Below, piece by piece: positions 1-64,000 of a stretch of DNA of 64,000 bases. A program made the translations under genes and the position numbers. The DNA is from Trinickia soli (lineage in GTDB: Bacteria > Pseudomonadota > Gammaproteobacteria > Burkholderiales > Burkholderiaceae), in assembly GCF_002879855.1 (NCBI RefSeq), contig NZ_PNYB01000027.1:1-64000 (forward strand), read 5' to 3'. Position 1 is the stretch's first letter. Each line of letters begins with the position of its first letter. The notes under the pieces are model-generated. The model saw only the letters and a program-made list of their open reading frames with translations. It did not search any database and had not been told where the DNA came from.

Positions 1-442
1 GTCATGATTCGGCTCCTGTTGAAGAACGAGGCGGATTGCCTCATTCGCCAACATAAAGCCGCGTGACCGGCCTCTCCCTGACCTCCAGCGCCGGACCGTA
101 GCCCCTACCGCGCGAGCGGTTTAGTCCGTCGGCCAATTTGAGACACTCGACGTCGCTGCCTAGATCGTCAACAATCTGTGCGTTCAAGACTGCAGCAACG
201 CAATTGCACCCGACTACGGGACGAATATGGGCTTACGGGGCATGATTTTGGGAGGCAGGGACAAGGGAGTCACCTGGACGCGCCTTGCTTTCGGGAAGTG
301 AGGGCCGGTGTGGCGGTGTCCTTTCGGCCAAGAACCGTCACTCGCGCGCGACGTTCCTTGGACATCTAATCGTCGCCCTGCCCCCTGTGAGGGGCCATTT
401 CGAACGCCGCGCCTCCCCTGTCCAGCCGCGTCCCAAATCATT
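1..442. other. No recognisable gene at window start
   Basis: Several short open frames occur on both strands, but none has family-like sequence or a convincing ribosome binding site. A plus-strand frame open from the window edge to TGA at 64-66 could be the last 21 codons of an upstream gene, but an open run this short is expected by chance. The stretch is best treated as intergenic DNA upstream of the DUF262 gene. Confidence 0.5.
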
Positions 443-471
443 TTGCGCTGTCTCAGTGGCATGCGTACAAT
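443..471 (+). promoter_or_regulatory. Candidate sigma70 promoter for the DUF262 gene
   Basis: TTGCGC at 443-448 and TACAAT at 466-471 are 17 bp apart. Transcription would start near 478, giving a leader of about 40 nt before the GTG at 517. Prediction by eye only. Confidence 0.5.
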
Positions 472-516
472 CCGCGCAGTTATCGGAAGAAAACAGCGTG
501 TTCGGGGAGCATAAAA

Positions 517-2415
517 GTGCAAATTACGTTTGACAGGAAGACAGTTAATACTTGTTTGCAGCAGAAATTTGTTCTTCCAACGTATCAGCGAGACTATAAG
601 TGGGAGCCCAAGCATCTTCAGGAACTCCTGGCCGACGTGCAAGAGGCGTTTCTTGTGCAGTGGAAGCCCGCGCACGGGCGAAAGGACGTATTAGGTTACG
701 ACCAATATTTCCTCGGCACGATAATTACGACGCAGGTTGCCCAAGGTGGGAAGGCTATTGTGGACGGCCAGCAACGAATAACCACTTTAACCTTGTTGCT
801 TTCCTACGTTCATCGCCTTTCGCAGAAGCATCCGAATGCGGCTTTCTCTCCGGTCGATCAAACAATCCGCCGGAAAGTCGCGGGGCAGAGCGAATTCAAC
901 CTCGACTTGGACGCCGCACGCCACCGGCTGTTTGACCTTCTGGTTGACGGGCCGGAAGACGACGAGGACCTGGCTGCGGAAGTGGATTCGATTCCGGATA
1001 AAGACCCGGGGACGGAACAACTGTGGGCGTTGTATCAAGAGATCGAAAACTGCTTGGAAGCAGAGATTACGACGAACAACCTTCTCCCACATTTTTTTGA
1101 TTTTTTGACTGAATGCGTGTGCATGTTCGAGATCGGGGTGCCGCGCGAACAAGACGGACATAAAGTCTTCGTTACGATGAACGATCGAGGATTGAAACTC
1201 AGCCCGATCGACTTGTTGAAGGGTTTCTTGCTTTCGAGTATCTCAACCGACGAGGAAAACCATGCTGCACATGCTAAGTGGACGGAGTGTATCCAAAAGC
1301 TGAAGGCTCTCGGGAGCGACGAAGATTCGAATTTCTTCAAGACGTGGATTCGAGGTCAGTTCGCTGTCACTATTCGGGGAAAGAAACGTGGAGACGCCCC
1401 GGGGGATTTTGAGTTGGTCGGTGATAGCTATCACCGGTGGGTAATGGATAACAAAGAGCTGATCGGGCTAAGGACCAGTGACGATTTTTCGAATCTGCTT
1501 ACTGGGACGTTGCCATACTTTGTTGATCTTTATTGTCGTGTCAAGCGATGTGAAATCTCTCTGCAGGATAGTCTGCCGCACGTTTTTTATAATGGCGCAC
1601 GTGATCTGACGCTTCAGACGATGGTCATTATTAGCGCCGTCAAAGCCACTGACACGAGCTCCGAGGCAACAAAAAAAATAAAGGCAATTTCCTATTTCCT
1701 TGATTATCTGGCGGTTGTCCGAACGCTAAACGGGAAGGAGAACACCTACGACAACATCAGAGACTTAGTCTTTGATATTGCGAAGGAAGTGCGCGACTTG
1801 GACTTGCAAGATCTTCGGGCCAAATTGGTGGCACGAATGGATTCTGAACGAGACAAGCTGTCTGCACTTGTCAATGTGTCATACGACAACGTGAAGCGTC
1901 AGAATCTGCTTCATATTTTAGCGCGGCTTGCTGATTATCTTGAAAAATCGGCGGACCAGACTAATAAGGTCGGTTTCGCCGACTTTGTCGATCGAACGCG
2001 GGATTCGCGCACATTCGATGTCGAACACATGATTGCTGACAATATGGCAGACGCGAATGCGGACATAACGGCAGCGGGAGGGCAGCCGTTTGGCTCCCCG
2101 TCTGAGTTTGCCGCTGCGCGGAATGGCGTTGGTGGGTTGATTCTGTTGCCGCGCGGGCGAAATAGGTCGATGCGAGCGATGGCTTACAGTGAGAAACTTC
2201 AGCGCTACGCCAATGAAAACATCTTGGCTCAAACGCTTACGGCTTCGTTCTATTTGAATCAGCCGAATTGGGCACGCTTCTCCGAAGAGACTGGGATCAC
2301 TTCCCAAGCCGAGCCGTGTGCTGATGCGGCAACTCTTGGGCGGCGGGCGGAATTTTATCTGGCCTTAGCTAGCAAGATTTGGTCGAAGGAGAATCTCGAA
2401 CGGCTGTTTCAATAG
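517..2415 (+). CDS. DUF262/DUF1524 protein, GmrSD-like (probable type IV restriction or related defence)
   Basis: The 632-residue protein has an N-terminal DUF262 (GmrS-like) domain: YQRDYKWEP lies near residue 24, the DGQQRITTL signature near residue 88, and VFVTMNDRGLKLSPIDLLKG near residues 215-235. The C-terminal part carries FDVEHMIADN and GGLILLPRGRNRSM, as in DUF1524, which has an HNH-type nuclease fold. The single-chain DUF262-DUF1524 arrangement matches GmrSD/BrxU-type enzymes, which use NTP to cut modified DNA; whether this one does is inference. Start chosen: GTG at 517, with GGGGAG at 504-509, seven bases upstream. The gene is visibly AT-richer than the core genes around it and stands alone, with no methyltransferase or BREX partner in view, so horizontal acquisition is likely. 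Confidence 0.85.
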   Translation: MQITFDRKTVNTCLQQKFVLPTYQRDYKWEPKHLQELLADVQEAFLVQWKPAHGRKDVLGYDQYFLGTIITTQVAQGGKAIVDGQQRITTLTLLLSYVHRLSQKHPNAAFSPVDQTIRRKVAGQSEFNLDLDAARHRLFDLLVDGPEDDEDLAAEVDSIPDKDPGTEQLWALYQEIENCLEAEITTNNLLPHFFDFLTECVCMFEIGVPREQDGHKVFVTMNDRGLKLSPIDLLKGFLLSSISTDEENHAAHAKWTECIQKLKALGSDEDSNFFKTWIRGQFAVTIRGKKRGDAPGDFELVGDSYHRWVMDNKELIGLRTSDDFSNLLTGTLPYFVDLYCRVKRCEISLQDSLPHVFYNGARDLTLQTMVIISAVKATDTSSEATKKIKAISYFLDYLAVVRTLNGKENTYDNIRDLVFDIAKEVRDLDLQDLRAKLVARMDSERDKLSALVNVSYDNVKRQNLLHILARLADYLEKSADQTNKVGFADFVDRTRDSRTFDVEHMIADNMADANADITAAGGQPFGSPSEFAAARNGVGGLILLPRGRNRSMRAMAYSEKLQRYANENILAQTLTASFYLNQPNWARFSEETGITSQAEPCADAATLGRRAEFYLALASKIWSKENLERLFQ

Positions 2416-2685
2416 CCCGCGCGCCAGTTCATCGCTGAAGTGTCACTTTATGGCGTGCCGGGGTCACAGCAATGAACACTCGCTGACGCGTGATGGGCAG
2501 GAAGGGGGTGACGCCAAGGTGCTCAGTGAATGGCTGCTGTAGTCAGGGAACCGCCGTTATGCCCGATCTATGTCCAAGGACGGAAACGGGTCGATCAGCG
2601 TCGGACGATCCGATTGCACATGGTGCCGGCTGGTTGTTGCGATGCAGTATGCAACAGGGCGCATCAACTCCCTAATACGGATACC
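2416..2685. other. Intergenic, no gene seen
   Basis: This lies between the convergent DUF262 gene and metK. No open frame here has convincing protein character. It might hold decayed sequence from the acquisition of the neighbouring gene, but I recognise nothing specific in it. Confidence 0.4.
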
Positions 2686-2687
2686 CC

Positions 2688-2717
2688 AAAAAGCAAACCC
2701 CGGCGACGGCCGGGGTT
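2688..2717 (-). terminator. Rho-independent terminator of metK
   Basis: A perfect 8-bp stem AACCCCGG / CCGGGGTT (2696-2703 with 2710-2717) and a 6-nt loop are followed on the minus strand by TTGCTTTTT. It lies about 70 bases downstream of the metK stop. Confidence 0.85.
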
Positions 2718-2783
2718 CTGTGCTTGGCGGCGCGATCGCCTATGAGGCACGGCGATGCCGTGCCACATGTCATGCCACTTCGG

Positions 2784-3971
2784 TCACGCCAGTTCTGCCA
2801 CCGGCTCCGTGCCTGCCGCCTCGGCCAATGCGAGCGCCTTGTCGGTCGCTTCCCACGAGAACTCCGGCTCTTCGCGGCCGAAGTGGCCGTAGGCCGCCGT
2901 CTTCTCATAGACGGGACGCAGCAGATCGAGCATCTGGATGATGCCCTTCGGACGCAGGTCGAAATGCTCGCGCACGAGCGCCGTGATCGTCGCATCGGAC
3001 ACGCGGCCCGTGCCGAACGTGTTGACCATGACCGAAGTCGGCTGGGCCACGCCGATCGCGTACGAGACCTGGATCAGGCAGCGCGACGCGAGGCCTGCCG
3101 CGACGATGTTCTTCGCCACGTAACGGCCGGCGTATGCAGCCGAACGATCCACCTTCGACGGGTCCTTGCCCGAGAACGCACCGCCGCCATGCGGCGCAGC
3201 ACCGCCGTACGTATCGACGATGATCTTGCGGCCCGTCAAACCGCAGTCGCCTTGCGGGCCGCCGATGACGAAACGGCCGGTCGGGTTGACGAGGAACTTG
3301 ATGTCGCCCTTGATCAGATCGGCAGGCAGCGTCGGCTTGATCACTTCTTCGATGACGGCTTCGCGCAGCGTCGCGAGTTCGATATCGGGCGAATGCTGCG
3401 TCGAAAGCACAACCGTGTCGATCGAATGCGGCTTGCCGTCGACATAGCGCACCGTCACTTGCGACTTCGCATCGGGACGCAGCCACGGCAGACGCCCGTC
3501 GCGGCGCAGGCACGCCTGACGCTCGACGAGACGATGCGACAGGTGGATCGGCAACGGCATCAGCTCAGGCGTTTCGTCGCAGGCATAGCCGAACATCAAG
3601 CCCTGGTCGCCCGCGCCTTGATCGAGGTTGTTGTCGTGCGCGCGATCGACGCCTTGGGCGATGTCCGGCGATTGCTTGTCGTAGGCGACGAGCACCGCGC
3701 AGCCGCGGTAATCGATGCCGTAATCAGTGTTGTCGTAGCCGATGCGCTTGATCGTGTCGCGCGCGATCTGGATGTAGTCGACGTTGGCCGTCGTCGTGAT
3801 TTCGCCGGCCAGAACGACGAGCCCCGTGTTGCACAGCGTTTCGGCGGCAACACGCGAATATTTGTCTTGCGAAAGAATGGCGTCGAGAATGGCGTCAGAG
3901 ATCTGATCGGCGACCTTGTCGGGATGGCCTTCAGAGACGGATTCAGACGTGAAGAGATAGTCGTTTGCCAC
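2784..3971 (-). CDS. metK: S-adenosylmethionine synthetase
   Basis: Makes S-adenosylmethionine from methionine and ATP in the cytoplasm. The 395-residue length is typical. The N-terminus reads [20 protein letters not shown], the family's ATP-binding start. Later motifs include [14 protein letters not shown] (near residue 120), the phosphate-binding [20 protein letters not shown] (near 260) and DVFA-like C-terminal elements. The start is GTG at 3971, preceded by AAGGAG eight bases away. It is divergent from the lipid A acyltransferase gene and has a leader of roughly 146 nt with strong inverted repeats (see separate entry). It ends at a clear intrinsic terminator and appears monocistronic. Confidence 0.97.
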
Positions 3972-4120
3972 GTTGCAGACTCCTTGGTTACGGTGTTGAG
4001 TTCACGTAGCCAGCTTCGGGAGCCTGAAGCGGCGACGCTTTAGCGGATTCCTGTCTCCATCGGACGCTGCTGGCGCCCGGTGGCTTCGCCCCGCAAGTTG
4101 TCTATTAACTCGGCGAAGCC
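3972..4120 (-). ncRNA. Structured 5' leader of metK, candidate cis-regulatory RNA
   Basis: Read on the minus strand, the leader begins with a perfect 9-bp inverted repeat, GGCTTCGCC (4112-4120) pairing with GGCGAAGCC (4082-4090), with AGTT/AACT nested inside. A second long-range pair, GCCAGC (4069-4074) with GCTGGC (4009-4014), encloses a segment with mutually exclusive pairings: GGAG with CTCC, or GCTTC with GAAGC. A small CGC-TAAA-GCG hairpin also lies inside. Alternative pairings before a SAM synthetase gene suggest SAM- or methionine-responsive control, but I could not match the core to a riboswitch class I know. Confidence 0.45.
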
Positions 4121-4123
4121 CGT

Positions 4124-4152
4124 ATTATAGCGGCTTCTCGAAATTGTCGCAG
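4124..4152 (-). promoter_or_regulatory. Candidate metK promoter
   Basis: A consensus TATAAT lies on the minus strand at 4129-4124. Only a weak -35 (CTGCGA or TGCGAC) lies 16-17 bp upstream. Predicted transcription start is near 4117. Confidence 0.55.
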
Positions 4153-4285
4153 AGCGAATTGCCGTGCCTTTTTCCTTCTATTCACCCCATTGCGCATTCC
4201 ATTGCCCGCCGCGCCCGTCCTTGCCCCTGGCCGCCGCGCCGCAGCAGCGCGCCGGATCGACCCGCTTCCCGTTCGAGGCCCGCGC

Positions 4286-5173
4286 ATGTTGAGGCGGATC
4301 GGCACAAAGGTGGGCATCGCCTTCCTCAGGTTCCTGGCGATCCTGCCGTACGGTTTCGTCGCGCGGCTGGGCGATGGCCTCGGCTGGCTGCTCTATCAGA
4401 TTCCCAGCAAGCGCCGGCGCATCGTTCACACGAACCTCGCGCTCTGCTTCCCGCAATGGAGCGAGGAAAAGCGCAAGGACATCGCGCAGAAGCACTTCCG
4501 TCACGCGATCCGCAGTTATGTCGAGCGCAGCGTGCAGTGGTTCGGCTCGCTGGAGAAACTCACGAAGCTCGTCGAAGTCGACAGCGAAGTCGATTTGACC
4601 GATCCCGACATGCCGCCCACATTGCTGCTCGGCTTTCACTTCGTCGGCATCGAAGCGGGCTCCGTGTTCATCAACGTCGCATTGCAGCGCCAATGCGCGG
4701 CGCTCTATCAGCCGATGTCCAACCCCGAGCTCGAAGCAATCGCGAAACAGGCGCGCGGCCGGTTCGGCGCCGACATGGCGAGCCGCGCCGACAGCGCCCG
4801 CGTCGTGCTGCGTTGGCTGCGCGAGCGCAAGCCCGTGATGCTGGGCGCCGACATGGACTACGGCTTGCGCAATTCGACCTTCGTGCCGTTCTTCGGCATT
4901 CCGACCTGTACGCTCACCGCGGTCGGCCGCTTCGCGCAGGTCGGGCATGCGCAGGTTTTGCCGTTCATCGGCGAAGTGCTGCCGAACTACAAGGGTTATC
5001 GGCTCAAAGTCTTCAAACCTTGGGCCAACTACCCGACAGGCGACGACGACGCCGACGCGCGTCGCATGAACGCGTTCCTGGAAGAGCAGATTCCGCGCAT
5101 CCCCGAGCAGTATTACTGGGTGCATAAGCGCTTCAAGACGCGGCCGCCGGGCATGCCGAGCGTCTACGATTGA
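4286..5173 (+). CDS. lpxL: Lipid A biosynthesis acyltransferase (LpxL/LpxM family)
   Basis: A member of the HtrB/MsbB family, which moves a secondary acyl chain from acyl-ACP onto Kdo2-lipid A at the inner face of the inner membrane. At 295 residues from the chosen start, the length is normal. A hydrophobic N-terminal segment (residues about 8-28) anchors it, and the catalytic HX4E motif is His118-Glu123 (HFVGIE). Further family motifs are [20 protein letters not shown] and FVPFFGIPT. Start ATG 4286 is preferred over an in-frame ATG at 4190 because GAGG lies seven bases before it and the longer version only adds an Arg/Pro-rich stretch. It is divergent from metK and heads the run toward dapF. 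LpxL versus LpxM specificity cannot be decided here. Confidence 0.9.
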
Positions 5174-5219
5174 GGGGCGATCGGGACGCGCGCCCGACCT
5201 CCCGTACAATACCGGGATC

Positions 5220-6092
5220 ATGAAGCTCAAGTTCACCAAGATGCACGGCGCGGGCAACGACTTCGTCGTGCTCGACGGCTTTAGCCGCCCCCTCGCGCTG
5301 ACGAGCGGCCAGGTGCGCGCGCTCGCCGATCGCCACTTCGGCATCGGCGCCGATCAGCTGCTGCTCGTCGAACGGCCCACCGTCGAAGGCGCCGATTTCA
5401 AGTACCGCATCTTCAACTGCGACGGCGGCGAAGTCGAACATTGCGGCAACGGCGCGCGGTGCTTCGTCAGGTTCGTCCGCGATCGCGGGCTGACCGATAA
5501 GCGCAGCGTGCGCGTGCAGGTTCATGGCGGGCTCATTACGCTGACGGTGCAGGACAACGGCGAAGTCGTCGTCGATATGGGGCAGCCCGTGTTCGAACCC
5601 GCGCTCGTGCCGTTCGACACCGCAGGTTTGACCGGTCGCCCGCAAGGCGCCGGCACGCTTTGGCCCCTCGAAATCGACGGCGCCACGCACTGGATCTCGG
5701 TCGTATCGATGGGCAATCCGCACGCCGTATTGGTCGTCGACGACGTCGCCGCCTTCCCCGTCGCGCAACTCGGCCCGAAGATCGAACACCACGTGCGCTT
5801 TGCGCAACGCGTCAATGCGGGCTTCATGCAAGTACGATCACGCCAGGAAATTGCTTTGCGCGTATTCGAGCGCGGCGCGGGCGAGACGCTCGCGTGCGGC
5901 ACGGGCGCGTGCGCGGCCGTCGCCGCGGGGATTCGGGCGGGCTTGCTCGATTCGCCCGTGACGGTCCATGCGCTCGGCGGGACGCTCACGATCGCCTGGG
6001 ACGGCGCACGCGACGAGCGCGCGCCGCTCATGATGTCGGGCCCCGCCGTCACTGTGTTCGAGGGCGAGATCGATGTCGCCGATCGCGCCTGA
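5220..6092 (+). CDS. dapF: Diaminopimelate epimerase
   Basis: Interconverts LL- and meso-diaminopimelate for lysine and peptidoglycan synthesis, using two cysteines as acid and base. Both are present: Cys75 in EHCGNGAR and Cys226 in [10 protein letters not shown]. The length of 290 residues is slightly long because of an acidic/Gly-rich insertion around residues 135-150. The N-terminus [19 protein letters not shown] is diagnostic. A TACAAT box lies close before the ATG, so the gene may also have its own promoter. It follows the acyltransferase by 46 bases, as expected for envelope precursor genes in this family. Confidence 0.97.
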
Positions 6093-6149
6093 TGCGGCGT
6101 CCGCCCTTTTTTCCCGCTCATCCGCTTTGCTCGCCCCTTTTCCGCCACC

Positions 6150-6938
6150 ATGAACGATCGCGAAGTATCCGAATACCTGCTGGCCAATCCGGAATTCTTT
6201 TCGCAGCATGCCGAGCTGCTCGCGGCCATCCGGCTCGCGAACCCGCACGGCAAAGCGGCCGTCTCGCTCCAGGAGCGCCAGATGGACATGCTGCGCGAGA
6301 AGAACAAACTGCTCGAGCGGCGCCTTGCCGAACTGCTGCGCTACGGCCATGAGAACGACAGCATCGCCGCGAAGTTCAACCGCTGGACGGCGCGCGTGAT
6401 CGCCGAACGCGATGCGCACGCGCTGCCGCGCACCGTCGCGCTCGGCCTCATGGAAGTGTTCGACGTGCCGCAGGCGGCGCTGCGTCTGTGGGACGTGGCC
6501 GAGACCTATCGCGACGCCGAATTCGCCCGGCAGGTGGGCGAAGAGGTACGCCTGTTCGCCAATGGCCTCGACGCCCCTTATTGCGGCGTCAACACGGGCT
6601 TCGAAGCGGCGCAGTGGCTGGTCGTCGGCGACCATGCGAGCCTCGCCGTTGCGGGCGAAACCGCCTCCGGCGAGACGGGTGCGAGTGGCGCTGCCGTGCC
6701 GGGCGCAACCCAGTCGGTTGCCTTGCTTGCGCTGCGCGAGCCGCGTTCGAATGGCGGCAATTCAAACGCACTCGCCGGCGAGCAGGAGCAGGACGGCACC
6801 CCCTTGGCCCCGGCGTTCGGCTTGCTGGTCATGGGCTCCCCGGATCCGCGCCGATTCCATGAAGGCATGGCGACCGATTTCCTGATGCAGATCGGCACGC
6901 TGGCGAGCGCGGCGCTGAGCCGCCTGCTCGCACGCTAA
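6150..6938 (+). CDS. DUF484 family protein
   Basis: A 262-residue cytoplasmic protein of the DUF484 family, whose central part has a GAF-like fold and no firmly known function. The N-terminus MNDREVSEYLLANPEFFSQH is typical, followed by a short coiled coil around residues 35-70 (QERQMDMLREKNKLLERRLAEL). The insert around residues 165-215, rich in Gly, Ala and Ser, looks disordered. DUF484 genes usually sit between dapF and xerC, as here (57 bases after dapF, 13 before xerC). This has led to suggestions of a link with chromosome processing, but that is only association. Confidence 0.88.
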   Translation: MNDREVSEYLLANPEFFSQHAELLAAIRLANPHGKAAVSLQERQMDMLREKNKLLERRLAELLRYGHENDSIAAKFNRWTARVIAERDAHALPRTVALGLMEVFDVPQAALRLWDVAETYRDAEFARQVGEEVRLFANGLDAPYCGVNTGFEAAQWLVVGDHASLAVAGETASGETGASGAAVPGATQSVALLALREPRSNGGNSNALAGEQEQDGTPLAPAFGLLVMGSPDPRRFHEGMATDFLMQIGTLASAALSRLLAR

Positions 6939-6951
6939 AGCCGCGGCGCGC

Positions 6952-7905
6952 GTGGCCACGCACGAGCCCCCAGCCGCGTCGCCGGCCGACGCGCAACTGA
7001 TCGCCGACTATCTCTCGGGCCTCGCGCACGCGCGACGCTTGTCGGAGCATACGCTGCGCAGCTACGCGCACGAGCTCGACATGCTCGTGCAACTGGCCAA
7101 CGGCCGGCCGCTGGCGAGCCTGGCGGCGCTCGACATGCGCGGCGCCGTCGCCAGGGCTCATGCCGGCGGGCTTTCCGCGCGCTCGATCGCGCACCGCCTC
7201 TCGGCTTGGCGCGCGTTCTACCGCTGGCTCGCCGATCGCGTCGAGCTACCGGCCAATCCGGTCGCCACGGTGCGCTCGCCCAAGCAACCCAAGCGTCTGC
7301 CCAAAGCACTGTCGGTCGATGACGCGAATGCGCTCATGGAAGCCCGCGGCCCCACCGACGCCGAAGGCCTGCGCGATCATGCGATCCTCGAGCTGTTCTA
7401 CTCTTCGGGGCTGCGGCTGTCCGAACTCGTCGGTCTCGACGCCGCCTTCGCCGAAGGGGGCGGATACCGCTCGGCCGGGTGGCTCGACATCGCGTCGGCC
7501 GAAGTGACCGTGCTCGGCAAAGGCAAACGGCTGCGCACCGTGCCGGTCGGCAGCAAGGCGATCGAGGCGCTGGCCGCCTGGCTCGCGGTGCGCGGCCAGT
7601 TCGTGAAGGCCGATCCGCATCCGCTGTTCCTCTCAGTGCGCGGCGCGCGCATGTCGCCGAACGTGGTGCGCGAACGCGTGAAGCGCGCCGCGCTCGCGGC
7701 CGGCATCCCCGCCAACGTGCATCCGCACGTGCTGCGCCACTCCTTCGCCACGCACGTGCTGCAATCGAGCGGCGATCTGCGGGCCGTGCAGGAGCTGCTC
7801 GGCCATGCGAGCGTGGCGGCGACGCAGATCTACACCTCGCTCGACTTTCAACATCTGGCGCGGATCTACGACACGGCGCACCCGCGCGCCAAGAAGCGCG
7901 ATTGA
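6952..7905 (+). CDS. xerC: Tyrosine site-specific recombinase XerC
   Basis: XerC resolves chromosome dimers at dif together with XerD. The 317-residue protein has the N-terminal core-binding SAM-like domain (residues about 10-100) and a catalytic domain containing all expected residues: Arg155 (SSGLRLSELVGL), Lys190, His259 and Arg262 (HVLRHSFATH), His285 (LGHAS) and nucleophile Tyr294 (QIYTSLDF). The start is GTG at 6952, just after the DUF484 stop. Its place after dapF and DUF484 identifies it as housekeeping XerC rather than a phage or integron integrase. It is a little longer than usual because of a Gly-rich loop near residues 166-176. Confidence 0.96.
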   Translation: MATHEPPAASPADAQLIADYLSGLAHARRLSEHTLRSYAHELDMLVQLANGRPLASLAALDMRGAVARAHAGGLSARSIAHRLSAWRAFYRWLADRVELPANPVATVRSPKQPKRLPKALSVDDANALMEARGPTDAEGLRDHAILELFYSSGLRLSELVGLDAAFAEGGGYRSAGWLDIASAEVTVLGKGKRLRTVPVGSKAIEALAAWLAVRGQFVKADPHPLFLSVRGARMSPNVVRERVKRAALAAGIPANVHPHVLRHSFATHVLQSSGDLRAVQELLGHASVAATQIYTSLDFQHLARIYDTAHPRAKKRD

Positions 7906-7975
7906 CGCTCAAGCCCGCGGCCGGCGGCGCACACGCCGCATCAGCACCGCTCAACCCTGTTTTCCGAACTGACCG

Positions 7976-9208
7976 ATGAACACCGTTACGCTCAAGCCCT
8001 CGAAGGAAAAATCGCTGCTACGCCGCCATCCGTGGGTGTACGCCAACGCGATCGAGCGCGTCGAGGGCAAGCCCGCGCTGGGGGCGACCGTCATCGTGCG
8101 CGCCCACGACGGCCGCTTTCTGGCGCGGGCGGCATACAGCCCGCATTCGCAGATCCGACTGCGCGTTTGGAGCTTCGACGAAGCCGAGCCGATCGACCAC
8201 GCATTTTTCAAGCGACGCGTGCAACGCGCCGTGGCCCATCGGCAAGCGTTCGTGCGCGACACGGGCGCCGTGCGGCTCATTTTTGGAGAAGCCGACGGCC
8301 TGCCCGGGCTGATCGTCGACCACTACGTCGAAGACGTCACCGGCGACTTGAGCGGCGACGCGGGCGGCGGCGCGGGCCGCGGCCAACTGGTCTGTCAGTT
8401 CATGGCCGCCGGCGTCGAAGCGTGGAAGGAGGCGATCGTCGCCGCGCTCGTCGGGGCGACCGGATGCCCGCATGTCTACGAGCGCTCGGACGTGTCGATC
8501 CGCGAGAAGGAAGGCCTGCAGCAAACGACGGGCGTCCTGGCCGGCGACGCGCCGCCCGATACGCTGGTTACGCGCGAGAACGGCGTGCGCTACCACGTCG
8601 ACGTCCGCTCCGGCCACAAAACCGGCTTTTATGTCGATCAGCGCGATAATCGTGCGCTCGTGCAGGCCTATGCGGCCGGGCGCGACGTGCTGAACTGCTT
8701 TTGCTATACGGGCGGATTTTCTCTGGCGGCATTGGGCGGCGGCGCACGGCGCGTCGTCTCCATCGATTCATCGGGCGAGGCCCTTGCGCTGGCGCGGGCC
8801 AATGTCGAGGTAAACGGCTTTGACGCCGAGCGCGCACAGTGGCTCGACGCCGATGCGTTCCGCACGTTGCGCAGCCTCGTCGACGAAGGGGAGCGGTTTG
8901 ACCTCGTGGTGCTCGACCCGCCGAAGTTCGCGCCGGCGCGCGAGCACGTCGATCGGGCGGCGCGCGCTTATAAGGACATCAATCTGTCGGGCTTCAAGCT
9001 GCTGCGGCCGGGCGGCCTGCTGTTCACGTATTCCTGTTCGGGCGCGATCGATGCCGAGCTGTTCCAAAAGATCGTCGCCGGCGCGGCGGCCGACGCGCGC
9101 GTGGACGCACGAATCCTGAAGCGCCTGGGTGCGGGACTCGATCATCCGCTGCTCGCGGCGTTTCCCGAAGGCGAATATCTGAAGGGGTTGCTGTTGCAAA
9201 TCGTGTGA
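7976..9208 (+). CDS. rlmI: 23S rRNA m5C methyltransferase, RlmI-like
   Basis: A SAM-dependent RNA methyltransferase of the RlmI (YccW) type, which methylates 23S rRNA at C1962 in E. coli. At 410 residues it has an N-terminal PUA-like domain (LKPSKEKSLLRRHPWVYANAI), a linker with FGEADGLPGLIVDHY, and a Rossmann methyltransferase domain with DVLNCFCYTGGFSLAAL and VVLDPPKFAP. TYSCSG near the C-terminus provides the candidate catalytic cysteine. A Gly/Asp-rich insertion of about 20 residues follows the DHY motif (around 8333-8395) and looks like a flexible loop. The gene is 70 bases downstream of xerC and may be cotranscribed. Confidence 0.9.
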   Translation: MNTVTLKPSKEKSLLRRHPWVYANAIERVEGKPALGATVIVRAHDGRFLARAAYSPHSQIRLRVWSFDEAEPIDHAFFKRRVQRAVAHRQAFVRDTGAVRLIFGEADGLPGLIVDHYVEDVTGDLSGDAGGGAGRGQLVCQFMAAGVEAWKEAIVAALVGATGCPHVYERSDVSIREKEGLQQTTGVLAGDAPPDTLVTRENGVRYHVDVRSGHKTGFYVDQRDNRALVQAYAAGRDVLNCFCYTGGFSLAALGGGARRVVSIDSSGEALALARANVEVNGFDAERAQWLDADAFRTLRSLVDEGERFDLVVLDPPKFAPAREHVDRAARAYKDINLSGFKLLRPGGLLFTYSCSGAIDAELFQKIVAGAAADARVDARILKRLGAGLDHPLLAAFPEGEYLKGLLLQIV

Positions 9209-9422
9209 GCGTCCCCATTTGGGAGGCGCTTGTAGTGGCGGCGGCTTAGTGGCGGCGGTTTCTGGCAGGCCCGCCCTGCCCGGCACGCGCGGCTTGTCGT
9301 CGCGCCGGCGCATCTGCTTCGGCCTGGGCCGGCGCAAAAGCATCCGCGCCGGTATGCTTCAGTATTTTCGTGGTCGGCTCTCGTGAACCGTCCCTGATTT
9401 CCGACTCATAGGCGATTTGAAC

Positions 9423-10514
9423 ATGATTCCCGTCACCATCCTGACCGGCTTCCTTGGCAGCGGCAAGACCACGCTGCTCAAGCGCATCCTCAACGAAAAG
9501 CACGGGATGAAGATCGCCGTGATCGAAAACGAATTCGGCGAAGAGAACATCGACAACGAAATCCTCGTGCAGAACCAGGCCGAGCAGATCGTGCAAATGA
9601 GCAACGGCTGCATCTGCTGCACGATCCGCGGCGATCTGGCGCGTGCGCTGGGCGATCTGGCTGCACGCAAGCGCGCCGGCGAAATCGCCTTCGACCGCGT
9701 CGTCATCGAGACGACGGGCCTGGCCAATCCGGGCCCGGTCGCGCAGACGTTCTTCATCGATAGCGAGATCGCCGACGAATTCCTGCTCGATGCAATCATC
9801 ACGCTCGTCGACGCGAAGCACGCGAACGCGCAACTCGACGAGCATGAGGTCGTGCAGCGCCAGGTCGGTTTCGCCGATCGCTTGTTCGTCACGAAATCCG
9901 ATCTCGTCGACGAAGCCTTGCTGTCCGACCTGCGGCACCGCCTCGTTCACATGAATCCGAAAGCGACGATCAAGGTCGTCAATTTCGGGGAAGCCGACCT
10001 CAAGGAAATCTTCGATCTGCGCGGCTTCAATCTGAACGCGAAGCTCGAAATCGACCCGGACTTCCTGGCCGAGGACGACCACGCTCACGCGCATCATGAC
10101 CACGACCATGGCCATGCTCATGATCATGAACATGAGCATGATCACGAGCATTGCAACCACGACCATGGTCAATGTGCCCATGACGGGCACGCGCATCACC
10201 ACCATGCACACCACGACGATCGCATCAAGTCGTTCGTCTATCGAAACGATCGCCCCTTCGATCCCAACAAGCTCGAGGATTTCCTGGGCGGCGTGCTGCA
10301 GATCTACGGTGAGCGGCTGCTGCGCTACAAGGGCGTGCTGTACATGAAAGGCGTGGACCGCAAGGTCGTGTTCCAGGGCGTCCATCAGATGATGGGCAGC
10401 GACCTCGCGGCCAAATGGCTGCCGGCTGAGAAGAAGACGAACAAAATGGTCTTCATCGGCATCGATTTGCCGCAGGACCTCATTACGGACGGTCTCGACG
10501 CCTGTCTCGCCTGA
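9423..10514 (+). CDS. COG0523 (CobW/ZNG1-type) GTPase, probable zinc metallochaperone
   Basis: A G3E-family P-loop GTPase of the CobW/YjiA/ZNG1 group, which deliver metal ions to client proteins. The 363-residue chain has Walker A GFLGSGKT (residues 9-16), the CxCC metal-binding motif NGCICC (61-66), ETTGLANPGP, and a TKSD guanine-specificity motif. A long His/Asp-rich run (roughly residues 220-265) precedes the C-terminal CobW domain and is a classic metal-binding insertion. Start ATG 9423 is preferred to TTG 9417 two codons earlier. The neighbour downstream is a DksA with a degraded zinc finger, and such pairings are known in zinc-starvation loci, so zinc is the best guess for the metal. 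No Zur box was recognised. Confidence 0.88.
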   Translation: MIPVTILTGFLGSGKTTLLKRILNEKHGMKIAVIENEFGEENIDNEILVQNQAEQIVQMSNGCICCTIRGDLARALGDLAARKRAGEIAFDRVVIETTGLANPGPVAQTFFIDSEIADEFLLDAIITLVDAKHANAQLDEHEVVQRQVGFADRLFVTKSDLVDEALLSDLRHRLVHMNPKATIKVVNFGEADLKEIFDLRGFNLNAKLEIDPDFLAEDDHAHAHHDHDHGHAHDHEHEHDHEHCNHDHGQCAHDGHAHHHHAHHDDRIKSFVYRNDRPFDPNKLEDFLGGVLQIYGERLLRYKGVLYMKGVDRKVVFQGVHQMMGSDLAAKWLPAEKKTNKMVFIGIDLPQDLITDGLDACLA

Positions 10515-10981
10515 TCGGGCCCGGGACGTGGGAAGCCGTACGCCCGCGCCGTGTCGAACGTTCGCTTTTTGCAAGCGCGCGCGCTATATTTTCAGGATAA
10601 CGAGGGCGCCCCGGCAGGGTTTTCTCTCTTGCGGCGCTGAGAATCGATTCAGTTACAATACGTGCCCGCTGCCAGGGCGGCGGGTTTGCACAGGCGCCGG
10701 GAAACCTTATCCGGACAAAGCCTAAACAAAAACAATCGAGACACCGAAAGATACGCGGCGGCAAATCGCGCGCATGCGCAAGGTTGGCTGTGTTGCGACG
10801 TATCGAAAGGGTAGAGGTACCCGAGGATCGGTTTCCAGAGGAGTTCGGCCCCGCATCGGCGCGACGGCGTCCAGACGGCCACCGGGCCGCGGGCGTTGGC
10901 GCCTTCATGGCACCGCTTGCGGGCAATACGAAAGTGCGGGCAATATGTACGGGTTTTGCCTCACATTGAAGAAGCACGCAG
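10515..10981 (+). promoter_or_regulatory. Long upstream region of dksA with a candidate promoter
   Basis: There is no convincing gene in these 467 bases. TACAAT at 10654-10659 could be a -10 box; the best -35 (TTGCGG, 10629-10634) is 19 bp away, so the match is weak. If it is used, dksA has a leader of about 315 nt, long enough for post-transcriptional control. GAAGAAG just before the ATG is the likely ribosome binding site. Confidence 0.4.
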
Positions 10982-11401
10982 ATGACGACGAAACGACTCT
11001 TGACCGAAGCCGAAATCCTGAAGATGAGCGAGAAGGATTACATGAACGAGGATCAGCTCGCCTTCTTCAAGAACAGGCTCGAACAGCTTCAGGCGGAGAT
11101 TCTCCGCAACGCTGGGCAGACGACCGAAAATCTGCGCGAAACGGTGATCGTTCCCGATCCCGCCGATCGCGCGACGATCGAGGAAGAGCATGCGCTGGAA
11201 CTGCGCACGCGCGATCGCGAACGCAAGCTGCTGAAGAAAGTGCAGCAGTCGCTGGCACGAATCGAGTCCGGCGACTACGGCTGGTGCGAAGAAACGGGCG
11301 AGCCGATCGGCATCCCGCGTCTGCTCGCGCGGCCTACGGCTACGCTGTCGCTCGAAGCCCAGGAACGCCGCGAGTTGCGCCAGAAGCTGTTCGGCGATTG
11401 A
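10982..11401 (+). CDS. dksA: RNA polymerase-binding transcription factor DksA, cysteine-poor form
   Basis: DksA enters the secondary channel of RNA polymerase and, with ppGpp, sets stringent control of rRNA and biosynthetic promoters. The 139-residue protein has the coiled coil with the tip motif DPADRA (Asp59, Asp62, Ala64). The zinc-finger region keeps only Cys102: the other three positions appear as Thr105, Ser123 and Ala126 within WCEETGEP and PTATLSLEAQ. It should therefore fold without structural zinc, like Pseudomonas DksA2. The upstream gene is a COG0523 zinc GTPase, which fits a zinc link. I think this form is common in Burkholderiaceae, so it may be the main DksA rather than a stress-only paralogue. 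A strong terminator follows. Confidence 0.95.
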   Translation: MTTKRLLTEAEILKMSEKDYMNEDQLAFFKNRLEQLQAEILRNAGQTTENLRETVIVPDPADRATIEEEHALELRTRDRERKLLKKVQQSLARIESGDYGWCEETGEPIGIPRLLARPTATLSLEAQERRELRQKLFGD

Positions 11402-11456
11402 CGCACCGGCTCGCGCGGCCCGATGCGCCGCGCATTTTCACGCTGCTTCTCACGAG

Positions 11457-11485
11457 GCGCGCGGTGTTCCGCGCGCTTTTTGTTT
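11457..11485 (+). terminator. Rho-independent terminator of dksA
   Basis: Perfect 8-bp stem GCGCGCGG / CCGCGCGC (11457-11464 with 11469-11476), TGTT loop, then TTTTTGTTTT. Confidence 0.88.
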
Positions 11486-11499
11486 TGTTGGCTTCGGTT

Positions 11500-11543
11500 C
11501 GGCCTTGATCCGGCCTTGATCCGCCCTTCATCCGGCCTTGATC
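11500..11543. repeat. Four tandem 11-bp repeats
   Basis: The unit CGGCCTTGATC occurs at 11500-11510, 11511-11521 and 11533-11543. A copy with two changes (CGCCCTTCATC) lies at 11522-11532. The array is between the dksA terminator and the hslVU promoter and codes for nothing recognisable. Confidence 0.9.
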
Positions 11544-11704
11544 CGATTTCGAGTCGGCCCACGATTCGGTCAGTCACCACGACGCCGATGATGCGCGCTA
11601 CATCGCGCTGATGTCGCATGTTGCGATTCGATCCGATGATCTAAGGCAAACCTTACCGATACTGCCTGACGGCGGTCCCGGCATCGGTTTGCTCGCCGGC
11701 GCCC

Positions 11705-11732
11705 CTTGATAAAACCGCGGACGCCCTAAAAT
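11705..11732 (+). promoter_or_regulatory. Candidate heat-shock (sigma32-like) promoter of hslVU
   Basis: CTTGATA (11705-11711) and CCTAAAAT (11725-11732), 13 bp apart, resemble the sigma32 consensus CTTGAAA / CCCCATNT. The same bases could be read as TTGATA and TAAAAT with a short 15-bp spacer for sigma70. The location before heat-shock protease genes favours sigma32. Confidence 0.5.
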
Positions 11733-11849
11733 GGGCTGAATGTGCGCGCTGTAACGCGTTCCCGCGCGGGCGCGGTACGCTCATCCGTTTTTCGCTCGCG
11801 CGGCGTCCCGCGTCGCGCGAGCCCCATCCGCATTATCGAGGAACGCACC

Positions 11850-12386
11850 ATGGAGCAATTTCACGGCACGACGATCGTCTCGGTGCGCAACGGCGACAAA
11901 GTTGCGCTCGGCGGCGACGGCCAAGTGACGCTCGGCAACATCGTCATGAAAGGCGGCGCAAAAAAAGTGCGGCGCATCTATAACGGCAAGGTGCTGGTCG
12001 GCTTCGCCGGCGGCACGGCGGATGCCTTTTCTCTGCTCGACCGCTTCGAGGCGAAACTCGAAAAGCATCAGGGCAACCTGACCCGCGCCGCCGTTGAACT
12101 GGCCAAAGACTGGCGCACCGACCGCATGTTGCGCCGGCTTGAAGCGATGCTGATCACGGCCGATTCGCAAACGACGCTCGTCATCACGGGCAACGGCGAC
12201 GTGCTCGACCCCGAGGGCGGGATTTGCGCGATCGGATCGGGCGGCGCCTACGCGCAGGCCGCTGCGCGCGCGCTCGCCGACAACACGGCGCTGTCGCCGC
12301 GCGAAATCGTCGAAAAGTCGCTCGAGATCGCCGGCGAAATGTGCATTTACACGAACCATAACCGCGTCATCGAGACGATCGAGTAA
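11850..12386 (+). CDS. hslV: ATP-dependent protease subunit HslV (ClpQ)
   Basis: The proteasome-beta-like peptidase of the HslUV protease. The 178-residue protein starts [20 protein letters not shown]; processing would expose Thr7 as the N-terminal nucleophile of the mature chain. Conserved [26 protein letters not shown] and [13 protein letters not shown] motifs are intact. Start ATG 11850 is supported by GAGGAA at 11838-11843 and by the family N-terminus; an upstream in-frame ATG at 11742 would add an Arg-rich tail absent from the family. hslU follows after 16 bases, so the two form an operon, probably under heat-shock control. Confidence 0.97.
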
Positions 12387-12402
12387 GTGAGGTAAGGAAC
12401 CG

Positions 12403-13746
12403 ATGAGCACCATGACCCCGGCCGAGATCGTCTCGGAACTCGATAAGCACATCATCGGCCAGAACAAGGCGAAGAAAGCCGTGGCCGTCGCATTGCGCAA
12501 CCGCTGGCGGCGACAGCAGGTGGCCGAGCCGTTGCGCCAGGAAATCACGCCGAAGAACATTTTGATGATCGGGCCGACGGGCGTCGGCAAGACCGAGATC
12601 GCCCGGCGTCTGGCCAAGCTCGCCGACGCGCCGTTCATCAAGATCGAGGCGACGAAGTTCACGGAAGTGGGCTATGTCGGCCGAGACGTGGACAGCATCG
12701 TGCGCGACCTGATCGAAATCGCGCTGAAGCAGACGCGCGAATCGGAGATGCGCAAAGTACGCTCGAAAGCACAGGACCAGGCGGAGGATCGCATCCTCGA
12801 CACCCTGTTGCCGAGCGCTCGGCCGGTCGGTTTTGGCTCGGCCGTTGCGAGCGAGGCGCCCGCCGGCGATAACGCCACGCGCCAAACGTTCCGCAAGCGC
12901 CTGCGCGAAGGCCAGCTCGACGACAAGGAGATCGAGCTCGACGTCGAGTTGCCGCAAGCCAGCATGGACATCATGGGGCCGCCGGGCATGGAGGACATGA
13001 CGGAGCAGATTCGTTCGATGTTCGCCAATCTCGGCGGTGGCAAGAAAACGCGCCGCAAGCTCAAGGTGGCGGAGGCGCTGAAGGTGCTGACCGACGAAGA
13101 AGCGTCGAAGATGCTCAACGACGAGGAAGTGAAGGCGAAAGCCGTGCAGAACGTCGAGCAAAACGGCATCGTGTTTCTCGACGAAATCGACAAGATCGCC
13201 TCGCGCAGCGAAGCGGGCGGCGCGGAAGTCTCGCGCCAGGGCGTGCAGCGCGATTTGCTGCCGCTCGTCGAAGGCACGACGATCAACACGCGCTACGGCA
13301 TGGTAAAGACCGATCACATCCTCTTTATCGCAAGCGGCGCGTTCCACTTGTCCAAGCCGAGCGATTTGATTCCCGAGTTGCAGGGGCGTTTTCCGATTCG
13401 CGTCGAACTCGATTCGCTGTCGGTCGAGGATTTCGAATCGATTCTCGTCGCGACCGATGCGAGCCTCGTGAAGCAGTATCAAGCGCTGCTCGCCACCGAA
13501 GACGTCGAGCTCGAGTTCGCCCCGGACGGGATCAAGCGCATGGCGGAGATCGCGTTCTCGGTCAACGAGCGCACCGAGAATATCGGCGCGCGCCGGCTTT
13601 ATACGGTGATCGAGAAGCTGCTCGAAGAGGTGTCGTTCTCCGCCGGCAACCACACCGGGAAGAAGGTGATGATCGACGCGGCCTACGTGGATCGCGCGCT
13701 GGGCGAAGTGGCGCAAAGCGAGGACTTGTCGCGGTACGTGTTGTAA
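12403..13746 (+). CDS. hslU: HslUV ATPase subunit HslU (ClpY)
   Basis: The AAA+ unfoldase that feeds substrates to HslV. The 447-residue length is standard. Walker A is GPTGVGKT (residues 57-64), Walker B and sensor region is [12 protein letters not shown], and sensor 2 lies in the C-terminal [10 protein letters not shown]. The I domain spans about residues 110-240. The extreme C-terminus LSRYVL is the segment that docks into HslV. GGTAAGGA precedes the ATG. A hairpin terminator lies 30 bases past the stop. Confidence 0.98.
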
Positions 13747-13776
13747 CCCGCTGAAAGCGCAGCATAGGGGATGCCC

Positions 13777-13803
13777 AGAGCCCATCGGATCGATGGGCTC
13801 TTT
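13777..13803 (+). terminator. Hairpin terminator after hslU
   Basis: A perfect 11-bp stem AGAGCCCATCG / CGATGGGCTCT with a GAT loop (13777-13801), followed by only a short T run. It is probably the hslVU terminator; the symmetric stem could also work on the other strand. Confidence 0.7.
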
Positions 13804-14003
13804 CGTCTCTGGCGGGCCTCCCACTTCATGACCGTAATCGCCAAGCTAAACAACGAGGCCGTGTCGATCGTAGCAACCCGCGCGGACATGTTAGTGTCGG
13901 CCTTGCCGGCCTTCACCTTTCGCCATTCGGACACCCCACGGGTGTCTGGCACAGACATCGCCTGAAGTGGGCCGGCCGTGATTCGGGCGAAGGAGAAACC
14001 TCG

Positions 14004-14420
14004 ATGCCGCAGCCATCCGATGATTTCGCACTCACGCCGATCGGCTATATCCGGTCGACACTCGGGAACGTGACCGAAGCGCCCCATCAAGGTACCGAAG
14101 GGGCGCCCGACGCCTGGATCGAGCTTGATCCGAAGTACGTCGAAGGATTGACCGGGCTATCGCGCGGCAATGAAATACTCGTGCTCGCGTGGTTCCACCG
14201 AGCCGATCGCAGCAAGCTTGTCGTTCACCCTCGCGGTGAGCGCGACCGGCCGCTGACAGGCGTTTTCGCGACGCGCTCGCCGCACCGGCCCAATCCGATC
14301 GGCCTGCACCGCGTGACGATTCGCGAAATCGCGGGCAACCGGTTACAGGTTGGCCCCATCGAAGCAATCGATGGCACACCCATTGTCGACATCAAGATCG
14401 TGATCGGAACAGACGATTAG
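14004..14420 (+). CDS. trmO: TrmO/TsaA-family tRNA methyltransferase (UPF0066)
   Basis: A 138-residue single-domain member of the TsaA/TrmO family. In E. coli TrmO N6-methylates t6A37 in certain tRNAs using SAM. The signature VFATRSPHRPNPIGLHRVTI is intact (residues about 89-108), as is the N-terminal LTPIGYIRS. E. coli TrmO has an extra C-terminal domain; this short form corresponds to the catalytic beta-barrel alone. AAGGAG lies eight bases before the ATG. The gene stands alone between hslU and an esterase. Confidence 0.85.
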   Translation: MPQPSDDFALTPIGYIRSTLGNVTEAPHQGTEGAPDAWIELDPKYVEGLTGLSRGNEILVLAWFHRADRSKLVVHPRGERDRPLTGVFATRSPHRPNPIGLHRVTIREIAGNRLQVGPIEAIDGTPIVDIKIVIGTDD

Positions 14421-14602
14421 ATTTTGCTCCGGCGATCGCGCCCATCATATGCCGTGGTGAAGCCATGGAGTGAGGAAGGCACGCATCCTCTAGTCTGATT
14501 TGAATCAGCGGAACGATTTGAGACGCTTTTTTGCGTCGATGATCGTGTCCCCGCCACACGGTGGGCCATCAATCCGCTGTTCATTCGGAAAGGAGCAAAT
14601 TC

Positions 14603-16282
14603 GTGCGCATTTCCCTAGACCACGCAACAAAGCATCGTATTCCGGCGGCACTATCGGCAGCTGCATCGCTGTTGTGTCTCTGTTTGACGGCCAAGGCGGC
14701 CCACGCCGCACGCGCGCCGCTCGCCCCTCAGGCACAACTCACCGACGGCATCGTCGAGGGCGTCAGGCTCCGCGGTGAACACAAAGACGTGCGTGTCTTT
14801 CGCGGCATCCCGTACGCTGCACCGCCCGTGGACGATTTTCGTTTTCGCGAGCCACAACCGGTCGCCCGCTGGGCCGGGGTACACAACGCGCGGCAATTCG
14901 GCCCTCGCTGCATGCAAACGAACGTTGCCGGCAAGTTGGACTTCCGGTCGACGACAATGAGCGAAGACTGCCTTTATCTGAACGTCTGGACGAGCGCGAA
15001 CGGCGCGGGCGCCAAGCAACCGGTTCTCGTTTATTTCCACGGGGGCGCATTCGTGTCGGGCGACGGCTCCGAACCACGCTACGACGGCGCTCAGCTCGCG
15101 TCGCGCGGCATCGTCGCCGTCACCGTGAACTATCGGCTCGGTGCATTCGGCTTCCTCGCGCCGCCGGGTGCGGCAAGCGAGTCGTCGCACGGCACCGCCG
15201 GAAATTACGGTCTGCTCGATCAGGTCGCGGCGCTGCGCTGGGTGCGTGACAACATTGCTCAATTCGGCGGCGATCCGTCCAAAGTCACGATCGCGGGCAA
15301 CTCGGCCGGATCGGTTGCGGTCAGCGCTCACATGGCCTCGCCCCTGTCGCGCGGCTTGTTCGCGCGCGCCATCGGCCAGAGCGGCGCGGCGTTTGCGCCG
15401 AATGCCATGTGGACACGCGAAGAAGCCGAACGCGCAACGAATGAGTTTTCGGCCCGCGTCGGCGCATCCTCGCTGCAGCAGTTGCGCTCACTGCCCGCGC
15501 GAACGCTGCTCACGGCCGCCGCGCAGCCGCAGCGCTCGTACGAGCCGATGACGTTTCGGCCGAGCATCGACGGCTACTTCCTGACCGAGACGCCCGAGCA
15601 GGTGTTCGCACGAGGCGGACAAACCCAGGTTCCGCTCATGCTCGGATCGAACGCGCACGAAGCGGTTTCGCACGCGCCCGTCGACGAGCACCGCCTCCTG
15701 CCGCTCAATGAAAAGCTCGCGAGGTTCCGCGACCAGATTGACGAAGTGCTCGCCCATTACCCCGGCAACGCCAACGTGAGCCAAAGCACGCAACGATGGA
15801 TGGATCTGCATCGGCAGACCGGTCAAGCGCCGATCTTCTATTACCGTTACACGCAGCAGTTGCCCGCAGAGACGGAAACGCCGGCGGGACCGGTCGCGCC
15901 GCCGATGCTCGGGGTGGCGCACGACGCTCAGGTGCCGTACGCGCTCGGCAATCTGGACAGCCTGCGGCGCTTCGGTTGGAAGGCGGCCGATTACGACGTT
16001 TCTCGTATCTTCTCCCGATATCTCGAGCAGTTCGTGAAGACCGGCGATCCTAACGGCGCTCAGGCGGGTGGCGAGGGATCGCCGGCCATCGAACCGGGGT
16101 CGCGAAGGACCGGCCCGGTGCCTACCTGGCCCGCTTCGCGCGTTGAGAACCAGGGTACTTTGGTTCAGGTAATCGGCGAAAACACTCATTCTGTGTGGGA
16201 TCGGCCGGCATCGACGCAGGAACTCGCTCAGCAGCCCGAGAGCGGGCAACCCATGACCGCGGCGGAGCCGGCTGCTCGATAG
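14603..16282 (+). CDS. Secreted type B carboxylesterase (paralogue 1)
   Basis: An alpha/beta-hydrolase of the carboxylesterase/cholinesterase (type B) family, 559 residues. A signal peptide is clear, with a hydrophobic stretch near residues 14-30 and a likely cut after AHA (residue about 35). The oxyanion-hole HGGAF is at 146-150, and the nucleophile is Ser234 in GNSAG. GSNAHEA and GVAHDAQVPYALG should supply the acid and histidine. The start is GTG 14603, with AAAGGAG seven bases ahead. The closest relative in view is the esterase at 25023-26699, with which it shares long stretches such as LSRGLFARAIGQSGAAF. Substrate unknown; a periplasmic or secreted ester hydrolase is inferred. Confidence 0.9.
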   Translation: MRISLDHATKHRIPAALSAAASLLCLCLTAKAAHAARAPLAPQAQLTDGIVEGVRLRGEHKDVRVFRGIPYAAPPVDDFRFREPQPVARWAGVHNARQFGPRCMQTNVAGKLDFRSTTMSEDCLYLNVWTSANGAGAKQPVLVYFHGGAFVSGDGSEPRYDGAQLASRGIVAVTVNYRLGAFGFLAPPGAASESSHGTAGNYGLLDQVAALRWVRDNIAQFGGDPSKVTIAGNSAGSVAVSAHMASPLSRGLFARAIGQSGAAFAPNAMWTREEAERATNEFSARVGASSLQQLRSLPARTLLTAAAQPQRSYEPMTFRPSIDGYFLTETPEQVFARGGQTQVPLMLGSNAHEAVSHAPVDEHRLLPLNEKLARFRDQIDEVLAHYPGNANVSQSTQRWMDLHRQTGQAPIFYYRYTQQLPAETETPAGPVAPPMLGVAHDAQVPYALGNLDSLRRFGWKAADYDVSRIFSRYLEQFVKTGDPNGAQAGGEGSPAIEPGSRRTGPVPTWPASRVENQGTLVQVIGENTHSVWDRPASTQELAQQPESGQPMTAAEPAAR

Positions 16283-16306
16283 CGCACTGGCGGTCTTGCC
16301 TGTAGG

Positions 16307-16343
16307 TGGGCCATCGGCTTGCATCGGATGAAGGCCGGTGGCC
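16307..16343. repeat. Inverted repeat after the esterase gene
   Basis: GGGCCATCGGC (16307-16317) pairs with GCCGGTGGCCC (16333-16343) over 11 positions with one G-T wobble. The loop is 15 nt and no T run follows. It lies between convergent genes and may act as a weak bidirectional terminator. Confidence 0.5.
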
Positions 16344-16484
16344 CAAGCGCTGGACGTCTCATTTCTGCCAGGCTGGCGCACCTTTCCGACAGCCAGCTGC
16401 CCCGATCGGCATGGAGCGCGCGGTCAATGCACACGGGCGAGCGACGGGCAGCGTTCCCTGGCCCGGCACCCGGCCCACCTGCGC

Positions 16485-17027
16485 TCACTGCTTCACCGGG
16501 CGCTTCGCCAGCTTGCGCTGCAATGTCCGACGATGCATGTTCAACGCGCGCGCCGTGGCCGAGATATTGCCGCCGTTCTCGGCCAGCGCCCGCTGAATGT
16601 GTTCCCATTCGAGTCGTGCCACCGAGAGCAGTGTCGGATGTTCGATCGCGGCTTCGGCCTGTGCCTCGCTTGCCTCGCTCTGCAGCGCCGCCAGGATCGA
16701 TTCCACGTTGGCCGGCTTGGCGAGGTAGTTGTCGGCGCCGTCTTTGACGGCCTGCACCGCAGTGGCAATGCTCGCGTACCCCGTCAGCACGAGCATGCGC
16801 GCATCAGGTTGCAGGTCGCGCAGCGGCGCGACGAGGCTCAACCCCGAATCGCTGCCCAGATGGAGGTCGACCGTAATGCAGTCGAATCGATGTTGATTCG
16901 CCAGCGCAATGGCCTCTTCGGCGTTATGCGCCTGATGCGTCGTATAGCCGCGACGCGTCAGCCCGCGCGCCAGGATGCCCGCGAACACCTCGTCGTCGTC
17001 GATGACGAGAAAGTTCATCTCGCTCAT
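16485..17027 (-). CDS. regA: Response regulator, RegA/PrrA family
   Basis: A 180-residue two-domain regulator: a receiver (residues 1-120) and a Fis-type helix-turn-helix at the C-terminus (GNISATARALNMHRRTLQRK). Receiver landmarks are the acidic pair in IDDDE, the phospho-acceptor Asp in TVDLHLGSDSG, the conserved Thr in VLTGYAS and Lys in YLAKP. The HTH sequence is the hallmark of RegA/PrrA/ActR/RoxR, which control respiratory and redox-responsive genes. Its ATG overlaps the end of the kinase gene by four bases (17024-17027), indicating translational coupling. Confidence 0.92.
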   Translation of the reverse strand: MSEMNFLVIDDDEVFAGILARGLTRRGYTTHQAHNAEEAIALANQHRFDCITVDLHLGSDSGLSLVAPLRDLQPDARMLVLTGYASIATAVQAVKDGADNYLAKPANVESILAALQSEASEAQAEAAIEHPTLLSVARLEWEHIQRALAENGGNISATARALNMHRRTLQRKLAKRPVKQ

Positions 17028-18316
17028 AGTTCGTTCTCCTTATTCGAAATTGAAACCGCGGCGCGCCGCGGTGTACCGTCGTCCTTCGCCGCGGGCACGC
17101 GCAACACTGCGCGCGTGCCACGCGGTTCCCCGTCCAGCAGCTCGATCGAGCCGTTCAGGCGCGCGGCCGCCGCGAACGCGAGGTACAGGCCCACGCCATG
17201 GCCGCCTTGCGTGCTGTCCACTGGCGCACTGCCGAGCTTCGTGCGCAGCGCCGGTGCGATACCCGGCCCCGAGTCGCACACCTGGAATTCGATGAAACCG
17301 TCCGTCAAAGCGGCGGCAAGCCTGACGCCGTCGCGACTCACCCGCGCGGCGTTGTCGAGCAGAATCGTCAATATCTGCCCCACGGCGGCCGTTTCGTCCA
17401 ACCAGGTGTCGTCGATCGCCGCGGCCAGCCGCACAAACTTCACGTGCGGATGGCGCAAGCGCCATTGCTCGCAAAAGCTCGCCAGCCACGCGTCGAGCCG
17501 CTCACGAGCCGGCGCTACCGAAGCGCGGCTGCGCAACCGGGCGAGCGCCGAGGTGCAGAGCGTCATTTGCTGTTCGAGCAGCGCGAAATCGTCGACGTAC
17601 GCAGCGAGCGCCTGATCCGTGCGCGCGGCCTCGCGCAACTCTTCGGTCAGCATGGCGATCGTCGAAAGCGGCGTGCCCATCTCGTGCGCGACCGTCGCCG
17701 CCTGCACGCCGAGCGCGACCGCTCGCTCGTCGCGCAAGAGCCGCTGCTGTGCGTCGCCGAGCGCGGCATCGCGCTGCCGCAACGCGCTCGACATGCGTGC
17801 GACGAACCACGCGATCAGCCCCACGCTCACCATGAAGTTCACCCACATGCCCGTGCGGTAGTAGTCGAACAGGTTCGCGGGATTGTCCATGTTCAGCGGC
17901 ACGGAATCGAAACCGAGCGCGATATAGCAGCACATCGCGAATATCGCGAGCCAGATCATGTGACGCCAGGGCAACACGGCCGCCGCGATCGCCAGCGACG
18001 GCAAATAGAGCGAGACAAACGGATTGGTGGTGCCGCCTGACAAAAACAGCAGGGCCGATAATGCGCCGAGGTCGACCCACAACTGCCCCAACAATTCGAG
18101 ATCCGTTTCAGGCCGCGCGCTCGCGACGCGGAACCACGTGCCCGCGTTGAAAATCGCTTCGAGCGCGATGATGATCAGCATCGCCGGCAGCGGCAAATGA
18201 ACGCCGAAAAACTGCTGCACGACGGCGATCGTCACGAGCTGCCCGATGATGGCCAGACAGCGCAACCAAAAGAGGTGTCCGAGATTCACGCGACCGGTAT
18301 TCGTAATACGTTGCAT
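17024..18316 (-). CDS. regB: Redox-sensing histidine kinase, RegB/PrrB family
   Basis: A 430-residue membrane kinase. About six transmembrane helices occupy residues 15-165 and include the motif GGTTNPF, matching the quinone-binding heptapeptide GGXXNPF of RegB. A coiled segment leads to the phospho-acceptor histidine in VAHEMGTPLSTIAML. The C-terminal ATPase has an N box (LTILLDNAARVS), DSGPGIAP and GGHGVGLYLAFAAA. In RegB the quinone pool and a cysteine tune activity; a CTSAL cysteine lies after the H box but I cannot confirm equivalence. It is six bases downstream of a CWC-type cysteine-rich gene and overlaps regA. Confidence 0.93.
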   Translation of the reverse strand: MQRITNTGRVNLGHLFWLRCLAIIGQLVTIAVVQQFFGVHLPLPAMLIIIALEAIFNAGTWFRVASARPETDLELLGQLWVDLGALSALLFLSGGTTNPFVSLYLPSLAIAAAVLPWRHMIWLAIFAMCCYIALGFDSVPLNMDNPANLFDYYRTGMWVNFMVSVGLIAWFVARMSSALRQRDAALGDAQQRLLRDERAVALGVQAATVAHEMGTPLSTIAMLTEELREAARTDQALAAYVDDFALLEQQMTLCTSALARLRSRASVAPARERLDAWLASFCEQWRLRHPHVKFVRLAAAIDDTWLDETAAVGQILTILLDNAARVSRDGVRLAAALTDGFIEFQVCDSGPGIAPALRTKLGSAPVDSTQGGHGVGLYLAFAAAARLNGSIELLDGEPRGTRAVLRVPAAKDDGTPRRAAVSISNKENEL

Positions 18317-18322
18317 CGCAAT

Positions 18323-18571
18323 TCAGAGAGTCGGGGTGTCGCCCGTGCCCGCGCCCGCGGCGCCGGCAGCGGCAAGGGCGTCGGCATAGCAGGCCGGGCA
18401 GATGCATTGGGTTGGCCGCCCGCCGCCTTGCGCCGCTTCGGCCGGCAGCGCCGGCATGTCGGCGCACCAGCATTTGAACGGTCGCGAGGCCCTCCCGCAA
18501 TCGAATGCCACGCCGCATCGCGGGCAACGTGCGCGAGGTTCCGATTCCGGCCCGCGGTCTGAAACATCCAT
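18323..18571 (-). CDS. Cysteine-rich CWC family protein
   Basis: An 82-residue protein with eight cysteines arranged CPRCG, FDCG, KCWC, QCIC and PAC, matching the cysteine-rich CWC family. This suggests a small zinc-binding or Fe-S module; function unknown. Start ATG 18571 is chosen because GAGGG lies nine bases upstream; ATG 18580 is possible but sits directly on that ribosome site. The stop is six bases before the RegB-like kinase start, so it is probably the first gene of the three-gene redox operon. Confidence 0.75.
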   Translation of the reverse strand: MDVSDRGPESEPRARCPRCGVAFDCGRASRPFKCWCADMPALPAEAAQGGGRPTQCICPACYADALAAAGAAGAGTGDTPTL

Positions 18572-18613
18572 GGACGCCATCCCTCGTCGACAATCAAGCA
18601 AAAAAATGTGTAA

Positions 18614-19693
<1,080 letters not shown>

Positions 19694-19763
19694 GCCTTTG
19701 CGCGCCTGGGCCGGGCACGCCGTTCGTGCTGCCGGCCCCGGGCGCCGCTTCGGAGTCCAATCG

Positions 19764-20546
19764 ATGTCTTTGTCGCCGACCCCGCGCAAGAGAGCCCGGG
19801 TCCGTCCGCGCTCGGGCAGCCCGGTGTGGCTCTTCGATCTCGACAACACGCTTCATCACGCCTCGCACGCCATCTTTCCGGCGATCAACGAGGCCATGAC
19901 GCGCTACATTCGCGAAACGCTAAGCCTCGATGCGGCCGAAGCCGATTACCTGCGGCTGCGCTACGTGCGGCGCTACGGGGCGACGCTGCTGGGCCTCGCG
20001 CGCCATCATCCGATCGATCCGCACGATTTCCTGAAGGCCGTCCACACGTTTCCCGACCTGCCCTCGATGGTGCGCGGCGAACGCGGGCTTGCCCGGCTGG
20101 TCGCGTCGCTGCCGGGACGCAAGATCATCCTGACGAACGCGCCCGAAACCTACGCGCGGGCGGTGCTCGCCGAACTCGGCATCGAGCGGCTGTTCGAGCG
20201 CATCATTGCGATCGAGCACATGCGCCGGCGCCGGTCCTGGCATGCGAAGCCCGACCTTGCGATGCTGCGCCGCGTATTGCGCGACGCGCGCGTGCCGCTT
20301 GCCGAGGCCATCCTCGTCGAAGACACACGTTCGCATTTGAAACGCTACCGGCGGCTCGGCATCGGCACGGTCTGGATCGTCGGGCACCTGCCCACGCCGG
20401 CCCGCGCGGGCGACGCGGCCGTGCGAATGCCGGGCAGCGGACGCCCGCATTATGTCGATCGACGCATTCGTTCGTTAAAATCGCTGAGACCGGGTCACGA
20501 AGCGGGGCGTAAATGGAGCCGATTCCAGAGCAGGACGCGGAGCTAG
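19764..20546 (+). CDS. HAD-family pyrimidine 5'-nucleotidase-like phosphatase
   Basis: A 260-residue HAD hydrolase of the YjjG/SDT1-like pyrimidine 5'-nucleotidase group. The catalytic motif I is WLFDLDNTLHHA (Asp nucleophile and Asp+2), motif II Thr lies in IILTNAP, and motif III/IV Lys and Asp lie in WHAKPDLAML and ILVEDTRSHL. Start ATG 19764 has GGAG eight bases before it. The C-terminus is basic. The gene overlaps the start of slmA by 34 bases. The expected reaction is dephosphorylation of nucleoside monophosphates; exact substrate unproven. Confidence 0.87.
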   Translation: MSLSPTPRKRARVRPRSGSPVWLFDLDNTLHHASHAIFPAINEAMTRYIRETLSLDAAEADYLRLRYVRRYGATLLGLARHHPIDPHDFLKAVHTFPDLPSMVRGERGLARLVASLPGRKIILTNAPETYARAVLAELGIERLFERIIAIEHMRRRRSWHAKPDLAMLRRVLRDARVPLAEAILVEDTRSHLKRYRRLGIGTVWIVGHLPTPARAGDAAVRMPGSGRPHYVDRRIRSLKSLRPGHEAGRKWSRFQSRTRS

Positions 20547-21217
20547 ACCGCGAGACGCAACCGACGAACGCCGCGCGCACGCGTATGAAGCCCGGCGAAC
20601 GGCGTGTCCATATTCTGCACACGCTGGCCGCCATGCTGGAGGCGCCCAAAAGCGAAAAGATCACGACGGCCGCACTGGCGGCCCGGCTCGGCGTGTCGGA
20701 GGCGGCCCTCTATCGCCAGTTCGCGAGCAAGGCGCAGATGTTCGAAGCGCTGATCGAGTTCATCGAAGCCACGTTCTTCGGCCTCATCAACCAGATCGCC
20801 GAAAAAGAGCCGAACGGCGTGCTGCAAGCCCGCGCGATCGGGATGATGCTGCTCAATTTCGCCGCTAAAAATCCCGGCATGACGCGCGTGCTGACGGGCG
20901 AAGCGCTGGTGGGCGAACACACGCGGCTCGCCGAGCGCGTTGCGCAAATGCTCGAGCGCGTCGAAGCATCGGTCAAGCAAAGCCTGCGCATCGCGCTGAT
21001 GGAAGCGAATCAGGCGCAGGCCGCGCCGGAGCCGCCCCGCGCCGCGCCCGCCGCAGGGCCCGCCGCAGGGCCGCTGCCGGCCGATTATGACCCCGCCGTG
21101 CGCGCGAATCTGCTCGTCAGCTATGTCGTGGGCCGATGGCACCGGTACGCGCGCAGCGGCTTTACGCGGATGCCCGCCGAGCATGCGGATGCCCAACTGC
21201 GTTTGATTCTGCAATAG
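20513..21217 (+). CDS. slmA: Nucleoid occlusion factor SlmA (TetR family)
   Basis: A 234-residue TetR-fold DNA-binding protein. The helix-turn-helix region is KITTAALAARLGVSEAALYR, followed by QFASKAQMFEALIEFIE, strongly SlmA-like. SlmA blocks FtsZ ring assembly over the nucleoid when bound to its sites. The protein is longer than the roughly 198-residue E. coli version because of an N-terminal extension and an Ala/Pro-rich insert with a duplicated AAGP unit near residues 178-190. It begins inside the HAD phosphatase gene, in another frame. Confidence 0.9.
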   Translation: MEPIPEQDAELDRETQPTNAARTRMKPGERRVHILHTLAAMLEAPKSEKITTAALAARLGVSEAALYRQFASKAQMFEALIEFIEATFFGLINQIAEKEPNGVLQARAIGMMLLNFAAKNPGMTRVLTGEALVGEHTRLAERVAQMLERVEASVKQSLRIALMEANQAQAAPEPPRAAPAAGPAAGPLPADYDPAVRANLLVSYVVGRWHRYARSGFTRMPAEHADAQLRLILQ

Positions 21218-21356
21218 CGCGTTATCAGGTTTTCCGCTATCCTTTGCCGTTCAATTGCTTTGAGCGTATCGCCCGCCGTTGTCCGGCGGGGCGGCCCGAA
21301 CGGGAACGCAAAAAGCAGCGCGCCGATTTGTCGACTCGATTGCGGGCGCGCGAACC

Positions 21357-21385
21357 CTGACACCGAATGTCGGGTTCACTATAAA
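21357..21385 (+). promoter_or_regulatory. Candidate promoter of metX-metW
   Basis: CTGACA (21357-21362) and TATAAA (21380-21385) have an ideal 17-bp spacer. Transcription would start near 21392, leaving a leader of about 85 nt. Confidence 0.65.
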
Positions 21386-21475
21386 TGCGGCTAAAGAGGT
21401 CGTCAGCCGCGCGCTGTCAGTCATGCCCCGCGCACCGCCGACACCATTTAGCCGCCCAGTCAGAAGGCGGAACAG

Positions 21476-22627
21476 ATGGAATCGATCGGCATCGTCGCTC
21501 CACAACTCATGCATTTCACCGAGCCGCTCGCGCTGCAAAGCGGCGCGGCGCTGGCCGGCTACGACCTCATGGTCGAGACCTACGGCACGCTCAACGCAGC
21601 GCGCTCGAACGCCGTGCTCGTCTGCCACGCGCTGAATGCGTCGCATCACGTCGCGGGCGTCTATGCCGGCGAGCCGAAGAACGTCGGCTGGTGGGACAAC
21701 ATGGTCGGGCCCGGCAAGCCGCTCGATACGAACCGCTTTTTCGTGATCGGCGTGAACAATCTGGGCTCGTGCTTCGGCTCGACCGGCCCGATGAGCCTTG
21801 ATCCCGCCACGGGTAAGCCCTATGGCGCGCGGTTTCCGGTCGTGACCGTCGAGGATTGGGTCAATGCGCAGGCGCGCCTGGCCGACGCCTTCGGCATCGA
21901 ACGCTTCGCCGCCGTCATGGGAGGCAGTCTCGGCGGCATGCAGGCGCTCGCCTGGAGTCTCATGTACCCGGACCGCATCGGTCATTGCATCGTCGTGGCT
22001 TCCACGCCGAAGCTGTCCGCGCAGAACATCGCGTTCAACGAAGTGGCCCGCTCGGCGATCCTCTCCGATCCCGACTTTCATGGCGGCGACTACTACGCGC
22101 ATGGCGTCAAACCGAAACGCGGGCTGCGCGTCGCGCGCATGATCGGCCACATCACATACCTGTCGGACGACGACATGGCCACCAAGTTCGGCCGCGCACT
22201 GCGCCGACCGGGCGGTGACGGCCTGGACGACGACTATCATTTCAGCTTCGATGTCGAGTTCGAGGTCGAATCGTATTTGCGCTATCAGGGCGATAAGTTC
22301 GCAGACTATTTCGACGCGAACACCTATTTGTTGATTACGCGCGCGCTCGACTACTTCGATCCGGCCAAGGCATTCGACGGCGATCTGACGGCCGCGCTTG
22401 CGCACTCGCGCGCTCAGTACCTCATTGCGAGCTTCACGACCGATTGGCGGTTTGCGCCCACGCGCTCGCGCGAACTCGTCAAGGCATTGCTCGATCACAA
22501 GCGGCGCGTCACCTATGCCGAGATCGACGCACCGCATGGGCACGACGCCTTCCTGCTTGACGACGCGCGCTATCACAACGTCGTGCGTGCCTATTACGAA
22601 CGCATTGCCGAGGAGGTTCGCGCATGA
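21476..22627 (+). CDS. metX: Homoserine O-acyltransferase MetX
   Basis: Activates homoserine for methionine synthesis by acylating its hydroxyl group. The 383-residue alpha/beta-hydrolase has the nucleophile Ser in [11 protein letters not shown] and the Asp and His in [13 protein letters not shown] and [12 protein letters not shown]. The oxyanion region [10 protein letters not shown] is also conserved. Proteobacterial MetX paired with MetW often prefers succinyl-CoA rather than acetyl-CoA; sequence alone does not settle it here. The gene overlaps metW by four bases (ATGA, 22624-22627). Confidence 0.96.
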
Positions 22628-23253
22628 ACCAGGCCGCCATCGATTCGCTCGCCACGCGCTCCGATTTTCGGGCCATCGCCCGCTGGGTCGAACCCAACGC
22701 GACCGTCCTCGATCTGGGCTGCGGCGACGGCAGTCTCCTCGCGCTACTGGCCGAGGAGCTCGGCGTGACCGGGTATGGCATCGAGATCAACGATGCGGGG
22801 GTGCTCGCCTGCGTGAAGCAAGGCGTCAACGTCATTCAGCAGAATCTCGAAGACGGTCTGCGCCTGTTCGAGGACGGCAGCTTCGACTTCGCCATCCTGT
22901 CGCAGACGCTGCAGACGATCCATCAAACGGCCGCGATCCTGCGCGAGACGGTGCGTGTCGGCAAGGAATGCATCGTGTCGTTTCCGAACTTCGGCTACTG
23001 GCCGCATCGGCTTTCGGTATTGCGCGGACGGATGCCGGTTTCGAAAACGCTGCCCTATCAATGGCACAACACGCCGAACGTGCGGGTGCTGACGATCCGC
23101 GATTTCGAAGCCCTTGCGCCCGAGGTCGGCATCGAGATCCTCGATCGCGCGGTGCTGCACGGCGGCAAGGCGGTTCGTTGGGGCGCGAACTGGCGTGGTA
23201 GTCTTGCGGTCTACCGCGTCAGGCGCAGCTCGCGAGTGCCTGCGCCGGGTTGA
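22624..23253 (+). CDS. metW: Methionine biosynthesis protein MetW
   Basis: A class I SAM-methyltransferase-fold protein of 209 residues, translationally coupled to metX. Motif I is [15 protein letters not shown], and the family signature [17 protein letters not shown] is present. MetW proteins accompany MetX and are needed for full homoserine acyltransferase activity in several bacteria; their own methylation activity is unclear. The C-terminal end is basic and runs to within 25 bases of the start proposed for the next gene. Confidence 0.93.
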
Positions 23254-23278
23254 AAAGGCTGCAGCGAAGAGGTCGACC

Positions 23279-24595
23279 ATCAAACGAGATATCCCGCCCA
23301 CACCGCATGAAGGCGCCGCGCTGAGCGCGCATGAGGCGCATCCCGGCTGGCGCGCGTTCCTGAACCGGCACATGCTCATTTGCGTGTTTCTCGGCTTTAC
23401 GTCGGGTTTGCCGCTGTTTACGCTCGTCTATCTCGTGCAGGCGTGGCTGCGTTCCGAAGGCGTCAATCTGAAGGAAATCGGCCTGTTTGCGCTGATTCAA
23501 TTCCCCTATACCTGGAAATTCGTCTGGGCGCCGCTCATGGACCGTTACGTGCCGCGGCTGCCGTTCTGGCGCCCGGGACGCCGCCGCGGCTGGATGCTCT
23601 GCACGCAGTTGCTCGTCGCGGGCGCGATCGCCTCGCTCGGCTTCGTCTCGCCGCGCGACGCCATTTGGACGGTTGCCGCATTGACGGCGCTCGTCGCGTT
23701 TTTCGGGGCGAGTCAGGACATCGTCATCGATGCCTACCGGCGTGAATTGCTCGCCGACACCGAGCAAGGGCTTGGCAATGCCGTGCATGTGAACGCCTAT
23801 AAAGTCGCGGCGCTCGTGCCGGGTTCGCTGTCGTTGATTCTTTCCGATCATCTGCCTTGGACCGCCGTGTTCGTCGTCACCGCGGCGTTCATGCTGCCTG
23901 GCATGGCGCTGACGCTGCTCGTGCGCGAGCCGCAAGTGCATGGCGCGCCGCCAAAGAACCTGCGCGATGCGCTCGTGCAGCCGCTGGCGGAGTTCGTCAC
24001 GCGCGATGGGCTGGGCGCAGCGTTGCTCGTGCTCGCGTTCATCTTCCTCTACAAGCTCGGCGACACGATGGCGACGACGCTTTCGACATCGTTCTTCCTC
24101 GACCTCGGCTTCAACAAGACGGAAATCGGCGTCATTGCAAAGACGACGGCGTTTTGGGCGAGCCTCGCAGGCGGCATCGTCGGCGGCGCCTGGCTCGTCA
24201 AGATCGGCATTGCGCGCGGGCTATGGATTTTCGGTTTCGTGCAAATCGTCTCGACGCTCGGCTTCGCCTGGCTCGCGAAAATCGGCCCGTCGCCGGCCGC
24301 GCTTGGGCTGATCTACGGCTTCGAGACGTTCGCCACCGGGCTGACCCTCGCGGCCTTCACGGCCTATATCGCGAGCACGACCGATCCACGCTACACGGCC
24401 ACGCAATTCGCGCTCTTCACGAGCCTCGCGTCCGTGCCGCGCACGCTGGCTTCGGCGGCGAGCGGCTATGCCGTCGCGAAGATCGGTTGGTTCGATTACT
24501 TCCTCGTATGTGCTGCCCTGGCCGCGCCAGGCATGCTGTTGCTGCCGAAGATCGCGCCGTGGCGAGAACGCGAGCTGCAGCGTCCGACCGAGTGA
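23279..24595 (+). CDS. AmpG-like MFS permease
   Basis: A 12-helix major facilitator of the AmpG (muropeptide permease) group, about 438 residues. Diagnostic are HMLICVFLGFTSGLPLFTLV, FPYTWKFVWAPLMDR and FFGASQDIVIDAYRRE. AmpG brings anhydro-muropeptides back into the cytoplasm for wall recycling, which is the likely role. The start is uncertain. The frame is open back to 23114 inside metW, but the only good ribosome site (GAAGAGG, 23266-23272) is six bases before an ATC codon at 23279, giving an N-terminus of the usual length. GTG at about 23192 is the main alternative. Confidence 0.85.
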   Translation: MKRDIPPTPHEGAALSAHEAHPGWRAFLNRHMLICVFLGFTSGLPLFTLVYLVQAWLRSEGVNLKEIGLFALIQFPYTWKFVWAPLMDRYVPRLPFWRPGRRRGWMLCTQLLVAGAIASLGFVSPRDAIWTVAALTALVAFFGASQDIVIDAYRRELLADTEQGLGNAVHVNAYKVAALVPGSLSLILSDHLPWTAVFVVTAAFMLPGMALTLLVREPQVHGAPPKNLRDALVQPLAEFVTRDGLGAALLVLAFIFLYKLGDTMATTLSTSFFLDLGFNKTEIGVIAKTTAFWASLAGGIVGGAWLVKIGIARGLWIFGFVQIVSTLGFAWLAKIGPSPAALGLIYGFETFATGLTLAAFTAYIASTTDPRYTATQFALFTSLASVPRTLASAASGYAVAKIGWFDYFLVCAALAAPGMLLLPKIAPWRERELQRPTE

Positions 24596-25022
24596 TCAGC
24601 AAGCGCGGGCCGTGCGCCCGTCCCATGCTGGCTTCGCCGTGTTATTCGTTGGTTAAAACCTGCGAATCGTGGCGAAGGCATTTTTAACAATACGATCGAT
24701 TTCAACCGATCCGAATCAAATTATGCCCATTTCGCATTAAGCGAGAAAAGCAATTTTCATTACAAATCCCGCTCTCGGCCGCGCGTAATTCTCTTGGTCT
24801 GATTTAGAAAAATTACGCGCATTGCCGGCACAATCTACATCAGAATGCCTCCCACGCCCCAAGCAGGGCGTCGTTAGGGCCGATCCCGCATCAGATCGGT
24901 TCGCATCATTCCTCAGCAGCAATCTCATTACGCCATTTCATCATGGCGTCGATGATTTATTCGCGTCTTCAATGCGAAATGCGGTCCGTGCTCATCACTT
25001 TACGAATAGAGAGGATCAAAAG
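24596..25022. other. AT-rich intergenic region upstream of esterase 2
   Basis: These 427 bases are markedly AT-richer than the surroundings and contain no convincing gene. They hold a 10-bp inverted repeat at 24781-24820 (separate entry) and presumably the promoter of the esterase gene, though no clear -35/-10 pair stands out. Confidence 0.6.
24781..24820. repeat. Perfect 10-bp inverted repeat
   Basis: GCGCGTAATT (24781-24790) and AATTACGCGC (24811-24820) are exact reverse complements separated by 20 bases. It may be an operator-like site or a cruciform/hairpin about 200 bases before the esterase ATG. No T run follows, so a terminator is less likely. Confidence 0.75.
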
Positions 25023-26699
25023 ATGAAGACTCAATCGCTCACTGCTCAACGCATTCGCTTTCAACGCCCCACGCGTAGCCGCACCGCTGCCGCGCTGCTG
25101 ATCGCCGCTTCGCTCGGCCTGCTGTCTCCCACGGCGCTCAATGCAGCTGCCAATCGACCCGCGACACGCATCAATCTGCCGGCGGGCGCGATCGAAGGCG
25201 TACACCTTTCGGATGCAGGCGTCACGTTGCGCGCATTCAAAGGCATTCCCTACGCGGCGCCGCCGGTAGGCGAGCTGCGCTGGAAGCCGCCGCAACCCGT
25301 CACGGCATGGGCCGGCGTGCGCAGCGCACAGCAATTCGGCGCGCGCTGTATGCAGCTGCTGCTGTTTCCGATGGAATTTCGCACCCGTGCCATGAGCGAG
25401 GACTGCCTTTTTTTAAACGTATGGACGCCGGCGCAAGCGGCCGGCGCAAAACTGCCGGTGCTCGTCTACTTCTACGGCGGCGGCTTCGCGGCGGGCGACA
25501 GCTCGGAGCCGCGCTACGACGGCGCGGCGCTCGCCGCGCGCGGGATGGTAACGGTGACGGTCAACTACCGGCTCGGCGTCTTCGGCTTCCTGGCTTTGCC
25601 GGAAATGGCGCGCGAATCACCGCATGGCGCTGCCGGCAATTACGGGCTGCTCGACCAGCACGCGGCGCTGCGCTGGGTGCGCGAGAACATCGCAAGGTTC
25701 GGCGGCGATCCCGATAAGATCACGATCGGCGGGGAATCGGCCGGCTCGGTGGCGGTCAGCACCCATATGGCGTCGCCGCTGTCGCGCGGGCTCTTCGCCC
25801 GCGCCATCGGTCAGAGCGGGGCAGCGTTCGGCCCGCTCTCGGTATGGTCGCGCGAGGATGCGCAAACGGCGTCCGAGCATTTCCAACAAGCGATGAAGGC
25901 GCCGTCGCTGAGCCTGCTGCGCGCCATGCCGGCCGAAACATTGCTGGCAGGCACCGGCCCGAAGGACAACCCGAAGTTCCTCTTTTGGCCGTCCGTCGAC
26001 GGTCACTTTTTGACCCAGCTGCCCGAAACGACTTTCGCGGCCGGCTCGCAGGCGCGCGTGCCGTTGCTCGTCGGCAGCAATTCGCACGAAGCGCCTCATA
26101 CGATGGTCCTGAACCAGCAGCCGCCGACGCCGCAAAACTGGCGCGCCGCGCTCAAGCGCATATTCGGTCCCTACTCCACCGACGTGCTCGCGCTATATCC
26201 CGGTAACGACGACGACGAAGTGCGGCGCTCCGCGACCTCGCTTGCCAGCGACATCTTCATCAGCCATGCCACGCGCCGGTGGGTCGACGCGCACCGCGAA
26301 ACGGGCGGCGCGCCCGTCTATTTCTATTACTACACACACAAACGCCCGCCGAAACGGTTCCCGGAACCGGGGCAACCACCGGAAGACGGCGCCGTACACA
26401 GCGCGGAAATCAAGTACGCGCTAGGCACGCTCGGGCTGTCGAACCGCTTCGTCTGGCGGCCCGAGGATCATGCGGTTTCGCGCATTTTCTCAGGCTACGT
26501 CGCGCATTTCGTGAAAACGGGCACGCCGAACGACCCATCGCTGCCCGAATGGCCCGCGTCGCGTGAAGAACGCGGCGGGCTTCTGCGCCAGCAAATCGCT
26601 GTCGAGACGAAAACCATCACCGACGCCGAGTCGCCGCGGCACACATTCTTACGCCGGTATTACGACGAAAATCCGCATCTCGCGCACGACCGCCGTTGA
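25023..26699 (+). CDS. Secreted type B carboxylesterase (paralogue 2)
   Basis: A 558-residue alpha/beta-hydrolase of the type B carboxylesterase family, paralogous to the gene at 14603-16282. The N-terminus carries a signal peptide (basic start, hydrophobic residues about 21-38, cut near LNA). The nucleophile is Ser239 in GGESAGS. GSNSHEA and the region VHSAEIKYALG should supply the acid and histidine. The oxyanion-hole motif, usually HGGG, reads YGGGF (residues 151-155), an unusual Tyr for His. Start ATG 25023 has GAGG eight bases ahead. It converges with the exonuclease gene. Natural substrate unknown. Confidence 0.9.
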   Translation: MKTQSLTAQRIRFQRPTRSRTAAALLIAASLGLLSPTALNAAANRPATRINLPAGAIEGVHLSDAGVTLRAFKGIPYAAPPVGELRWKPPQPVTAWAGVRSAQQFGARCMQLLLFPMEFRTRAMSEDCLFLNVWTPAQAAGAKLPVLVYFYGGGFAAGDSSEPRYDGAALAARGMVTVTVNYRLGVFGFLALPEMARESPHGAAGNYGLLDQHAALRWVRENIARFGGDPDKITIGGESAGSVAVSTHMASPLSRGLFARAIGQSGAAFGPLSVWSREDAQTASEHFQQAMKAPSLSLLRAMPAETLLAGTGPKDNPKFLFWPSVDGHFLTQLPETTFAAGSQARVPLLVGSNSHEAPHTMVLNQQPPTPQNWRAALKRIFGPYSTDVLALYPGNDDDEVRRSATSLASDIFISHATRRWVDAHRETGGAPVYFYYYTHKRPPKRFPEPGQPPEDGAVHSAEIKYALGTLGLSNRFVWRPEDHAVSRIFSGYVAHFVKTGTPNDPSLPEWPASREERGGLLRQQIAVETKTITDAESPRHTFLRRYYDENPHLAHDRR

Positions 26700-26736
26700 C
26701 GGGCGTACCGGCGTGCCGCCGCACTGCTTTCGGTTC

Positions 26737-27507
26737 CTACAGGCTGTGCGCGTAGTCGACCGTCAGCGGCGCGTGATCGCTGAACTTGATGTCGCGGAAG
26801 ATCGACGTGCTTTTCGCCGTCTCGGCCACGCCAGGAGTGGCGATCTGATAGTCGATGCGCCACCCGACATTCTTCGCATAGGCCTGGCCGCGATTGCTCC
26901 ACCACGTGTACTGCTCCGGCCGCTGATCGAGCCGGCGGAATACGTCGACATAACCAATGTCGTCGAACAGCTTCGTGAGCCAGGCTCGCTCTTCGGGCAG
27001 GCAACCGGAATTCTTTTGATTGCTCTTCCAGTTCTTGATGTCGATCTCTTTGTGAACGATGTTGACGTCGCCGCAGACGATCACCTCACGCGTCTTGCGA
27101 AGCGCGGCGAGATGCGGCATGAACTCGTCCATGAAGCGGAATTTCGCTTGCTGTCGGTCGTCGCCGCTCGAACCGGACGGAACGTACACGGAAACGATCG
27201 ACAACCCGTCGAAGCGCGCTTCCACGTAACGGCCTTCGGGATCGAACTCTTTACTGCCGAAGCCGATGACCACTTCGTCAGGCTCGCGGCGCGTGTATAA
27301 ACCGGCGCCGCTGTATCCCTTCTTCACGGCATGCTGAAAGTAACCGGTATAGCCGTGCGGCGCCAGGAATTCGGGCGTCATGTCGTCTTGCGAGCATTTG
27401 ACTTCCTGCACGCAGACGACATCGGCGTCTTGCTGACCGAACCAATCGAAGAAGCCTTTTTTAGCGGCCGAGCGGATGCCGTTCAAATTGGCCGTAATCA
27501 CTCGCAT
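26737..27507 (-). CDS. xthA: Exodeoxyribonuclease III / AP endonuclease
   Basis: A 256-residue exonuclease-endonuclease-phosphatase fold enzyme of the ExoIII/ExoA family, acting at abasic sites in base-excision repair. Motifs run in order: MRVITANLNGIRSA, QEVKCSQ (metal-binding Glu), YSGAGLYTR, RYVEARF, SVYVPSG, the catalytic GDVNIVHKEID (Asp and Asn), W(R)IDYQIAT and the catalytic His in FSDHAPLTVDY. Length and all motifs are normal. It is followed, on the same strand upstream, by ppk2 with a separate start, so cotranscription is uncertain. Confidence 0.95.
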   Translation of the reverse strand: MRVITANLNGIRSAAKKGFFDWFGQQDADVVCVQEVKCSQDDMTPEFLAPHGYTGYFQHAVKKGYSGAGLYTRREPDEVVIGFGSKEFDPEGRYVEARFDGLSIVSVYVPSGSSGDDRQQAKFRFMDEFMPHLAALRKTREVIVCGDVNIVHKEIDIKNWKSNQKNSGCLPEERAWLTKLFDDIGYVDVFRRLDQRPEQYTWWSNRGQAYAKNVGWRIDYQIATPGVAETAKSTSIFRDIKFSDHAPLTVDYAHSL

Positions 27508-27569
27508 GATGCGTAATCCTTGGTGGTTTAGTCGGGTTCAACATGTGTGATCGTCTGCGCCCGCCGCCA

Positions 27570-28409
27570 TCAACTGATGGTGATGCCTTGCAACGATTCC
27601 TTGGCGGGCGGGTACTGCAGTTTCAAGCTTTCGAACAGGCGCAGCAGCAGCGCGGCCACCATCAGATTCCGGTGCGATTTCGAATCGGCCGGAATGACAT
27701 ACCAGGGCGCATGCTCGGTCGAGGTCGCCGCGAGCGCATCGACGTAAGCGGCCTGATAGTCGTCCCACTGGTGGCGCGCGTCGATGTCGGCCAGGTCGAA
27801 CTTCCAGTGCTTCGTGGCATCGTCGATGCGCGCTTGCAGCCGTTCGCGCTGCTCGTCCTTCGAAATGTGCAGGAAGCATTTGAGAATCGCCGTGCCCGAA
27901 TCGGCCAACAGCGCCTCGAAATGTCGAATGTGAGCGTAGCGCCGCTCGATCTCGTCGGCGCGCAGCTCGCCGCGCACGCGCGGTACGAGCACATCTTCGT
28001 AATGGCTCCGGTTGAAGATCGTCAGCTCGCCGGCCGCGGGCGCCTGTTGGTGGACGCGCCACAGGAAATCGTGCGCGGTTTCGGTCAGCGTCGGTGCGCG
28101 GAAGGTCGCAATGCGTAGGCCGAGCGGATCGACTTCGTGAAATACCGCGCGAATCGTGCCGTCCTTGCCGGCGGTGTCCATGCCTTGCAGCACGAGCAAC
28201 ACACGCTCGCGCCGCTGCGCATGCAGGCGCTCCTGCATTTCGTCGAGCTGGGCGGCGTAGGCGATCAAGCGCTCGCGGTCGGCCTGCTTGGCACCGGTCG
28301 AAAACGGCTTGGCGCGGGGATCGAAATCGGCGAACGAAAAACCCTTATCCGCTTTGCCGCCGTTAAAGAATGGAACGCGAAAGTCGTCCAACTGCTTGCG
28401 CTTGGCCAT
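27570..28409 (-). CDS. ppk2: Polyphosphate kinase 2 family protein
   Basis: A 279-residue single-domain PPK2, which uses polyphosphate to phosphorylate nucleotides. The Walker A loop is QGMDTAGKDGTIR and the Walker B/lid region includes NRSHYEDVLVPRV. Other family motifs are FLHISKDEQRERLQAR and HWKFDLADIDARHQWDDY. The length and single domain fit class I or III; the exact substrate (ADP, AMP or GDP) cannot be told from sequence. About 90 bases separate it from the gatB stop upstream. Confidence 0.92.
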   Translation of the reverse strand: MAKRKQLDDFRVPFFNGGKADKGFSFADFDPRAKPFSTGAKQADRERLIAYAAQLDEMQERLHAQRRERVLLVLQGMDTAGKDGTIRAVFHEVDPLGLRIATFRAPTLTETAHDFLWRVHQQAPAAGELTIFNRSHYEDVLVPRVRGELRADEIERRYAHIRHFEALLADSGTAILKCFLHISKDEQRERLQARIDDATKHWKFDLADIDARHQWDDYQAAYVDALAATSTEHAPWYVIPADSKSHRNLMVAALLLRLFESLKLQYPPAKESLQGITIS

Positions 28410-28500
28410 GCCGTTTCGTGCCTCTTCGTTAGGCTCGCATCGGGCCGGCCGGCGCGTTGCCGCGCCGGCCGCTGGCGATGATGGATCGCCGCCCGATTGC

Positions 28501-29988
28501 TCAGGAGAGCTTCTTTTTCAGCAGTTCGTTGACCTGCTGCGGGTTGGCCTTGCCCTTCGTTGCCTTCATCGCTTGACCAATCAAGGCGTTGAACGCCTTT
28601 TCCTTGCCGGCGCGGAATTCCTCGACCGACTTCTGGTTCGCCGCCAACACTTCGTCGATGATCGCTTCCAGCGCGCCCGTATCGGAGATCTGCTTCAAGC
28701 CCTTTGCTTCGATGATGCGGTCGGCCGCCCCTTCGTCGGTCGCCTTCTCTTCCCAGATGGCGAGGAAGATCTCCTTCGCGATCTTGTTCGAGATCGTGCC
28801 GTCTGCGATCCGTTGCAGCACGAGCGCGAGCTGCGCGGCCGAGACGGGGCATGCATCGATTTCGAGCCCGTCGCGATTGAGCTGCGCGGAAACGTCACCC
28901 ATGATCCAGTTCGCCACGCCCTTAGCTTGCATAACGGCAGCGTCTTTCACATCGCTTAGCTTCGCGATCACCGTCTCGAAATACCGGGCCATCGCTTTGC
29001 TGGACGTCAGGACACTCGCGTCGTATGGCGTCAATCCGTAATCCTTTTGGAAGCGCTGCTGCATCGCCGCCGGCAGTTCCGGCATCTCGCCCTTCACGCG
29101 CTCGATCCAGCCTGCGTCGATAACGAGCGGCATCAGATCGGGGTCGGGGAAGTAGCGGTAATCGTGCGCGTCCTCTTTGCTTCGCATCGAACGCGTCTCG
29201 CGCCGATCGGGGTCGTAAAGACGCGTTTCCTGCACCACCTTGCCGCCGTCTTCGATCAGTTCAATCTGACGACGCACTTCGTATTGGATCGCCTCTTCAA
29301 GGAATCGGAACGAGTTCAGGTTCTTGATTTCCGCGCGCGTGCCGAATTCCTGTTGACCGACAGGACGGACCGAAACGTTCGCATCGCAACGGAACGAGCC
29401 TTCCTGCATGTTGCCGTCGCAAATGCCGAGCCAGACGACGAGCGCGTGCAGCGACTTCGCGTATGCCACGGCCTCCGCCGCGCTGCGCATGTCGGGCTCC
29501 GTGACGATTTCCAACAGCGGCGTGCCGGCGCGGTTCAAATCGATGCCCGTCATGCCGGCGAAGTCTTCGTGCAGCGACTTGCCCGCGTCTTCTTCAAGAT
29601 GGGCGCGCGTCAGTTGAATCGTCTTTTCGTACCCCGCCGCACCGGTCTTTTCATTGGCCGGCACCTGGATCGTGATCGTGCCGCCTTGAACGACGGGGAT
29701 CTCGTACTGACTGATCTGGTAGCCCTTCGGCAGATCAGGGTAGAAATAATTCTTGCGGGCGAAGATGCTGCGCGGCGCGACCGTCGCGCCAATCGCGAGC
29801 CCGAAGCGAATCGCGCGCTCGACGGCGCCGCGATTCATCACCGGCAGCACGCCGGGCAGCGCCAGATCGACGGCGCATGCCTGTGTATTGGGCTCGGCAC
29901 CGAAACGCGTCGAAGCACCGGAGAAAATTTTCGAGACGGTCGACAGCTGCGCGTGCGTCTCGAGACCAATGACGACTTCCCACTCCAT
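28501..29988 (-). CDS. gatB: Asp/Glu-tRNA amidotransferase subunit B
   Basis: GatB binds misacylated tRNA and activates Glu-tRNA(Gln) or Asp-tRNA(Asn) for amidation by the GatCAB complex. At 495 residues the length is normal. The N-terminus [15 protein letters not shown], the kinase-like core with [20 protein letters not shown] and [11 protein letters not shown], and the C-terminal YqeY-like tail are present. Start ATG 29988 is preferred: GGAGG lies seven bases upstream, and relatives begin at this point. An in-frame ATG at 29994 overlaps the gatA stop but is too close to the ribosome site. Confidence 0.97.
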
Positions 29989-29990
29989 GT

Positions 29991-31493
29991 TCATGCCTCC
30001 CGCGAAGCCGCTTGCGGCATTTGGCGTTGCCAATCCGTCACGCGCTGGAACGCATCGGCGATCTGCAGCATGCGCGCTTCGTCGAAATATTTGCCGATGA
30101 TCTGCAGACCGACCGGGCGTTGGGCGTTCTGGCCCGCGCCGAAGCCGCAGGGCACGCTCATCCCGGGCAGACCGGCGAGACTGACCGACAACGTATAGAT
30201 GTCGGCCAGATACATCTGCACCGGATCGTCGCCCTTGGCGCCGATGTCCCAGGCCACCGACGGAGCAACCGGCCCCATGATGACGTCGCACACCTTGAAG
30301 GCTTCCTGAAAGTCTTGCGCGATGATGCGGCGAATCTTTTGCGCCTGCAGGTAGTAAGCGTCGTAATAGCCGTGCGAAAGCACATAGGTGCCAACGAGAA
30401 TGCGGCGCTTCACTTCGGGGCCGAACCCTTGCGCGCGCGACTTCTTGTACATGTCGAGCAGGTCGCGGTACTCGCTCGCACGATGGCCGTAGCGCACGCC
30501 GTCGAAGCGCGACAGGTTCGACGACGCTTCGGCCGGCGCGATCACGTAGTAGACGGGGATCGACAGTTCGGTCTTGGGCAGCGACACGGGCACGAGCGTC
30601 GCGCCGAGCGCCTCATACTGCTTGAGCGCGGCTTCGACGGCCGCGCGCACGTCCTCGGACAGCCCCGCGCCGAAGTATTCGGTCGGCAGCCCGATGCGCA
30701 GGCCCGTAAGCGGACGGCCAGCCGGTGCGTCGGCCGTGAGCGGTTGGCCCAGATAGCGCGTGTAGTCTTCATCGGCACGTTGCAGGCTCGTTGAATCGCG
30801 CTCGTCGAAGCCCGCCATCGCGTTGAGCAGCAGTGCGCAATCGGCGGCGCTGGCCGCCATCGGGCCGCCCTGGTCCAGCGACGACGCGAAGGCGATCATC
30901 CCGTAACGCGACACGCGTCCGTAGGTGGGCTTGATGCCCGTCACGCCCGAAAACGACGCGGGCTGACGGATCGAGCCGCCCGTATCGGTCGCCGTTGCGG
31001 CCGGAGCGAGGCGCGCCGCCACCGCAGCGGCCGAACCGCCCGACGAGCCGCCCGGCACCGCTTGGGTATCCCACGGATTGCGCACGGGGCCGAACGCGGA
31101 GTTCTCGTTCGACGACCCCATGGCGAACTCATCCATGTTCGTCTTGCCGAGGGTCACCATGCCCGCGCGCGCCAGACGCTCGACGACGGTGGCGTCGAAC
31201 GGACTTTCGTAGCCGGCAAGCATTTTGGAGCCCGCCGTCGAGCGCCAGCGGCGCGTAACGAAGACGTCCTTGTGCGCGACCGGCACGCCCGTGAGCGGGC
31301 CGCCTTCGCCGCGCGCCCGTTGCGCATCGGCGCCGCGGGCCTGCTCGAGCGTGAGCTCGGGCTCGACTTCGATGAACGCGTTCAGATCGCGCGCAGCGTC
31401 GATCCGCTGCAGGTACAACTGCGCGAGCTCGACGGCGGAAATCGCCTTGTTCGCGAGCGCGCTCGCGAGCTCGCTCAAACTTTTCTCGTACAT
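29991..31493 (-). CDS. gatA: Asp/Glu-tRNA amidotransferase subunit A
   Basis: The amidase subunit that releases ammonia from glutamine for transamidation. It is a 500-residue amidase-signature enzyme with the Ser-cisSer-Lys triad in VAHKDVF (Lys), [12 protein letters not shown] (cis-Ser) and [10 protein letters not shown] (nucleophile Ser). Other hallmarks are [19 protein letters not shown] and [11 protein letters not shown]. It lies between gatC and gatB, two bases before the gatB start, in the usual gatCAB order. Confidence 0.98.
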
Positions 31494-31533
31494 GTCGGTT
31501 TCTTTTCCGTAAATCCGTGAATGCGGCAGACGG

Positions 31534-31833
31534 TTACTCGATCACCTTCGGGACCAGATAGAGCCCGTCCTGGGTCGCGGGCGCGCAGCGCTGGTTCGCG
31601 TCGCGCTCGACCGTCTCGGTCACGGCGTCCTCGCGCAGGCGCAGCGCAACGTCCTCGATCTGTTCGATCGGATGCGCGAGCGGCGCGATGCCGGAGGTGT
31701 CGACGGCCTGCATTTGCTCGACGAGTCCGAAGAACTCGTTGAGCTGGGCGAGCGTGTGCTCGCGATCGGCATCGGCCAATTCGAGCCGCGCGAGATGGGC
31801 GATGCGTGTCACATCGGTCAAGGTCAAAGCCAT
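31534..31833 (-). CDS. gatC: Asp/Glu-tRNA amidotransferase subunit C
   Basis: The small 99-residue stabilising subunit of GatCAB. The sequence [38 protein letters not shown] and a central PLAHP are typical. GGTGAG lies five bases before ATG 31833. First gene of the gatCAB operon, divergent from mreB. Confidence 0.95.
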
Positions 31834-31951
31834 GTGTCTCACCGGAATCCAGAGTAACGCGCAACGCGGAAAAAACGATGTTGCGGCGCGGGGTTAGGGC
31901 GTCGGATCGTGCCCTCGAACATGGGGCTGGAACGGCAAAAAGGACCGCCCG

Positions 31952-33255
<1,304 letters not shown>

Positions 33256-33344
33256 CATGCAAGTGAAAGGGGCGCGGGTCGCCGGTCCAGCGCCAATGCG
33301 CGCCCTGCCGACACCCGCACACGTTCACACCCTCGGCGTCGACC

Positions 33345-34460
33345 ATGGAATACAGTCCGCCGCCTCTGTTTAAGCAAGGCCCGTCCGCGCTCGCGCGGCT
33401 CATCTTCTTCGTCGTCCTATCGCTCGTGCTGCTGGTTTCCGATGCACGCTTCAAGACGCTCGAGATCGTGCGCGCCGTGCTCGACGCGGGGCTCTATCCG
33501 TTGCAACGCGCGGCGCTTTTGCCGCGCGATCTCGCCGTTGGCGCAGCGCAGTTCGCCGTGACGAACCACACGCTGCGCGGCGAGAATCAAGCGCTCGCCG
33601 CAAAGAACCTTCAGCTCTCGCTCAAAGCGAACGAAGTCGCCACGCTGACTGCCGAGAACACGCATCTGCGCGCGCTACTCGATCTGTCGCGCAACGCCAT
33701 GACGCAGTCGATTCCGGCCGAAGTCCAATATGGCATGCGTGATCCGTTCACGCAGAAGGTCGTCATCGGCCGGGGTTCGCAGCAAGGCGTGCAGAACGGC
33801 TCGCCCGTCGTCAGCGAGGACGGCATGATCGGCCAGGTCACGCGCGTCTTCCCGATGCAATCGGAGGTCACGTTGCTGACCGACAAGGACCAGGCCGTCC
33901 CTGTGGAAATCGTGCGCACGGGGCTGCGCAGCGTCGTCTACGGCACGGCGGCGGGCGACACGCTCGAATTGCGTTTCGTGCCGATCAGCGCCGATGTCGT
34001 CGCCGGCGACGAACTCGTCACGAGCGGCCTCGACGGCGTCTACCCCCAGGGGCTGCCCGTCGCCAAGGTCGTACGCGTCGACAAGCAGGCCGATACGGCC
34101 TTCGCACGCGTCGTCTGCGCCCCGGTCGCCGCCGTGCGCGGCGCGCGCGACGTGCTCGTGCTCCGCTATCACGACGATGCGCCGCCGCGCCCCGAGGAGC
34201 CGCCCGCATCGACGCAGAAAGACGCCAAAGGCAAAAAGGGCGGCAAGACTGCGGACAAAGCGGGGAAGGCGTCCGAGGCCGCCGCCGCAAAAGCGGGCAC
34301 GGGTGTCGGCGAAAAGAAACCGGAAGACAAAAAGGCGGCGGATAAAGGCGCGGGCAAGACAGCCGAAAAGCAGTCTGAAAAGCAGGCCGCGGCTGCCGCG
34401 GCCGATGCAAAAGTCCATGGCGCGCCAGCACCGCGCCCCGCGTCGGGAGCCGCACGATGA
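33345..34460 (+). CDS. mreC: Rod shape-determining protein MreC
   Basis: A bitopic inner-membrane protein that organises the elongasome and activates PBP2. One transmembrane helix spans residues about 17-34, followed by a coiled coil (about 70-110) and the beta-rich MreC domain (GRGSQQGVQNGSPVVSEDG, TLLTDKDQAVPVEI). At 371 residues it has an extra C-terminal tail of about 90 residues, rich in Lys, Ala, Glu and Pro, that looks disordered and highly charged. It overlaps mreD by four bases (34457-34460). Confidence 0.95.
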   Translation: MEYSPPPLFKQGPSALARLIFFVVLSLVLLVSDARFKTLEIVRAVLDAGLYPLQRAALLPRDLAVGAAQFAVTNHTLRGENQALAAKNLQLSLKANEVATLTAENTHLRALLDLSRNAMTQSIPAEVQYGMRDPFTQKVVIGRGSQQGVQNGSPVVSEDGMIGQVTRVFPMQSEVTLLTDKDQAVPVEIVRTGLRSVVYGTAAGDTLELRFVPISADVVAGDELVTSGLDGVYPQGLPVAKVVRVDKQADTAFARVVCAPVAAVRGARDVLVLRYHDDAPPRPEEPPASTQKDAKGKKGGKTADKAGKASEAAAAKAGTGVGEKKPEDKKAADKGAGKTAEKQSEKQAAAAAADAKVHGAPAPRPASGAAR

Positions 34461-34969
34461 ATCGCCCGCAGTACATCCTGCTGCCGGTCAATCCGTACTT
34501 CATCGCGTTCAGCCTGGCGGCGGCTTTCCTGCTCAACCTGATGCCCTGGGGCCGCCTCATCGGCGTCCCCGATTTCGTCGCACTCGTGCTGTTGTTCTGG
34601 AATGTCCACCAACCGCGCAAGGTCGGGATGGGTGTCGCGTTCTTCCTCGGCTTGCTGATGGACGTACACGACGCGAGTCTGCTCGGCGAGCACGCCCTCG
34701 CCTATACGCTGCTCTCGTACGGCGCCATTACGATCCACAGGCGCGTGCTGTGGATGCCGCGTGGTCTGCAGGTCTTTGCCGTCGCGCCGCTGCTCGTGCT
34801 GGCGCAACTCGTGCCGTTCGTCACGCGCTTGCTGACGGGCGCGCCGTTCCCGGGCTGGGGCCAGCTCGCGCATGGTTTCGTCGAAGCCGCGCTCTGGCCG
34901 CTCGCCTGCTCGCTGCTTCTCATGCCGCAGCGCCGCCCGGCCGATCCGGACGACACGCGGCCCATCTGA
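34457..34969 (+). CDS. mreD: Rod shape-determining protein MreD
   Basis: A 170-residue integral membrane protein with five or six helices; it partners MreC in the rod complex. The sequence MNRPQYILLPVNPYFIAFSL, LVLLFWNVHQPRKVGMGVAF and GLLMDVHDASLLGEHALAY matches betaproteobacterial MreD. It is translationally coupled to mreC and lies 19 bases before mrdA. Confidence 0.95.
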   Translation: MNRPQYILLPVNPYFIAFSLAAAFLLNLMPWGRLIGVPDFVALVLLFWNVHQPRKVGMGVAFFLGLLMDVHDASLLGEHALAYTLLSYGAITIHRRVLWMPRGLQVFAVAPLLVLAQLVPFVTRLLTGAPFPGWGQLAHGFVEAALWPLACSLLLMPQRRPADPDDTRPI

Positions 34970-34988
34970 GCGGGTCCGTCGCAGACGC

Positions 34989-37427
34989 ATGACCGAATTC
35001 AAAAACACCCAGCAGCAACTGATGAGGTTCCGCTTCCGCGTCGCGGCGGCGGGCCTGTTCGTGCTCGCCTGCTTCGGGCTGCTGGTGCTGCGCTTCCTGT
35101 TTCTGCAGGTGTGGCACTACAGCAAGTACTCGTTGCAGGCCGACGAGAACCGCATCTCGGTCGCGCCGATCGTCCCCAACCGAGGCATCATCACCGACCG
35201 CAATGGGGTCGTGCTCGCTCGCAACTATTCCGCGTACACGCTCGAGATCACGCCATCCAAGCTCGACGACACGCTCGATCACGTCATCGACAAACTCGCA
35301 ACCGTCATCACGATCGACGCGCGCGATCGGCATCGCTTCAAGAAGCTGCTCGAGGATTCGAAGAACTTCGAAAGCCTGCCGATCCGCACTCGGTTGACGG
35401 ACGAAGAAGTCGCGCGCTTCACGGCGCAGCGCTTCCGTTTTCCCGGCGTCGACGTGCGGGCCCGACTGTTCCGCCAATATCCGCTCGGCACGACAGCCGC
35501 GCACGTGATCGGCTACATCGGGCGCATTTCGCAGCGCGATCAGGAAAAGATCGATGCCGTCAGCGAGCAGAACGACAGCGACCCCGATCATTACGATCCG
35601 CGGCTCGATGCAAACAACTACAAAGGCACCGACTACATTGGCAAGATCGGTGTCGAACAGAGCTACGAGGCGGAACTGCACGGTCTGACCGGCTTCGAGG
35701 AAGTCGAAGTGACGGCGGGCGGACGCCCCGTGCGAACGCTGTCGCGTACGCAGGCGACGCCGGGCAACAACCTCGTGCTTTCGCTCGACATCGGCGTGCA
35801 GGAAGTGGCGGAGCAGGCGTTCGCGGGGCATCGCGGTGCGCTCGTGGCGATCGAGCCGTCGACGGGCGATGTCCTTGCGTTCGTGTCGGCGCCGAGCTTC
35901 GATCCGAACGCATTCGTCGACGGCATCGACCAGCAGACCTGGGACGAGCTCAACAACTCGCCCGATCACCCGCTGCTGAACCGGCCGTTGCACAGTGCCT
36001 ACCCGCCGGGCTCGACCTACAAGCCTTTCATGGCGCTAGCCGCGTTGACGCTGCACAAGCGCACGCCCGAATGGGGCTTTCACGATCCGGGCTTCTACCA
36101 GTTCGGCGGGCACACGTTCCGCAACGACGTGCCGCAGGGCCAGGGCTGGATCGACATGAACCGCGCGATCATGGTGTCGAACGATACGTACTTCTACATG
36201 CTCGCGCACGACCTGGGCGTCAATACGATTGCCGACTTCATGAAGCCGTGGGGCTTTGGGCAGATCACGGGCATCGACATCTCCGGCGAAGCGCGTGGCA
36301 TCCTGCCTTCCACCGAGTGGAAGAAGAAGGCGTACCGCAAGCCCGAGCAGCAGCGCTGGTATGAAGGCGAGACGATCAGTCTGGGCATCGGCCAGGGCTA
36401 CAACTCGTTCACGATGTTGCAGCTCGCTCACGCGACGGCGACGCTGGCCAACGATGGCATTGTCATGAGGCCGCACCTCGTCAAGGAAATCGAGAACCCG
36501 ATCACGCACGACATGCGCCTCACGGTGCCGCACGAAAGCGGCCGCATCGCCGTGAGCCAGGCCGACATCGACGTCGTCAAGCGCGGCATGGTGGCAGTGA
36601 CGAGCAATCCGTCCGGCACCGGCTACGAAGTGTTCCGCAACGCGCCTTATACGGTTGCCGGCAAGACCGGTACGGCCCAGGTGTTCTCGCTGCAAGGCGC
36701 GAAGTATCACGGCGGCGCACTGGCCGAGCATCTGCGCGACCACTCGCTGTTCATCGCATTCGCACCGGCGGATCATCCCGTCATCGCCGTCGCGACGATC
36801 GTCGAAAACGGCGGCTGGGGCGCAAGCGTCGCAGGCCCGATCGTGCGCCGCGTGCTCGACTATTACCTGCTTCAGCGCGGCAAGCCCGGTGTCCTGCAAG
36901 CGGAGGTCGCCGCCGCAGCCTCGGCCACGCAAGGTATCCCGGGCCCCGTCATCGGCGCATCCGAACCGGCGGATGCGGCGGGTGCCGCGGAGGGCGCAAC
37001 CGCGCCCGTCAAGGTCGCCGCCGGCTTCAAGGCGCTGCCGCTGCCGGCTTTGCCTGCGTCGGCGCCGCGCGAGGTGTCGGCGCCGTTGATCGCCTCCGAC
37101 GTCGTCGCCGCGCAACGCGCCGCCGCGTCCGGTTCGTCGGCAAGCGCAGCCGCCGCGGCGCAAAGCCCGGGCAGCGCGCAGGCCGGCGCGGCGGCATCAC
37201 GTTCGAGCGCCTCGGCGCCCCCGGCCTCCGCTGCGGAAGTGATCCGCCGCCTGCACCGAGCCGCAGCGTCGAGCGCGGCAACGAACGATGCGGCCGGCTC
37301 GCCCCCCAAACGGCATCCATCGCGCCGCGAACCGGCCAGCGATGCGCTGGTTGCGCCGCGCGAGGATCGCACCGACGCGCAACCGCCTGCCGCGACTACG
37401 CCGGGTGCGCCCGGCCCCAACGATTAA
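34989..37427 (+). CDS. mrdA: Penicillin-binding protein 2 (peptidoglycan transpeptidase)
   Basis: The elongation-specific transpeptidase (PBP2). An N-terminal helix spans residues about 17-40, then the dimerisation domain with NRGIITDRNGVVLARN, and the transpeptidase domain with Ser342-Thr-Tyr-Lys345 (STYK), SND at 397-399 and KTGT at 559-562. The total of 812 residues is well over the usual 600-650, because about 175 residues of Ala/Ser/Pro-rich low-complexity sequence follow the catalytic domain. Start ATG 34989 matches the family; an in-frame ATG 117 bases upstream lies inside mreD. rodA follows after 11 bases. Confidence 0.96.
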   Translation: MTEFKNTQQQLMRFRFRVAAAGLFVLACFGLLVLRFLFLQVWHYSKYSLQADENRISVAPIVPNRGIITDRNGVVLARNYSAYTLEITPSKLDDTLDHVIDKLATVITIDARDRHRFKKLLEDSKNFESLPIRTRLTDEEVARFTAQRFRFPGVDVRARLFRQYPLGTTAAHVIGYIGRISQRDQEKIDAVSEQNDSDPDHYDPRLDANNYKGTDYIGKIGVEQSYEAELHGLTGFEEVEVTAGGRPVRTLSRTQATPGNNLVLSLDIGVQEVAEQAFAGHRGALVAIEPSTGDVLAFVSAPSFDPNAFVDGIDQQTWDELNNSPDHPLLNRPLHSAYPPGSTYKPFMALAALTLHKRTPEWGFHDPGFYQFGGHTFRNDVPQGQGWIDMNRAIMVSNDTYFYMLAHDLGVNTIADFMKPWGFGQITGIDISGEARGILPSTEWKKKAYRKPEQQRWYEGETISLGIGQGYNSFTMLQLAHATATLANDGIVMRPHLVKEIENPITHDMRLTVPHESGRIAVSQADIDVVKRGMVAVTSNPSGTGYEVFRNAPYTVAGKTGTAQVFSLQGAKYHGGALAEHLRDHSLFIAFAPADHPVIAVATIVENGGWGASVAGPIVRRVLDYYLLQRGKPGVLQAEVAAAASATQGIPGPVIGASEPADAAGAAEGATAPVKVAAGFKALPLPALPASAPREVSAPLIASDVVAAQRAAASGSSASAAAAAQSPGSAQAGAAASRSSASAPPASAAEVIRRLHRAAASSAATNDAAGSPPKRHPSRREPASDALVAPREDRTDAQPPAATTPGAPGPND

Positions 37428-37438
37428 CGGAGAAGCGC

Positions 37439-38587
37439 ATGGCCTTGGACAAGCGCATCTGGCGCGAACGTTTGAAAAAAATGTTCGTCGGTTTCGACCG
37501 TCCGCTCGCGCTGACGGTGTTTCTGCTGCTGTGCGTCGGCATCGTCACGCTCTATAGCGCGAGCATCGACGTGCCGGGGCGCGTCGAGGACCAACTGCGC
37601 AACATCGTGCTGACGTTCATGCTGATGTGGGCGCTCGCCACCGTTCCGCCCACCACGCTGATGCGCTTTGCCGTCCCGCTCTACACGTTCGGCGTCGCGT
37701 TGCTCGTCGCCGTGGCTTTGTTCGGCATCACCAAGAAAGGGGCCAAGCGGTGGATCAACGTCGGCGTCGTGGTGCAGCCTTCCGAGGTCTTGAAGATCGC
37801 CACGCCTTTGATGCTGGCCTGGTACTACCAGCGCCGCGAGAGCTCGATACGCTGGTACGACTTCGTCGTCGGCTTTGTGATCCTGCTCATACCGGTGGGA
37901 CTCATCGCAAAGCAACCCGATCTGGGCACGGCGGTGCTCGTCTTTGCGTCGGGCCTGTTCGTCATCTACTTCGCCGGGCTTTCGTTCAAGCTCATCGTGC
38001 CCGTGCTGATCGCGGCGGTCATCGGCGTCGCTTCGATCGCCACCTTCCAGGACAAGATCTGCCAGCCGCAGGTGCAGTGGCCGCTGATGCACGACTACCA
38101 AAAGCACCGCATCTGCACGCTGCTCGATCCGACCTCCGATCCGCTCGGCAAGGGCTTCCATACCATCCAAGCCGTCATTGCGATCGGCTCGGGCGGCCCG
38201 CTGGGCAAGGGCTGGCTCAAAGGCACGCAGGCGCACCTCGACTTCATCCCCGAAAAGCACACCGACTTCATCTTCGCCGTCTTCTCGGAAGAATTCGGGC
38301 TGGTTGGCGAACTCGTGCTGCTCACGCTTTATGCGGCGCTGATTGCTCGCGGGCTGTATATCGCAGCCAACGGCGCGACACTGTTCGGGCGCCTGCTCGC
38401 CGGGTCGCTCACCATGGCCTTCTTCACCTATGCATTCGTCAACGTCGGAATGGTGAGCGGCATCCTGCCTGTCGTCGGCGTGCCGCTGCCGTTCATGAGC
38501 TACGGCGGCACCGCGCTCACGACGCTCGGGATTGCCGTCGGACTCATCATGAGCGTCGGACGGCAAAAGCGGTTGATGAAAAGCTGA
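37439..38587 (+). CDS. rodA: Peptidoglycan glycosyltransferase RodA
   Basis: A SEDS-family polymerase that makes glycan strands together with PBP2. The 382-residue protein has about ten membrane helices. Key motifs are KGAKRWINVG, QPSEVLKIATPLMLAWY, LIAKQPDLGTAVLVFASG, FIPEKHTDFIFAVFSEEFG and VGVPLPFMSYGGTALTTLG, which contain the conserved acidic residues. Last gene of the rod cluster; it converges with the Sel1-repeat gene 14 bases away. Confidence 0.97.
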   Translation: MALDKRIWRERLKKMFVGFDRPLALTVFLLLCVGIVTLYSASIDVPGRVEDQLRNIVLTFMLMWALATVPPTTLMRFAVPLYTFGVALLVAVALFGITKKGAKRWINVGVVVQPSEVLKIATPLMLAWYYQRRESSIRWYDFVVGFVILLIPVGLIAKQPDLGTAVLVFASGLFVIYFAGLSFKLIVPVLIAAVIGVASIATFQDKICQPQVQWPLMHDYQKHRICTLLDPTSDPLGKGFHTIQAVIAIGSGGPLGKGWLKGTQAHLDFIPEKHTDFIFAVFSEEFGLVGELVLLTLYAALIARGLYIAANGATLFGRLLAGSLTMAFFTYAFVNVGMVSGILPVVGVPLPFMSYGGTALTTLGIAVGLIMSVGRQKRLMKS

Positions 38588-38601
38588 GGCGAACCCGCTC
38601 G

Positions 38602-39333
38602 TTACTTCGCTTGCTTCGACTCGTCCTTCAGTTCGCGGCTTAGCTGCTGGAATTTGAGCCGCGCTGCGGGGTCGCCCTGCGCGGCGGCCGCTGCGTAGTA
38701 GGCACGCGCAACGTTCAGGTTGCGCTTGACGCCGTCGCCGCCGAGTTCGTAAAACGAGCCCGTCACGTACTGCGCCGTCATGTCCCCGCCCTCCGCCGCC
38801 TTCTTGTACCAAACGAACGCCTGAGCGTTGTCGCGCGGCGTGCCGCGACCATCGAGGAATTGATTGGCCAGCGCGAGCTCCGCCTGCACGTGGCCTTGCT
38901 GCGCCGCCTTCAGGAACCAGCGATGCGCTTCGGCCGGATCGCGCGCGACGAAATCGCCATCGTCGTACATCCTTCCGTAGACATATTGCGCGTGCGACAT
39001 GTTCGCCTCAGCCGCCTTGCGCAGCCATTTGCGCCCTTCGTCGGGGTTGGCCGTCGTGCCTTCGCCGTTGAGCAGCATCATCGCGTAGTTGAATTGCGCG
39101 AGCCGATCGCCGTGATCGGCTGCTTCGCGAAACTCTTTGAGCGCCGCGGACATGTTGCCCGCGTTATAGTCCGCAACGGCGGTCTGCGTTTGCGCGTCGC
39201 CGTTGGACGGCGCTTGCATCTGCGGCTGGGGCTGCGCGGCGGTTTGCGCCTGCACGCCACTCGCGACCGCCCATGCGGTGGCGCCAAGCGCGAGCAACGA
39301 CAATGCGCGCCCGATCATCGAAGAATGTTTCAC
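38602..39333 (-). CDS. Exported Sel1-repeat (TPR-like) protein
   Basis: A 243-residue protein with a signal peptide (cut probably after VQAQ, residue about 30), a Gln/Pro-rich linker and about five Sel1-like repeats (for example AQFNYAMMLLNGEG, AQYVYGRMYDDGD, AELALANQFLDGRG, AQYVTGSFYELGG). Such repeats form helical scaffolds for protein contacts, often in envelope or signalling functions. The start overlaps the aldolase gene by four bases (39330-39333), so the two are coupled, an unusual pairing. Partner and role unknown. Confidence 0.85.
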   Translation of the reverse strand: MKHSSMIGRALSLLALGATAWAVASGVQAQTAAQPQPQMQAPSNGDAQTQTAVADYNAGNMSAALKEFREAADHGDRLAQFNYAMMLLNGEGTTANPDEGRKWLRKAAEANMSHAQYVYGRMYDDGDFVARDPAEAHRWFLKAAQQGHVQAELALANQFLDGRGTPRDNAQAFVWYKKAAEGGDMTAQYVTGSFYELGGDGVKRNLNVARAYYAAAAAQGDPAARLKFQQLSRELKDESKQAK

Positions 39334-40118
39334 GACCTTACCTCCTGCAACGCCGAGCGCGTCGCTCGTACCAGCCAGATGACGTCGGCGGCCAGCGCAA
39401 TGACGCGAAAGCCCGCGTCGCGATATTGGCGCGCGCTCGCGACATCGAGCGCAAAGATACCTGCCGGAATGCCGGCGCGGCGAGCGGCCTCGACAATGCG
39501 AGCGATTGCCGCCTGGACGTCCGGATGTTTCGAATCGCCGAGATGCCCGAGGCTCGCCGCCAGATCGGCGGGGCCGGCGAACAGGCAGTCGACGCCGGGC
39601 GTCGCGGCGATCGCGTCGACCTCCGCCAACGCGCGGGCCGACTCGATCTGGACGATCGTGGCGATCTGCGTATTGGCGCTTTGCACATAATCACGGCGCG
39701 CGCCGAATGCGGCGGCCCGCACCACCCCCGCGACACCGCGCAGCCCGTCGGGCGCGGCCGCGTCCGGGTAACGCGTGAGCCGAACCGCGCGAGCGGCGTC
39801 TTCGGCCGTTTCGATGTTGGGAAACATGAGCGTGCGTGCGCCCGCATCGAGCACCCGCTTGACGAGCCAGCCTTCGCAAGCGGGCACCCGCACGATCGGC
39901 TCGGTCGGCAGATGCGCAGCGGCGATCGCACGCAGTTGTGCGGTCACGTCGGCCGAATCGTTCGGCGCATGCTCCATGTCGATGCAAAGCCAATCGAAGC
40001 CCGCATGGGCCAGCGCTTCGGCCGCATCGGCGCTCGCGAGCGACAGCCAGAGCCCATAAAGCGGCTCGCTGTCAGCTTCATTCAAGCGCTGCTTGAGCGG
40101 ATTGATGAACGCGCTCAT
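39330..40118 (-). CDS. HpcH/HpaI-type aldolase
   Basis: A 262-residue class II aldolase of the HpcH/HpaI/2-keto-3-deoxy-L-rhamnonate aldolase family, which cleave 2-keto acids to pyruvate and an aldehyde using a divalent metal. Visible motifs are GLWLSLASADAAEALAHAGF, the metal-region DWLCIDMEHAPND, RVPACEGWLVKRVLDAGA, MFPNIETAEDA, IVQIESARALAEVDAI and LFAGPADLAASLG. Start ATG 40118 overlaps the stop of a 23-codon upstream ORF with a strong ribosome site. Substrate unknown. Confidence 0.87.
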   Translation of the reverse strand: MSAFINPLKQRLNEADSEPLYGLWLSLASADAAEALAHAGFDWLCIDMEHAPNDSADVTAQLRAIAAAHLPTEPIVRVPACEGWLVKRVLDAGARTLMFPNIETAEDAARAVRLTRYPDAAAPDGLRGVAGVVRAAAFGARRDYVQSANTQIATIVQIESARALAEVDAIAATPGVDCLFAGPADLAASLGHLGDSKHPDVQAAIARIVEAARRAGIPAGIFALDVASARQYRDAGFRVIALAADVIWLVRATRSALQEVRS

Positions 40119-40186
40119 GACAGCGCTCGCCGCGCGCGCAGCGCAGGCGACGAACAGTGCGAATTCGCGAATGCGGCGCCCGGCAT
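40115..40186 (-). CDS. 23-codon leader ORF coupled to the aldolase
   Basis: ATG at 40186 is preceded, six bases away, by AAGGAG (40193-40198). The ORF encodes 23 residues starting MPGAAFANS and ends in TGA at 40117-40115, overlapping the aldolase ATG as ATGA. A candidate promoter lies about 65 bases upstream. The aldolase has no comparable ribosome site of its own, so translation of this short ORF probably drives aldolase expression. The peptide resembles nothing I know and has no run of a single regulatory amino acid. Confidence 0.45.
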   Translation of the reverse strand: MPGAAFANSHCSSPALRARRALS

Positions 40187-40250
40187 GTCTCGCTCCTTGG
40201 ATGATTGATGAGCCGGCCGCGTCGCTGCGCAGGCAAGCGGCTCCGACTCG

Positions 40251-40278
40251 ATCATACCCCGACAATAAGTTCGCTTAA
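40251..40278 (-). promoter_or_regulatory. Candidate promoter of the leader ORF-aldolase-Sel1 operon
   Basis: TTAAGC (40278-40273) and TATGAT (40256-40251) are 16 bp apart on the minus strand. Transcription would begin near 40244. Confidence 0.5.
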
Positions 40279-40376
40279 GCCGGGCGACACGCGTTTTCGC
40301 GCAACGCGCGGTCCATTCGCACGAGCGCAGCGGCGGGGCCGCTCCATGCCACGCGGTCTCGCTTGAGAAAAGGGGG

Positions 40377-40832
40377 CTAGCGGGCGCCGTCGCGCACGAC
40401 GTCGGCCCAGCAATTCGGCGTCTCGTAGAGCCGGACATGATGGAGTTGCAGATTCACGCCGTAATGGGCGTCGTAGACCTGCGAGAGCGTCTCGAACGCG
40501 ATCGCGGCCAGATGCTCGACCGTGGGAATGCGGTCGATGACGACCGTCTTGTGATCGGGCATCGACTGAAGAAACTCGCGCACGCGCGTGTCGCCTTCGA
40601 AGACGAGGAACGCATGATCCCAACGGCTCACGAGGTGTTCCATCGCGAGCGATTTGACGTCGGCGAAGTCCATCACCATCCCGCGATCCGGCGCGCCTTC
40701 GGTTTCTACAATCTCCCCGTGCAGCGTGATTTCGAGCACGTAGCGATGCCCGTGCAGGTTGCGGCACTGGCTGCGGTGGTCCGGAATGCGGTGGCCCGCA
40801 TCGAATTCGAGTTTTCGGGTAATCGTCAGCAC
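40377..40832 (-). CDS. queD: 6-carboxy-5,6,7,8-tetrahydropterin synthase QueD
   Basis: Converts 7,8-dihydroneopterin triphosphate to CPH4, the first dedicated step of 7-deazapurine (queuosine) synthesis. The 151-residue protein has the zinc ligands His14, His27 and His29 (FDAGH and NLHGH), catalytic Cys23, and the C-terminal ETPNCWADV. It is the last gene of queC-queE-queD, six bases after queE. Length is slightly above the 120-residue E. coli form but normal for this group. Confidence 0.95.
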   Translation of the reverse strand: MLTITRKLEFDAGHRIPDHRSQCRNLHGHRYVLEITLHGEIVETEGAPDRGMVMDFADVKSLAMEHLVSRWDHAFLVFEGDTRVREFLQSMPDHKTVVIDRIPTVEHLAAIAFETLSQVYDAHYGVNLQLHHVRLYETPNCWADVVRDGAR

Positions 40833-40838
40833 GGTAAG

Positions 40839-41471
40839 TCAGGGAATGTTCAGATACTTGTGGGTCTGCATCGACAGCCGCCAACGCGGATGACGCTTAC
40901 ACCAGTCGATGGCCAGCCGTGTGTTCAGCTCACGCGCCGGGCCGTCCATCGGCTGCACGAGAAAGTGCTCGAAGTCGAGTTCGGCATACTCGGACAGCCG
41001 TTGATTGTCCTGCGGCACGACGACCTTCAGTTCGTTCCCCTTGGTCACGACGAGCGGTGCGTCGGCCTTCGGACTCACGCATACCCAATCGATCGAATCG
41101 AGCACGGGCAACGACCCGTTGGTTTCGATCGCCACCTCGAAGCCCGCGCGATGCAGCGCGGCAACGAGCGGCTCGTCCATTTGCAACATCGGCTCGCCGC
41201 CCGTGCAAACGACGAAGCGATGCGCCTCGCCCGCGGGCCACAGCGAAGCGATGCGGTCGACGAGCGCGCCTGCATCCCGATACTTGCCGCCATTCTCGCC
41301 GTCGGTGCCGACGAAGTCGGTATCGCAAAAGCGACAGACCGCGCTCTCGCGATCTTCCTCGCGGCCTGACCACAGGTTGCAACCGGCGAACCGGCAGAAC
41401 ACGGCCGGGCGGCCCGCGTTCGCGCCTTCGCCTTGCAACGTGTAGAAAATTTCCTTGACCGCGTACGTCAT
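40839..41471 (-). CDS. queE: 7-carboxy-7-deazaguanine synthase QueE
   Basis: A radical SAM enzyme that rearranges CPH4 to 7-carboxy-7-deazaguanine. In 210 residues it has FYTLQGEGANAGRPAVFCRF, then the cluster cysteines Cys31, Cys46 and Cys49, a CX14CX2C arrangement known from Burkholderia-type QueE instead of CX3CX2C. CTGGEPMLQMD and AIETNGS are the SAM and substrate regions. Start ATG 41471 matches the family N-terminus MTYAVKEIFYTLQGEG. It lies between queC and queD. Confidence 0.96.
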   Translation of the reverse strand: MTYAVKEIFYTLQGEGANAGRPAVFCRFAGCNLWSGREEDRESAVCRFCDTDFVGTDGENGGKYRDAGALVDRIASLWPAGEAHRFVVCTGGEPMLQMDEPLVAALHRAGFEVAIETNGSLPVLDSIDWVCVSPKADAPLVVTKGNELKVVVPQDNQRLSEYAELDFEHFLVQPMDGPARELNTRLAIDWCKRHPRWRLSMQTHKYLNIP

Positions 41472-41542
41472 GCTGCGCCCGATTCGTCCAACTTCGTTAG
41501 TCAACGGCCCGCTTGGCTGGGGAACCCCGCCGCGTGGCGCTG

Positions 41543-42274
41543 TTACGCCGGCTGCGTGACTTTTTCGCCGGCGAGAAATGCCGCATAACCGCGTTTGCGC
41601 AAGCGGCAGGCCGGGCAATCGCCGCAGCCGAAGCCCCAATCGTGCAACTCGGCGCGTTCGCCGACGTAGCACGTGTGCGTCTCGACGCGTATGAGCTCGA
41701 CCAGCGCGTCGCCGCCCAACTCGCGCGCGAGTCTCCAAGTATCCGCTTTATCGAGCCACATCAGCGGCGTCTCGACCACGAAGCGACTGTCCATGCCCAG
41801 ATTGAGCGCGACTTGCAACGCTTTCATGGTGTCGTCGCGGCAGTCGGGATAGCCCGAGAAGTCGGTCTCGCACATGCCGCCGACGAGCGCCGATAAACCG
41901 CGCCGATAGGCGATCGCAGCGGCGATCGTCATGAACATCAGATTGCGGCCGGGCACGAACGTGTTCGGCAAGCCGTTCGCGGAGGCCTCGATCTGGATTT
42001 CGCGCGTCATCGCCGTGTCGCTGATCGACCCCAGCACGGACAGATCGATCATGTGATCGTCGCCAAGGCGCCCGGCCCACGCCGGAAACGTGCGCAGCAT
42101 CGCTTGACGCACCCCCTCCCGGCACTCGAGTTCGACACGATGGCGCTGACCATAGTCGAAACCCAGCGTCTCGACCGTTTCGTAACGATCGAGCGCCCAA
42201 GCAAGGCACGTGGTCGAATCCTGACCGCCCGAAAACAGCACGAGCGCGCCACGCTTAGCGTCTGTCCGAATCAC
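41543..42274 (-). CDS. queC: 7-cyano-7-deazaguanine (preQ0) synthase QueC
   Basis: Makes preQ0 from 7-carboxy-7-deazaguanine, ATP and ammonia. The 243-residue protein begins [20 protein letters not shown], containing the PP-loop SGGQDS, and ends with the zinc-binding cysteines in [14 protein letters not shown]. Start GTG 42274 agrees with relatives beginning at this position, and GGAG lies about nine bases upstream; the open frame running further upstream is not family-like. A terminator-like hairpin lies only 25 bases before this start. First gene of queC-queE-queD. Confidence 0.95.
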
Positions 42275-42298
42275 CGTAATAACTCCGTGGACGTGATC

Positions 42299-42326
42299 AA
42301 AAAGGGAAGGCACGCTCCTGCGTGCC
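42299..42326 (-). terminator. Terminator-like hairpin in the queC leader
   Basis: On the minus strand, a perfect 7-bp stem GGCACGC / GCGTGCC with a 4-nt loop (42326-42309) is followed by TTCCCTTTTT ending at 42299. It lies between tRNA-Phe and queC, 25 bases before the queC start, so transcripts entering from upstream may stop here. It could be an attenuator for queCED or the end of a short untranslated RNA. Confidence 0.65.
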
Positions 42327-42375
42327 CGTTGCGGTGCGGCGCCCGCCAGCGCGGCCGCACGGTGCTTGCAGTATA

Positions 42376-42422
42376 GGCCCCGCCCTGTCGGGCCGGGCTG
42401 CACGGCAGTTATACCGTGCAGC
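42376..42422 (-). repeat. Two further hairpins upstream of the queC leader terminator
   Basis: GGCCC (42376-42380) pairs with GGGCC (42390-42394). GCTGCACGG (42397-42405) pairs with CCGTGCAGC (42414-42422), a perfect 9-bp stem with an 8-nt loop. TATACT on the minus strand at 42375-42370 may be a -10 box. No preQ1 riboswitch core was recognised. Confidence 0.55.
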
Positions 42423-42490
42423 AGTGGGCACCCCTTCCCAATCGCCGCCTGAGTCCATGCCGATTCGCGGGTTCGGTGTGACGCCATGAG

Positions 42491-42523
42491 AAAAACCCCA
42501 AGAACCTTGCGATTCTTGGGGTT
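42491..42523 (-). terminator. Terminator of tRNA-Phe
   Basis: Perfect 11-bp stem AACCCCAAGAA / TTCTTGGGGTT (42494-42504 with 42513-42523), 8-nt loop, then a minus-strand T run. It lies about 10 bases downstream of the tRNA. Confidence 0.9.
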
Positions 42524-42532
42524 GGATACTGC

Positions 42533-42608
42533 TGGTGGCCTGGGGCGGAATCGAACCACCGACACGCGGATTTTCAATCCGCTGCTCTACCAACTGAGCT
42601 ACCGGGCC
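42533..42608 (-). tRNA. tRNA-Phe (anticodon GAA)
   Basis: A 76-nt cloverleaf with encoded CCA. The acceptor stem GGCCCGG pairs with the 3' CCAGGCC region, the D arm contains AGCTCAGTTGGTAGAGC, the anticodon loop is TTGAAAA (GAA) on a CGGAT/ATCCG stem, and the T arm contains GGTTCGATTCC. Promoter and terminator flank it, so it is an independent unit. Confidence 0.97.
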
Positions 42609-42621
42609 ACGAAGAAGCGAG

Positions 42622-42650
42622 AGTATAGCAAGGGGTTCGGCGTTGCTCAA
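42622..42650 (-). promoter_or_regulatory. Promoter of tRNA-Phe
   Basis: TTGAGC (42650-42645) and TATACT (42627-42622) have a 17-bp spacer on the minus strand, about 14 bases before the mature tRNA 5' end. Confidence 0.75.
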
Positions 42651-42694
42651 GTGCTTTTTTCGCCTGCATTTTCGCCGGCGCTTTCGCCCCGGCG

Positions 42695-43384
42695 TCACTC
42701 TCCTTTGTTCTTGCTCAGGTCGACGCCCAACTGCTTGAGCTTGCGATAAAGGTGCGTGCGCTCGAGCCCCGTTTTTTCCGCCACGCGCGTCATGCTGCCG
42801 TTCTCACGCGCCAGGTGATACTCGAAATAGGCGCGCTCGAATGCGTCGCGCGCATCGCGCAAAGGGATGTCGAACGAAATCGACGCTGTCTGCGGCACGG
42901 CCGGGCTCGTTGCCACGGCGTCCGCCGCGAGCATCGGTAGCGCCACGGCGGCCGCGACCGTCGCCACATTTGCGGGCGCCACGGCTTTTGCGGCCGCGGC
43001 ACCGATGGTCGGCGACGCGCTGCCGCGCGCGAGTCCCTGCTCGACGGCCTTCAGCAGCTTCTGCAGCGCGATCGGCTTTTCCAGAAAATTGAGCGCACCG
43101 ATCTTGGTCGCCTCGACGGCCGTATCGATCGTTGCGTGTCCCGACATCATGATGACCGGCATCGTCAACTGCCCCTGCGCGCCCCATTCCTTGAGGAGCG
43201 TTACACCATCGGTGTCAGGCATCCAAATATCGAGCAACACCAGATCGGGCGCCTGACGTTGGCGGTAGTCGCGCGCCTGCTGCGCGTTCTCCGCCACCTC
43301 TACGGCATGTCCTTCGTCGCTCAGGATTTCCGAAAGCAATTCCCGGATACCCATTTCGTCGTCTACCACCAGGATGGTCGCCAT
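42695..43384 (-). CDS. NtrX-like response regulator lacking the AAA+ domain
   Basis: A 229-residue regulator paired with the NtrY-like kinase (stop and start abut at 43384/43385). The receiver (residues 1-120) has VDDEMGI, the phospho-acceptor Asp in LLDIWMPDTDG and MMSGHAT. A Fis-type helix-turn-helix lies at the end (MTRVAEKTGLERTHLYRKLKQLG). Between them, where canonical NtrX has a sigma54-activating AAA+ domain, is an Ala/Val-rich linker of about 60 residues. It therefore cannot act as a sigma54 ATPase and should regulate sigma70 promoters or bind DNA only. NtrYX systems respond to nitrogen or redox state. Confidence 0.88.
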   Translation of the reverse strand: MATILVVDDEMGIRELLSEILSDEGHAVEVAENAQQARDYRQRQAPDLVLLDIWMPDTDGVTLLKEWGAQGQLTMPVIMMSGHATIDTAVEATKIGALNFLEKPIALQKLLKAVEQGLARGSASPTIGAAAAKAVAPANVATVAAAVALPMLAADAVATSPAVPQTASISFDIPLRDARDAFERAYFEYHLARENGSMTRVAEKTGLERTHLYRKLKQLGVDLSKNKGE

Positions 43385-45799
43385 TTATGCTGCCCTTGTC
43401 TGCGCTATTGCTTTTGTCGCACCCGGCGCTGCGCCGCCGTGGGAGGTCGTCCCCCCTGCGGGTGCAACGTCGTCTGCCAATTGCAGGAACAAAATCGAAA
43501 TCTGCGCGCCTTCGATTGCTTCGCCTGCTTTCACTCGATTCCGAATATCGATCCGTGCGCCGTGTTCGTCGACGATCTTCTTGACCATGGCGAGTCCGAG
43601 CCCCGTCCCTCTGGCTTTCGTCGTCACATAAGGTTCGAACGCGCGCGTGAGGATGCGGGCGGGAAAGCCCGGACCGTTGTCGGACACGGTCAGGCGAACC
43701 GCGACGCGCACTTTCCCCTGCGCGTCGGGATCGCCGTATTCTACTGTCTTGGTTTCGATGACGACACGCGGGGTCGCCACGTCCGCCACCGCATCTTGCG
43801 CATTTTGCAGCAGGTTATGGATGACCTGGCGCAATTGCGTGGCGTCGCCACGAATCACGGGCAGCGCCGACAGCTCGGCCTTGATCGCACTCTTGCCTTC
43901 TTCGACACCGTACAGGCCCAACACTTCCGCCACGAGATCGTTCAACTGCAGGTTCGCCAGAACGGCCGGCGGCGTACGCGCATAGTCGCGGAAGTTGTCG
44001 ACCATCTGCTTCATCGCCGAGACCTGATTGACGATCGTCGTCGCGCCGCGCTTGAGCACGTCGGCGTCGTGCGGCGAAAGCTTGTCGGCCAGTTTCATCT
44101 GCAGCCGCTCGGCCGACAGTTGAATCGGCGTCAGCGGATTCTTGATCTCGTGCGCAAGCCGCCGCGCCACCTCGCCCCACGCGGCCGAGCGCTGCGCCGA
44201 AATGACGTCGGAGATGTCGTCGAACACGATCACGTACCCGGCCGTCTGCGCTTCGTCGCCCGCTTCGGCCGGCGTAGTCGCCACGAGCCGCGAGCCGCGC
44301 ACGAGCAACGTGAGCGGCTCGGCTTCGCCGGGCACGGTCACCGCCACCTGCTGCTGCCAATGACCGCCGTCATCGACGACGCCCTCGCTGGCCGCCTCGC
44401 GATCGACAAATGACTTGCGCACGATCGCGGCAAACTCCGAGAGCACGCCGATATGCTCGAATGAAGCCCCCAGCATCGATTGGAACGGCTGCCGGAAAAT
44501 ACGCTCGGCGCCGCGGTTGGCCGTGGTCAACCGAAATTGCCGATCGAGCACGAACACGCCGGCCGTCAGGTTCGCCAGGATGCTCTCCAGATAGGCCTTC
44601 GAATGCTCGAGCGCAACCCGATTGCGCTCGACAGCCAGCCGCGCCTCCGACAACTGGCGCGTCATGGCATTGAACGATTGCGTGAGGAAGCCAAGCTCGT
44701 CGCGCGATTTGATTTCACGCTTCGGCGTGTAGTCGCCTTCGGCCACTTCCTTCGTGCCCTTGGCCAGCAGAAACAACGGCCGCGCCAGCTGATTGCCCAG
44801 CGCGAGCGCCAGCATCATCGCAATGAAGGTCGCAAGAAAGAGCGCGAGCGTCAGCGTGCCGATATACATTTTGCGCAGGCCGGTGCGGCCCAGCGCCTTC
44901 TCCTGATACTCGCGGTAGGCGCGTTGAACGGCGTCGGCATTGCGCGCAAGGCTCGGCGAGACCGGCTGCGTCAGTTGCAGAAAGCGCTCCGCGGGCTGCA
45001 GCAGCGACGTATTCGCATCGGGCACACGCACGACCACGCGCAGGCGCAGCGAGCCTTTCGCTCCCTTCGCGTGCGGGTCGCCGTCGACTTCACCTTCGAT
45101 GTTGGCGTAACCGCGGCCGCGCGCCTGCTCGAGCATGATCTGCGTCGGCAGGTCGTCAGGCAGCAGCGACGACGCAATGTTGCTCGACGCCTGTGCGACC
45201 ACGTGCAGATCGGGCGACGCGCCCGACACGCTGCGCACCGATTCGACGAGCATCGCATCCTGTATGCCGAACTGATCGCGCATGCGCAGCAGCGTAAGCG
45301 TCGTATTGTTCGGCGCCGCGCCGGCCAGTTGCTCGGCCACCACATGCGCCTTCGTCTGCAGGTCGGACAACGACGCCTCAAGCATGCCGCGCCCGAGGTT
45401 CAACCCTGAAGTCAACGCCGTTTCGACGTTGACGTCGAACCACGACTCGATACTGCGCGAGACGAACTGATATGACACCACATAGATGATCGTACCGGGC
45501 ACGACGCCCACCAGCGCAAAGAAAATCGCAAGCTTCGCAAGCAGCCGCGTGCCGAACTTGCCCTTGCGCAGCCGCGCGAGAATCATCACGACGAGCGCCA
45601 GCACGATCAGCAGGAACACGAGCGCCACGGCGATATTGGCCGCGTAGAGCCACGAGTAGTAGCGATCGAAGAATTCGGTATTGGCGCTGGCCGCCGCGAG
45701 CAGCACGAGCAGCAGCAACGCGGTGACGGCCACGGTGGAGACGATGACGCGGACCAGAATGCTGCTCAGGTCCGCTTTTCGACGCACGCTATTTAGCAC
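43385..45799 (-). CDS. NtrY-like sensor histidine kinase
   Basis: An 804-residue membrane kinase. Helices lie at about residues 15-40, 55-80 and 88-115, with a large periplasmic region to about residue 320 and another helix (IGTLTLALFLATFIAMMLAL). A HAMP domain (LARPLFLLAKGTKEVAEGDY), a PAS domain (VFVLDRQFRLTTANRGAERIF), the H box (LAHEIKNPLTPIQLSAERL) and ATPase motifs (SDNGPGFP, TGLGLAMVKKI) follow. It probably phosphorylates the adjacent NtrX-like regulator. The N-terminus overlaps the DUF4390 gene by 11 bases, forming an operon with rsmB. Confidence 0.92.
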   Translation of the reverse strand: MLNSVRRKADLSSILVRVIVSTVAVTALLLLVLLAAASANTEFFDRYYSWLYAANIAVALVFLLIVLALVVMILARLRKGKFGTRLLAKLAIFFALVGVVPGTIIYVVSYQFVSRSIESWFDVNVETALTSGLNLGRGMLEASLSDLQTKAHVVAEQLAGAAPNNTTLTLLRMRDQFGIQDAMLVESVRSVSGASPDLHVVAQASSNIASSLLPDDLPTQIMLEQARGRGYANIEGEVDGDPHAKGAKGSLRLRVVVRVPDANTSLLQPAERFLQLTQPVSPSLARNADAVQRAYREYQEKALGRTGLRKMYIGTLTLALFLATFIAMMLALALGNQLARPLFLLAKGTKEVAEGDYTPKREIKSRDELGFLTQSFNAMTRQLSEARLAVERNRVALEHSKAYLESILANLTAGVFVLDRQFRLTTANRGAERIFRQPFQSMLGASFEHIGVLSEFAAIVRKSFVDREAASEGVVDDGGHWQQQVAVTVPGEAEPLTLLVRGSRLVATTPAEAGDEAQTAGYVIVFDDISDVISAQRSAAWGEVARRLAHEIKNPLTPIQLSAERLQMKLADKLSPHDADVLKRGATTIVNQVSAMKQMVDNFRDYARTPPAVLANLQLNDLVAEVLGLYGVEEGKSAIKAELSALPVIRGDATQLRQVIHNLLQNAQDAVADVATPRVVIETKTVEYGDPDAQGKVRVAVRLTVSDNGPGFPARILTRAFEPYVTTKARGTGLGLAMVKKIVDEHGARIDIRNRVKAGEAIEGAQISILFLQLADDVAPAGGTTSHGGAAPGATKAIAQTRAA

Positions 45800-46382
45800 G
45801 TTCGGTCACCGTGAAGGTAAAGCGCTTCCAGTCGGAAGCGAGCGTCCAGTCGCGATTGTTGACCGCATCGACCTGAAACGGCTTGGGCATCAATGCGGTG
45901 TCGAGCTGCATGCGCACCGATGCCGTGTATGTTTCACCGGGCTGCACCTGATTGCGATCGATGACGTGCCACGAAGTGACGTGCTTGACGACCGCGAGCG
46001 CCTCGGCCAACGATGAAAATCCCTGCTGCAAGCCGCCGCTCGAGACGCGGTATTCGCGCGTCAGCGGTTGAAACGAGAGCCGCAGCGTTTGCGTAACCGA
46101 CACGGGCTGCGCATCGAACCAATACCAGCGTGGGCGCGTGAGGTCGAATTCGGTCGTGAAATAGAGCGGCACGCCTTTGTTGACGGCGTCCTCGAGGCTG
46201 CTGTTCAATTCGAAGTCGAAACGCGCATCGAGATTCCAGCCGCTGCCGTCGCCCTGCAGCGACGCACGCTGCACCGCAATCGTGTCGGCGCGCACAGGCC
46301 CCGCCGCAGCCAGGTAAACGGTCAGCCCGATCCAGAGCCAGGCCATGAGCCGAAGCGGAAAAAAGCGTTTGCTGATCGTCAC
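45789..46382 (-). CDS. DUF4390 exported protein
   Basis: A 197-residue protein of the DUF4390 family, with an N-terminal membrane segment or signal peptide (residues about 12-30) and a predicted beta-rich periplasmic body (DTIAVQRASLQGDGSGWNLD). Its place between rsmB and the NtrY-like kinase is conserved in Betaproteobacteria. Start GTG 46382 overlaps the rsmB stop as GTGA (46379-46382), a clear coupling signal. It may serve as an envelope component or accessory to the kinase; function unknown. Confidence 0.85.
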   Translation of the reverse strand: MTISKRFFPLRLMAWLWIGLTVYLAAAGPVRADTIAVQRASLQGDGSGWNLDARFDFELNSSLEDAVNKGVPLYFTTEFDLTRPRWYWFDAQPVSVTQTLRLSFQPLTREYRVSSGGLQQGFSSLAEALAVVKHVTSWHVIDRNQVQPGETYTASVRMQLDTALMPKPFQVDAVNNRDWTLASDWKRFTFTVTERAK

Positions 46383-47818
46383 CGTTTCTGAAAGCGCGCG
46401 TAGAAAAAACCGTCGTGGTCGTGGTCGATGTCGGCCCCGGTGCGCTCGAGCTGCCCGGCGCGCGTTCCGGTCGATACGGGAGCCGAGCATCCGGCTGTAG
46501 CGCCAAGACAAGTCGGCATCAATTGCCCGGGCGCGTCCAATCGTACCGCATCTTCATGGGCGCGTTCAAACCAGCGTGCCTGCTCCTCGCCTTCTTCGGG
46601 AAAAATCGAGCATGTGACGTACAGCAGCTCGCCGCCCGGGGCGAGCAACGGCCATAGCGCATCGAGGATGCGCCGCTGTTCGGCAACGAGCGCCGGGATA
46701 TCGGTGGTGCGCCGCAGCCAGCGCACGTCGGGATGGCGCCGGACGATGCCGGACGCCGAACACGGCACGTCGGCGAGAATGCGGTCGAAAGGCCGCCCGT
46801 CGTGCCATCGGGACGGATCACCCGCATCGCCGACAACCACTTGCGCCTTCAGCCCGAGGCGCGACAGATTTTCGTCGATGCGTGCCGCGCGCGCGGCATC
46901 CGATTCGAGCGCGACGAGTTCGACATCGGCCAGTTCGAGCACATGGCCCGTCTTGCCGCCCGGCGCTGCGCAGGCGTCGAGCACGCGCATGGCGTTGCGC
47001 GCGCCGAGCTGCTCGGCCGCTAGTTGCGCGCCCGCGTCTTGTACCGATACGACGCCTTGCGAAAACCCCGGAATCCGATCGACGGGCAGCGGGGCCGCAA
47101 GCCTGACCGCGTGCAGCCCGACCGTCGTGGCTGCGATCCCGTTTTCGTCGAGCGTCCGCAGGTAGTCGGCCACGGTCGTGCGCCGCGCATTCACGCGCAA
47201 CGTCAGTGGGCCGGGTTCGTTGCCGGCGGCAAGGACACGCTCCCAGGCCTCGGGCCAAGCGCGCCGAACCGCCTCGATCCACCAGGACGGGTAGCTCCAT
47301 GCCGAGACGGCGTCGGCTTGCGCCTTCGACAGCCAGACCTCGCGCTCGCGCAAAAAGTTGCGCAGAACGGCATTGACGAGGCCTTTGGCGAACGCGCACT
47401 CGCGGCGTGCGCCGATGGCGTTCACCGCTTGATCGACGACCGTATAAGGTGCGTACGCCGCGGTTGACGTGTCGTCGGCCAACAGCGCGAGCGCGCAAGC
47501 CAGCATATTGCCGACGTGCGCGGGCGGCGCCTTGCGCACGAGTTGCGCGACCAGCCAGTCGGCCATGCCGAGCCGTCGCAGCGTGCGATAGGCGATGTCC
47601 TGGATTGCGCCGCGCGCGAGCATCGCGCTTGCCGCGGGCATCGACGCCAGCCCGGCGGCCAGCGCGGCCGGCAACGCCCTGCCTCCTCGCACCGCGCCGA
47701 CGGCAACTGCTGCGCCGTCGAGAGCGAAGCCGAGCGAATCGGGGGCGAGGTGCGACCGGGCGAAATGTTCGGTGCCGGCTTTCGGCGCCGAACGGCGGGA
47801 AGAGGTAGATCGAGTCAT
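46379..47818 (-). CDS. rsmB: 16S rRNA m5C967 methyltransferase RsmB
   Basis: A 479-residue methyltransferase with an N-terminal NusB-like RNA-binding domain (residues about 45-180) and a Rossmann catalytic domain. SAM motif I is VLDACAAPGGKTGHVLE, and the two cysteines are in DVPCSASGIVRRHPD and VTCSIFPEEG. RsmB methylates C967 of 16S rRNA. Start ATG 47818 fits the family; in-frame extension upstream has no similarity. It leads the rsmB-DUF4390-ntrYX operon. Confidence 0.95.
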   Translation of the reverse strand: MTRSTSSRRSAPKAGTEHFARSHLAPDSLGFALDGAAVAVGAVRGGRALPAALAAGLASMPAASAMLARGAIQDIAYRTLRRLGMADWLVAQLVRKAPPAHVGNMLACALALLADDTSTAAYAPYTVVDQAVNAIGARRECAFAKGLVNAVLRNFLREREVWLSKAQADAVSAWSYPSWWIEAVRRAWPEAWERVLAAGNEPGPLTLRVNARRTTVADYLRTLDENGIAATTVGLHAVRLAAPLPVDRIPGFSQGVVSVQDAGAQLAAEQLGARNAMRVLDACAAPGGKTGHVLELADVELVALESDAARAARIDENLSRLGLKAQVVVGDAGDPSRWHDGRPFDRILADVPCSASGIVRRHPDVRWLRRTTDIPALVAEQRRILDALWPLLAPGGELLYVTCSIFPEEGEEQARWFERAHEDAVRLDAPGQLMPTCLGATAGCSAPVSTGTRAGQLERTGADIDHDHDGFFYARFQKR

Positions 47819-47886
47819 CGGCAGGGGAAACGTCACGCGACGCTTTACATCCAGCGCTTGGCGTTGAAATCCGGCAGGGGGACCGC

Positions 47887-48129
47887 TTACTGTGCCGCGT
47901 GGGACAAGTTGCATATTGTACCGCGCGGCACGAATGCCGGCCGGGTGGGCAGAATCCGGATAAGGCCGCGTTCGACATCGTCCCGCACGATCGAGTGCGG
48001 CAACACCGAAATGGCATGCCCCGCCGATCCCCATTGCAGGCCAAGCCGGCGTTGTGCATCACGCATGCGCCCGGGTACATGCTGATCACCGGTCTGCTCA
48101 ACACCGACTACGCCGTGATCTAGCGCCAA
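47887..48129 (-). pseudogene. Possible remnant of a LysR-type regulator (effector domain)
   Basis: An 80-codon minus-strand frame ends in a stretch like the C-terminal effector domain of LysR regulators (AISVLPHSIVRDDVERG, then LIRILPTRPAFVP), matching the usual G-hydrophobic-LP...LV..D...G.L...LP pattern. There is no upstream DNA-binding domain, no ribosome site, and the preceding bases do not continue the family. A decayed fragment is the best reading; chance similarity is possible. Confidence 0.4.
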
Positions 48130-48162
48130 AGCAAGGAAAGGCGGGCTGCGCCGGACGATCGG

Positions 48163-48792
48163 CTAAGCGGCGCAGCGGAGCAACAGCCCTTCCAGATGCT
48201 CGTCGTCGATTCCGTGCGCGCGCAGCGCCGTGACCGTCTGGACCAGATAGTCGAGCGCGCTGCCGTGCTTGCCCACGGCGTGTCGCAGCACGTGTCGAAC
48301 CAGCGGATCCGAAACGTCGCTCGCCCGATTGAACGCGCGGCGCTGCAGTACGAACGCGAGCGCCATCACCTGACGCCCATCGGCGAGCACGCACGCCAGC
48401 CAGCAGGGCCGATATGAATCCATAACGAGTTCACGTCTCCAAAGGATTGCCAGCGCGGCCTCCGCCTGAGCGGAATCGATCCGATGGGCCACGCCTTGGC
48501 ACCGCCCTCCCTCGTCGAGCGCCAGTACCAACCCTGGCGCTTCAGGGGTCCCTCGACTCAAACACGACCACAGGCACAACCCGCGATGATATCCGTCGAC
48601 GACGGCGCCGACCGTTTCGGCAACCGGTAGATCCGGGCGCCAGATCAGCGAGCCGTACGCAAAAACCCAGAGCGGCGCGTCGGGCGGGCGGGCGGCCATC
48701 GTTTCGTGGAGCAGCTGTTCGCGATCGCCGTCGCTCAGATAGCGCAGCGTCCCGAGTTCCGGGGGATAGATGAACGAAGCGTCATCAGTCAT
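48163..48792 (-). CDS. ChaC-like gamma-glutamylcyclotransferase
   Basis: A 209-residue protein of the ChaC/GGCT family, which cleave gamma-glutamyl peptides such as glutathione to 5-oxoproline. The substrate-binding YGSLIWRP motif is at residues about 46-53, and the catalytic-region Glu lies in RRELVMDSYRP. The ATG overlaps the end of the class V aminotransferase gene by eight bases (48785-48792), so it is the last gene of the halogenase operon. With the GST gene upstream it may process glutathione conjugates of the pathway; that role is inferred. Confidence 0.87.
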   Translation of the reverse strand: MTDDASFIYPPELGTLRYLSDGDREQLLHETMAARPPDAPLWVFAYGSLIWRPDLPVAETVGAVVDGYHRGLCLWSCLSRGTPEAPGLVLALDEGGRCQGVAHRIDSAQAEAALAILWRRELVMDSYRPCWLACVLADGRQVMALAFVLQRRAFNRASDVSDPLVRHVLRHAVGKHGSALDYLVQTVTALRAHGIDDEHLEGLLLRCAA

Positions 48793-50155
48793 GTGCGTGT
48801 CGTCGCTCGAGTGTGCGGGCCAGTTGCCGGGCGCATGTCACGAAATGATCCACCTGCTCGCGCTGCGTCCACACGCACGCGTTGGCGCGGTGGGGGTGGG
48901 CCAGCGGCTTGGGTTTCAGCCCGTACGGATCGCGGTTGGGGATCACGCCAGGCTTGAAGGCGCAAGGCGTATCGTCGGCTAGCGCGGGCCATCCGGATGG
49001 GCCCAACGCCCCGCCCGAAATCCTGATCCGGTATTGAGTCAAAAGCTGCTCGCGGAATGTTTCGTTCAACGAGAGGCTCTCTCGGTGAGCCTCTCTGACG
49101 AATGGATTGAAGGCAACGATTCCGGAGGCGAGCGTAACGTCAGCCGTCGGCTGAAGCAACGCCTGCGGGCCGAACGCCTCAGCGATGCGCTCGCGCATAT
49201 AGTCCGCCAATCCGAGGATCCAGGCTTCGATACGCACGCGGCCGATTTCATCCCAGCGGCGACAGACATTCGACAGTGCATGCCAGAGCGCGCCCTCGGG
49301 CGCGCCGGATTGCGTCAGCGCAGAGCCGATGTCGAACCCCTCGGGCCGCGACCCGTCGAAAGGAACGTCTCGCATAGCGGCGCTGCGGATCAAGTGCAGG
49401 TGAGGCAACGGATTAGGATTGGCCTCGCTAACCCGGTTGCGGGCATAGAGCACGCCGGTGCCGCCCGGCCCGCACTGCCACTTGTGGCCGCTAAAGGCCC
49501 AAAAGTCGACACCGCTCGCAGATAGCTCCGGCGCGAGCATGCCGGCGAAGTGCGCGCCGTCCACAACCGTGATGATGCCGTGCGCCTGCGCGAGCTGCGC
49601 CAATGCGCGCTCGGGCATGCGCATGCCGTTTGGCCACAGCGGTGAGGAAAAAAACAGCAGCTTTGTCCGGCCCGGTCGGATGCGGCGCGCTACGGCCTCC
49701 ACGATACCTGCCGCGGTTGCCTCGGCGGGCTCCGGCAAGCCGAATACGCGGATGGCCACGCCGTAGCGGCACGCAATCCGCGAGAGCGTGGCAATGCCCG
49801 CCGGATGCTCCAGCGGACTGACGAGCGCCTCGTCGCCCGGTTGCCAATCGATGCCCATCAATATCTGCGTCAAGGCATCGGTCGCATTTCGCGTGATCGC
49901 GATCTCGTCGACGTGGGCGCGATAGCCGCGCGCCACCGCCTCGCGCGTGGCCCGCGGATCTTCCGCATGGATGCGAAATGGATCTCGCGCCAACGCGTCG
50001 ATGTCCTCCTTCAAGCACCGCAGGACGGGAGCGGGCATGGAGCCCTTCTGGCCGGCCATCAAATAGATCACGTCGGGATTCAGAACGAACTCGCGAGAGA
50101 ACGTGCTGAAAAACGGCTCTTCGCGGTCCAGCAGGCAGGAAGCGAGATCAGACAT
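48785..50155 (-). CDS. Class V PLP-dependent aminotransferase/lyase
   Basis: A 456-residue fold-type I enzyme of the class V group that includes isopenicillin N epimerase-like, EgtE-like and cysteine-desulfurase-like proteins. The PLP lysine is Lys225 in FSGHKWQCGPGGTGVLYAR, and the PLP-binding Asp/His lie in VVDGAHFAG. Other motifs are ITRNATDALTQIL and SPLEHPAG. It could be a transaminase, racemase/epimerase or C-S/C-N lyase; sequence alone does not decide. It lies between GST and ChaC-like genes in the halogenase operon, which would suit a C-S lyase acting on a thiol conjugate. Confidence 0.85.
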   Translation of the reverse strand: MSDLASCLLDREEPFFSTFSREFVLNPDVIYLMAGQKGSMPAPVLRCLKEDIDALARDPFRIHAEDPRATREAVARGYRAHVDEIAITRNATDALTQILMGIDWQPGDEALVSPLEHPAGIATLSRIACRYGVAIRVFGLPEPAEATAAGIVEAVARRIRPGRTKLLFFSSPLWPNGMRMPERALAQLAQAHGIITVVDGAHFAGMLAPELSASGVDFWAFSGHKWQCGPGGTGVLYARNRVSEANPNPLPHLHLIRSAAMRDVPFDGSRPEGFDIGSALTQSGAPEGALWHALSNVCRRWDEIGRVRIEAWILGLADYMRERIAEAFGPQALLQPTADVTLASGIVAFNPFVREAHRESLSLNETFREQLLTQYRIRISGGALGPSGWPALADDTPCAFKPGVIPNRDPYGLKPKPLAHPHRANACVWTQREQVDHFVTCARQLARTLERRHAHD

Positions 50156-50180
50156 GGGGCGCAGGCGATCGAAAAACGCG

Positions 50181-50804
50181 TCAGTTGAGGCGGTCGATCA
50201 ACGCACCGAGCAGGCCTTCCTGAGTCAACGCTTCGCGTACGGCGGGGCGTTCGAGCATGCACGCGGCGAACGCTTTCAGGTGCGGATAGGCGCTCAGGTC
50301 CACCTCGAAGCGAGGCATCCAGCTCACGATCGTGAAGAGATAGGCATCGGCTACCGTGAACGATTCGCCCGCCAAAAACGGCGTCCTACCGAGGCGTTCG
50401 TTCACTTCGGCCAAACGGCGGGTAATTTTGCCGCGCGCGATGGTCGAGGTATCGGGCCCCATCTCGGCGCGGGCGTAGAAGCACTGCTTGTGGAGTTCGG
50501 TGGCGATGAAGGCCAACCACTGCCGGACGCGATGGCGCGCCATGGTGTCGGTCGGCATCAGGCTCGCGGACGGCGCTTCGTCGGCCAGCCACTCCAGGAT
50601 GACCGTGCCCTCCGTCAACAACTCCCCGTCATTAAGCTTGAGCGCCGGCACGTAGCCGCGCGGATTGATCCCGAGAAAGTCTTCGCCGCTCTCGGTCCGG
50701 TGCGTCTTCAGATCGACCTTGACGAGTTCCAACGGAATGCGGCCTTCCTTGGCGACGATGTGGGCTGCCAGGGAACTCACGCCGGGGCTGTAATAAAGCT
50801 TCAT
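50181..50804 (-). CDS. Glutathione S-transferase
   Basis: A 207-residue two-domain GST of the bacterial beta-class type. It has an N-terminal thioredoxin fold (MKLYYSPGVSSLAAHIV, PRGYVPAL with the cis-proline, LTEGTVILEWL with the Glu-Thr binding glutathione) and an all-helical C-terminal domain with the N-capping FTVADAYLF. The Ser in SPGVSS may activate glutathione (beta-class enzymes usually use a Cys at this position). Lies between the antiporter and class V enzyme genes in the halogenase operon. Confidence 0.92.
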   Translation of the reverse strand: MKLYYSPGVSSLAAHIVAKEGRIPLELVKVDLKTHRTESGEDFLGINPRGYVPALKLNDGELLTEGTVILEWLADEAPSASLMPTDTMARHRVRQWLAFIATELHKQCFYARAEMGPDTSTIARGKITRRLAEVNERLGRTPFLAGESFTVADAYLFTIVSWMPRFEVDLSAYPHLKAFAACMLERPAVREALTQEGLLGALIDRLN

Positions 50805-50857
50805 ATGCTAGCGACTCCTTGATGTGGGACGGAATGAAGAGAAGCGGCGCGCCGACG

Positions 50858-52213
50858 TTACTCGCGTGCGGCGGCTATGCCCAGGACCTCGGTTCTGACC
50901 CGCTCCGGCGCGATCAGGCGGCGAATCAGCGGCGTGGCAACGAGCGTGCTCACCAGCGCCATGACGACGAGGATGGTGAACATTTGCTTCGGCAGTACAC
51001 CGAGGTCGTACCCGATATTGAGCACGATGAGTTCCATCAGGCCCCGTGTGTTCATGCAAATGCCTACGACGAGCGCACAGCGGCGATCCTCGCCCGCTGC
51101 GCGGGCCGATAGATAGGCGCCGCCGAACTTGCCGCCGAAGGCAACGGCGCAAACCGCCGCACAGACCAGCCACGCTTGCCCGTCGTGCAACGCGCTCACG
51201 TCGGTGCGCAGTCCCGTGTAGACGAAGAAGATCGGCAGAAGGATCGTGTCGACGACGCTGCTGACCCTTTCCTTCCATAGTTCGACGAAGATCCGGTCCT
51301 CGTGCAGGGCGAAGCCGAGAATGAAACCGCCGATGATGGCGAACACGCCCAGACGGCTTGTAATCTCGGCCGACACGAGCAGGCCGAGCAGCATGACGCC
51401 TACCGCGCGCTGCGACAGCCGGCGCGGCATACTGACGTGTCGACGGATCTGGCGCAGCGCAAAGGGCTTGACGATCGTAAGAACGACGACGATGTACACC
51501 ACGAGCGCGACGATTCTCGTTACCAGGCTGCCGAGGTCGAATGCGGAACTAACGATTGCGCCCGCCACGCCCAGAACGAGCCAGCCCGCCACGTCGTCAA
51601 TCGCGGCCGCGCCGATGGTGAGGGCTGCCGTACGCGTGTGCGACGCATGCAACTCCATCATGATGCGGCCCAGGATGGGAACGGCTGTGATCGACATTGC
51701 CATGGCGAAGAACAACCGGAATGCCGGCAGGCCGGGCCGCACGTCGGGCAAATGCGACCAAAACCAAGGCGCGGTCCAATAGCCGAGCGCGAACGGCAGG
51801 GCAATGCTGCCGATGCTGATCATCGTCAGCGCGCGCCTCGATTGCGACAAGCTGCGCTTGAATTCGAACTCCAGCCCGATCTGGAACATCAGCATGACCA
51901 ACCCCAACTGAGAGAGGCCAAGGAAGATCGTGGAGGTCGACGGCGCGAACAGGTCGTGCATCACGTTAGGGAACAACGCGCCGAACAGGCTCGGCCCCAA
52001 CATCAGCCCAGCCAGGATTTCGCCGGCCACGGCCGTTTGCCCGAGCACGCGTGTGCCGACCCACACCGCCACGCGCGTCACGGCCAGTATCACGATGAGT
52101 TGCAGCACAAACAGACAGGTGAGTTGTTCGGCGCTGCCGCCTACGGCCGATCGGGATGCCGTAATCGCGTGCACGACCGCCGCGTAGGCGGCGGCACTCC
52201 AGGTCTCCAACAT
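50858..52213 (-). CDS. Cation:proton antiporter (CPA2 / KefB-like)
   Basis: A 451-residue membrane protein with about 12 helices, of the monovalent cation:proton antiporter 2 family. Conserved stretches are AGLMLGPSLFG, GLVMLMFQIGLEFEF, AAIDDVAGWLVLGVAG (the exchange-site Asp pair) and GICMNTRGLMELIVLNIGYDLG. No RCK/TrkA-N domain is present. In the operon it may extrude ions or protect against cytoplasmic acidification; such transporters also occur in natural-product clusters as exporters or pH homeostasis genes. Specific role unknown. Confidence 0.88.
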   Translation of the reverse strand: MLETWSAAAYAAVVHAITASRSAVGGSAEQLTCLFVLQLIVILAVTRVAVWVGTRVLGQTAVAGEILAGLMLGPSLFGALFPNVMHDLFAPSTSTIFLGLSQLGLVMLMFQIGLEFEFKRSLSQSRRALTMISIGSIALPFALGYWTAPWFWSHLPDVRPGLPAFRLFFAMAMSITAVPILGRIMMELHASHTRTAALTIGAAAIDDVAGWLVLGVAGAIVSSAFDLGSLVTRIVALVVYIVVVLTIVKPFALRQIRRHVSMPRRLSQRAVGVMLLGLLVSAEITSRLGVFAIIGGFILGFALHEDRIFVELWKERVSSVVDTILLPIFFVYTGLRTDVSALHDGQAWLVCAAVCAVAFGGKFGGAYLSARAAGEDRRCALVVGICMNTRGLMELIVLNIGYDLGVLPKQMFTILVVMALVSTLVATPLIRRLIAPERVRTEVLGIAAARE

Positions 52214-52258
52214 GTCGGTTTTCCCAGGTTCGTGGTTAAAGTGCGCCGCAGCAGCGCG

Positions 52259-53932
52259 TCAGACGCTTTCCGGCTGCAGTAGCGCCCGGAATGCGGACTT
52301 CATGAAAGGCATGGCGCCGTAGTCGAAGTACTTGCGGCGGACCGTTGCCGGCGCGCCAACCTGGCGCCACCAGAGAAACTGCATGTGCGATAGAAACGAG
52401 TTGGTCAATGTGTACCGGCGCTCGGGGACATGCAGATTCAACGTGGGAGGGACGGACTTCGCCGTCGCCACCCAGTCGTGAATGGCCTGCGCAGCCGCGC
52501 GCGGACTTTTGAGGCCCTGGCGGGCCGCGCCGATCTCGGCCTCGCAGGCAGTAAATATCGTCTCGAACTCTTCGCTGTCCGGAGCGATGGAGCCGGGCCA
52601 ATCGGCGCGATACAACCCGCGGTACAGGCTGCTATCGCCGGAATTGGAATACTTGGACATCAAGCGCCCGATACGCAAGCTGTCGATGGTGACGCCAAGC
52701 AGCCAGACGCGCGACCAAGCGTTCCACAACTCGAAGTCCATGAAAGAGCCGTAGGAGCCGTTGACGAGCCGATCGTTGTAGTCCGTCAAGTCGGCTTGCA
52801 ATTGCGCGATATCCTCGAAGAACGCGTACGAGAAGTCGCCCCTGGCGACGGCCTGCGGAATGCGCTCGGCCAGCGCATGCACCATGTAGAACGTATTCGC
52901 GATGCCGCGCGAGTGCAGCGCGTCGATAAAACCCCCAGCGTGTCCGAGCAGGAAGAATCGCTCCCCCGCTTGCCGCTCCGAGTTATATTGCAGCCGGCCG
53001 GTCGCAATCCAGTTGCGCACGGCGCGCGCATCCTTGAATTGACATTCCATCGAGGGGAAGCGTCGGACGTACTTCCAGAATTCTTCCTCGGCACTCAGCG
53101 AAGGATCGCGTTGGAATTTGGTCCCGTCCAGGTTGACGCCGACGCTGCACAGCGGGTTGGTCGCCGAGTCGTGATTGCCGAAGGGGATGATCCAAAACCA
53201 TCCGCCATCGAAAATATGGTGCAGCGTCCCTTGCGACCAGCGCTCCGGCATACCGTGGCGCTGGCCCGGCGGCAGACAGGTTTCGAACGGATGGACGTCG
53301 ATCATGTGCGAGAACACCGACCAGGAATTGGTACGGCTGCGCACGGGCGTCTGGCGCATCTGGAATTTCTCGGCCAAAAGCGAGCGCGTGCCGCTCGCAT
53401 CCACGACATACCGCGCGCGCAGCGTTTCTCCCTTGTCGGTCACGAGGGCAACGCCGTCGGGTTCGATCTCCACTTCCTTGACGTGCGTGTCGGGTCTCAG
53501 CTCGGCGCCGTGTCTAACCGCGGCAAACGTGAGATAGGCATCGATGTCCTGCCGGTAGAGATGCGATTCGGGGCCGTGCGGTAGACGCGGGATAGGCGCC
53601 TGGGTGGCTTCCTCGACGCGGTGCGCTTCGTGGGGCCGATGGTAGACGAAGCCGAAATGTTTCTTCACGCCGCATGAGGCGGTGACGTGTTTTCTGAGCC
53701 CATGAAAACTGCTGCAATTGAGAATCTCCGGCACGTCGTACTGCTGAGCGATGATGCGCAGCATCTGCGAAGACCGCGGCACCATGGACTCGCCGATGGC
53801 GAAGCGCGGATGGCAGCTATTGTCGACGATCAGCACGCTCAGGTTCTGGCGAACCAGCGCGCAGGCTAGCACCGAGCCGGCCAAACCGGAGCCGAGGATG
53901 ACGACGTCATGCATGGAAGCCGATCGACTCAT
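52259..53932 (-). CDS. FAD-dependent halogenase
   Basis: A 557-residue flavoprotein of the FADH2-dependent halogenase family, which use reduced flavin, oxygen and halide to make hypohalous acid. The FAD-binding GSGLAG is at residues 14-19, GES at 47-49, candidate catalytic Lys residues in GVKKHFGF (90-91), and the halogenase hallmark WFWIIP (WxWxIP) at 245-250. The later motif FIDALHSRG differs from the usual F-D-P-x-S-G by an Ala for Pro. A helical C-terminal region of about 180 residues follows. Start ATG 53932 has GGTGAA seven bases ahead. The substrate is unknown; the lack of carrier genes favours a free aromatic or amino-acid-like substrate. Bromide or chloride use cannot be told. An FAD monooxygenase is possible, but WxWxIP argues for halogenation. 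Confidence 0.85.
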   Translation of the reverse strand: MSRSASMHDVVILGSGLAGSVLACALVRQNLSVLIVDNSCHPRFAIGESMVPRSSQMLRIIAQQYDVPEILNCSSFHGLRKHVTASCGVKKHFGFVYHRPHEAHRVEEATQAPIPRLPHGPESHLYRQDIDAYLTFAAVRHGAELRPDTHVKEVEIEPDGVALVTDKGETLRARYVVDASGTRSLLAEKFQMRQTPVRSRTNSWSVFSHMIDVHPFETCLPPGQRHGMPERWSQGTLHHIFDGGWFWIIPFGNHDSATNPLCSVGVNLDGTKFQRDPSLSAEEEFWKYVRRFPSMECQFKDARAVRNWIATGRLQYNSERQAGERFFLLGHAGGFIDALHSRGIANTFYMVHALAERIPQAVARGDFSYAFFEDIAQLQADLTDYNDRLVNGSYGSFMDFELWNAWSRVWLLGVTIDSLRIGRLMSKYSNSGDSSLYRGLYRADWPGSIAPDSEEFETIFTACEAEIGAARQGLKSPRAAAQAIHDWVATAKSVPPTLNLHVPERRYTLTNSFLSHMQFLWWRQVGAPATVRRKYFDYGAMPFMKSAFRALLQPESV

Positions 53933-53940
53933 GGCGATGT

Positions 53941-54309
53941 TCACCGAAGAAAGTAGTGAATTTCGAGCAACAGGCAGCCCTGCTCGGATTTGAACGGACC
54001 GTGATGAACACCGGGCGGCCGGCAGGCATAGGTATGGGGAGCGAACGGCGTTCCCCCTTGTCCGTCGGCGTCGTTCCCAACGATGAGATCGCCGCTGAGC
54101 AGGTAAACCTCTTCGTAATAGCCATGAACGAAAGGCTGAGTGGTGTGCGTGCCGGGCGCGAAGCGCAAGAGCCGTGTGCGATGCCCGATCCTGGCTCGTT
54201 CGTCCAGGCTGCCGGCCAGAATCTTCTGGGTGATCCCAGCGGGATAGCCGGGAGGCGTCGCCCATCCGGCCGACAGATCAACGGGGTGGAATTCCTTGTG
54301 CTCTGACAT
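53941..54309 (-). CDS. Cupin-domain protein
   Basis: A 122-residue single-cupin protein. The first conserved motif, THTTQPFVHGYYEEVYLLSG, holds the candidate metal-binding His and Glu residues, and the second motif is RPPGVHHGPF. It ends eight bases before the halogenase start and begins 37 bases after the DUF2848 stop. Small cupins may be dioxygenases, isomerases or cyclases; the position suggests it modifies the substrate before or after halogenation. The exact reaction is unknown. Confidence 0.82.
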   Translation of the reverse strand: MSEHKEFHPVDLSAGWATPPGYPAGITQKILAGSLDERARIGHRTRLLRFAPGTHTTQPFVHGYYEEVYLLSGDLIVGNDADGQGGTPFAPHTYACRPPGVHHGPFKSEQGCLLLEIHYFLR

Positions 54310-54346
54310 GGGCGTATTTGAGCCTTTGAGTGGTTGGGCCCAGGCG

Positions 54347-55021
54347 TCAATCGAGCGTCTGAACGCCGTACCGGCATTCGATCCGTCGATTCAGCACCGG
54401 GTCATGCAGTTCGCAGATAAATTCATCGGCCTGAGCCCAACCCGAAAGCAGGGGCACGGTGCCGCAAAAAACGAGGCTCTCGTCGAGATTCACTTGCTCG
54501 GCCTCGCACAGCCCCAGCAGTGTGTCCGGCGGCAAGATGGCTGCCACGGACGCGCACTGGTATGGCATGCGGTGTCCCTTGCGCACGGCGTAAGAGCGCA
54601 GTTGCAGACGATCCCAATGGGCTTGCAGGTCCGAGAATCGCCACAGCGCCGGCCCGATAGGCTTGGCACAGCATTGCTTGGAGGCCGGCACGCTGAGCGT
54701 CTCGAGCGCACGACAGGTATGGTCGGATCCGATACCGACCCATAGATGGCCGCCGAGCCGCGTGAGCACGAATTCCGCCTCGCCGCTCGTGCGCTCGCCT
54801 TGCACCTGGATCACGTCTTGTTGCGTGAGAAGCGAAGCGGAGACGCGATAGACAAGCGGCGTCCTCAAAGGCGGCGGCACACCGAGTTTCGCCAGCTCTT
54901 CGATATGAGCTTGGAGCGTGGCCGGGTCGCGCCCGGTCCAGCCGGCGATCGCCAGCTTGCTGGGCGCCAGCGCGACGCGTGTCGGTTCGCCTTCGCGGGG
55001 CAGGCATTGCAAGTTGAGCAT
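54347..55021 (-). CDS. DUF2848 family protein
   Basis: A 224-residue protein that resembles the DUF2848 family, a group with distant similarity to fumarylacetoacetate hydrolases. Characteristic stretches are AIAGWTGRDPATLQAHIEEL, LGVPPPLRTP, VIQVQGERTSGEAEFVL and VGIGSDHTCRALE. No function is established; the fumarylacetoacetate-hydrolase fold suggests hydrolysis or decarboxylation of a keto acid. Start ATG 55021 is two bases after the aminotransferase stop, so the two are tightly linked; a keto acid made by the transaminase could be its substrate (inference). Confidence 0.8.
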   Translation of the reverse strand: MLNLQCLPREGEPTRVALAPSKLAIAGWTGRDPATLQAHIEELAKLGVPPPLRTPLVYRVSASLLTQQDVIQVQGERTSGEAEFVLTRLGGHLWVGIGSDHTCRALETLSVPASKQCCAKPIGPALWRFSDLQAHWDRLQLRSYAVRKGHRMPYQCASVAAILPPDTLLGLCEAEQVNLDESLVFCGTVPLLSGWAQADEFICELHDPVLNRRIECRYGVQTLD

Positions 55022-55023
55022 CG

Positions 55024-56217
55024 TCAGATTCCTCGCAGAATCGCGGCAGCCTGGTCCAAGGTGTCGTCTTTCTTCGCGATGCAAAAGCGCAGCTGCCGCG
55101 ATGTTTTCGGACATGCACCGAAGCCGGACAAGGGCAGCGCGGCAACCCGGTGCTCCTTGAGCAGGTATTCGCTAAAAGCCGTGTCGGCATCGTCGCTGAT
55201 GCCCGCGTAATCGAGCAGCTGAAAATACCCGCCCTGGCTCGGCTGCCAGGCGAAGCGCGAGCCTTCCAGGCCCGACAGAAATCGGTCACGCTTGCGCTGG
55301 ACGAACGAGCCGAGCGAGCGATAACTGTCGGCTTCGGACAAGGCCGCCGCCGCCGCATGCTGCAACGGCGTGGACGACGCATACGTGACGAACTGATGCA
55401 GCTTGCGCAGTTCGTCCGTCACGGCCGCAGAGGCCACCACATAGCCCAGGCGCCACCCCGTGACGTGAAGGATCTTGCCGAGCGAACCAATCATTGCCGA
55501 GCGATCGACCAACGCCGGCTGCGACCACGCGCACACGTGCCGCCGCGGCGGAATCGCCATGGAGTGGTACACCTCGTCGCTCATCACCTGAAATCCGTGC
55601 ATGTGGGCCAGCATGGCCAGCATCTGCATTTCGGCCCTCGGCCAACACGTGCCGGTGGGGTTGTGCGGGTTGTTGACGACGACAAGACGCGTACGCGCAT
55701 TGAGACGGGCACGAAAGTCGTCCCAGTCGGGCAGGTGCCCCGCAGTCAGAGACACGCACACGGGAGTTGCCCCTGCAAGCCGGATGGCCGGCTCATAGCA
55801 TTCGAACGCAGGGGAAAAGAAGATCGCTTCGTCTCCCGGACGCAACATGGCCTGTGCCGCGACGAAGATGGCCTCCGTCGCGCCCGCCGTGATCGTCAAT
55901 TCCGTTGCCGGGTCGATCTTGACGCCGTGCAGATCCTCCAGCATGCCGGCCACGGCTTCGCGCAGTTCCGGCACGCCCTCGGGCGCGGCATATTGGTGCA
56001 TTTGCGGCATGCGTGCCGCATGCTCCAACGCTTCGAGCAAACGCGAGTTGGGCGAGAAATCAGGAAAACCCTGCGCCAGATTGAGCGCCCCGTGTCGGAG
56101 CGCTTCCTTGCTGTAACGGGCAAAAATCGAGCCCTCATTTTGCGGTAACCGCGACCAACCCGTTCGTTGCAGCATGTCGAACTCGTTTTGTAGTCGAAAA
56201 GGTAACCCCGCGCGCAT
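55024..56217 (-). CDS. Class I/II aminotransferase (YbdL/kynurenine aminotransferase-like)
   Basis: A 397-residue fold-type I transaminase. The PLP lysine is Lys248 in SLGKILHVTGWRLGYV, and NPHNPTGT (184-191) and SDEVYH (213-218) bind PLP. The sequence around the lysine fits the methionine/aromatic (YbdL, KAT) branch, which act on methionine, kynurenine or aromatic amino acids. Start ATG 56217 is uncertain because no clear ribosome site is visible; ATG 56175 is an alternative that would remove 14 residues. It is the second gene of the halogenase operon and could generate an aromatic keto acid. Confidence 0.9.
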   Translation of the reverse strand: MRAGLPFRLQNEFDMLQRTGWSRLPQNEGSIFARYSKEALRHGALNLAQGFPDFSPNSRLLEALEHAARMPQMHQYAAPEGVPELREAVAGMLEDLHGVKIDPATELTITAGATEAIFVAAQAMLRPGDEAIFFSPAFECYEPAIRLAGATPVCVSLTAGHLPDWDDFRARLNARTRLVVVNNPHNPTGTCWPRAEMQMLAMLAHMHGFQVMSDEVYHSMAIPPRRHVCAWSQPALVDRSAMIGSLGKILHVTGWRLGYVVASAAVTDELRKLHQFVTYASSTPLQHAAAAALSEADSYRSLGSFVQRKRDRFLSGLEGSRFAWQPSQGGYFQLLDYAGISDDADTAFSEYLLKEHRVAALPLSGFGACPKTSRQLRFCIAKKDDTLDQAAAILRGI

Positions 56218-56290
56218 CGGTTACGACACGCGGCGACGCACGAAAGGACGGGTTCGTCGAGGGCGAATTCGGGAGTGAATTCCGGTGCGG

Positions 56291-57205
56291 CTATTCAGGC
56301 GACGTGCTTGCCGACGCTACCGATGGTGCGATGCCACGCACCTTGGCAATCAACGACCAGGCAAGGCCAGCCCCGATCGCGGCGGTGCCGAGCATGACGA
56401 GCGGAGTGGCCGGTTCGCCGAGCAGAAAGACGGCCAACCCGACGCCGAAAGGCGGTACCAGCGCGGTGAACATGGACGCCTTCGCGCCCAATTCTCTAAC
56501 CGCGAGATTGATCAGCGTGACCGCGCCGATACTCACACCGACGCCTAGATACAGTGCCTGCAATATCAATTGCCGCCAGTCCGTGTGAAATACGGCAAAT
56601 CCCTTCAAGGCCAGATAAGGCGCCACGTAAATGACGGCACTCATTTGAACAATGCCCACCACGGCGAAGGGGTCCGCTTTCCAGCGGCGCACGAGCAGAA
56701 GATAGACGGCCCATATGAGCGCTGCGAGCACGAACAGCACATCGCCGCGCCACGCGTGAGGCAACGATTGGGTGTTATGGCCCAACACATTGGCAAAGCC
56801 GACGATGACGACCCCGCCAACCAATAACGCCAAGCCGGGAAGAGGAATATGTTCGGAGCGCCCCACGAGCCACTTCATCAGCAGCGCGCCGAAGATAGGC
56901 GTCAAGGCAGGATAAATAAGCGAACTATGCGCCGCCGGAGCCCAAGCAACACCACCGATGAGCACGAGGCTGTAAAGCGGGCCTGCCGCCAGCATCAACA
57001 CCGCCGCACGCCCCCAGCCGAGGCCGAATGCGTCGCGACCGCAGCGGCGAACCACGTACGGCAGGAGCAACAGGCCGCTCGTCGCATATCGCAAGAAGGT
57101 CTGATCGACAGCCGTGAGGCCGGCGTGATAGCCGAACTTGGAAACCACAGGTTGTCCAGCCCAAATCAGCGCCGCCAGTATTCCATACAGTACGGCAAGC
57201 CGCAT
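56291..57205 (-). CDS. EamA/DMT-family exporter
   Basis: A 304-residue, ten-helix transporter with two EamA repeats (MRLAVLYGILAALIWAGQPV, then DVLFVLAALIWAVYLLLVRR). Members export amino acids and other small metabolites. Start ATG 57205 is set by AGGAGAGG four bases upstream; an earlier in-frame ATG would add a non-helical Arg/Cys-rich segment. First gene of the halogenase operon, so probably exports the pathway product or a toxic intermediate (inference). Confidence 0.9.
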   Translation of the reverse strand: MRLAVLYGILAALIWAGQPVVSKFGYHAGLTAVDQTFLRYATSGLLLLPYVVRRCGRDAFGLGWGRAAVLMLAAGPLYSLVLIGGVAWAPAAHSSLIYPALTPIFGALLMKWLVGRSEHIPLPGLALLVGGVVIVGFANVLGHNTQSLPHAWRGDVLFVLAALIWAVYLLLVRRWKADPFAVVGIVQMSAVIYVAPYLALKGFAVFHTDWRQLILQALYLGVGVSIGAVTLINLAVRELGAKASMFTALVPPFGVGLAVFLLGEPATPLVMLGTAAIGAGLAWSLIAKVRGIAPSVASASTSPE

Positions 57206-57330
57206 TGTTCCTCTCCTTTCGGCAACGAATATGCAGCACGGGACAGCGTATCGGAGGGCGGACCGCCAAGCCATTCCAATCTCTTATGTCGTAATTCTAA
57301 TTAGCTAAGATTGATTGAAAATAATCGAAA

Positions 57331-57405
57331 ATGGCTGGACTGGATGATTGGAGATTTTTATTAGTACATCGCCGGCCGCCCGCCCCGTCGGAACACCCTC
57401 GGTAG
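57331..57405 (+). pseudogene. Possible LysR-regulator N-terminal stub
   Basis: A 24-codon frame begins MAGLDDWRFLLV, which resembles the start of LysR-type regulators (L-D-D-L/W-R-x-F), and then runs into unrelated Pro/Arg-rich codons and a stop. It is divergent from the halogenase operon, where a LysR regulator is often found. The match is short and may be chance. Confidence 0.25.
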
Positions 57406-57442
57406 CGCGCTCGCCGGCGATTAGAAAACGATTTTACCGCAC

Positions 57443-57463
57443 TGCTCGAAAGCGTTTCGAGCA
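57443..57463. repeat. Perfect 21-bp palindrome downstream of htpX
   Basis: TGCTCGAAA and TTTCGAGCA flank a GCG centre. It lies 18 bases past the htpX stop. No T run follows, so it may be a weak terminator, an mRNA-stabilising hairpin or an operator. Confidence 0.6.
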
Positions 57464-57480
57464 TAAGCAGCGCATTAACA

Positions 57481-58338
57481 TCAATCGAAACGCCCCGTAC
57501 GCGCCATTTCGGAAAGGCGGGCAATACGTTCTTCGGTGCTTGGATGAGTGCTGAATAGTTTCTGAATCCCGCCGCTGGAGAGCGGGTTCAGAATCATCAT
57601 CTGCGCCGTCGTGGGATGCGCCTCCGCGGCCGCGAACGGGATACCGGCCGCGAAGCGATGAATCTTGTCGAGCGCGGACGCAAGCGCCTGCGGATCGCCC
57701 GATAGCTGCGCACCGCCGCGATCGGCTTCGAACTCCCGTGCGCGGGATATCGCCATTTGGATCATGGCGGCGGCGATCGGCGCCAACAGCGCCACGGCAA
57801 TCCCTGCGATCGGGTTCGTCGGACGCCCTTCCTCGTCGCGCCCGCCGAAGAACATCGCGAAATTAGCGAGCGCCGAAATAGCGCCGGCCATCGTCGCCGA
57901 AATCGTCGAAATCAGGATGTCGCGATGCTTCACATGCGTGAGCTCGTGCGCCATCACGCCGCGCATTTCACGCTCGGACAGAATACGCAGAATGCCCGTG
58001 GTCGCGGCCACCGCGGCATGCTCGGGGTTTCGCCCCGTTGCGAACGCATTCGGCGCATCCTCGTTGATCAGATAGACGCGCGGCATCGGCAATCCCCCAC
58101 GCGTCGCGAGCTCGCGAACCATGCGGTAAAACTGCGGCGCGCTCGTCTCGTCCACTTCCTGCGCGTTGTACATCCTCAGGACCATCTTGTCCGAGAACCA
58201 GTACGAGAAGAAGTTCATCGCGAGCGCGATCACGAGCGCGAACATCATCCCGCGCGTCCCGCCGATCATCCCGCCGATCACGACGAACAGGGCCGTGATC
58301 GCGGCCATCAGCATCGCGGTTTTGACCCAATTGAACAT
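57481..58338 (-). CDS. htpX: Membrane zinc metalloprotease HtpX
   Basis: A 285-residue M48 peptidase that degrades damaged membrane proteins with FtsH. The catalytic HELTH zinc motif is in [14 protein letters not shown], the third ligand Glu lies in [13 protein letters not shown], and two N-terminal and two central hydrophobic segments anchor it. Start ATG 58338 ([18 protein letters not shown]) is the family N-terminus; an extension upstream does not match. Often induced by envelope stress; no CpxR site was identified. Confidence 0.96.
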
Positions 58339-58466
58339 GCGTACTCCTTTTCCGTTTGCGTATCGAGCGACGGGCTCCGAACGAAGCCGCCCTCGACACA
58401 TAGTGCGATTGTAAGCTATTTGTCAGGAAAAGATTGATGCCAGCCGAGCGTCTGTGAAAGAGGGAA

Positions 58467-59123
58467 TCACCGCGTCGCCGTGGCGAGCTTGAGCCCCAGG
58501 CCGACGAACGCGCTGCCGACCACGCGGTCCAGCCACTTCTTCACACCCGGCTTGCCGCCCAGACGCCGCGTAACACCGCTGGCGACCCAGACCAGGAACA
58601 GGCACCACACGATGCTCATCGCGACGAACACGCCGCCGAGCGTCAGAAATGCCAGCGCCTTGTGCTGGCTTTCGCCCGACACGAACTGGGGAAAGAACGA
58701 AACGAAAAACAGCACGACCTTGGGATTGAGCACGTTCGTCCAAAAGCCCTGCAAGAAGAGTTGCCGCAACGGCTTGGACACTTGCACGGGGGCGTCGCCG
58801 TCGCCGGCGCCGTCGGGAGCCGCTTGTGACTTGGCCGATGACGAGAATGCGAGCCGCACGCCGAGGTAGATCAGATAGATCGCACCGGCGAACTTGATGA
58901 CGGTGAACGCCGTGGCGGATGCGGCGAGCAGCGCTGTCAGGCCGAACGCGCAGGCGATCGTATGCACGCAGCAGCCCGTGCAGATGCCGAGCGCCGACAT
59001 AAGACCCGCGGCACGGCCCTGCGCGACGCTACGCCCGACGATGTAGGCCGTATCGGGCCCTGGCGTCACGTTGAGCAAAAAAACCGCTGCGACGAAAAAC
59101 GGAAAGTGAACGATGCCGAGCAT
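58467..59123 (-). CDS. LysE/RhtB family amino acid exporter
   Basis: A 218-residue membrane protein with about six helices, of the LysE/RhtB family, which export amino acids or homoserine lactone-like solutes. It starts MLGIVHFPFFVAAVFLLNVTPGPDTAYIVGRSV, containing the TPGPD hallmark. A charged Ala/Gly/Asp-rich loop lies around residues 108-125. Start ATG 59123 has AAGGGGG seven bases upstream; the longer upstream frame is not family-like. Single gene between htpX and fmt; substrate unknown. Confidence 0.9.
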   Translation of the reverse strand: MLGIVHFPFFVAAVFLLNVTPGPDTAYIVGRSVAQGRAAGLMSALGICTGCCVHTIACAFGLTALLAASATAFTVIKFAGAIYLIYLGVRLAFSSSAKSQAAPDGAGDGDAPVQVSKPLRQLFLQGFWTNVLNPKVVLFFVSFFPQFVSGESQHKALAFLTLGGVFVAMSIVWCLFLVWVASGVTRRLGGKPGVKKWLDRVVGSAFVGLGLKLATATR

Positions 59124-59215
59124 GCTTTGGCCCCCTTTGCTGAAAACGCCGACGCGCCATGTTCGCATGGCGCATCGAAACAATGCATTCGTCCGTACGG
59201 CCTGCCCGCCCTCGT

Positions 59216-60214
59216 CTAGGCCGGTTCGGGCTGGCGCAGCCGCTGACCGGGCGCGAGCGCGGCGCCGGCCAGAAATTCGCGCACGGGCAGCCGTTTGCCG
59301 CCCGGCTTTTGCAGTTGCGTCAGCCGAAGCGCGCCTTCGCCGCACGCAATCACGACACCCTGCGGCGAGACGTCGACGATCGTGCCGGGCTGCGCGGCCG
59401 CTGCACCCGGCTCTGCCGTGGCGACGGGTTCGGCCGCCCAGATCTTCAGTGCGGTGCCGTCGTCGAGGGTCGCCACCCCGCCGGGAAAGGGATCGAAGGC
59501 GCGCACCTGCCTCGCGAGTTCAACGGCGCTGCGACGCCAGTCGAGCGCCGCCTCGTGCTTGCCGATTTTTTCGGCGTAGGTCACCCCTTCGGCGCTCTGC
59601 GGCGTGGCCGACAACGCCCCCGTCGTTTCCAGCACCGTCAGCGCTTCGACGATCAGTTGTGCCCCTTGCGCGGCGAGCTTGTCGTGCAATGTCGCCGTCG
59701 TGTCGTGCGCATCGATCGGTGTGCGCGCCATCTCGATCATGGCGCCCGTATCGAGCCCGGCGTCCATCTGCATCAGCGTGATACCCGTCTCTACGTCGCC
59801 CGCTTCGAGCGCGCGATGAATCGGCGCGGCGCCGCGCCAACGAGGCAACAACGACGCGTGAATGTTGATGCACCCGTACGGCGCAATGTCGAGCACTTCC
59901 TGAGGCAGCAGCAAGCCGTACGCGGCGACGACCATCACATCATGCGGTGTCGCGCGCAATTGCCCGATTGCCTGCGCCGCCTCGTTCGGATACTTGCCCG
60001 TGCGCCGCAGCGACGGCGGTTGCGCGACAGGCAGCCCGTGCTCTACGGCGTAGCGCTTGACGGCGCTCGCCTGCAGCTTCATGCCGCGGCCGGCCGGCCG
60101 GTCCGGCTGGGTCAGGACGAGCGGAACGGGAAAGCCCGCTTCGTAAATGGCAGCGAGCGCGGCGGCCGCGAACTCGGGCGTGCCGGCGAAGACGACGCGC
60201 AGCGTATGGGTCAT
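59216..60214 (-). CDS. fmt: Methionyl-tRNA formyltransferase
   Basis: Formylates initiator Met-tRNA. The 332-residue protein has the catalytic and folate-binding segment [20 protein letters not shown], the N-terminal [14 protein letters not shown] and QPDRPAGRG loop, and a C-terminal RNA-binding domain. ATG 60214 is chosen; eight more residues are possible upstream. def lies 44 bases upstream in the same orientation, the usual def-fmt pair. Confidence 0.97.
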
Positions 60215-60257
60215 GGATCGGGCGAAAGCGGTGGACAACGTGCAGTAAGGGGACGCG

Positions 60258-60761
60258 TCACATCGCGTGCGCGAGCTTCTTCATCTTGGTCTTGATGCGC
60301 GTTTGCTTGAGCGGTGACAAATACTCGACGAACACACGCCCCATCAGGTGATCCATCTCGTGCTGGATGCAAACGGCCAGCAGCCCTTCGCAATCGAGCT
60401 CGAATGACTCGCCTTTTTCGTTGAGGGCGCGCACGCGCACGCGTTCGGCGCGCTCGACTTCGTCGTAGACGCCGGGCACCGACAAGCAGCCTTCTTCGTT
60501 GATCTTGCGCTCGTCGCTCGACCAGACGATTTCAGGATTGATGAAGGCGCGTAGTTCGTTATGCGTCTCGGAGACGTCGATGACGATCACGCGCTCGTGG
60601 ACGTCGACCTGCGTCGCCGCCAAACCCACGCCGGGCGCGGCGTACATGGTTTCGGCCATGTCGGCGACGAGTTTGCGGATGCGCTCGTCCACTTTCGCGA
60701 CCGGTTTGGCGACCTTATGGAGCCGCTTATCGGGGTAATTGAGAATGCTCAGTAAAGCCAT
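60258..60761 (-). CDS. def: Peptide deformylase
   Basis: Removes the formyl group from nascent proteins. The 167-residue metalloenzyme has all three motifs: GVGLAATQ (motif 1), EGCLSVPG (motif 2 with the metal Cys) and QHEMDHLMG (motif 3, HExxH variant). The C-terminus is basic. First gene of def-fmt; it is divergent from dprA. Confidence 0.97.
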
Positions 60762-60933
60762 GGTGTCAAAAGTTCGGTTTGTGCGACCTGGCCGTAACGT
60801 ACACGATCGATCGGGACCTATGCGATAGGCCGTTCGGCCAGCTGGCGAAGCCCTCGGCAATGACCGAAGATACGCCGAACCGCGCACGCTTTCACGCCAC
60901 TCGCCGTGAGACGCGAACGGGCGCGCAGGCAAC

Positions 60934-61041
60934 GTTGGAGGTCGTTGGAGGTGATTTCAGATGATGAAAATTTTATCACGACGCTGGGCGGCGCGCAGGC
61001 AGCCGTACGAAGGCGCGTCGCGATGCACGCACGTTCGTTGA
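60934..61041 (+). promoter_or_regulatory. Tandem ribosome-binding sites and overlapping short ORF before dprA
   Basis: GTTGGAGGT occurs twice (60934-60942 and 60944-60952). The second copy extends to GGAGGTGAT, an exact complement of the 16S rRNA 3' end. It lies five bases before ATG ATG at 60961, which opens a 26-codon frame (MMKILSRRW...) ending at 61041, inside the dprA start region. The first copy is correctly spaced for an in-frame GTG at 60951. The layout suggests coupled or dual initiation of dprA. Confidence 0.4.
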
Positions 61042-62345
61042 GCCAGGAGGCGCTCGGCGCGTGGCTCGCGCTGTCTGCCGTCCGGGGCCTGCCGTCGGCG
61101 GTGTTGCGCGAGCTGGTCGGTGCATTCGGCGATGCACCGACCCTGCTTGCCCAACCCCTCGGCACCGTGGCCGAGAAGGCCGGCCCGGAAGCCGCGCGCG
61201 CCGTGGCCGCCGCGGCTCGGATCGAGGTGGGCGAGCAGCTGGAGCGCACGCGTGCCTGGTGCGAGACGCCCGGCCATGCCATCGTGGCCCTGGACGATCC
61301 CGCCTACCCGGCCGCCCTGCTCACCATGCACGATCCGCCGCCCATCCTCTACGTCCGCGGCCGGCTCGAATCGCTGCATGCGCCCGGTATCGCGATCGTC
61401 GGGAGTAGAAGCGCCACGCCCCAGGGCGCGGACGACGCCCGGCGTTTCGCTCGTGAGCTCGCCGCAGCGGGCTTCGTCGTCGTGTCTGGCTTGGCGCTCG
61501 GCATCGACGCCGCCGCGCATCGCGGCGCACTGGAAGGGGGCGGCGAGACGGTCGCCGTGGTCGGCACGGGGGCCGACGTCGTCTATCCGGCGCAGCACGT
61601 CGCTTTGGCGCACGATATCGCGCAGCGGGGAGCGATCATCTCCGAATGGCCGCCAGGCACACCGGCCAAGCCGGCCCACTTCCCGCAACGCAATCGCCTC
61701 ATCGCCGGCATGAGCGTGGGCGTGCTTGTCGTCGAGGCGGCCCAGCGCTCGGGCTCGCTGATCACGGCCCGCTTGGCCAATGAAATGGGGCGCGATGTAT
61801 TCGCGATCCCGGGCTCGATCCACGCGCCGCTTGCCCGTGGGTGCCATGGATTGATCAAGGACGGAGCGAAGCTGACCGAGACGCCGGAGGACGTTCTCGA
61901 AGAACTGAAGCCCATGCACGCCGCCTCCAGGGCCAACGGTAGCTCGGCGCCGCGGCAGGCAGCCGAGCCCCAAGGTGCGGCAGGCCCGTCCTCGGCCGAG
62001 CCTCGGGCAGTACGCGTGGCGTCGCCGCCCCGCAAGCGGTCGCGCCCGCGAGCCGACGGAGCGCGTACGCGCCCCGCGGCGAGCGGCGCACGGCCGACGG
62101 CGTCGCCCGCCGCGCTGCCGCTATTCGACGAAGCCGACGCGGCCCAACCGTCAAAGGTCGCGCTTTCCGGCGCGGGCGACCGGTTGCTGGCCGCGCTGGG
62201 TCATGCGCCGGCCGCCCTTGAAGTTCTGGCTGCGCGCACCGAAATGGACAGTGCGACGTTGCAGGCCGCGTTGCTCGAACTCGAACTGCGCGGGCTTTTG
62301 ACCGTCCTGCCGGGGGGCCGTTACGTTCGACACACGCGAAGCTGA
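61023..62345 (+). CDS. dprA: DNA-processing protein DprA
   Basis: Loads RecA onto incoming single-stranded DNA during natural transformation. The 440-residue protein has an N-terminal SAM-like region (LSQEALGAWLALSAVRGLPS), the Rossmann-type DprA core (IAIVGSRSATPQG, VVVSGLALGIDAAAHRGAL, GTGADVVYPAQH, SEWPPGTPAKPAHFPQRNRL, VVEAAQRSGSL) and a C-terminal winged-helix domain after an Ala/Arg/Pro-rich linker of about 90 residues. ATG 61023 is the conservative start; GTG 60951 would add 24 residues and has a good ribosome site. Divergent from def. Confidence 0.93.
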   Translation: MHARSLSQEALGAWLALSAVRGLPSAVLRELVGAFGDAPTLLAQPLGTVAEKAGPEAARAVAAAARIEVGEQLERTRAWCETPGHAIVALDDPAYPAALLTMHDPPPILYVRGRLESLHAPGIAIVGSRSATPQGADDARRFARELAAAGFVVVSGLALGIDAAAHRGALEGGGETVAVVGTGADVVYPAQHVALAHDIAQRGAIISEWPPGTPAKPAHFPQRNRLIAGMSVGVLVVEAAQRSGSLITARLANEMGRDVFAIPGSIHAPLARGCHGLIKDGAKLTETPEDVLEELKPMHAASRANGSSAPRQAAEPQGAAGPSSAEPRAVRVASPPRKRSRPRADGARTRPAASGARPTASPAALPLFDEADAAQPSKVALSGAGDRLLAALGHAPAALEVLAARTEMDSATLQAALLELELRGLLTVLPGGRYVRHTRS

Positions 62346-62419
62346 CGTCAAACGGCCGTCGAATCCGGCGTGCTACAGTCGCCAAACCGCTACCGGGAAT
62401 AGAACAGAAGGAATGCATC

Positions 62420-62797
62420 ATGCCCGCGCTGAACCTCGACACGGACTCAGACCGGATCGCCGAGCGCATCAACAACCCCAACACGCTGCTTGTCGCCTGC
62501 CTCTGCGCGCAGTGGTGCGGGACATGCCGAGAGTACCGCGCGACGTTCGACGCGTTGGCCAACGCGCATCCCGACATCTGCTTTGTCTGGATCGATATCG
62601 AAACGCACGCCGATCGTTTCGACGATCTCGATGTGGAGAACTTTCCGACGCTGCTGATAGAAGATGGCGTCACGACGCGCTTTTTCGGCACGGTGCTGCC
62701 GCACGGTGCGATCGCCGAACGGCTGCTGTCGGAGCTCACGGCCTTGCCGAACGCCGTGGGAGCGCCGAAGGTGCGACCGGCGCTCGCAGCGGCTTGA
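62420..62797 (+). CDS. Thioredoxin family protein
   Basis: A 125-residue cytoplasmic thioredoxin-fold protein. The redox motif is WCGTC in LCAQWCGTCREYRATFD, and the cis-Pro lies in VENFPTLLI. A CGTC site, compared with CGPC in thioredoxin, hints at altered redox potential. Short spacing from dprA (74 bases) allows cotranscription. Specific partner unknown. Confidence 0.88.
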   Translation: MPALNLDTDSDRIAERINNPNTLLVACLCAQWCGTCREYRATFDALANAHPDICFVWIDIETHADRFDDLDVENFPTLLIEDGVTTRFFGTVLPHGAIAERLLSELTALPNAVGAPKVRPALAAA

Positions 62798-63035
62798 GCC
62801 GACCCTCCCGCGAATGTGCCGTGCCTGCCGCGGGCGGCACGATCCGTGCACACAGAGCACGCCGGCCGGCCGTCTGCGTTGGTTGCCCCGCACAGGTCCT
62901 GGCGCGGTGGTCGGCGCCGCCGACCTGGTGCTTTTTCGGGGGAACCGGACGCCGCTTGTGCGCCGTGTGCTATAAAGCGGTCGTTGAAGGGAACACAATC
63001 CGGGATCGGACCCCGGTCACTACACTAATCCAGTC

Positions 63036-64000
63036 ATGTCCAAAGCACTGATCATTGCGGAGAAGCCCTCGGTCGCGAACGACATCGCGCGGGCGCTCGG
63101 CGGCTTCACCAAACATGACGAGTACTACGAGAACGACGAATACGTCCTCTCGTCGGCGGTCGGCCATTTGCTCGAGATCGCCGCGCCCGAAGAATACGAA
63201 GTGAAGCGAGGCAAGTGGAGCTTCGCGCATCTGCCCGTCATTCCACCGCATTTCGACCTCAACCCGATCGCAAAGAGCGAATCGCGGCTGAAGGTGTTGA
63301 CGAAGCTGATCAAGCGCAAGGACGTCGAACGGCTCATCAACGCATGTGACGCGGGGCGCGAGGGCGAACTGATCTTCCGGCTTATCGCGCAGCACGCGAA
63401 CGCCAGGAAGCCGGTCCAGCGGCTGTGGCTGCAATCGATGACGCCCGCCGCGATTCGCGACGGCTTCGCGCACCTGCGCAGCGACGCCGACATGCAACCG
63501 CTGGCCGACGCCGCACGCTGTCGCTCGGAAGCCGACTGGCTCGTCGGCATCAACGGCACGCGCGCCATGACCGCGTTCAACAGCAAAGGCGGCGGCTTTT
63601 TCCTGACGACGGTCGGGCGCGTGCAGACGCCGACGCTGTCGATCGTCGTCGAACGCGAAGAAAAGATCCGCCATTTTGTCCCGCGCGATTACTGGGAAGT
63701 GCGGGCGCAATTCGTCTGCGCAGGCGGCTTCTACGAAGGTCGCTGGTACGATCCGAAGTTCAAGCGCGACGAGTTCGATCCGGAAAAGCGCGATTCGCGG
63801 CTTTGGAGCCCCGCTGCGGCGGAAACGGTCGTCGCCGCCTGCCGCGAGCAGCTCGGCACGGTATCCGAGGAATCGAAGCCGTCGAGCCAACTGTCGCCGG
63901 CACTGTTCGATCTGACGAGCTTGCAGCGCGAAGCCAATGGCCGGTTCGGGTTTTCGGCGAAGAACACACTGGGGCTCGCACAAGCGCTGTACGAAAAACA
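63036..64000 (+). CDS. topB: DNA topoisomerase III, 5' part (cut by window end)
   Basis: Type IA topoisomerase that decatenates and relaxes DNA. The visible 321 codons contain the TOPRIM domain (MSKALIIAEKPSVANDIARA, then ACDAGREGELIFRLI with the metal-binding acidic residues) and the start of the gate domain (SEADWLVGINGTRAMTAF, TTVGRVQTPTLSIVV). The catalytic Tyr should lie beyond the window edge. ATG 63036 matches the family N-terminus. A TATAAA at about 62971 may be a -10 box for this gene. Confidence 0.93.
   Translation, partial: MSKALIIAEKPSVANDIARALGGFTKHDEYYENDEYVLSSAVGHLLEIAAPEEYEVKRGKWSFAHLPVIPPHFDLNPIAKSESRLKVLTKLIKRKDVERLINACDAGREGELIFRLIAQHANARKPVQRLWLQSMTPAAIRDGFAHLRSDADMQPLADAARCRSEADWLVGINGTRAMTAFNSKGGGFFLTTVGRVQTPTLSIVVEREEKIRHFVPRDYWEVRAQFVCAGGFYEGRWYDPKFKRDEFDPEKRDSRLWSPAAAETVVAACREQLGTVSEESKPSSQLSPALFDLTSLQREANGRFGFSAKNTLGLAQALYEK

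Follow-up and report, generated by a model that had tools for sequence, protein, structure and literature searches.

A nine-gene block with a PltM/CtcP/PrnC-clade halogenase inserted between htpX and rsmB in Trinickia soli, and a possible PKS/NRPS-free route to a halogenated metabolite

Results

Gene order and insertion of the block

The window, by which we mean the whole stretch of DNA analysed, comprises 64,000 nt of Trinickia soli (NZ_PNYB01000027.1, positions 1 to 64,000). According to its ORF list, positions 48163-57205 hold nine genes, all on the minus strand, and each of the nine proteins scores above its family cut-off in Pfam. In transcription order the genes encode an EamA-type exporter of 304 aa (56291..57205, Pfam EamA E 1.1e-19), a class I/II aminotransferase of the methionine/kynurenine-aminotransferase type (55024..56217), a DUF2848 protein (54347..55021), a small cupin (53941..54309), an FAD-dependent halogenase of 557 aa (52259..53932), a CPA2 cation:proton antiporter (50858..52213), a Beta-class-like GST (50181..50804), a class V PLP enzyme resembling C-S lyases and cysteine desulfurases (48785..50155) and, as the last gene, a ChaC-like gamma-glutamyl cyclotransferase (48163..48792, Pfam ChaC E 6e-31). 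The intergenic gaps are 73, 2, 37, 8, 45, 53, 25 and -8 bases; the halogenase start lies 8 bases past the cupin stop, and the class V and ChaC genes overlap by 8 bases. Gene order, an operon-like compactness with gaps of at most 73 bases and one overlap, and the lack of PKS/NRPS genes among the nine (Pfam) had all been given in a preliminary description of this DNA and are borne out here. From the spacing, the nine genes may well form one transcript. The nine-gene block includes no regulator gene and no importer or amidase gene. A promoter-like site upstream of it (57321-57294) does not score above shuffles, and the scan gave no promoter- or terminator-like site above shuffles at the operon.

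The distance between htpX and rsmB is ~9.6 kb in the window, while in each of the ten other genomes sampled for the genus the aligned parts of the two genes lie within about 250 bases of each other, and none of the nine genes occurs in the ~3.9 kb htpX-rsmB stretches compared from these ten genomes. Because htpX and rsmB adjoin in the congeners, the block is an insertion here. By the same comparison the left insertion edge lies within the htpX-operon upstream region (57206..57480, minus strand) and the right edge within the operon-rsmB region (47900..48162, minus strand). The GC content (63.1% in the block vs 63.8% in the rest of the window) gives no sign of foreign origin.

The operon reads as a mosaic of three modules: A (aminotransferase, DUF2848 protein, cupin), B (halogenase, antiporter) and C (GST, class V PLP enzyme, ChaC). 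Nowhere else in the genomes sampled did the nine genes turn up as a complete set, the genome sets being samples of 11 (genus), 398, 200, 249 (family), 330 (order), 364 (class) and 398 (phylum) that were searched with E-value cut-offs. The contig scan worked with six 8-residue patterns, counted exact matches only, and may therefore miss relatives much below an estimated ~85% identity. Among the matches listed from open-licence papers we found no description of the nine-gene set, in line with the earlier impression that it is not a described pathway. The preliminary description also proposed a search for co-occurrence of its genes in other genomes. Co-occurrence was seen for the aminotransferase-DUF2848-cupin group, which recurs, and for the antiporter, found near 8 of 16 other halogenases, but homologues of the remaining seven genes (aminotransferase, DUF2848, cupin, class V, GST, ChaC and EamA) lie near 0/16 of them, so that the absence of co-occurrence it had counted as contrary evidence was in part what we found.

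Module B: the halogenase and the antiporter

The halogenase (Pfam Trp_halogenase, E 1e-17) carries GSGLAG at residue 14 (GxGxxG) and WFWIIP at residues 245-250 (WxWxIP; 53183..53200, minus strand), and both motifs occupy columns conserved across 29 aligned rows, except for one row with a later start. Its Lys90 (codon 53663..53665, minus strand) aligns with PltM K87 and CtcP K98, a lysine described as catalytic in the literature. In the tree a group of 23 rows holding PltM, CtcP, PrnC and the window halogenase has a support of 97/99; the window halogenase is without a firm sister there, branches being long and the bootstrap not fully settled. On sequence comparison the flavoenzyme falls inside the PltM/CtcP/PrnC halogenase clade, on its own deep branch. 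Its earlier assignment from the WxWxIP motif thus found agreement, as the protein clusters with known halogenases.

With PltM (phloroglucinol halogenase) and CtcP (tetracycline 7-halogenase) it shares clade, catalytic lysine, WxWxIP motif and nearly full-length similarity, but it stands apart from them in its branch and in having no PKS genes alongside. Clade and residues suggest that it may halogenate an untethered substrate. The substrate pocket is altered: Arg53 (codon 53774..53776, minus strand; position of CtcP Gln61) and Val414 occupy positions held by Glu and Ser in PltM and by Gln and Ser in CtcP, and Arg occurs at the Arg53 position in 0/28 other aligned rows. None of the nine genes encodes a flavin reductase (Pfam), a partner that is common for the clade, if not strictly defining, and that is present at several related halogenase loci. 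Resident flavin reductases of a host can serve such halogenases.

For the antiporter (Pfam Na_H_Exchanger, E 3e-46) Pfam found the transmembrane domain only, and a Kef-type glutathione-gated channel was rejected for this reason. With a cut-off of E 1e-20, CPA2 homologues were counted near 8 of the 16 other halogenases, at 0.2-6.2 kb, vs 0/52 control loci (Fisher p 1.7e-6, the loci not being independent); the other 8 halogenase loci are without one. One of the controls, the DUF2848 locus L203, gave an antiporter match too weak to pass this cut-off (26.6%, E 1e-14). The recurrence of a CPA2 antiporter in the neighbourhood of this halogenase clade hints at a common role in tolerance or export.

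The prnABCD operon is known in Burkholderia, in Azotobacter and, as a pyrrolnitrin-type cluster, on contig 6 of the same genome. It resembles the pathway considered here in giving a halogenated metabolite from an amino acid independently of PKS/NRPS; PrnC is 41-42% identical to the window halogenase, and a CPA2 antiporter follows the cluster in Azotobacter and on contig 6, in the latter directly after the Rieske gene in the prnD position. Neither antiporter nor flavin reductase is annotated in the B. pyrrocinia prn stretch. In contrast to prnABCD, the window operon has no tryptophan halogenase PrnA, no PrnB and no Rieske PrnD, and the prn stretches examined hold no homologues of the aminotransferase, DUF2848, cupin, GST, class V, ChaC or EamA genes.

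Module A and its relatives

The aminotransferase (Pfam Aminotran_1_2) scores 418.5 bits with NCBIfam NF006569, just under the cut-off of 420, and its best PDB match is YbdL (E 1e-88). In the tree it groups with the aminotransferases of genomes G008, a congener, and G030 (support 100/99). The DUF2848 protein (Pfam E 1.5e-67), the sole PF11010 match in the genome, likewise groups with its counterpart from G008 (SH 94), while the window cupin was not placed with the cupin of that genome. In an hhalign comparison DUF2848 matched FAA_hydrolase with 78.8% (E 1.7e-5). Its PDB profile search reached at best only E 0.16; five of the nine matches bear names of FAH-type enzymes, and 1nkq is a further enzyme of this type. 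The metal site of the FAH superfamily is an E-x-E ... D motif, and E81, E83 and D100, kept in 34/34 DUF2848 sequences, may be its equivalent; the protein is probably a distant fumarylacetoacetate-hydrolase relative. The name DUF2848 did not occur in the open-licence literature searched. The cupin passes Pfam Cupin_7 with 29.6 bits vs a cut-off of 27 (E 6e-7), and its H62, E66, E67 and H103 are invariant among 23 relatives that are 44-73% identical; a structure prediction from the single sequence gave a pLDDT of 40.5.

The three genes recur in the same order and on the same strand in one congener (G008, locus L119; 51.5%, 49.5% and 70.9% identical), and the aminotransferase-cupin pair recurs in one further genome. 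At L119 an MFS transporter follows the triple instead, and no match to a halogenase, GST, class V enzyme or ChaC was found in the 16 kb fetched. Of the 36 further places with a cupin and the 23 further places with a DUF2848 gene, 20 each were covered with their neighbourhoods: HpaB is present in 17/20 of the cupin loci and an amidase in 12/20 of the DUF2848 loci. Clusters of the type HpaB-flavin reductase-cupin-amidase-DUF2848-ABC importer, found in Caballeronia, Thioclava, Roseateles and in genomes of the Burkholderiaceae, contain cupins up to 74% and DUF2848 proteins about 41-47% identical to those of the window, but have a two-component hydroxylase for the halogenase, an importer for the exporter and an amidase for the aminotransferase. 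A Bradyrhizobium plasmid carries an FAD monooxygenase gene next to those of DUF2848 and cupin. Most DUF2848 and cupin relatives examined thus look to be in degradative clusters, which leaves the direction of the window pathway uncertain.

Several degradative functions were considered for the cupin, the DUF2848 protein and the HpaB clusters. Auxin (IAA) degradation was rejected as the origin of cupin and DUF2848, since the system of the iad papers is a Rieske one and their main texts (PMC12633357, PMC9613470, PMC10374108 and PMC11630574) contain the word cupin 0 times; iad/iac operons have the iadCDE Rieske oxygenase or iac genes, and no Rieske protein is among the nine (Pfam). The indole (ind/iif) clusters, for which two papers with 0 occurrences of cupin name a two-component flavin oxygenase, a short-chain dehydrogenase and a cofactor-independent oxygenase, were set aside. 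Pyrrole-2-carboxylate degradation, considered for the HpaB clusters, was dropped; nothing on it was found in the open-licence literature.

Module C: GST, class V PLP enzyme and ChaC

The GST passes NCBIfam GstA by 1.4 bits (199.4 vs a cut-off of 198) and has Ser at position 10, aligned with Cys10 of its best solved relative; Cys10 is characteristic of Beta-class GSTs. The class V PLP enzyme (Pfam Aminotran_5) has C-DES as its best PDB match (E 1e-27) and a Lys within an SGHKW motif at 222. Relatives at 38% lie on Streptomyces plasmids, and at one such locus fetched (L080) no other operon genes were found. ChaC weakly resembles human-type GGCT2 in the PDB (E 9e-10) and has two paralogues in the same genome (64.6% and 53.8% identical). 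No dipeptidase family is represented among the nine proteins (Pfam), and the genomes and loci sampled gave no other case of GST, class V enzyme and ChaC occurring together.

Discussion

We favour, with a probability of roughly 0.45, a modular operon inserted between htpX and rsmB that makes and exports a small halogenated, carboxylate-bearing metabolite without PKS/NRPS. The aminotransferase would convert an amino acid to a 2-oxo acid, which the DUF2848 protein and the cupin could reshape by tautomerisation, hydration or bond cleavage; FAH-like enzymes, to which the DUF2848 protein probably belongs, act on 2-oxo acids. The halogenase would then chlorinate or brominate the free carboxylate-bearing intermediate, whose acid group the unusual Arg53 may hold. 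The CPA2 antiporter and the EamA protein would provide tolerance and export, and GST, class V PLP enzyme and ChaC might handle a thiol, either placing sulfur onto a halogenated electrophile or protecting the cell. In favour of this reading are the clade and residues of the halogenase, module A in G008 with the aminotransferase and DUF2848 trees, the FAH likeness of DUF2848, the CPA2 antiporters near related halogenases, the insertion and the gene spacing. The missing flavin reductase and regulator, the whole set being unseen in other sampled genomes, the lack of homologues of the other seven genes at the 16 halogenase loci, the antiporter-free half of these loci, the degradative-looking DUF2848 and cupin relatives and the cupin tree, which does not join the window cupin with that of G008, count against this reading.

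The DUF2848 and cupin relatives, which sit with HpaB-type hydroxylases, amidases and importers, lead to the alternative of a catabolic or detoxifying operon. An amino acid or aromatic compound would then be broken down by aminotransferase, cupin and DUF2848 protein and oxidised by the flavoenzyme, which would take the part that a hydroxylase has in related clusters; protection against the compound would come from antiporter, EamA, GST and ChaC. The Bradyrhizobium arrangement and a halogenase with no flavin reductase beside it would fit such a role. The lysine, motifs and clade placement of the flavoenzyme are nevertheless those of a halogenase, and the nine genes include two exporter-like genes instead of an importer, amidase or regulator; we regard such an operon as rather unlikely.

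It is somewhat less likely still that three small groups of genes were inserted jointly or successively and do not form one pathway. The modules do not travel together in the loci examined elsewhere, ChaC has close paralogues in the genome, and gaps of 37-73 bases allow separate promoters; against this, the genes share a single strand with gaps of -8 to 73 bases, the class V and ChaC genes overlap, and modules A and B run into each other unbroken at the cupin-halogenase junction.

A thiolated halogenated product, which may overlap with our favoured reading, appears similarly doubtful. The sulfur of gliotoxin is inserted by gliG, gliK, gliJ and gliI in a fungal NRPS pathway, with which the window shares a GST, a gamma-glutamyl cyclotransferase and a PLP C-S lyase, here the last three genes and close together: the GST would add glutathione, ChaC remove the glutamyl residue and the class V enzyme cleave the C-S bond. 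The window operon differs in having no dipeptidase or NRPS gene and a PLP enzyme of another fold class. ChaC enzymes act mostly on free glutathione, the GST has Ser in place of Cys10, and the trio is not seen elsewhere in the genomes and loci sampled; the glutathione-conjugation route of the preliminary description, with two ChaC paralogues also present, gained no independent support. We consider it improbable that all of this combines into a new PKS/NRPS-free pathway in which a catabolic aminotransferase/FAH-like/cupin cassette was rewired through an Arg-gained halogenase pocket, and a halogenated 2-oxo-acid or amino-acid derivative is thiolated via GST, ChaC and the class V C-S lyase and exported.

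Only a few halogenases work on free small molecules independently of an assembly line, and these are of use as biocatalysts; the window halogenase forms its own branch among them and has an altered pocket. The operon also offers a foothold on DUF2848 and its cupin partner, two families that are placed here beside an aminotransferase and a halogenase, and the pyrrolnitrin-type cluster on contig 6 provides a setting in which to test the putative shared function of the antiporter.

The halogenase operon and its probable insertion site

The open reading frames on the minus strand between 48163 and 57205 bear out the nine genes of the preliminary description, and the family name of each is backed by Pfam; as described there, PKS and NRPS genes are absent from the nine. 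In the order of transcription (EamA exporter, class I/II aminotransferase, DUF2848, cupin, halogenase, CPA2 antiporter, GST, class V PLP enzyme, ChaC) the intergenic gaps are 73, 2, 37, 8, 45, 53, 25 and -8 bases. The halogenase starts with ATG at 53932 and has 557 aa. We found no description of this gene set among the listed matches from the open-licence PubMed Central literature, in line with the preliminary description, which did not recognise it as a known pathway, and the name DUF2848 does not occur in the open-licence PubMed Central literature searched.

The flanking genes htpX and rsmB are adjacent in all 10 other genomes sampled for the genus (at most about 250 bases between the aligned parts) and about 9.6 kb apart in the window, so the nine-gene block was either gained here or lost there, gain being simpler. 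Its GC content does not differ from that of the rest of the window, and no mobile-element gene was seen among the nine genes. The source genome is a draft of 6.1 Mb in 103 contigs. Its placement in Burkholderiaceae rests on a genome of the same family (G039), whose proteins share 77-99% identity with those of Caballeronia sp. NK8. Between ChaC and rsmB, at 48031-48122 on the plus strand, lies an open stretch that ends in ITHAPGYMLITGLLNTDYAVI followed by a stop, possibly the remnant end of a gene lost at the insertion edge. Elsewhere in the window, the ORFs 517-2415 and 10774-11508 show a third-position GC of 0.58 and 0.50 (mean 0.74 for ORFs outside the block); they are possibly acquired or not real genes.

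Assignment of the halogenase

That the flavoenzyme is a halogenase was supported by a tree of 29 rows, in which it falls within the PltM/CtcP/PrnC group (branch supports 97/99); the bootstrap of this tree is not fully settled and several rows are long, the operon halogenase among them, and it has no firm sister. Of the solved structures, CtcP (E 2e-121) and PltM (E 5e-100) lie nearest. The motifs GxGxxG and WFWIIP are kept, and K90 aligns with CtcP K98 and with PltM K87, whose exchange for alanine gives an inactive enzyme according to PMC6424973. At the position of CtcP Gln61, described as lining the substrate site in PMC12400496, the operon enzyme carries Arg53, an arginine present in 0 of the 28 other rows. 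Counted by offset from the catalytic lysine, the same site corresponds to PrnC E60, a proposed key residue (PMC10770391). From an arginine at this substrate-site position we infer that the substrate may be acidic.

A search of 398 genomes of the family at E <= 1e-60 gave, besides a second copy in the own genome (42% identity), only matches of 42-43% in 23 more genomes and a single one of 38%. Ten Burkholderiaceae loci from these 23 genomes, the own second copy, a locus of genome G003 and the halogenase of the annotated Azotobacter pyrrolnitrin (prn) cluster, 13 rows in all, form one tight clade (100/100). No further relative was found at E 1e-70 in 398 genomes spanning the phylum, and among 84,980 species scanned with six patterns two relatives appeared (41% and 31%). 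Another halogenase-like flavoprotein of the own genome (contig 37, L161:7735-9231), about 25% identical to the operon enzyme, falls outside the PltM/CtcP/PrnC group.

Genes found together in other genomes

Co-occurrence of the operon genes in other genomes was confirmed only in part. Of 16 other halogenase stretches, eight carry a CPA2 antiporter homologue at a distance of 0.2 to 6.2 kb from the halogenase, against none of 52 control stretches, which were drawn from loci of the cupin, of DUF2848 and of the class V enzyme (Fisher p 1.7e-6). The eight belong to about four cluster types and hence are not independent: prnC-type (three), type II PKS of Streptomyces (three), genome G218 and Streptomyces NBC_00239. 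For the other seven operon genes, a search of these 16 stretches at E 1e-5 found no homologue. In Streptomyces NBC_01003 the antiporter gene sits immediately upstream of the halogenase gene; the prn stretch of B. pyrrocinia lacks a homologue. Contig 6 of the own genome carries a pyrrolnitrin-type cluster (L153:1501-8756) with PrnA-like and PrnC-like halogenases, the PrnA-like match containing one TAG, and a Rieske protein at the prnD position, directly followed by a CPA2 antiporter gene. In G218 (L156:8094-11078) a PltM-like halogenase (100/99 with PltM) precedes an aminotransferase of class III, and a CPA2 antiporter gene lies upstream. Of the 10 papers listed in one literature search, only one, on cladoniamide, contains the word antiporter.

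The order aminotransferase-DUF2848-cupin recurs in the congener G008, where an MFS transporter comes after it; in genome G030 aminotransferase and cupin lie together and a DUF2848 gene sits on a separate contig. The window aminotransferase groups with the copies of these two genomes (100/99), apart from five plasmid aminotransferases, and DUF2848 with the G008 copy (FastTree, SH 94); the cupin tree left the window cupin without placement. Among 249 genomes of the family, 35 contain the cupin, the own genome counted. We compared 20 of its 36 other places and found an HpaB-type hydroxylase in 17, DUF2848 in 17 and a relative of the operon aminotransferase in 2. For DUF2848, which has 23 other places across 330 genomes from the order, 20 were compared; the neighbors were an amidase in 12 and a cupin in 2, and an operon-type aminotransferase in none. 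By these counts the three genes resemble an uncommon derivative of a pair with a catabolic role. That the operon as a whole degrades its substrate is unlikely in our view, and that its groups of genes are unrelated to each other is slightly more so.

A widespread cluster, seen at L075:2905-12142 and in 17 loci of the series L113-L132, comprises HpaB-type hydroxylase, flavin reductase, cupin, DUF2848 and an ABC importer, often an amidase, and in addition an IscS-type desulfurase and a regulator of the MarR type. On a plasmid of Bradyrhizobium sp. 187 (L077:5705-8372) FAD monooxygenase, DUF2848 and cupin are consecutive, which may parallel the adjoining halogenase, cupin and DUF2848 genes of the operon.

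GST, class V PLP enzyme and ChaC

These three genes are the least supported portion of the operon reading. The cystine C-S lyase C-DES gave the best PDB match to the class V enzyme (E 1e-27). At E 1e-30 ten other genomes out of 200 in the family have a match (36-37% identity), four of which (L157-L160, wider flanks) have no other operon genes beside them, and at E 1e-60 there is no further match in 364 genomes of the class. The GST clears the GstA model by 1.4 bits, but Cys10 of its best solved relative is replaced by Ser. ChaC has three matches in the genome, the operon copy being 64.6% and 53.8% identical to the remaining two. A thiol route as such, which can overlap with our preferred reading, is unlikely, and a sulfur step within that reading would be a guess.

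DUF2848 and the proposed function

A profile of 34 DUF2848 members matched one of 11 FAA_hydrolase proteins of the own genome (78.8%, E 1.7e-5). Against the PDB the top match reached only E 0.16; five of the nine matches are named as fumarylacetoacetate hydrolase (FAH)-type enzymes, and a sixth is presumably one. FAH enzymes have a metal site E-x-E...D, which E81, E83 and D100, invariant in 34 of 34 members, appear to resemble. Position 103 is Cys in the window protein alone and Asp in the others. We regard DUF2848 as a probable, not a proven, FAH relative.

Our preferred reading, to which we give a probability of roughly 0.45, is that the operon makes and exports a small halogenated, carboxylate-bearing metabolite. 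Judged by the enzyme families, the substrate would be transaminated, altered by FAH-like and cupin chemistry and halogenated, perhaps in this order.
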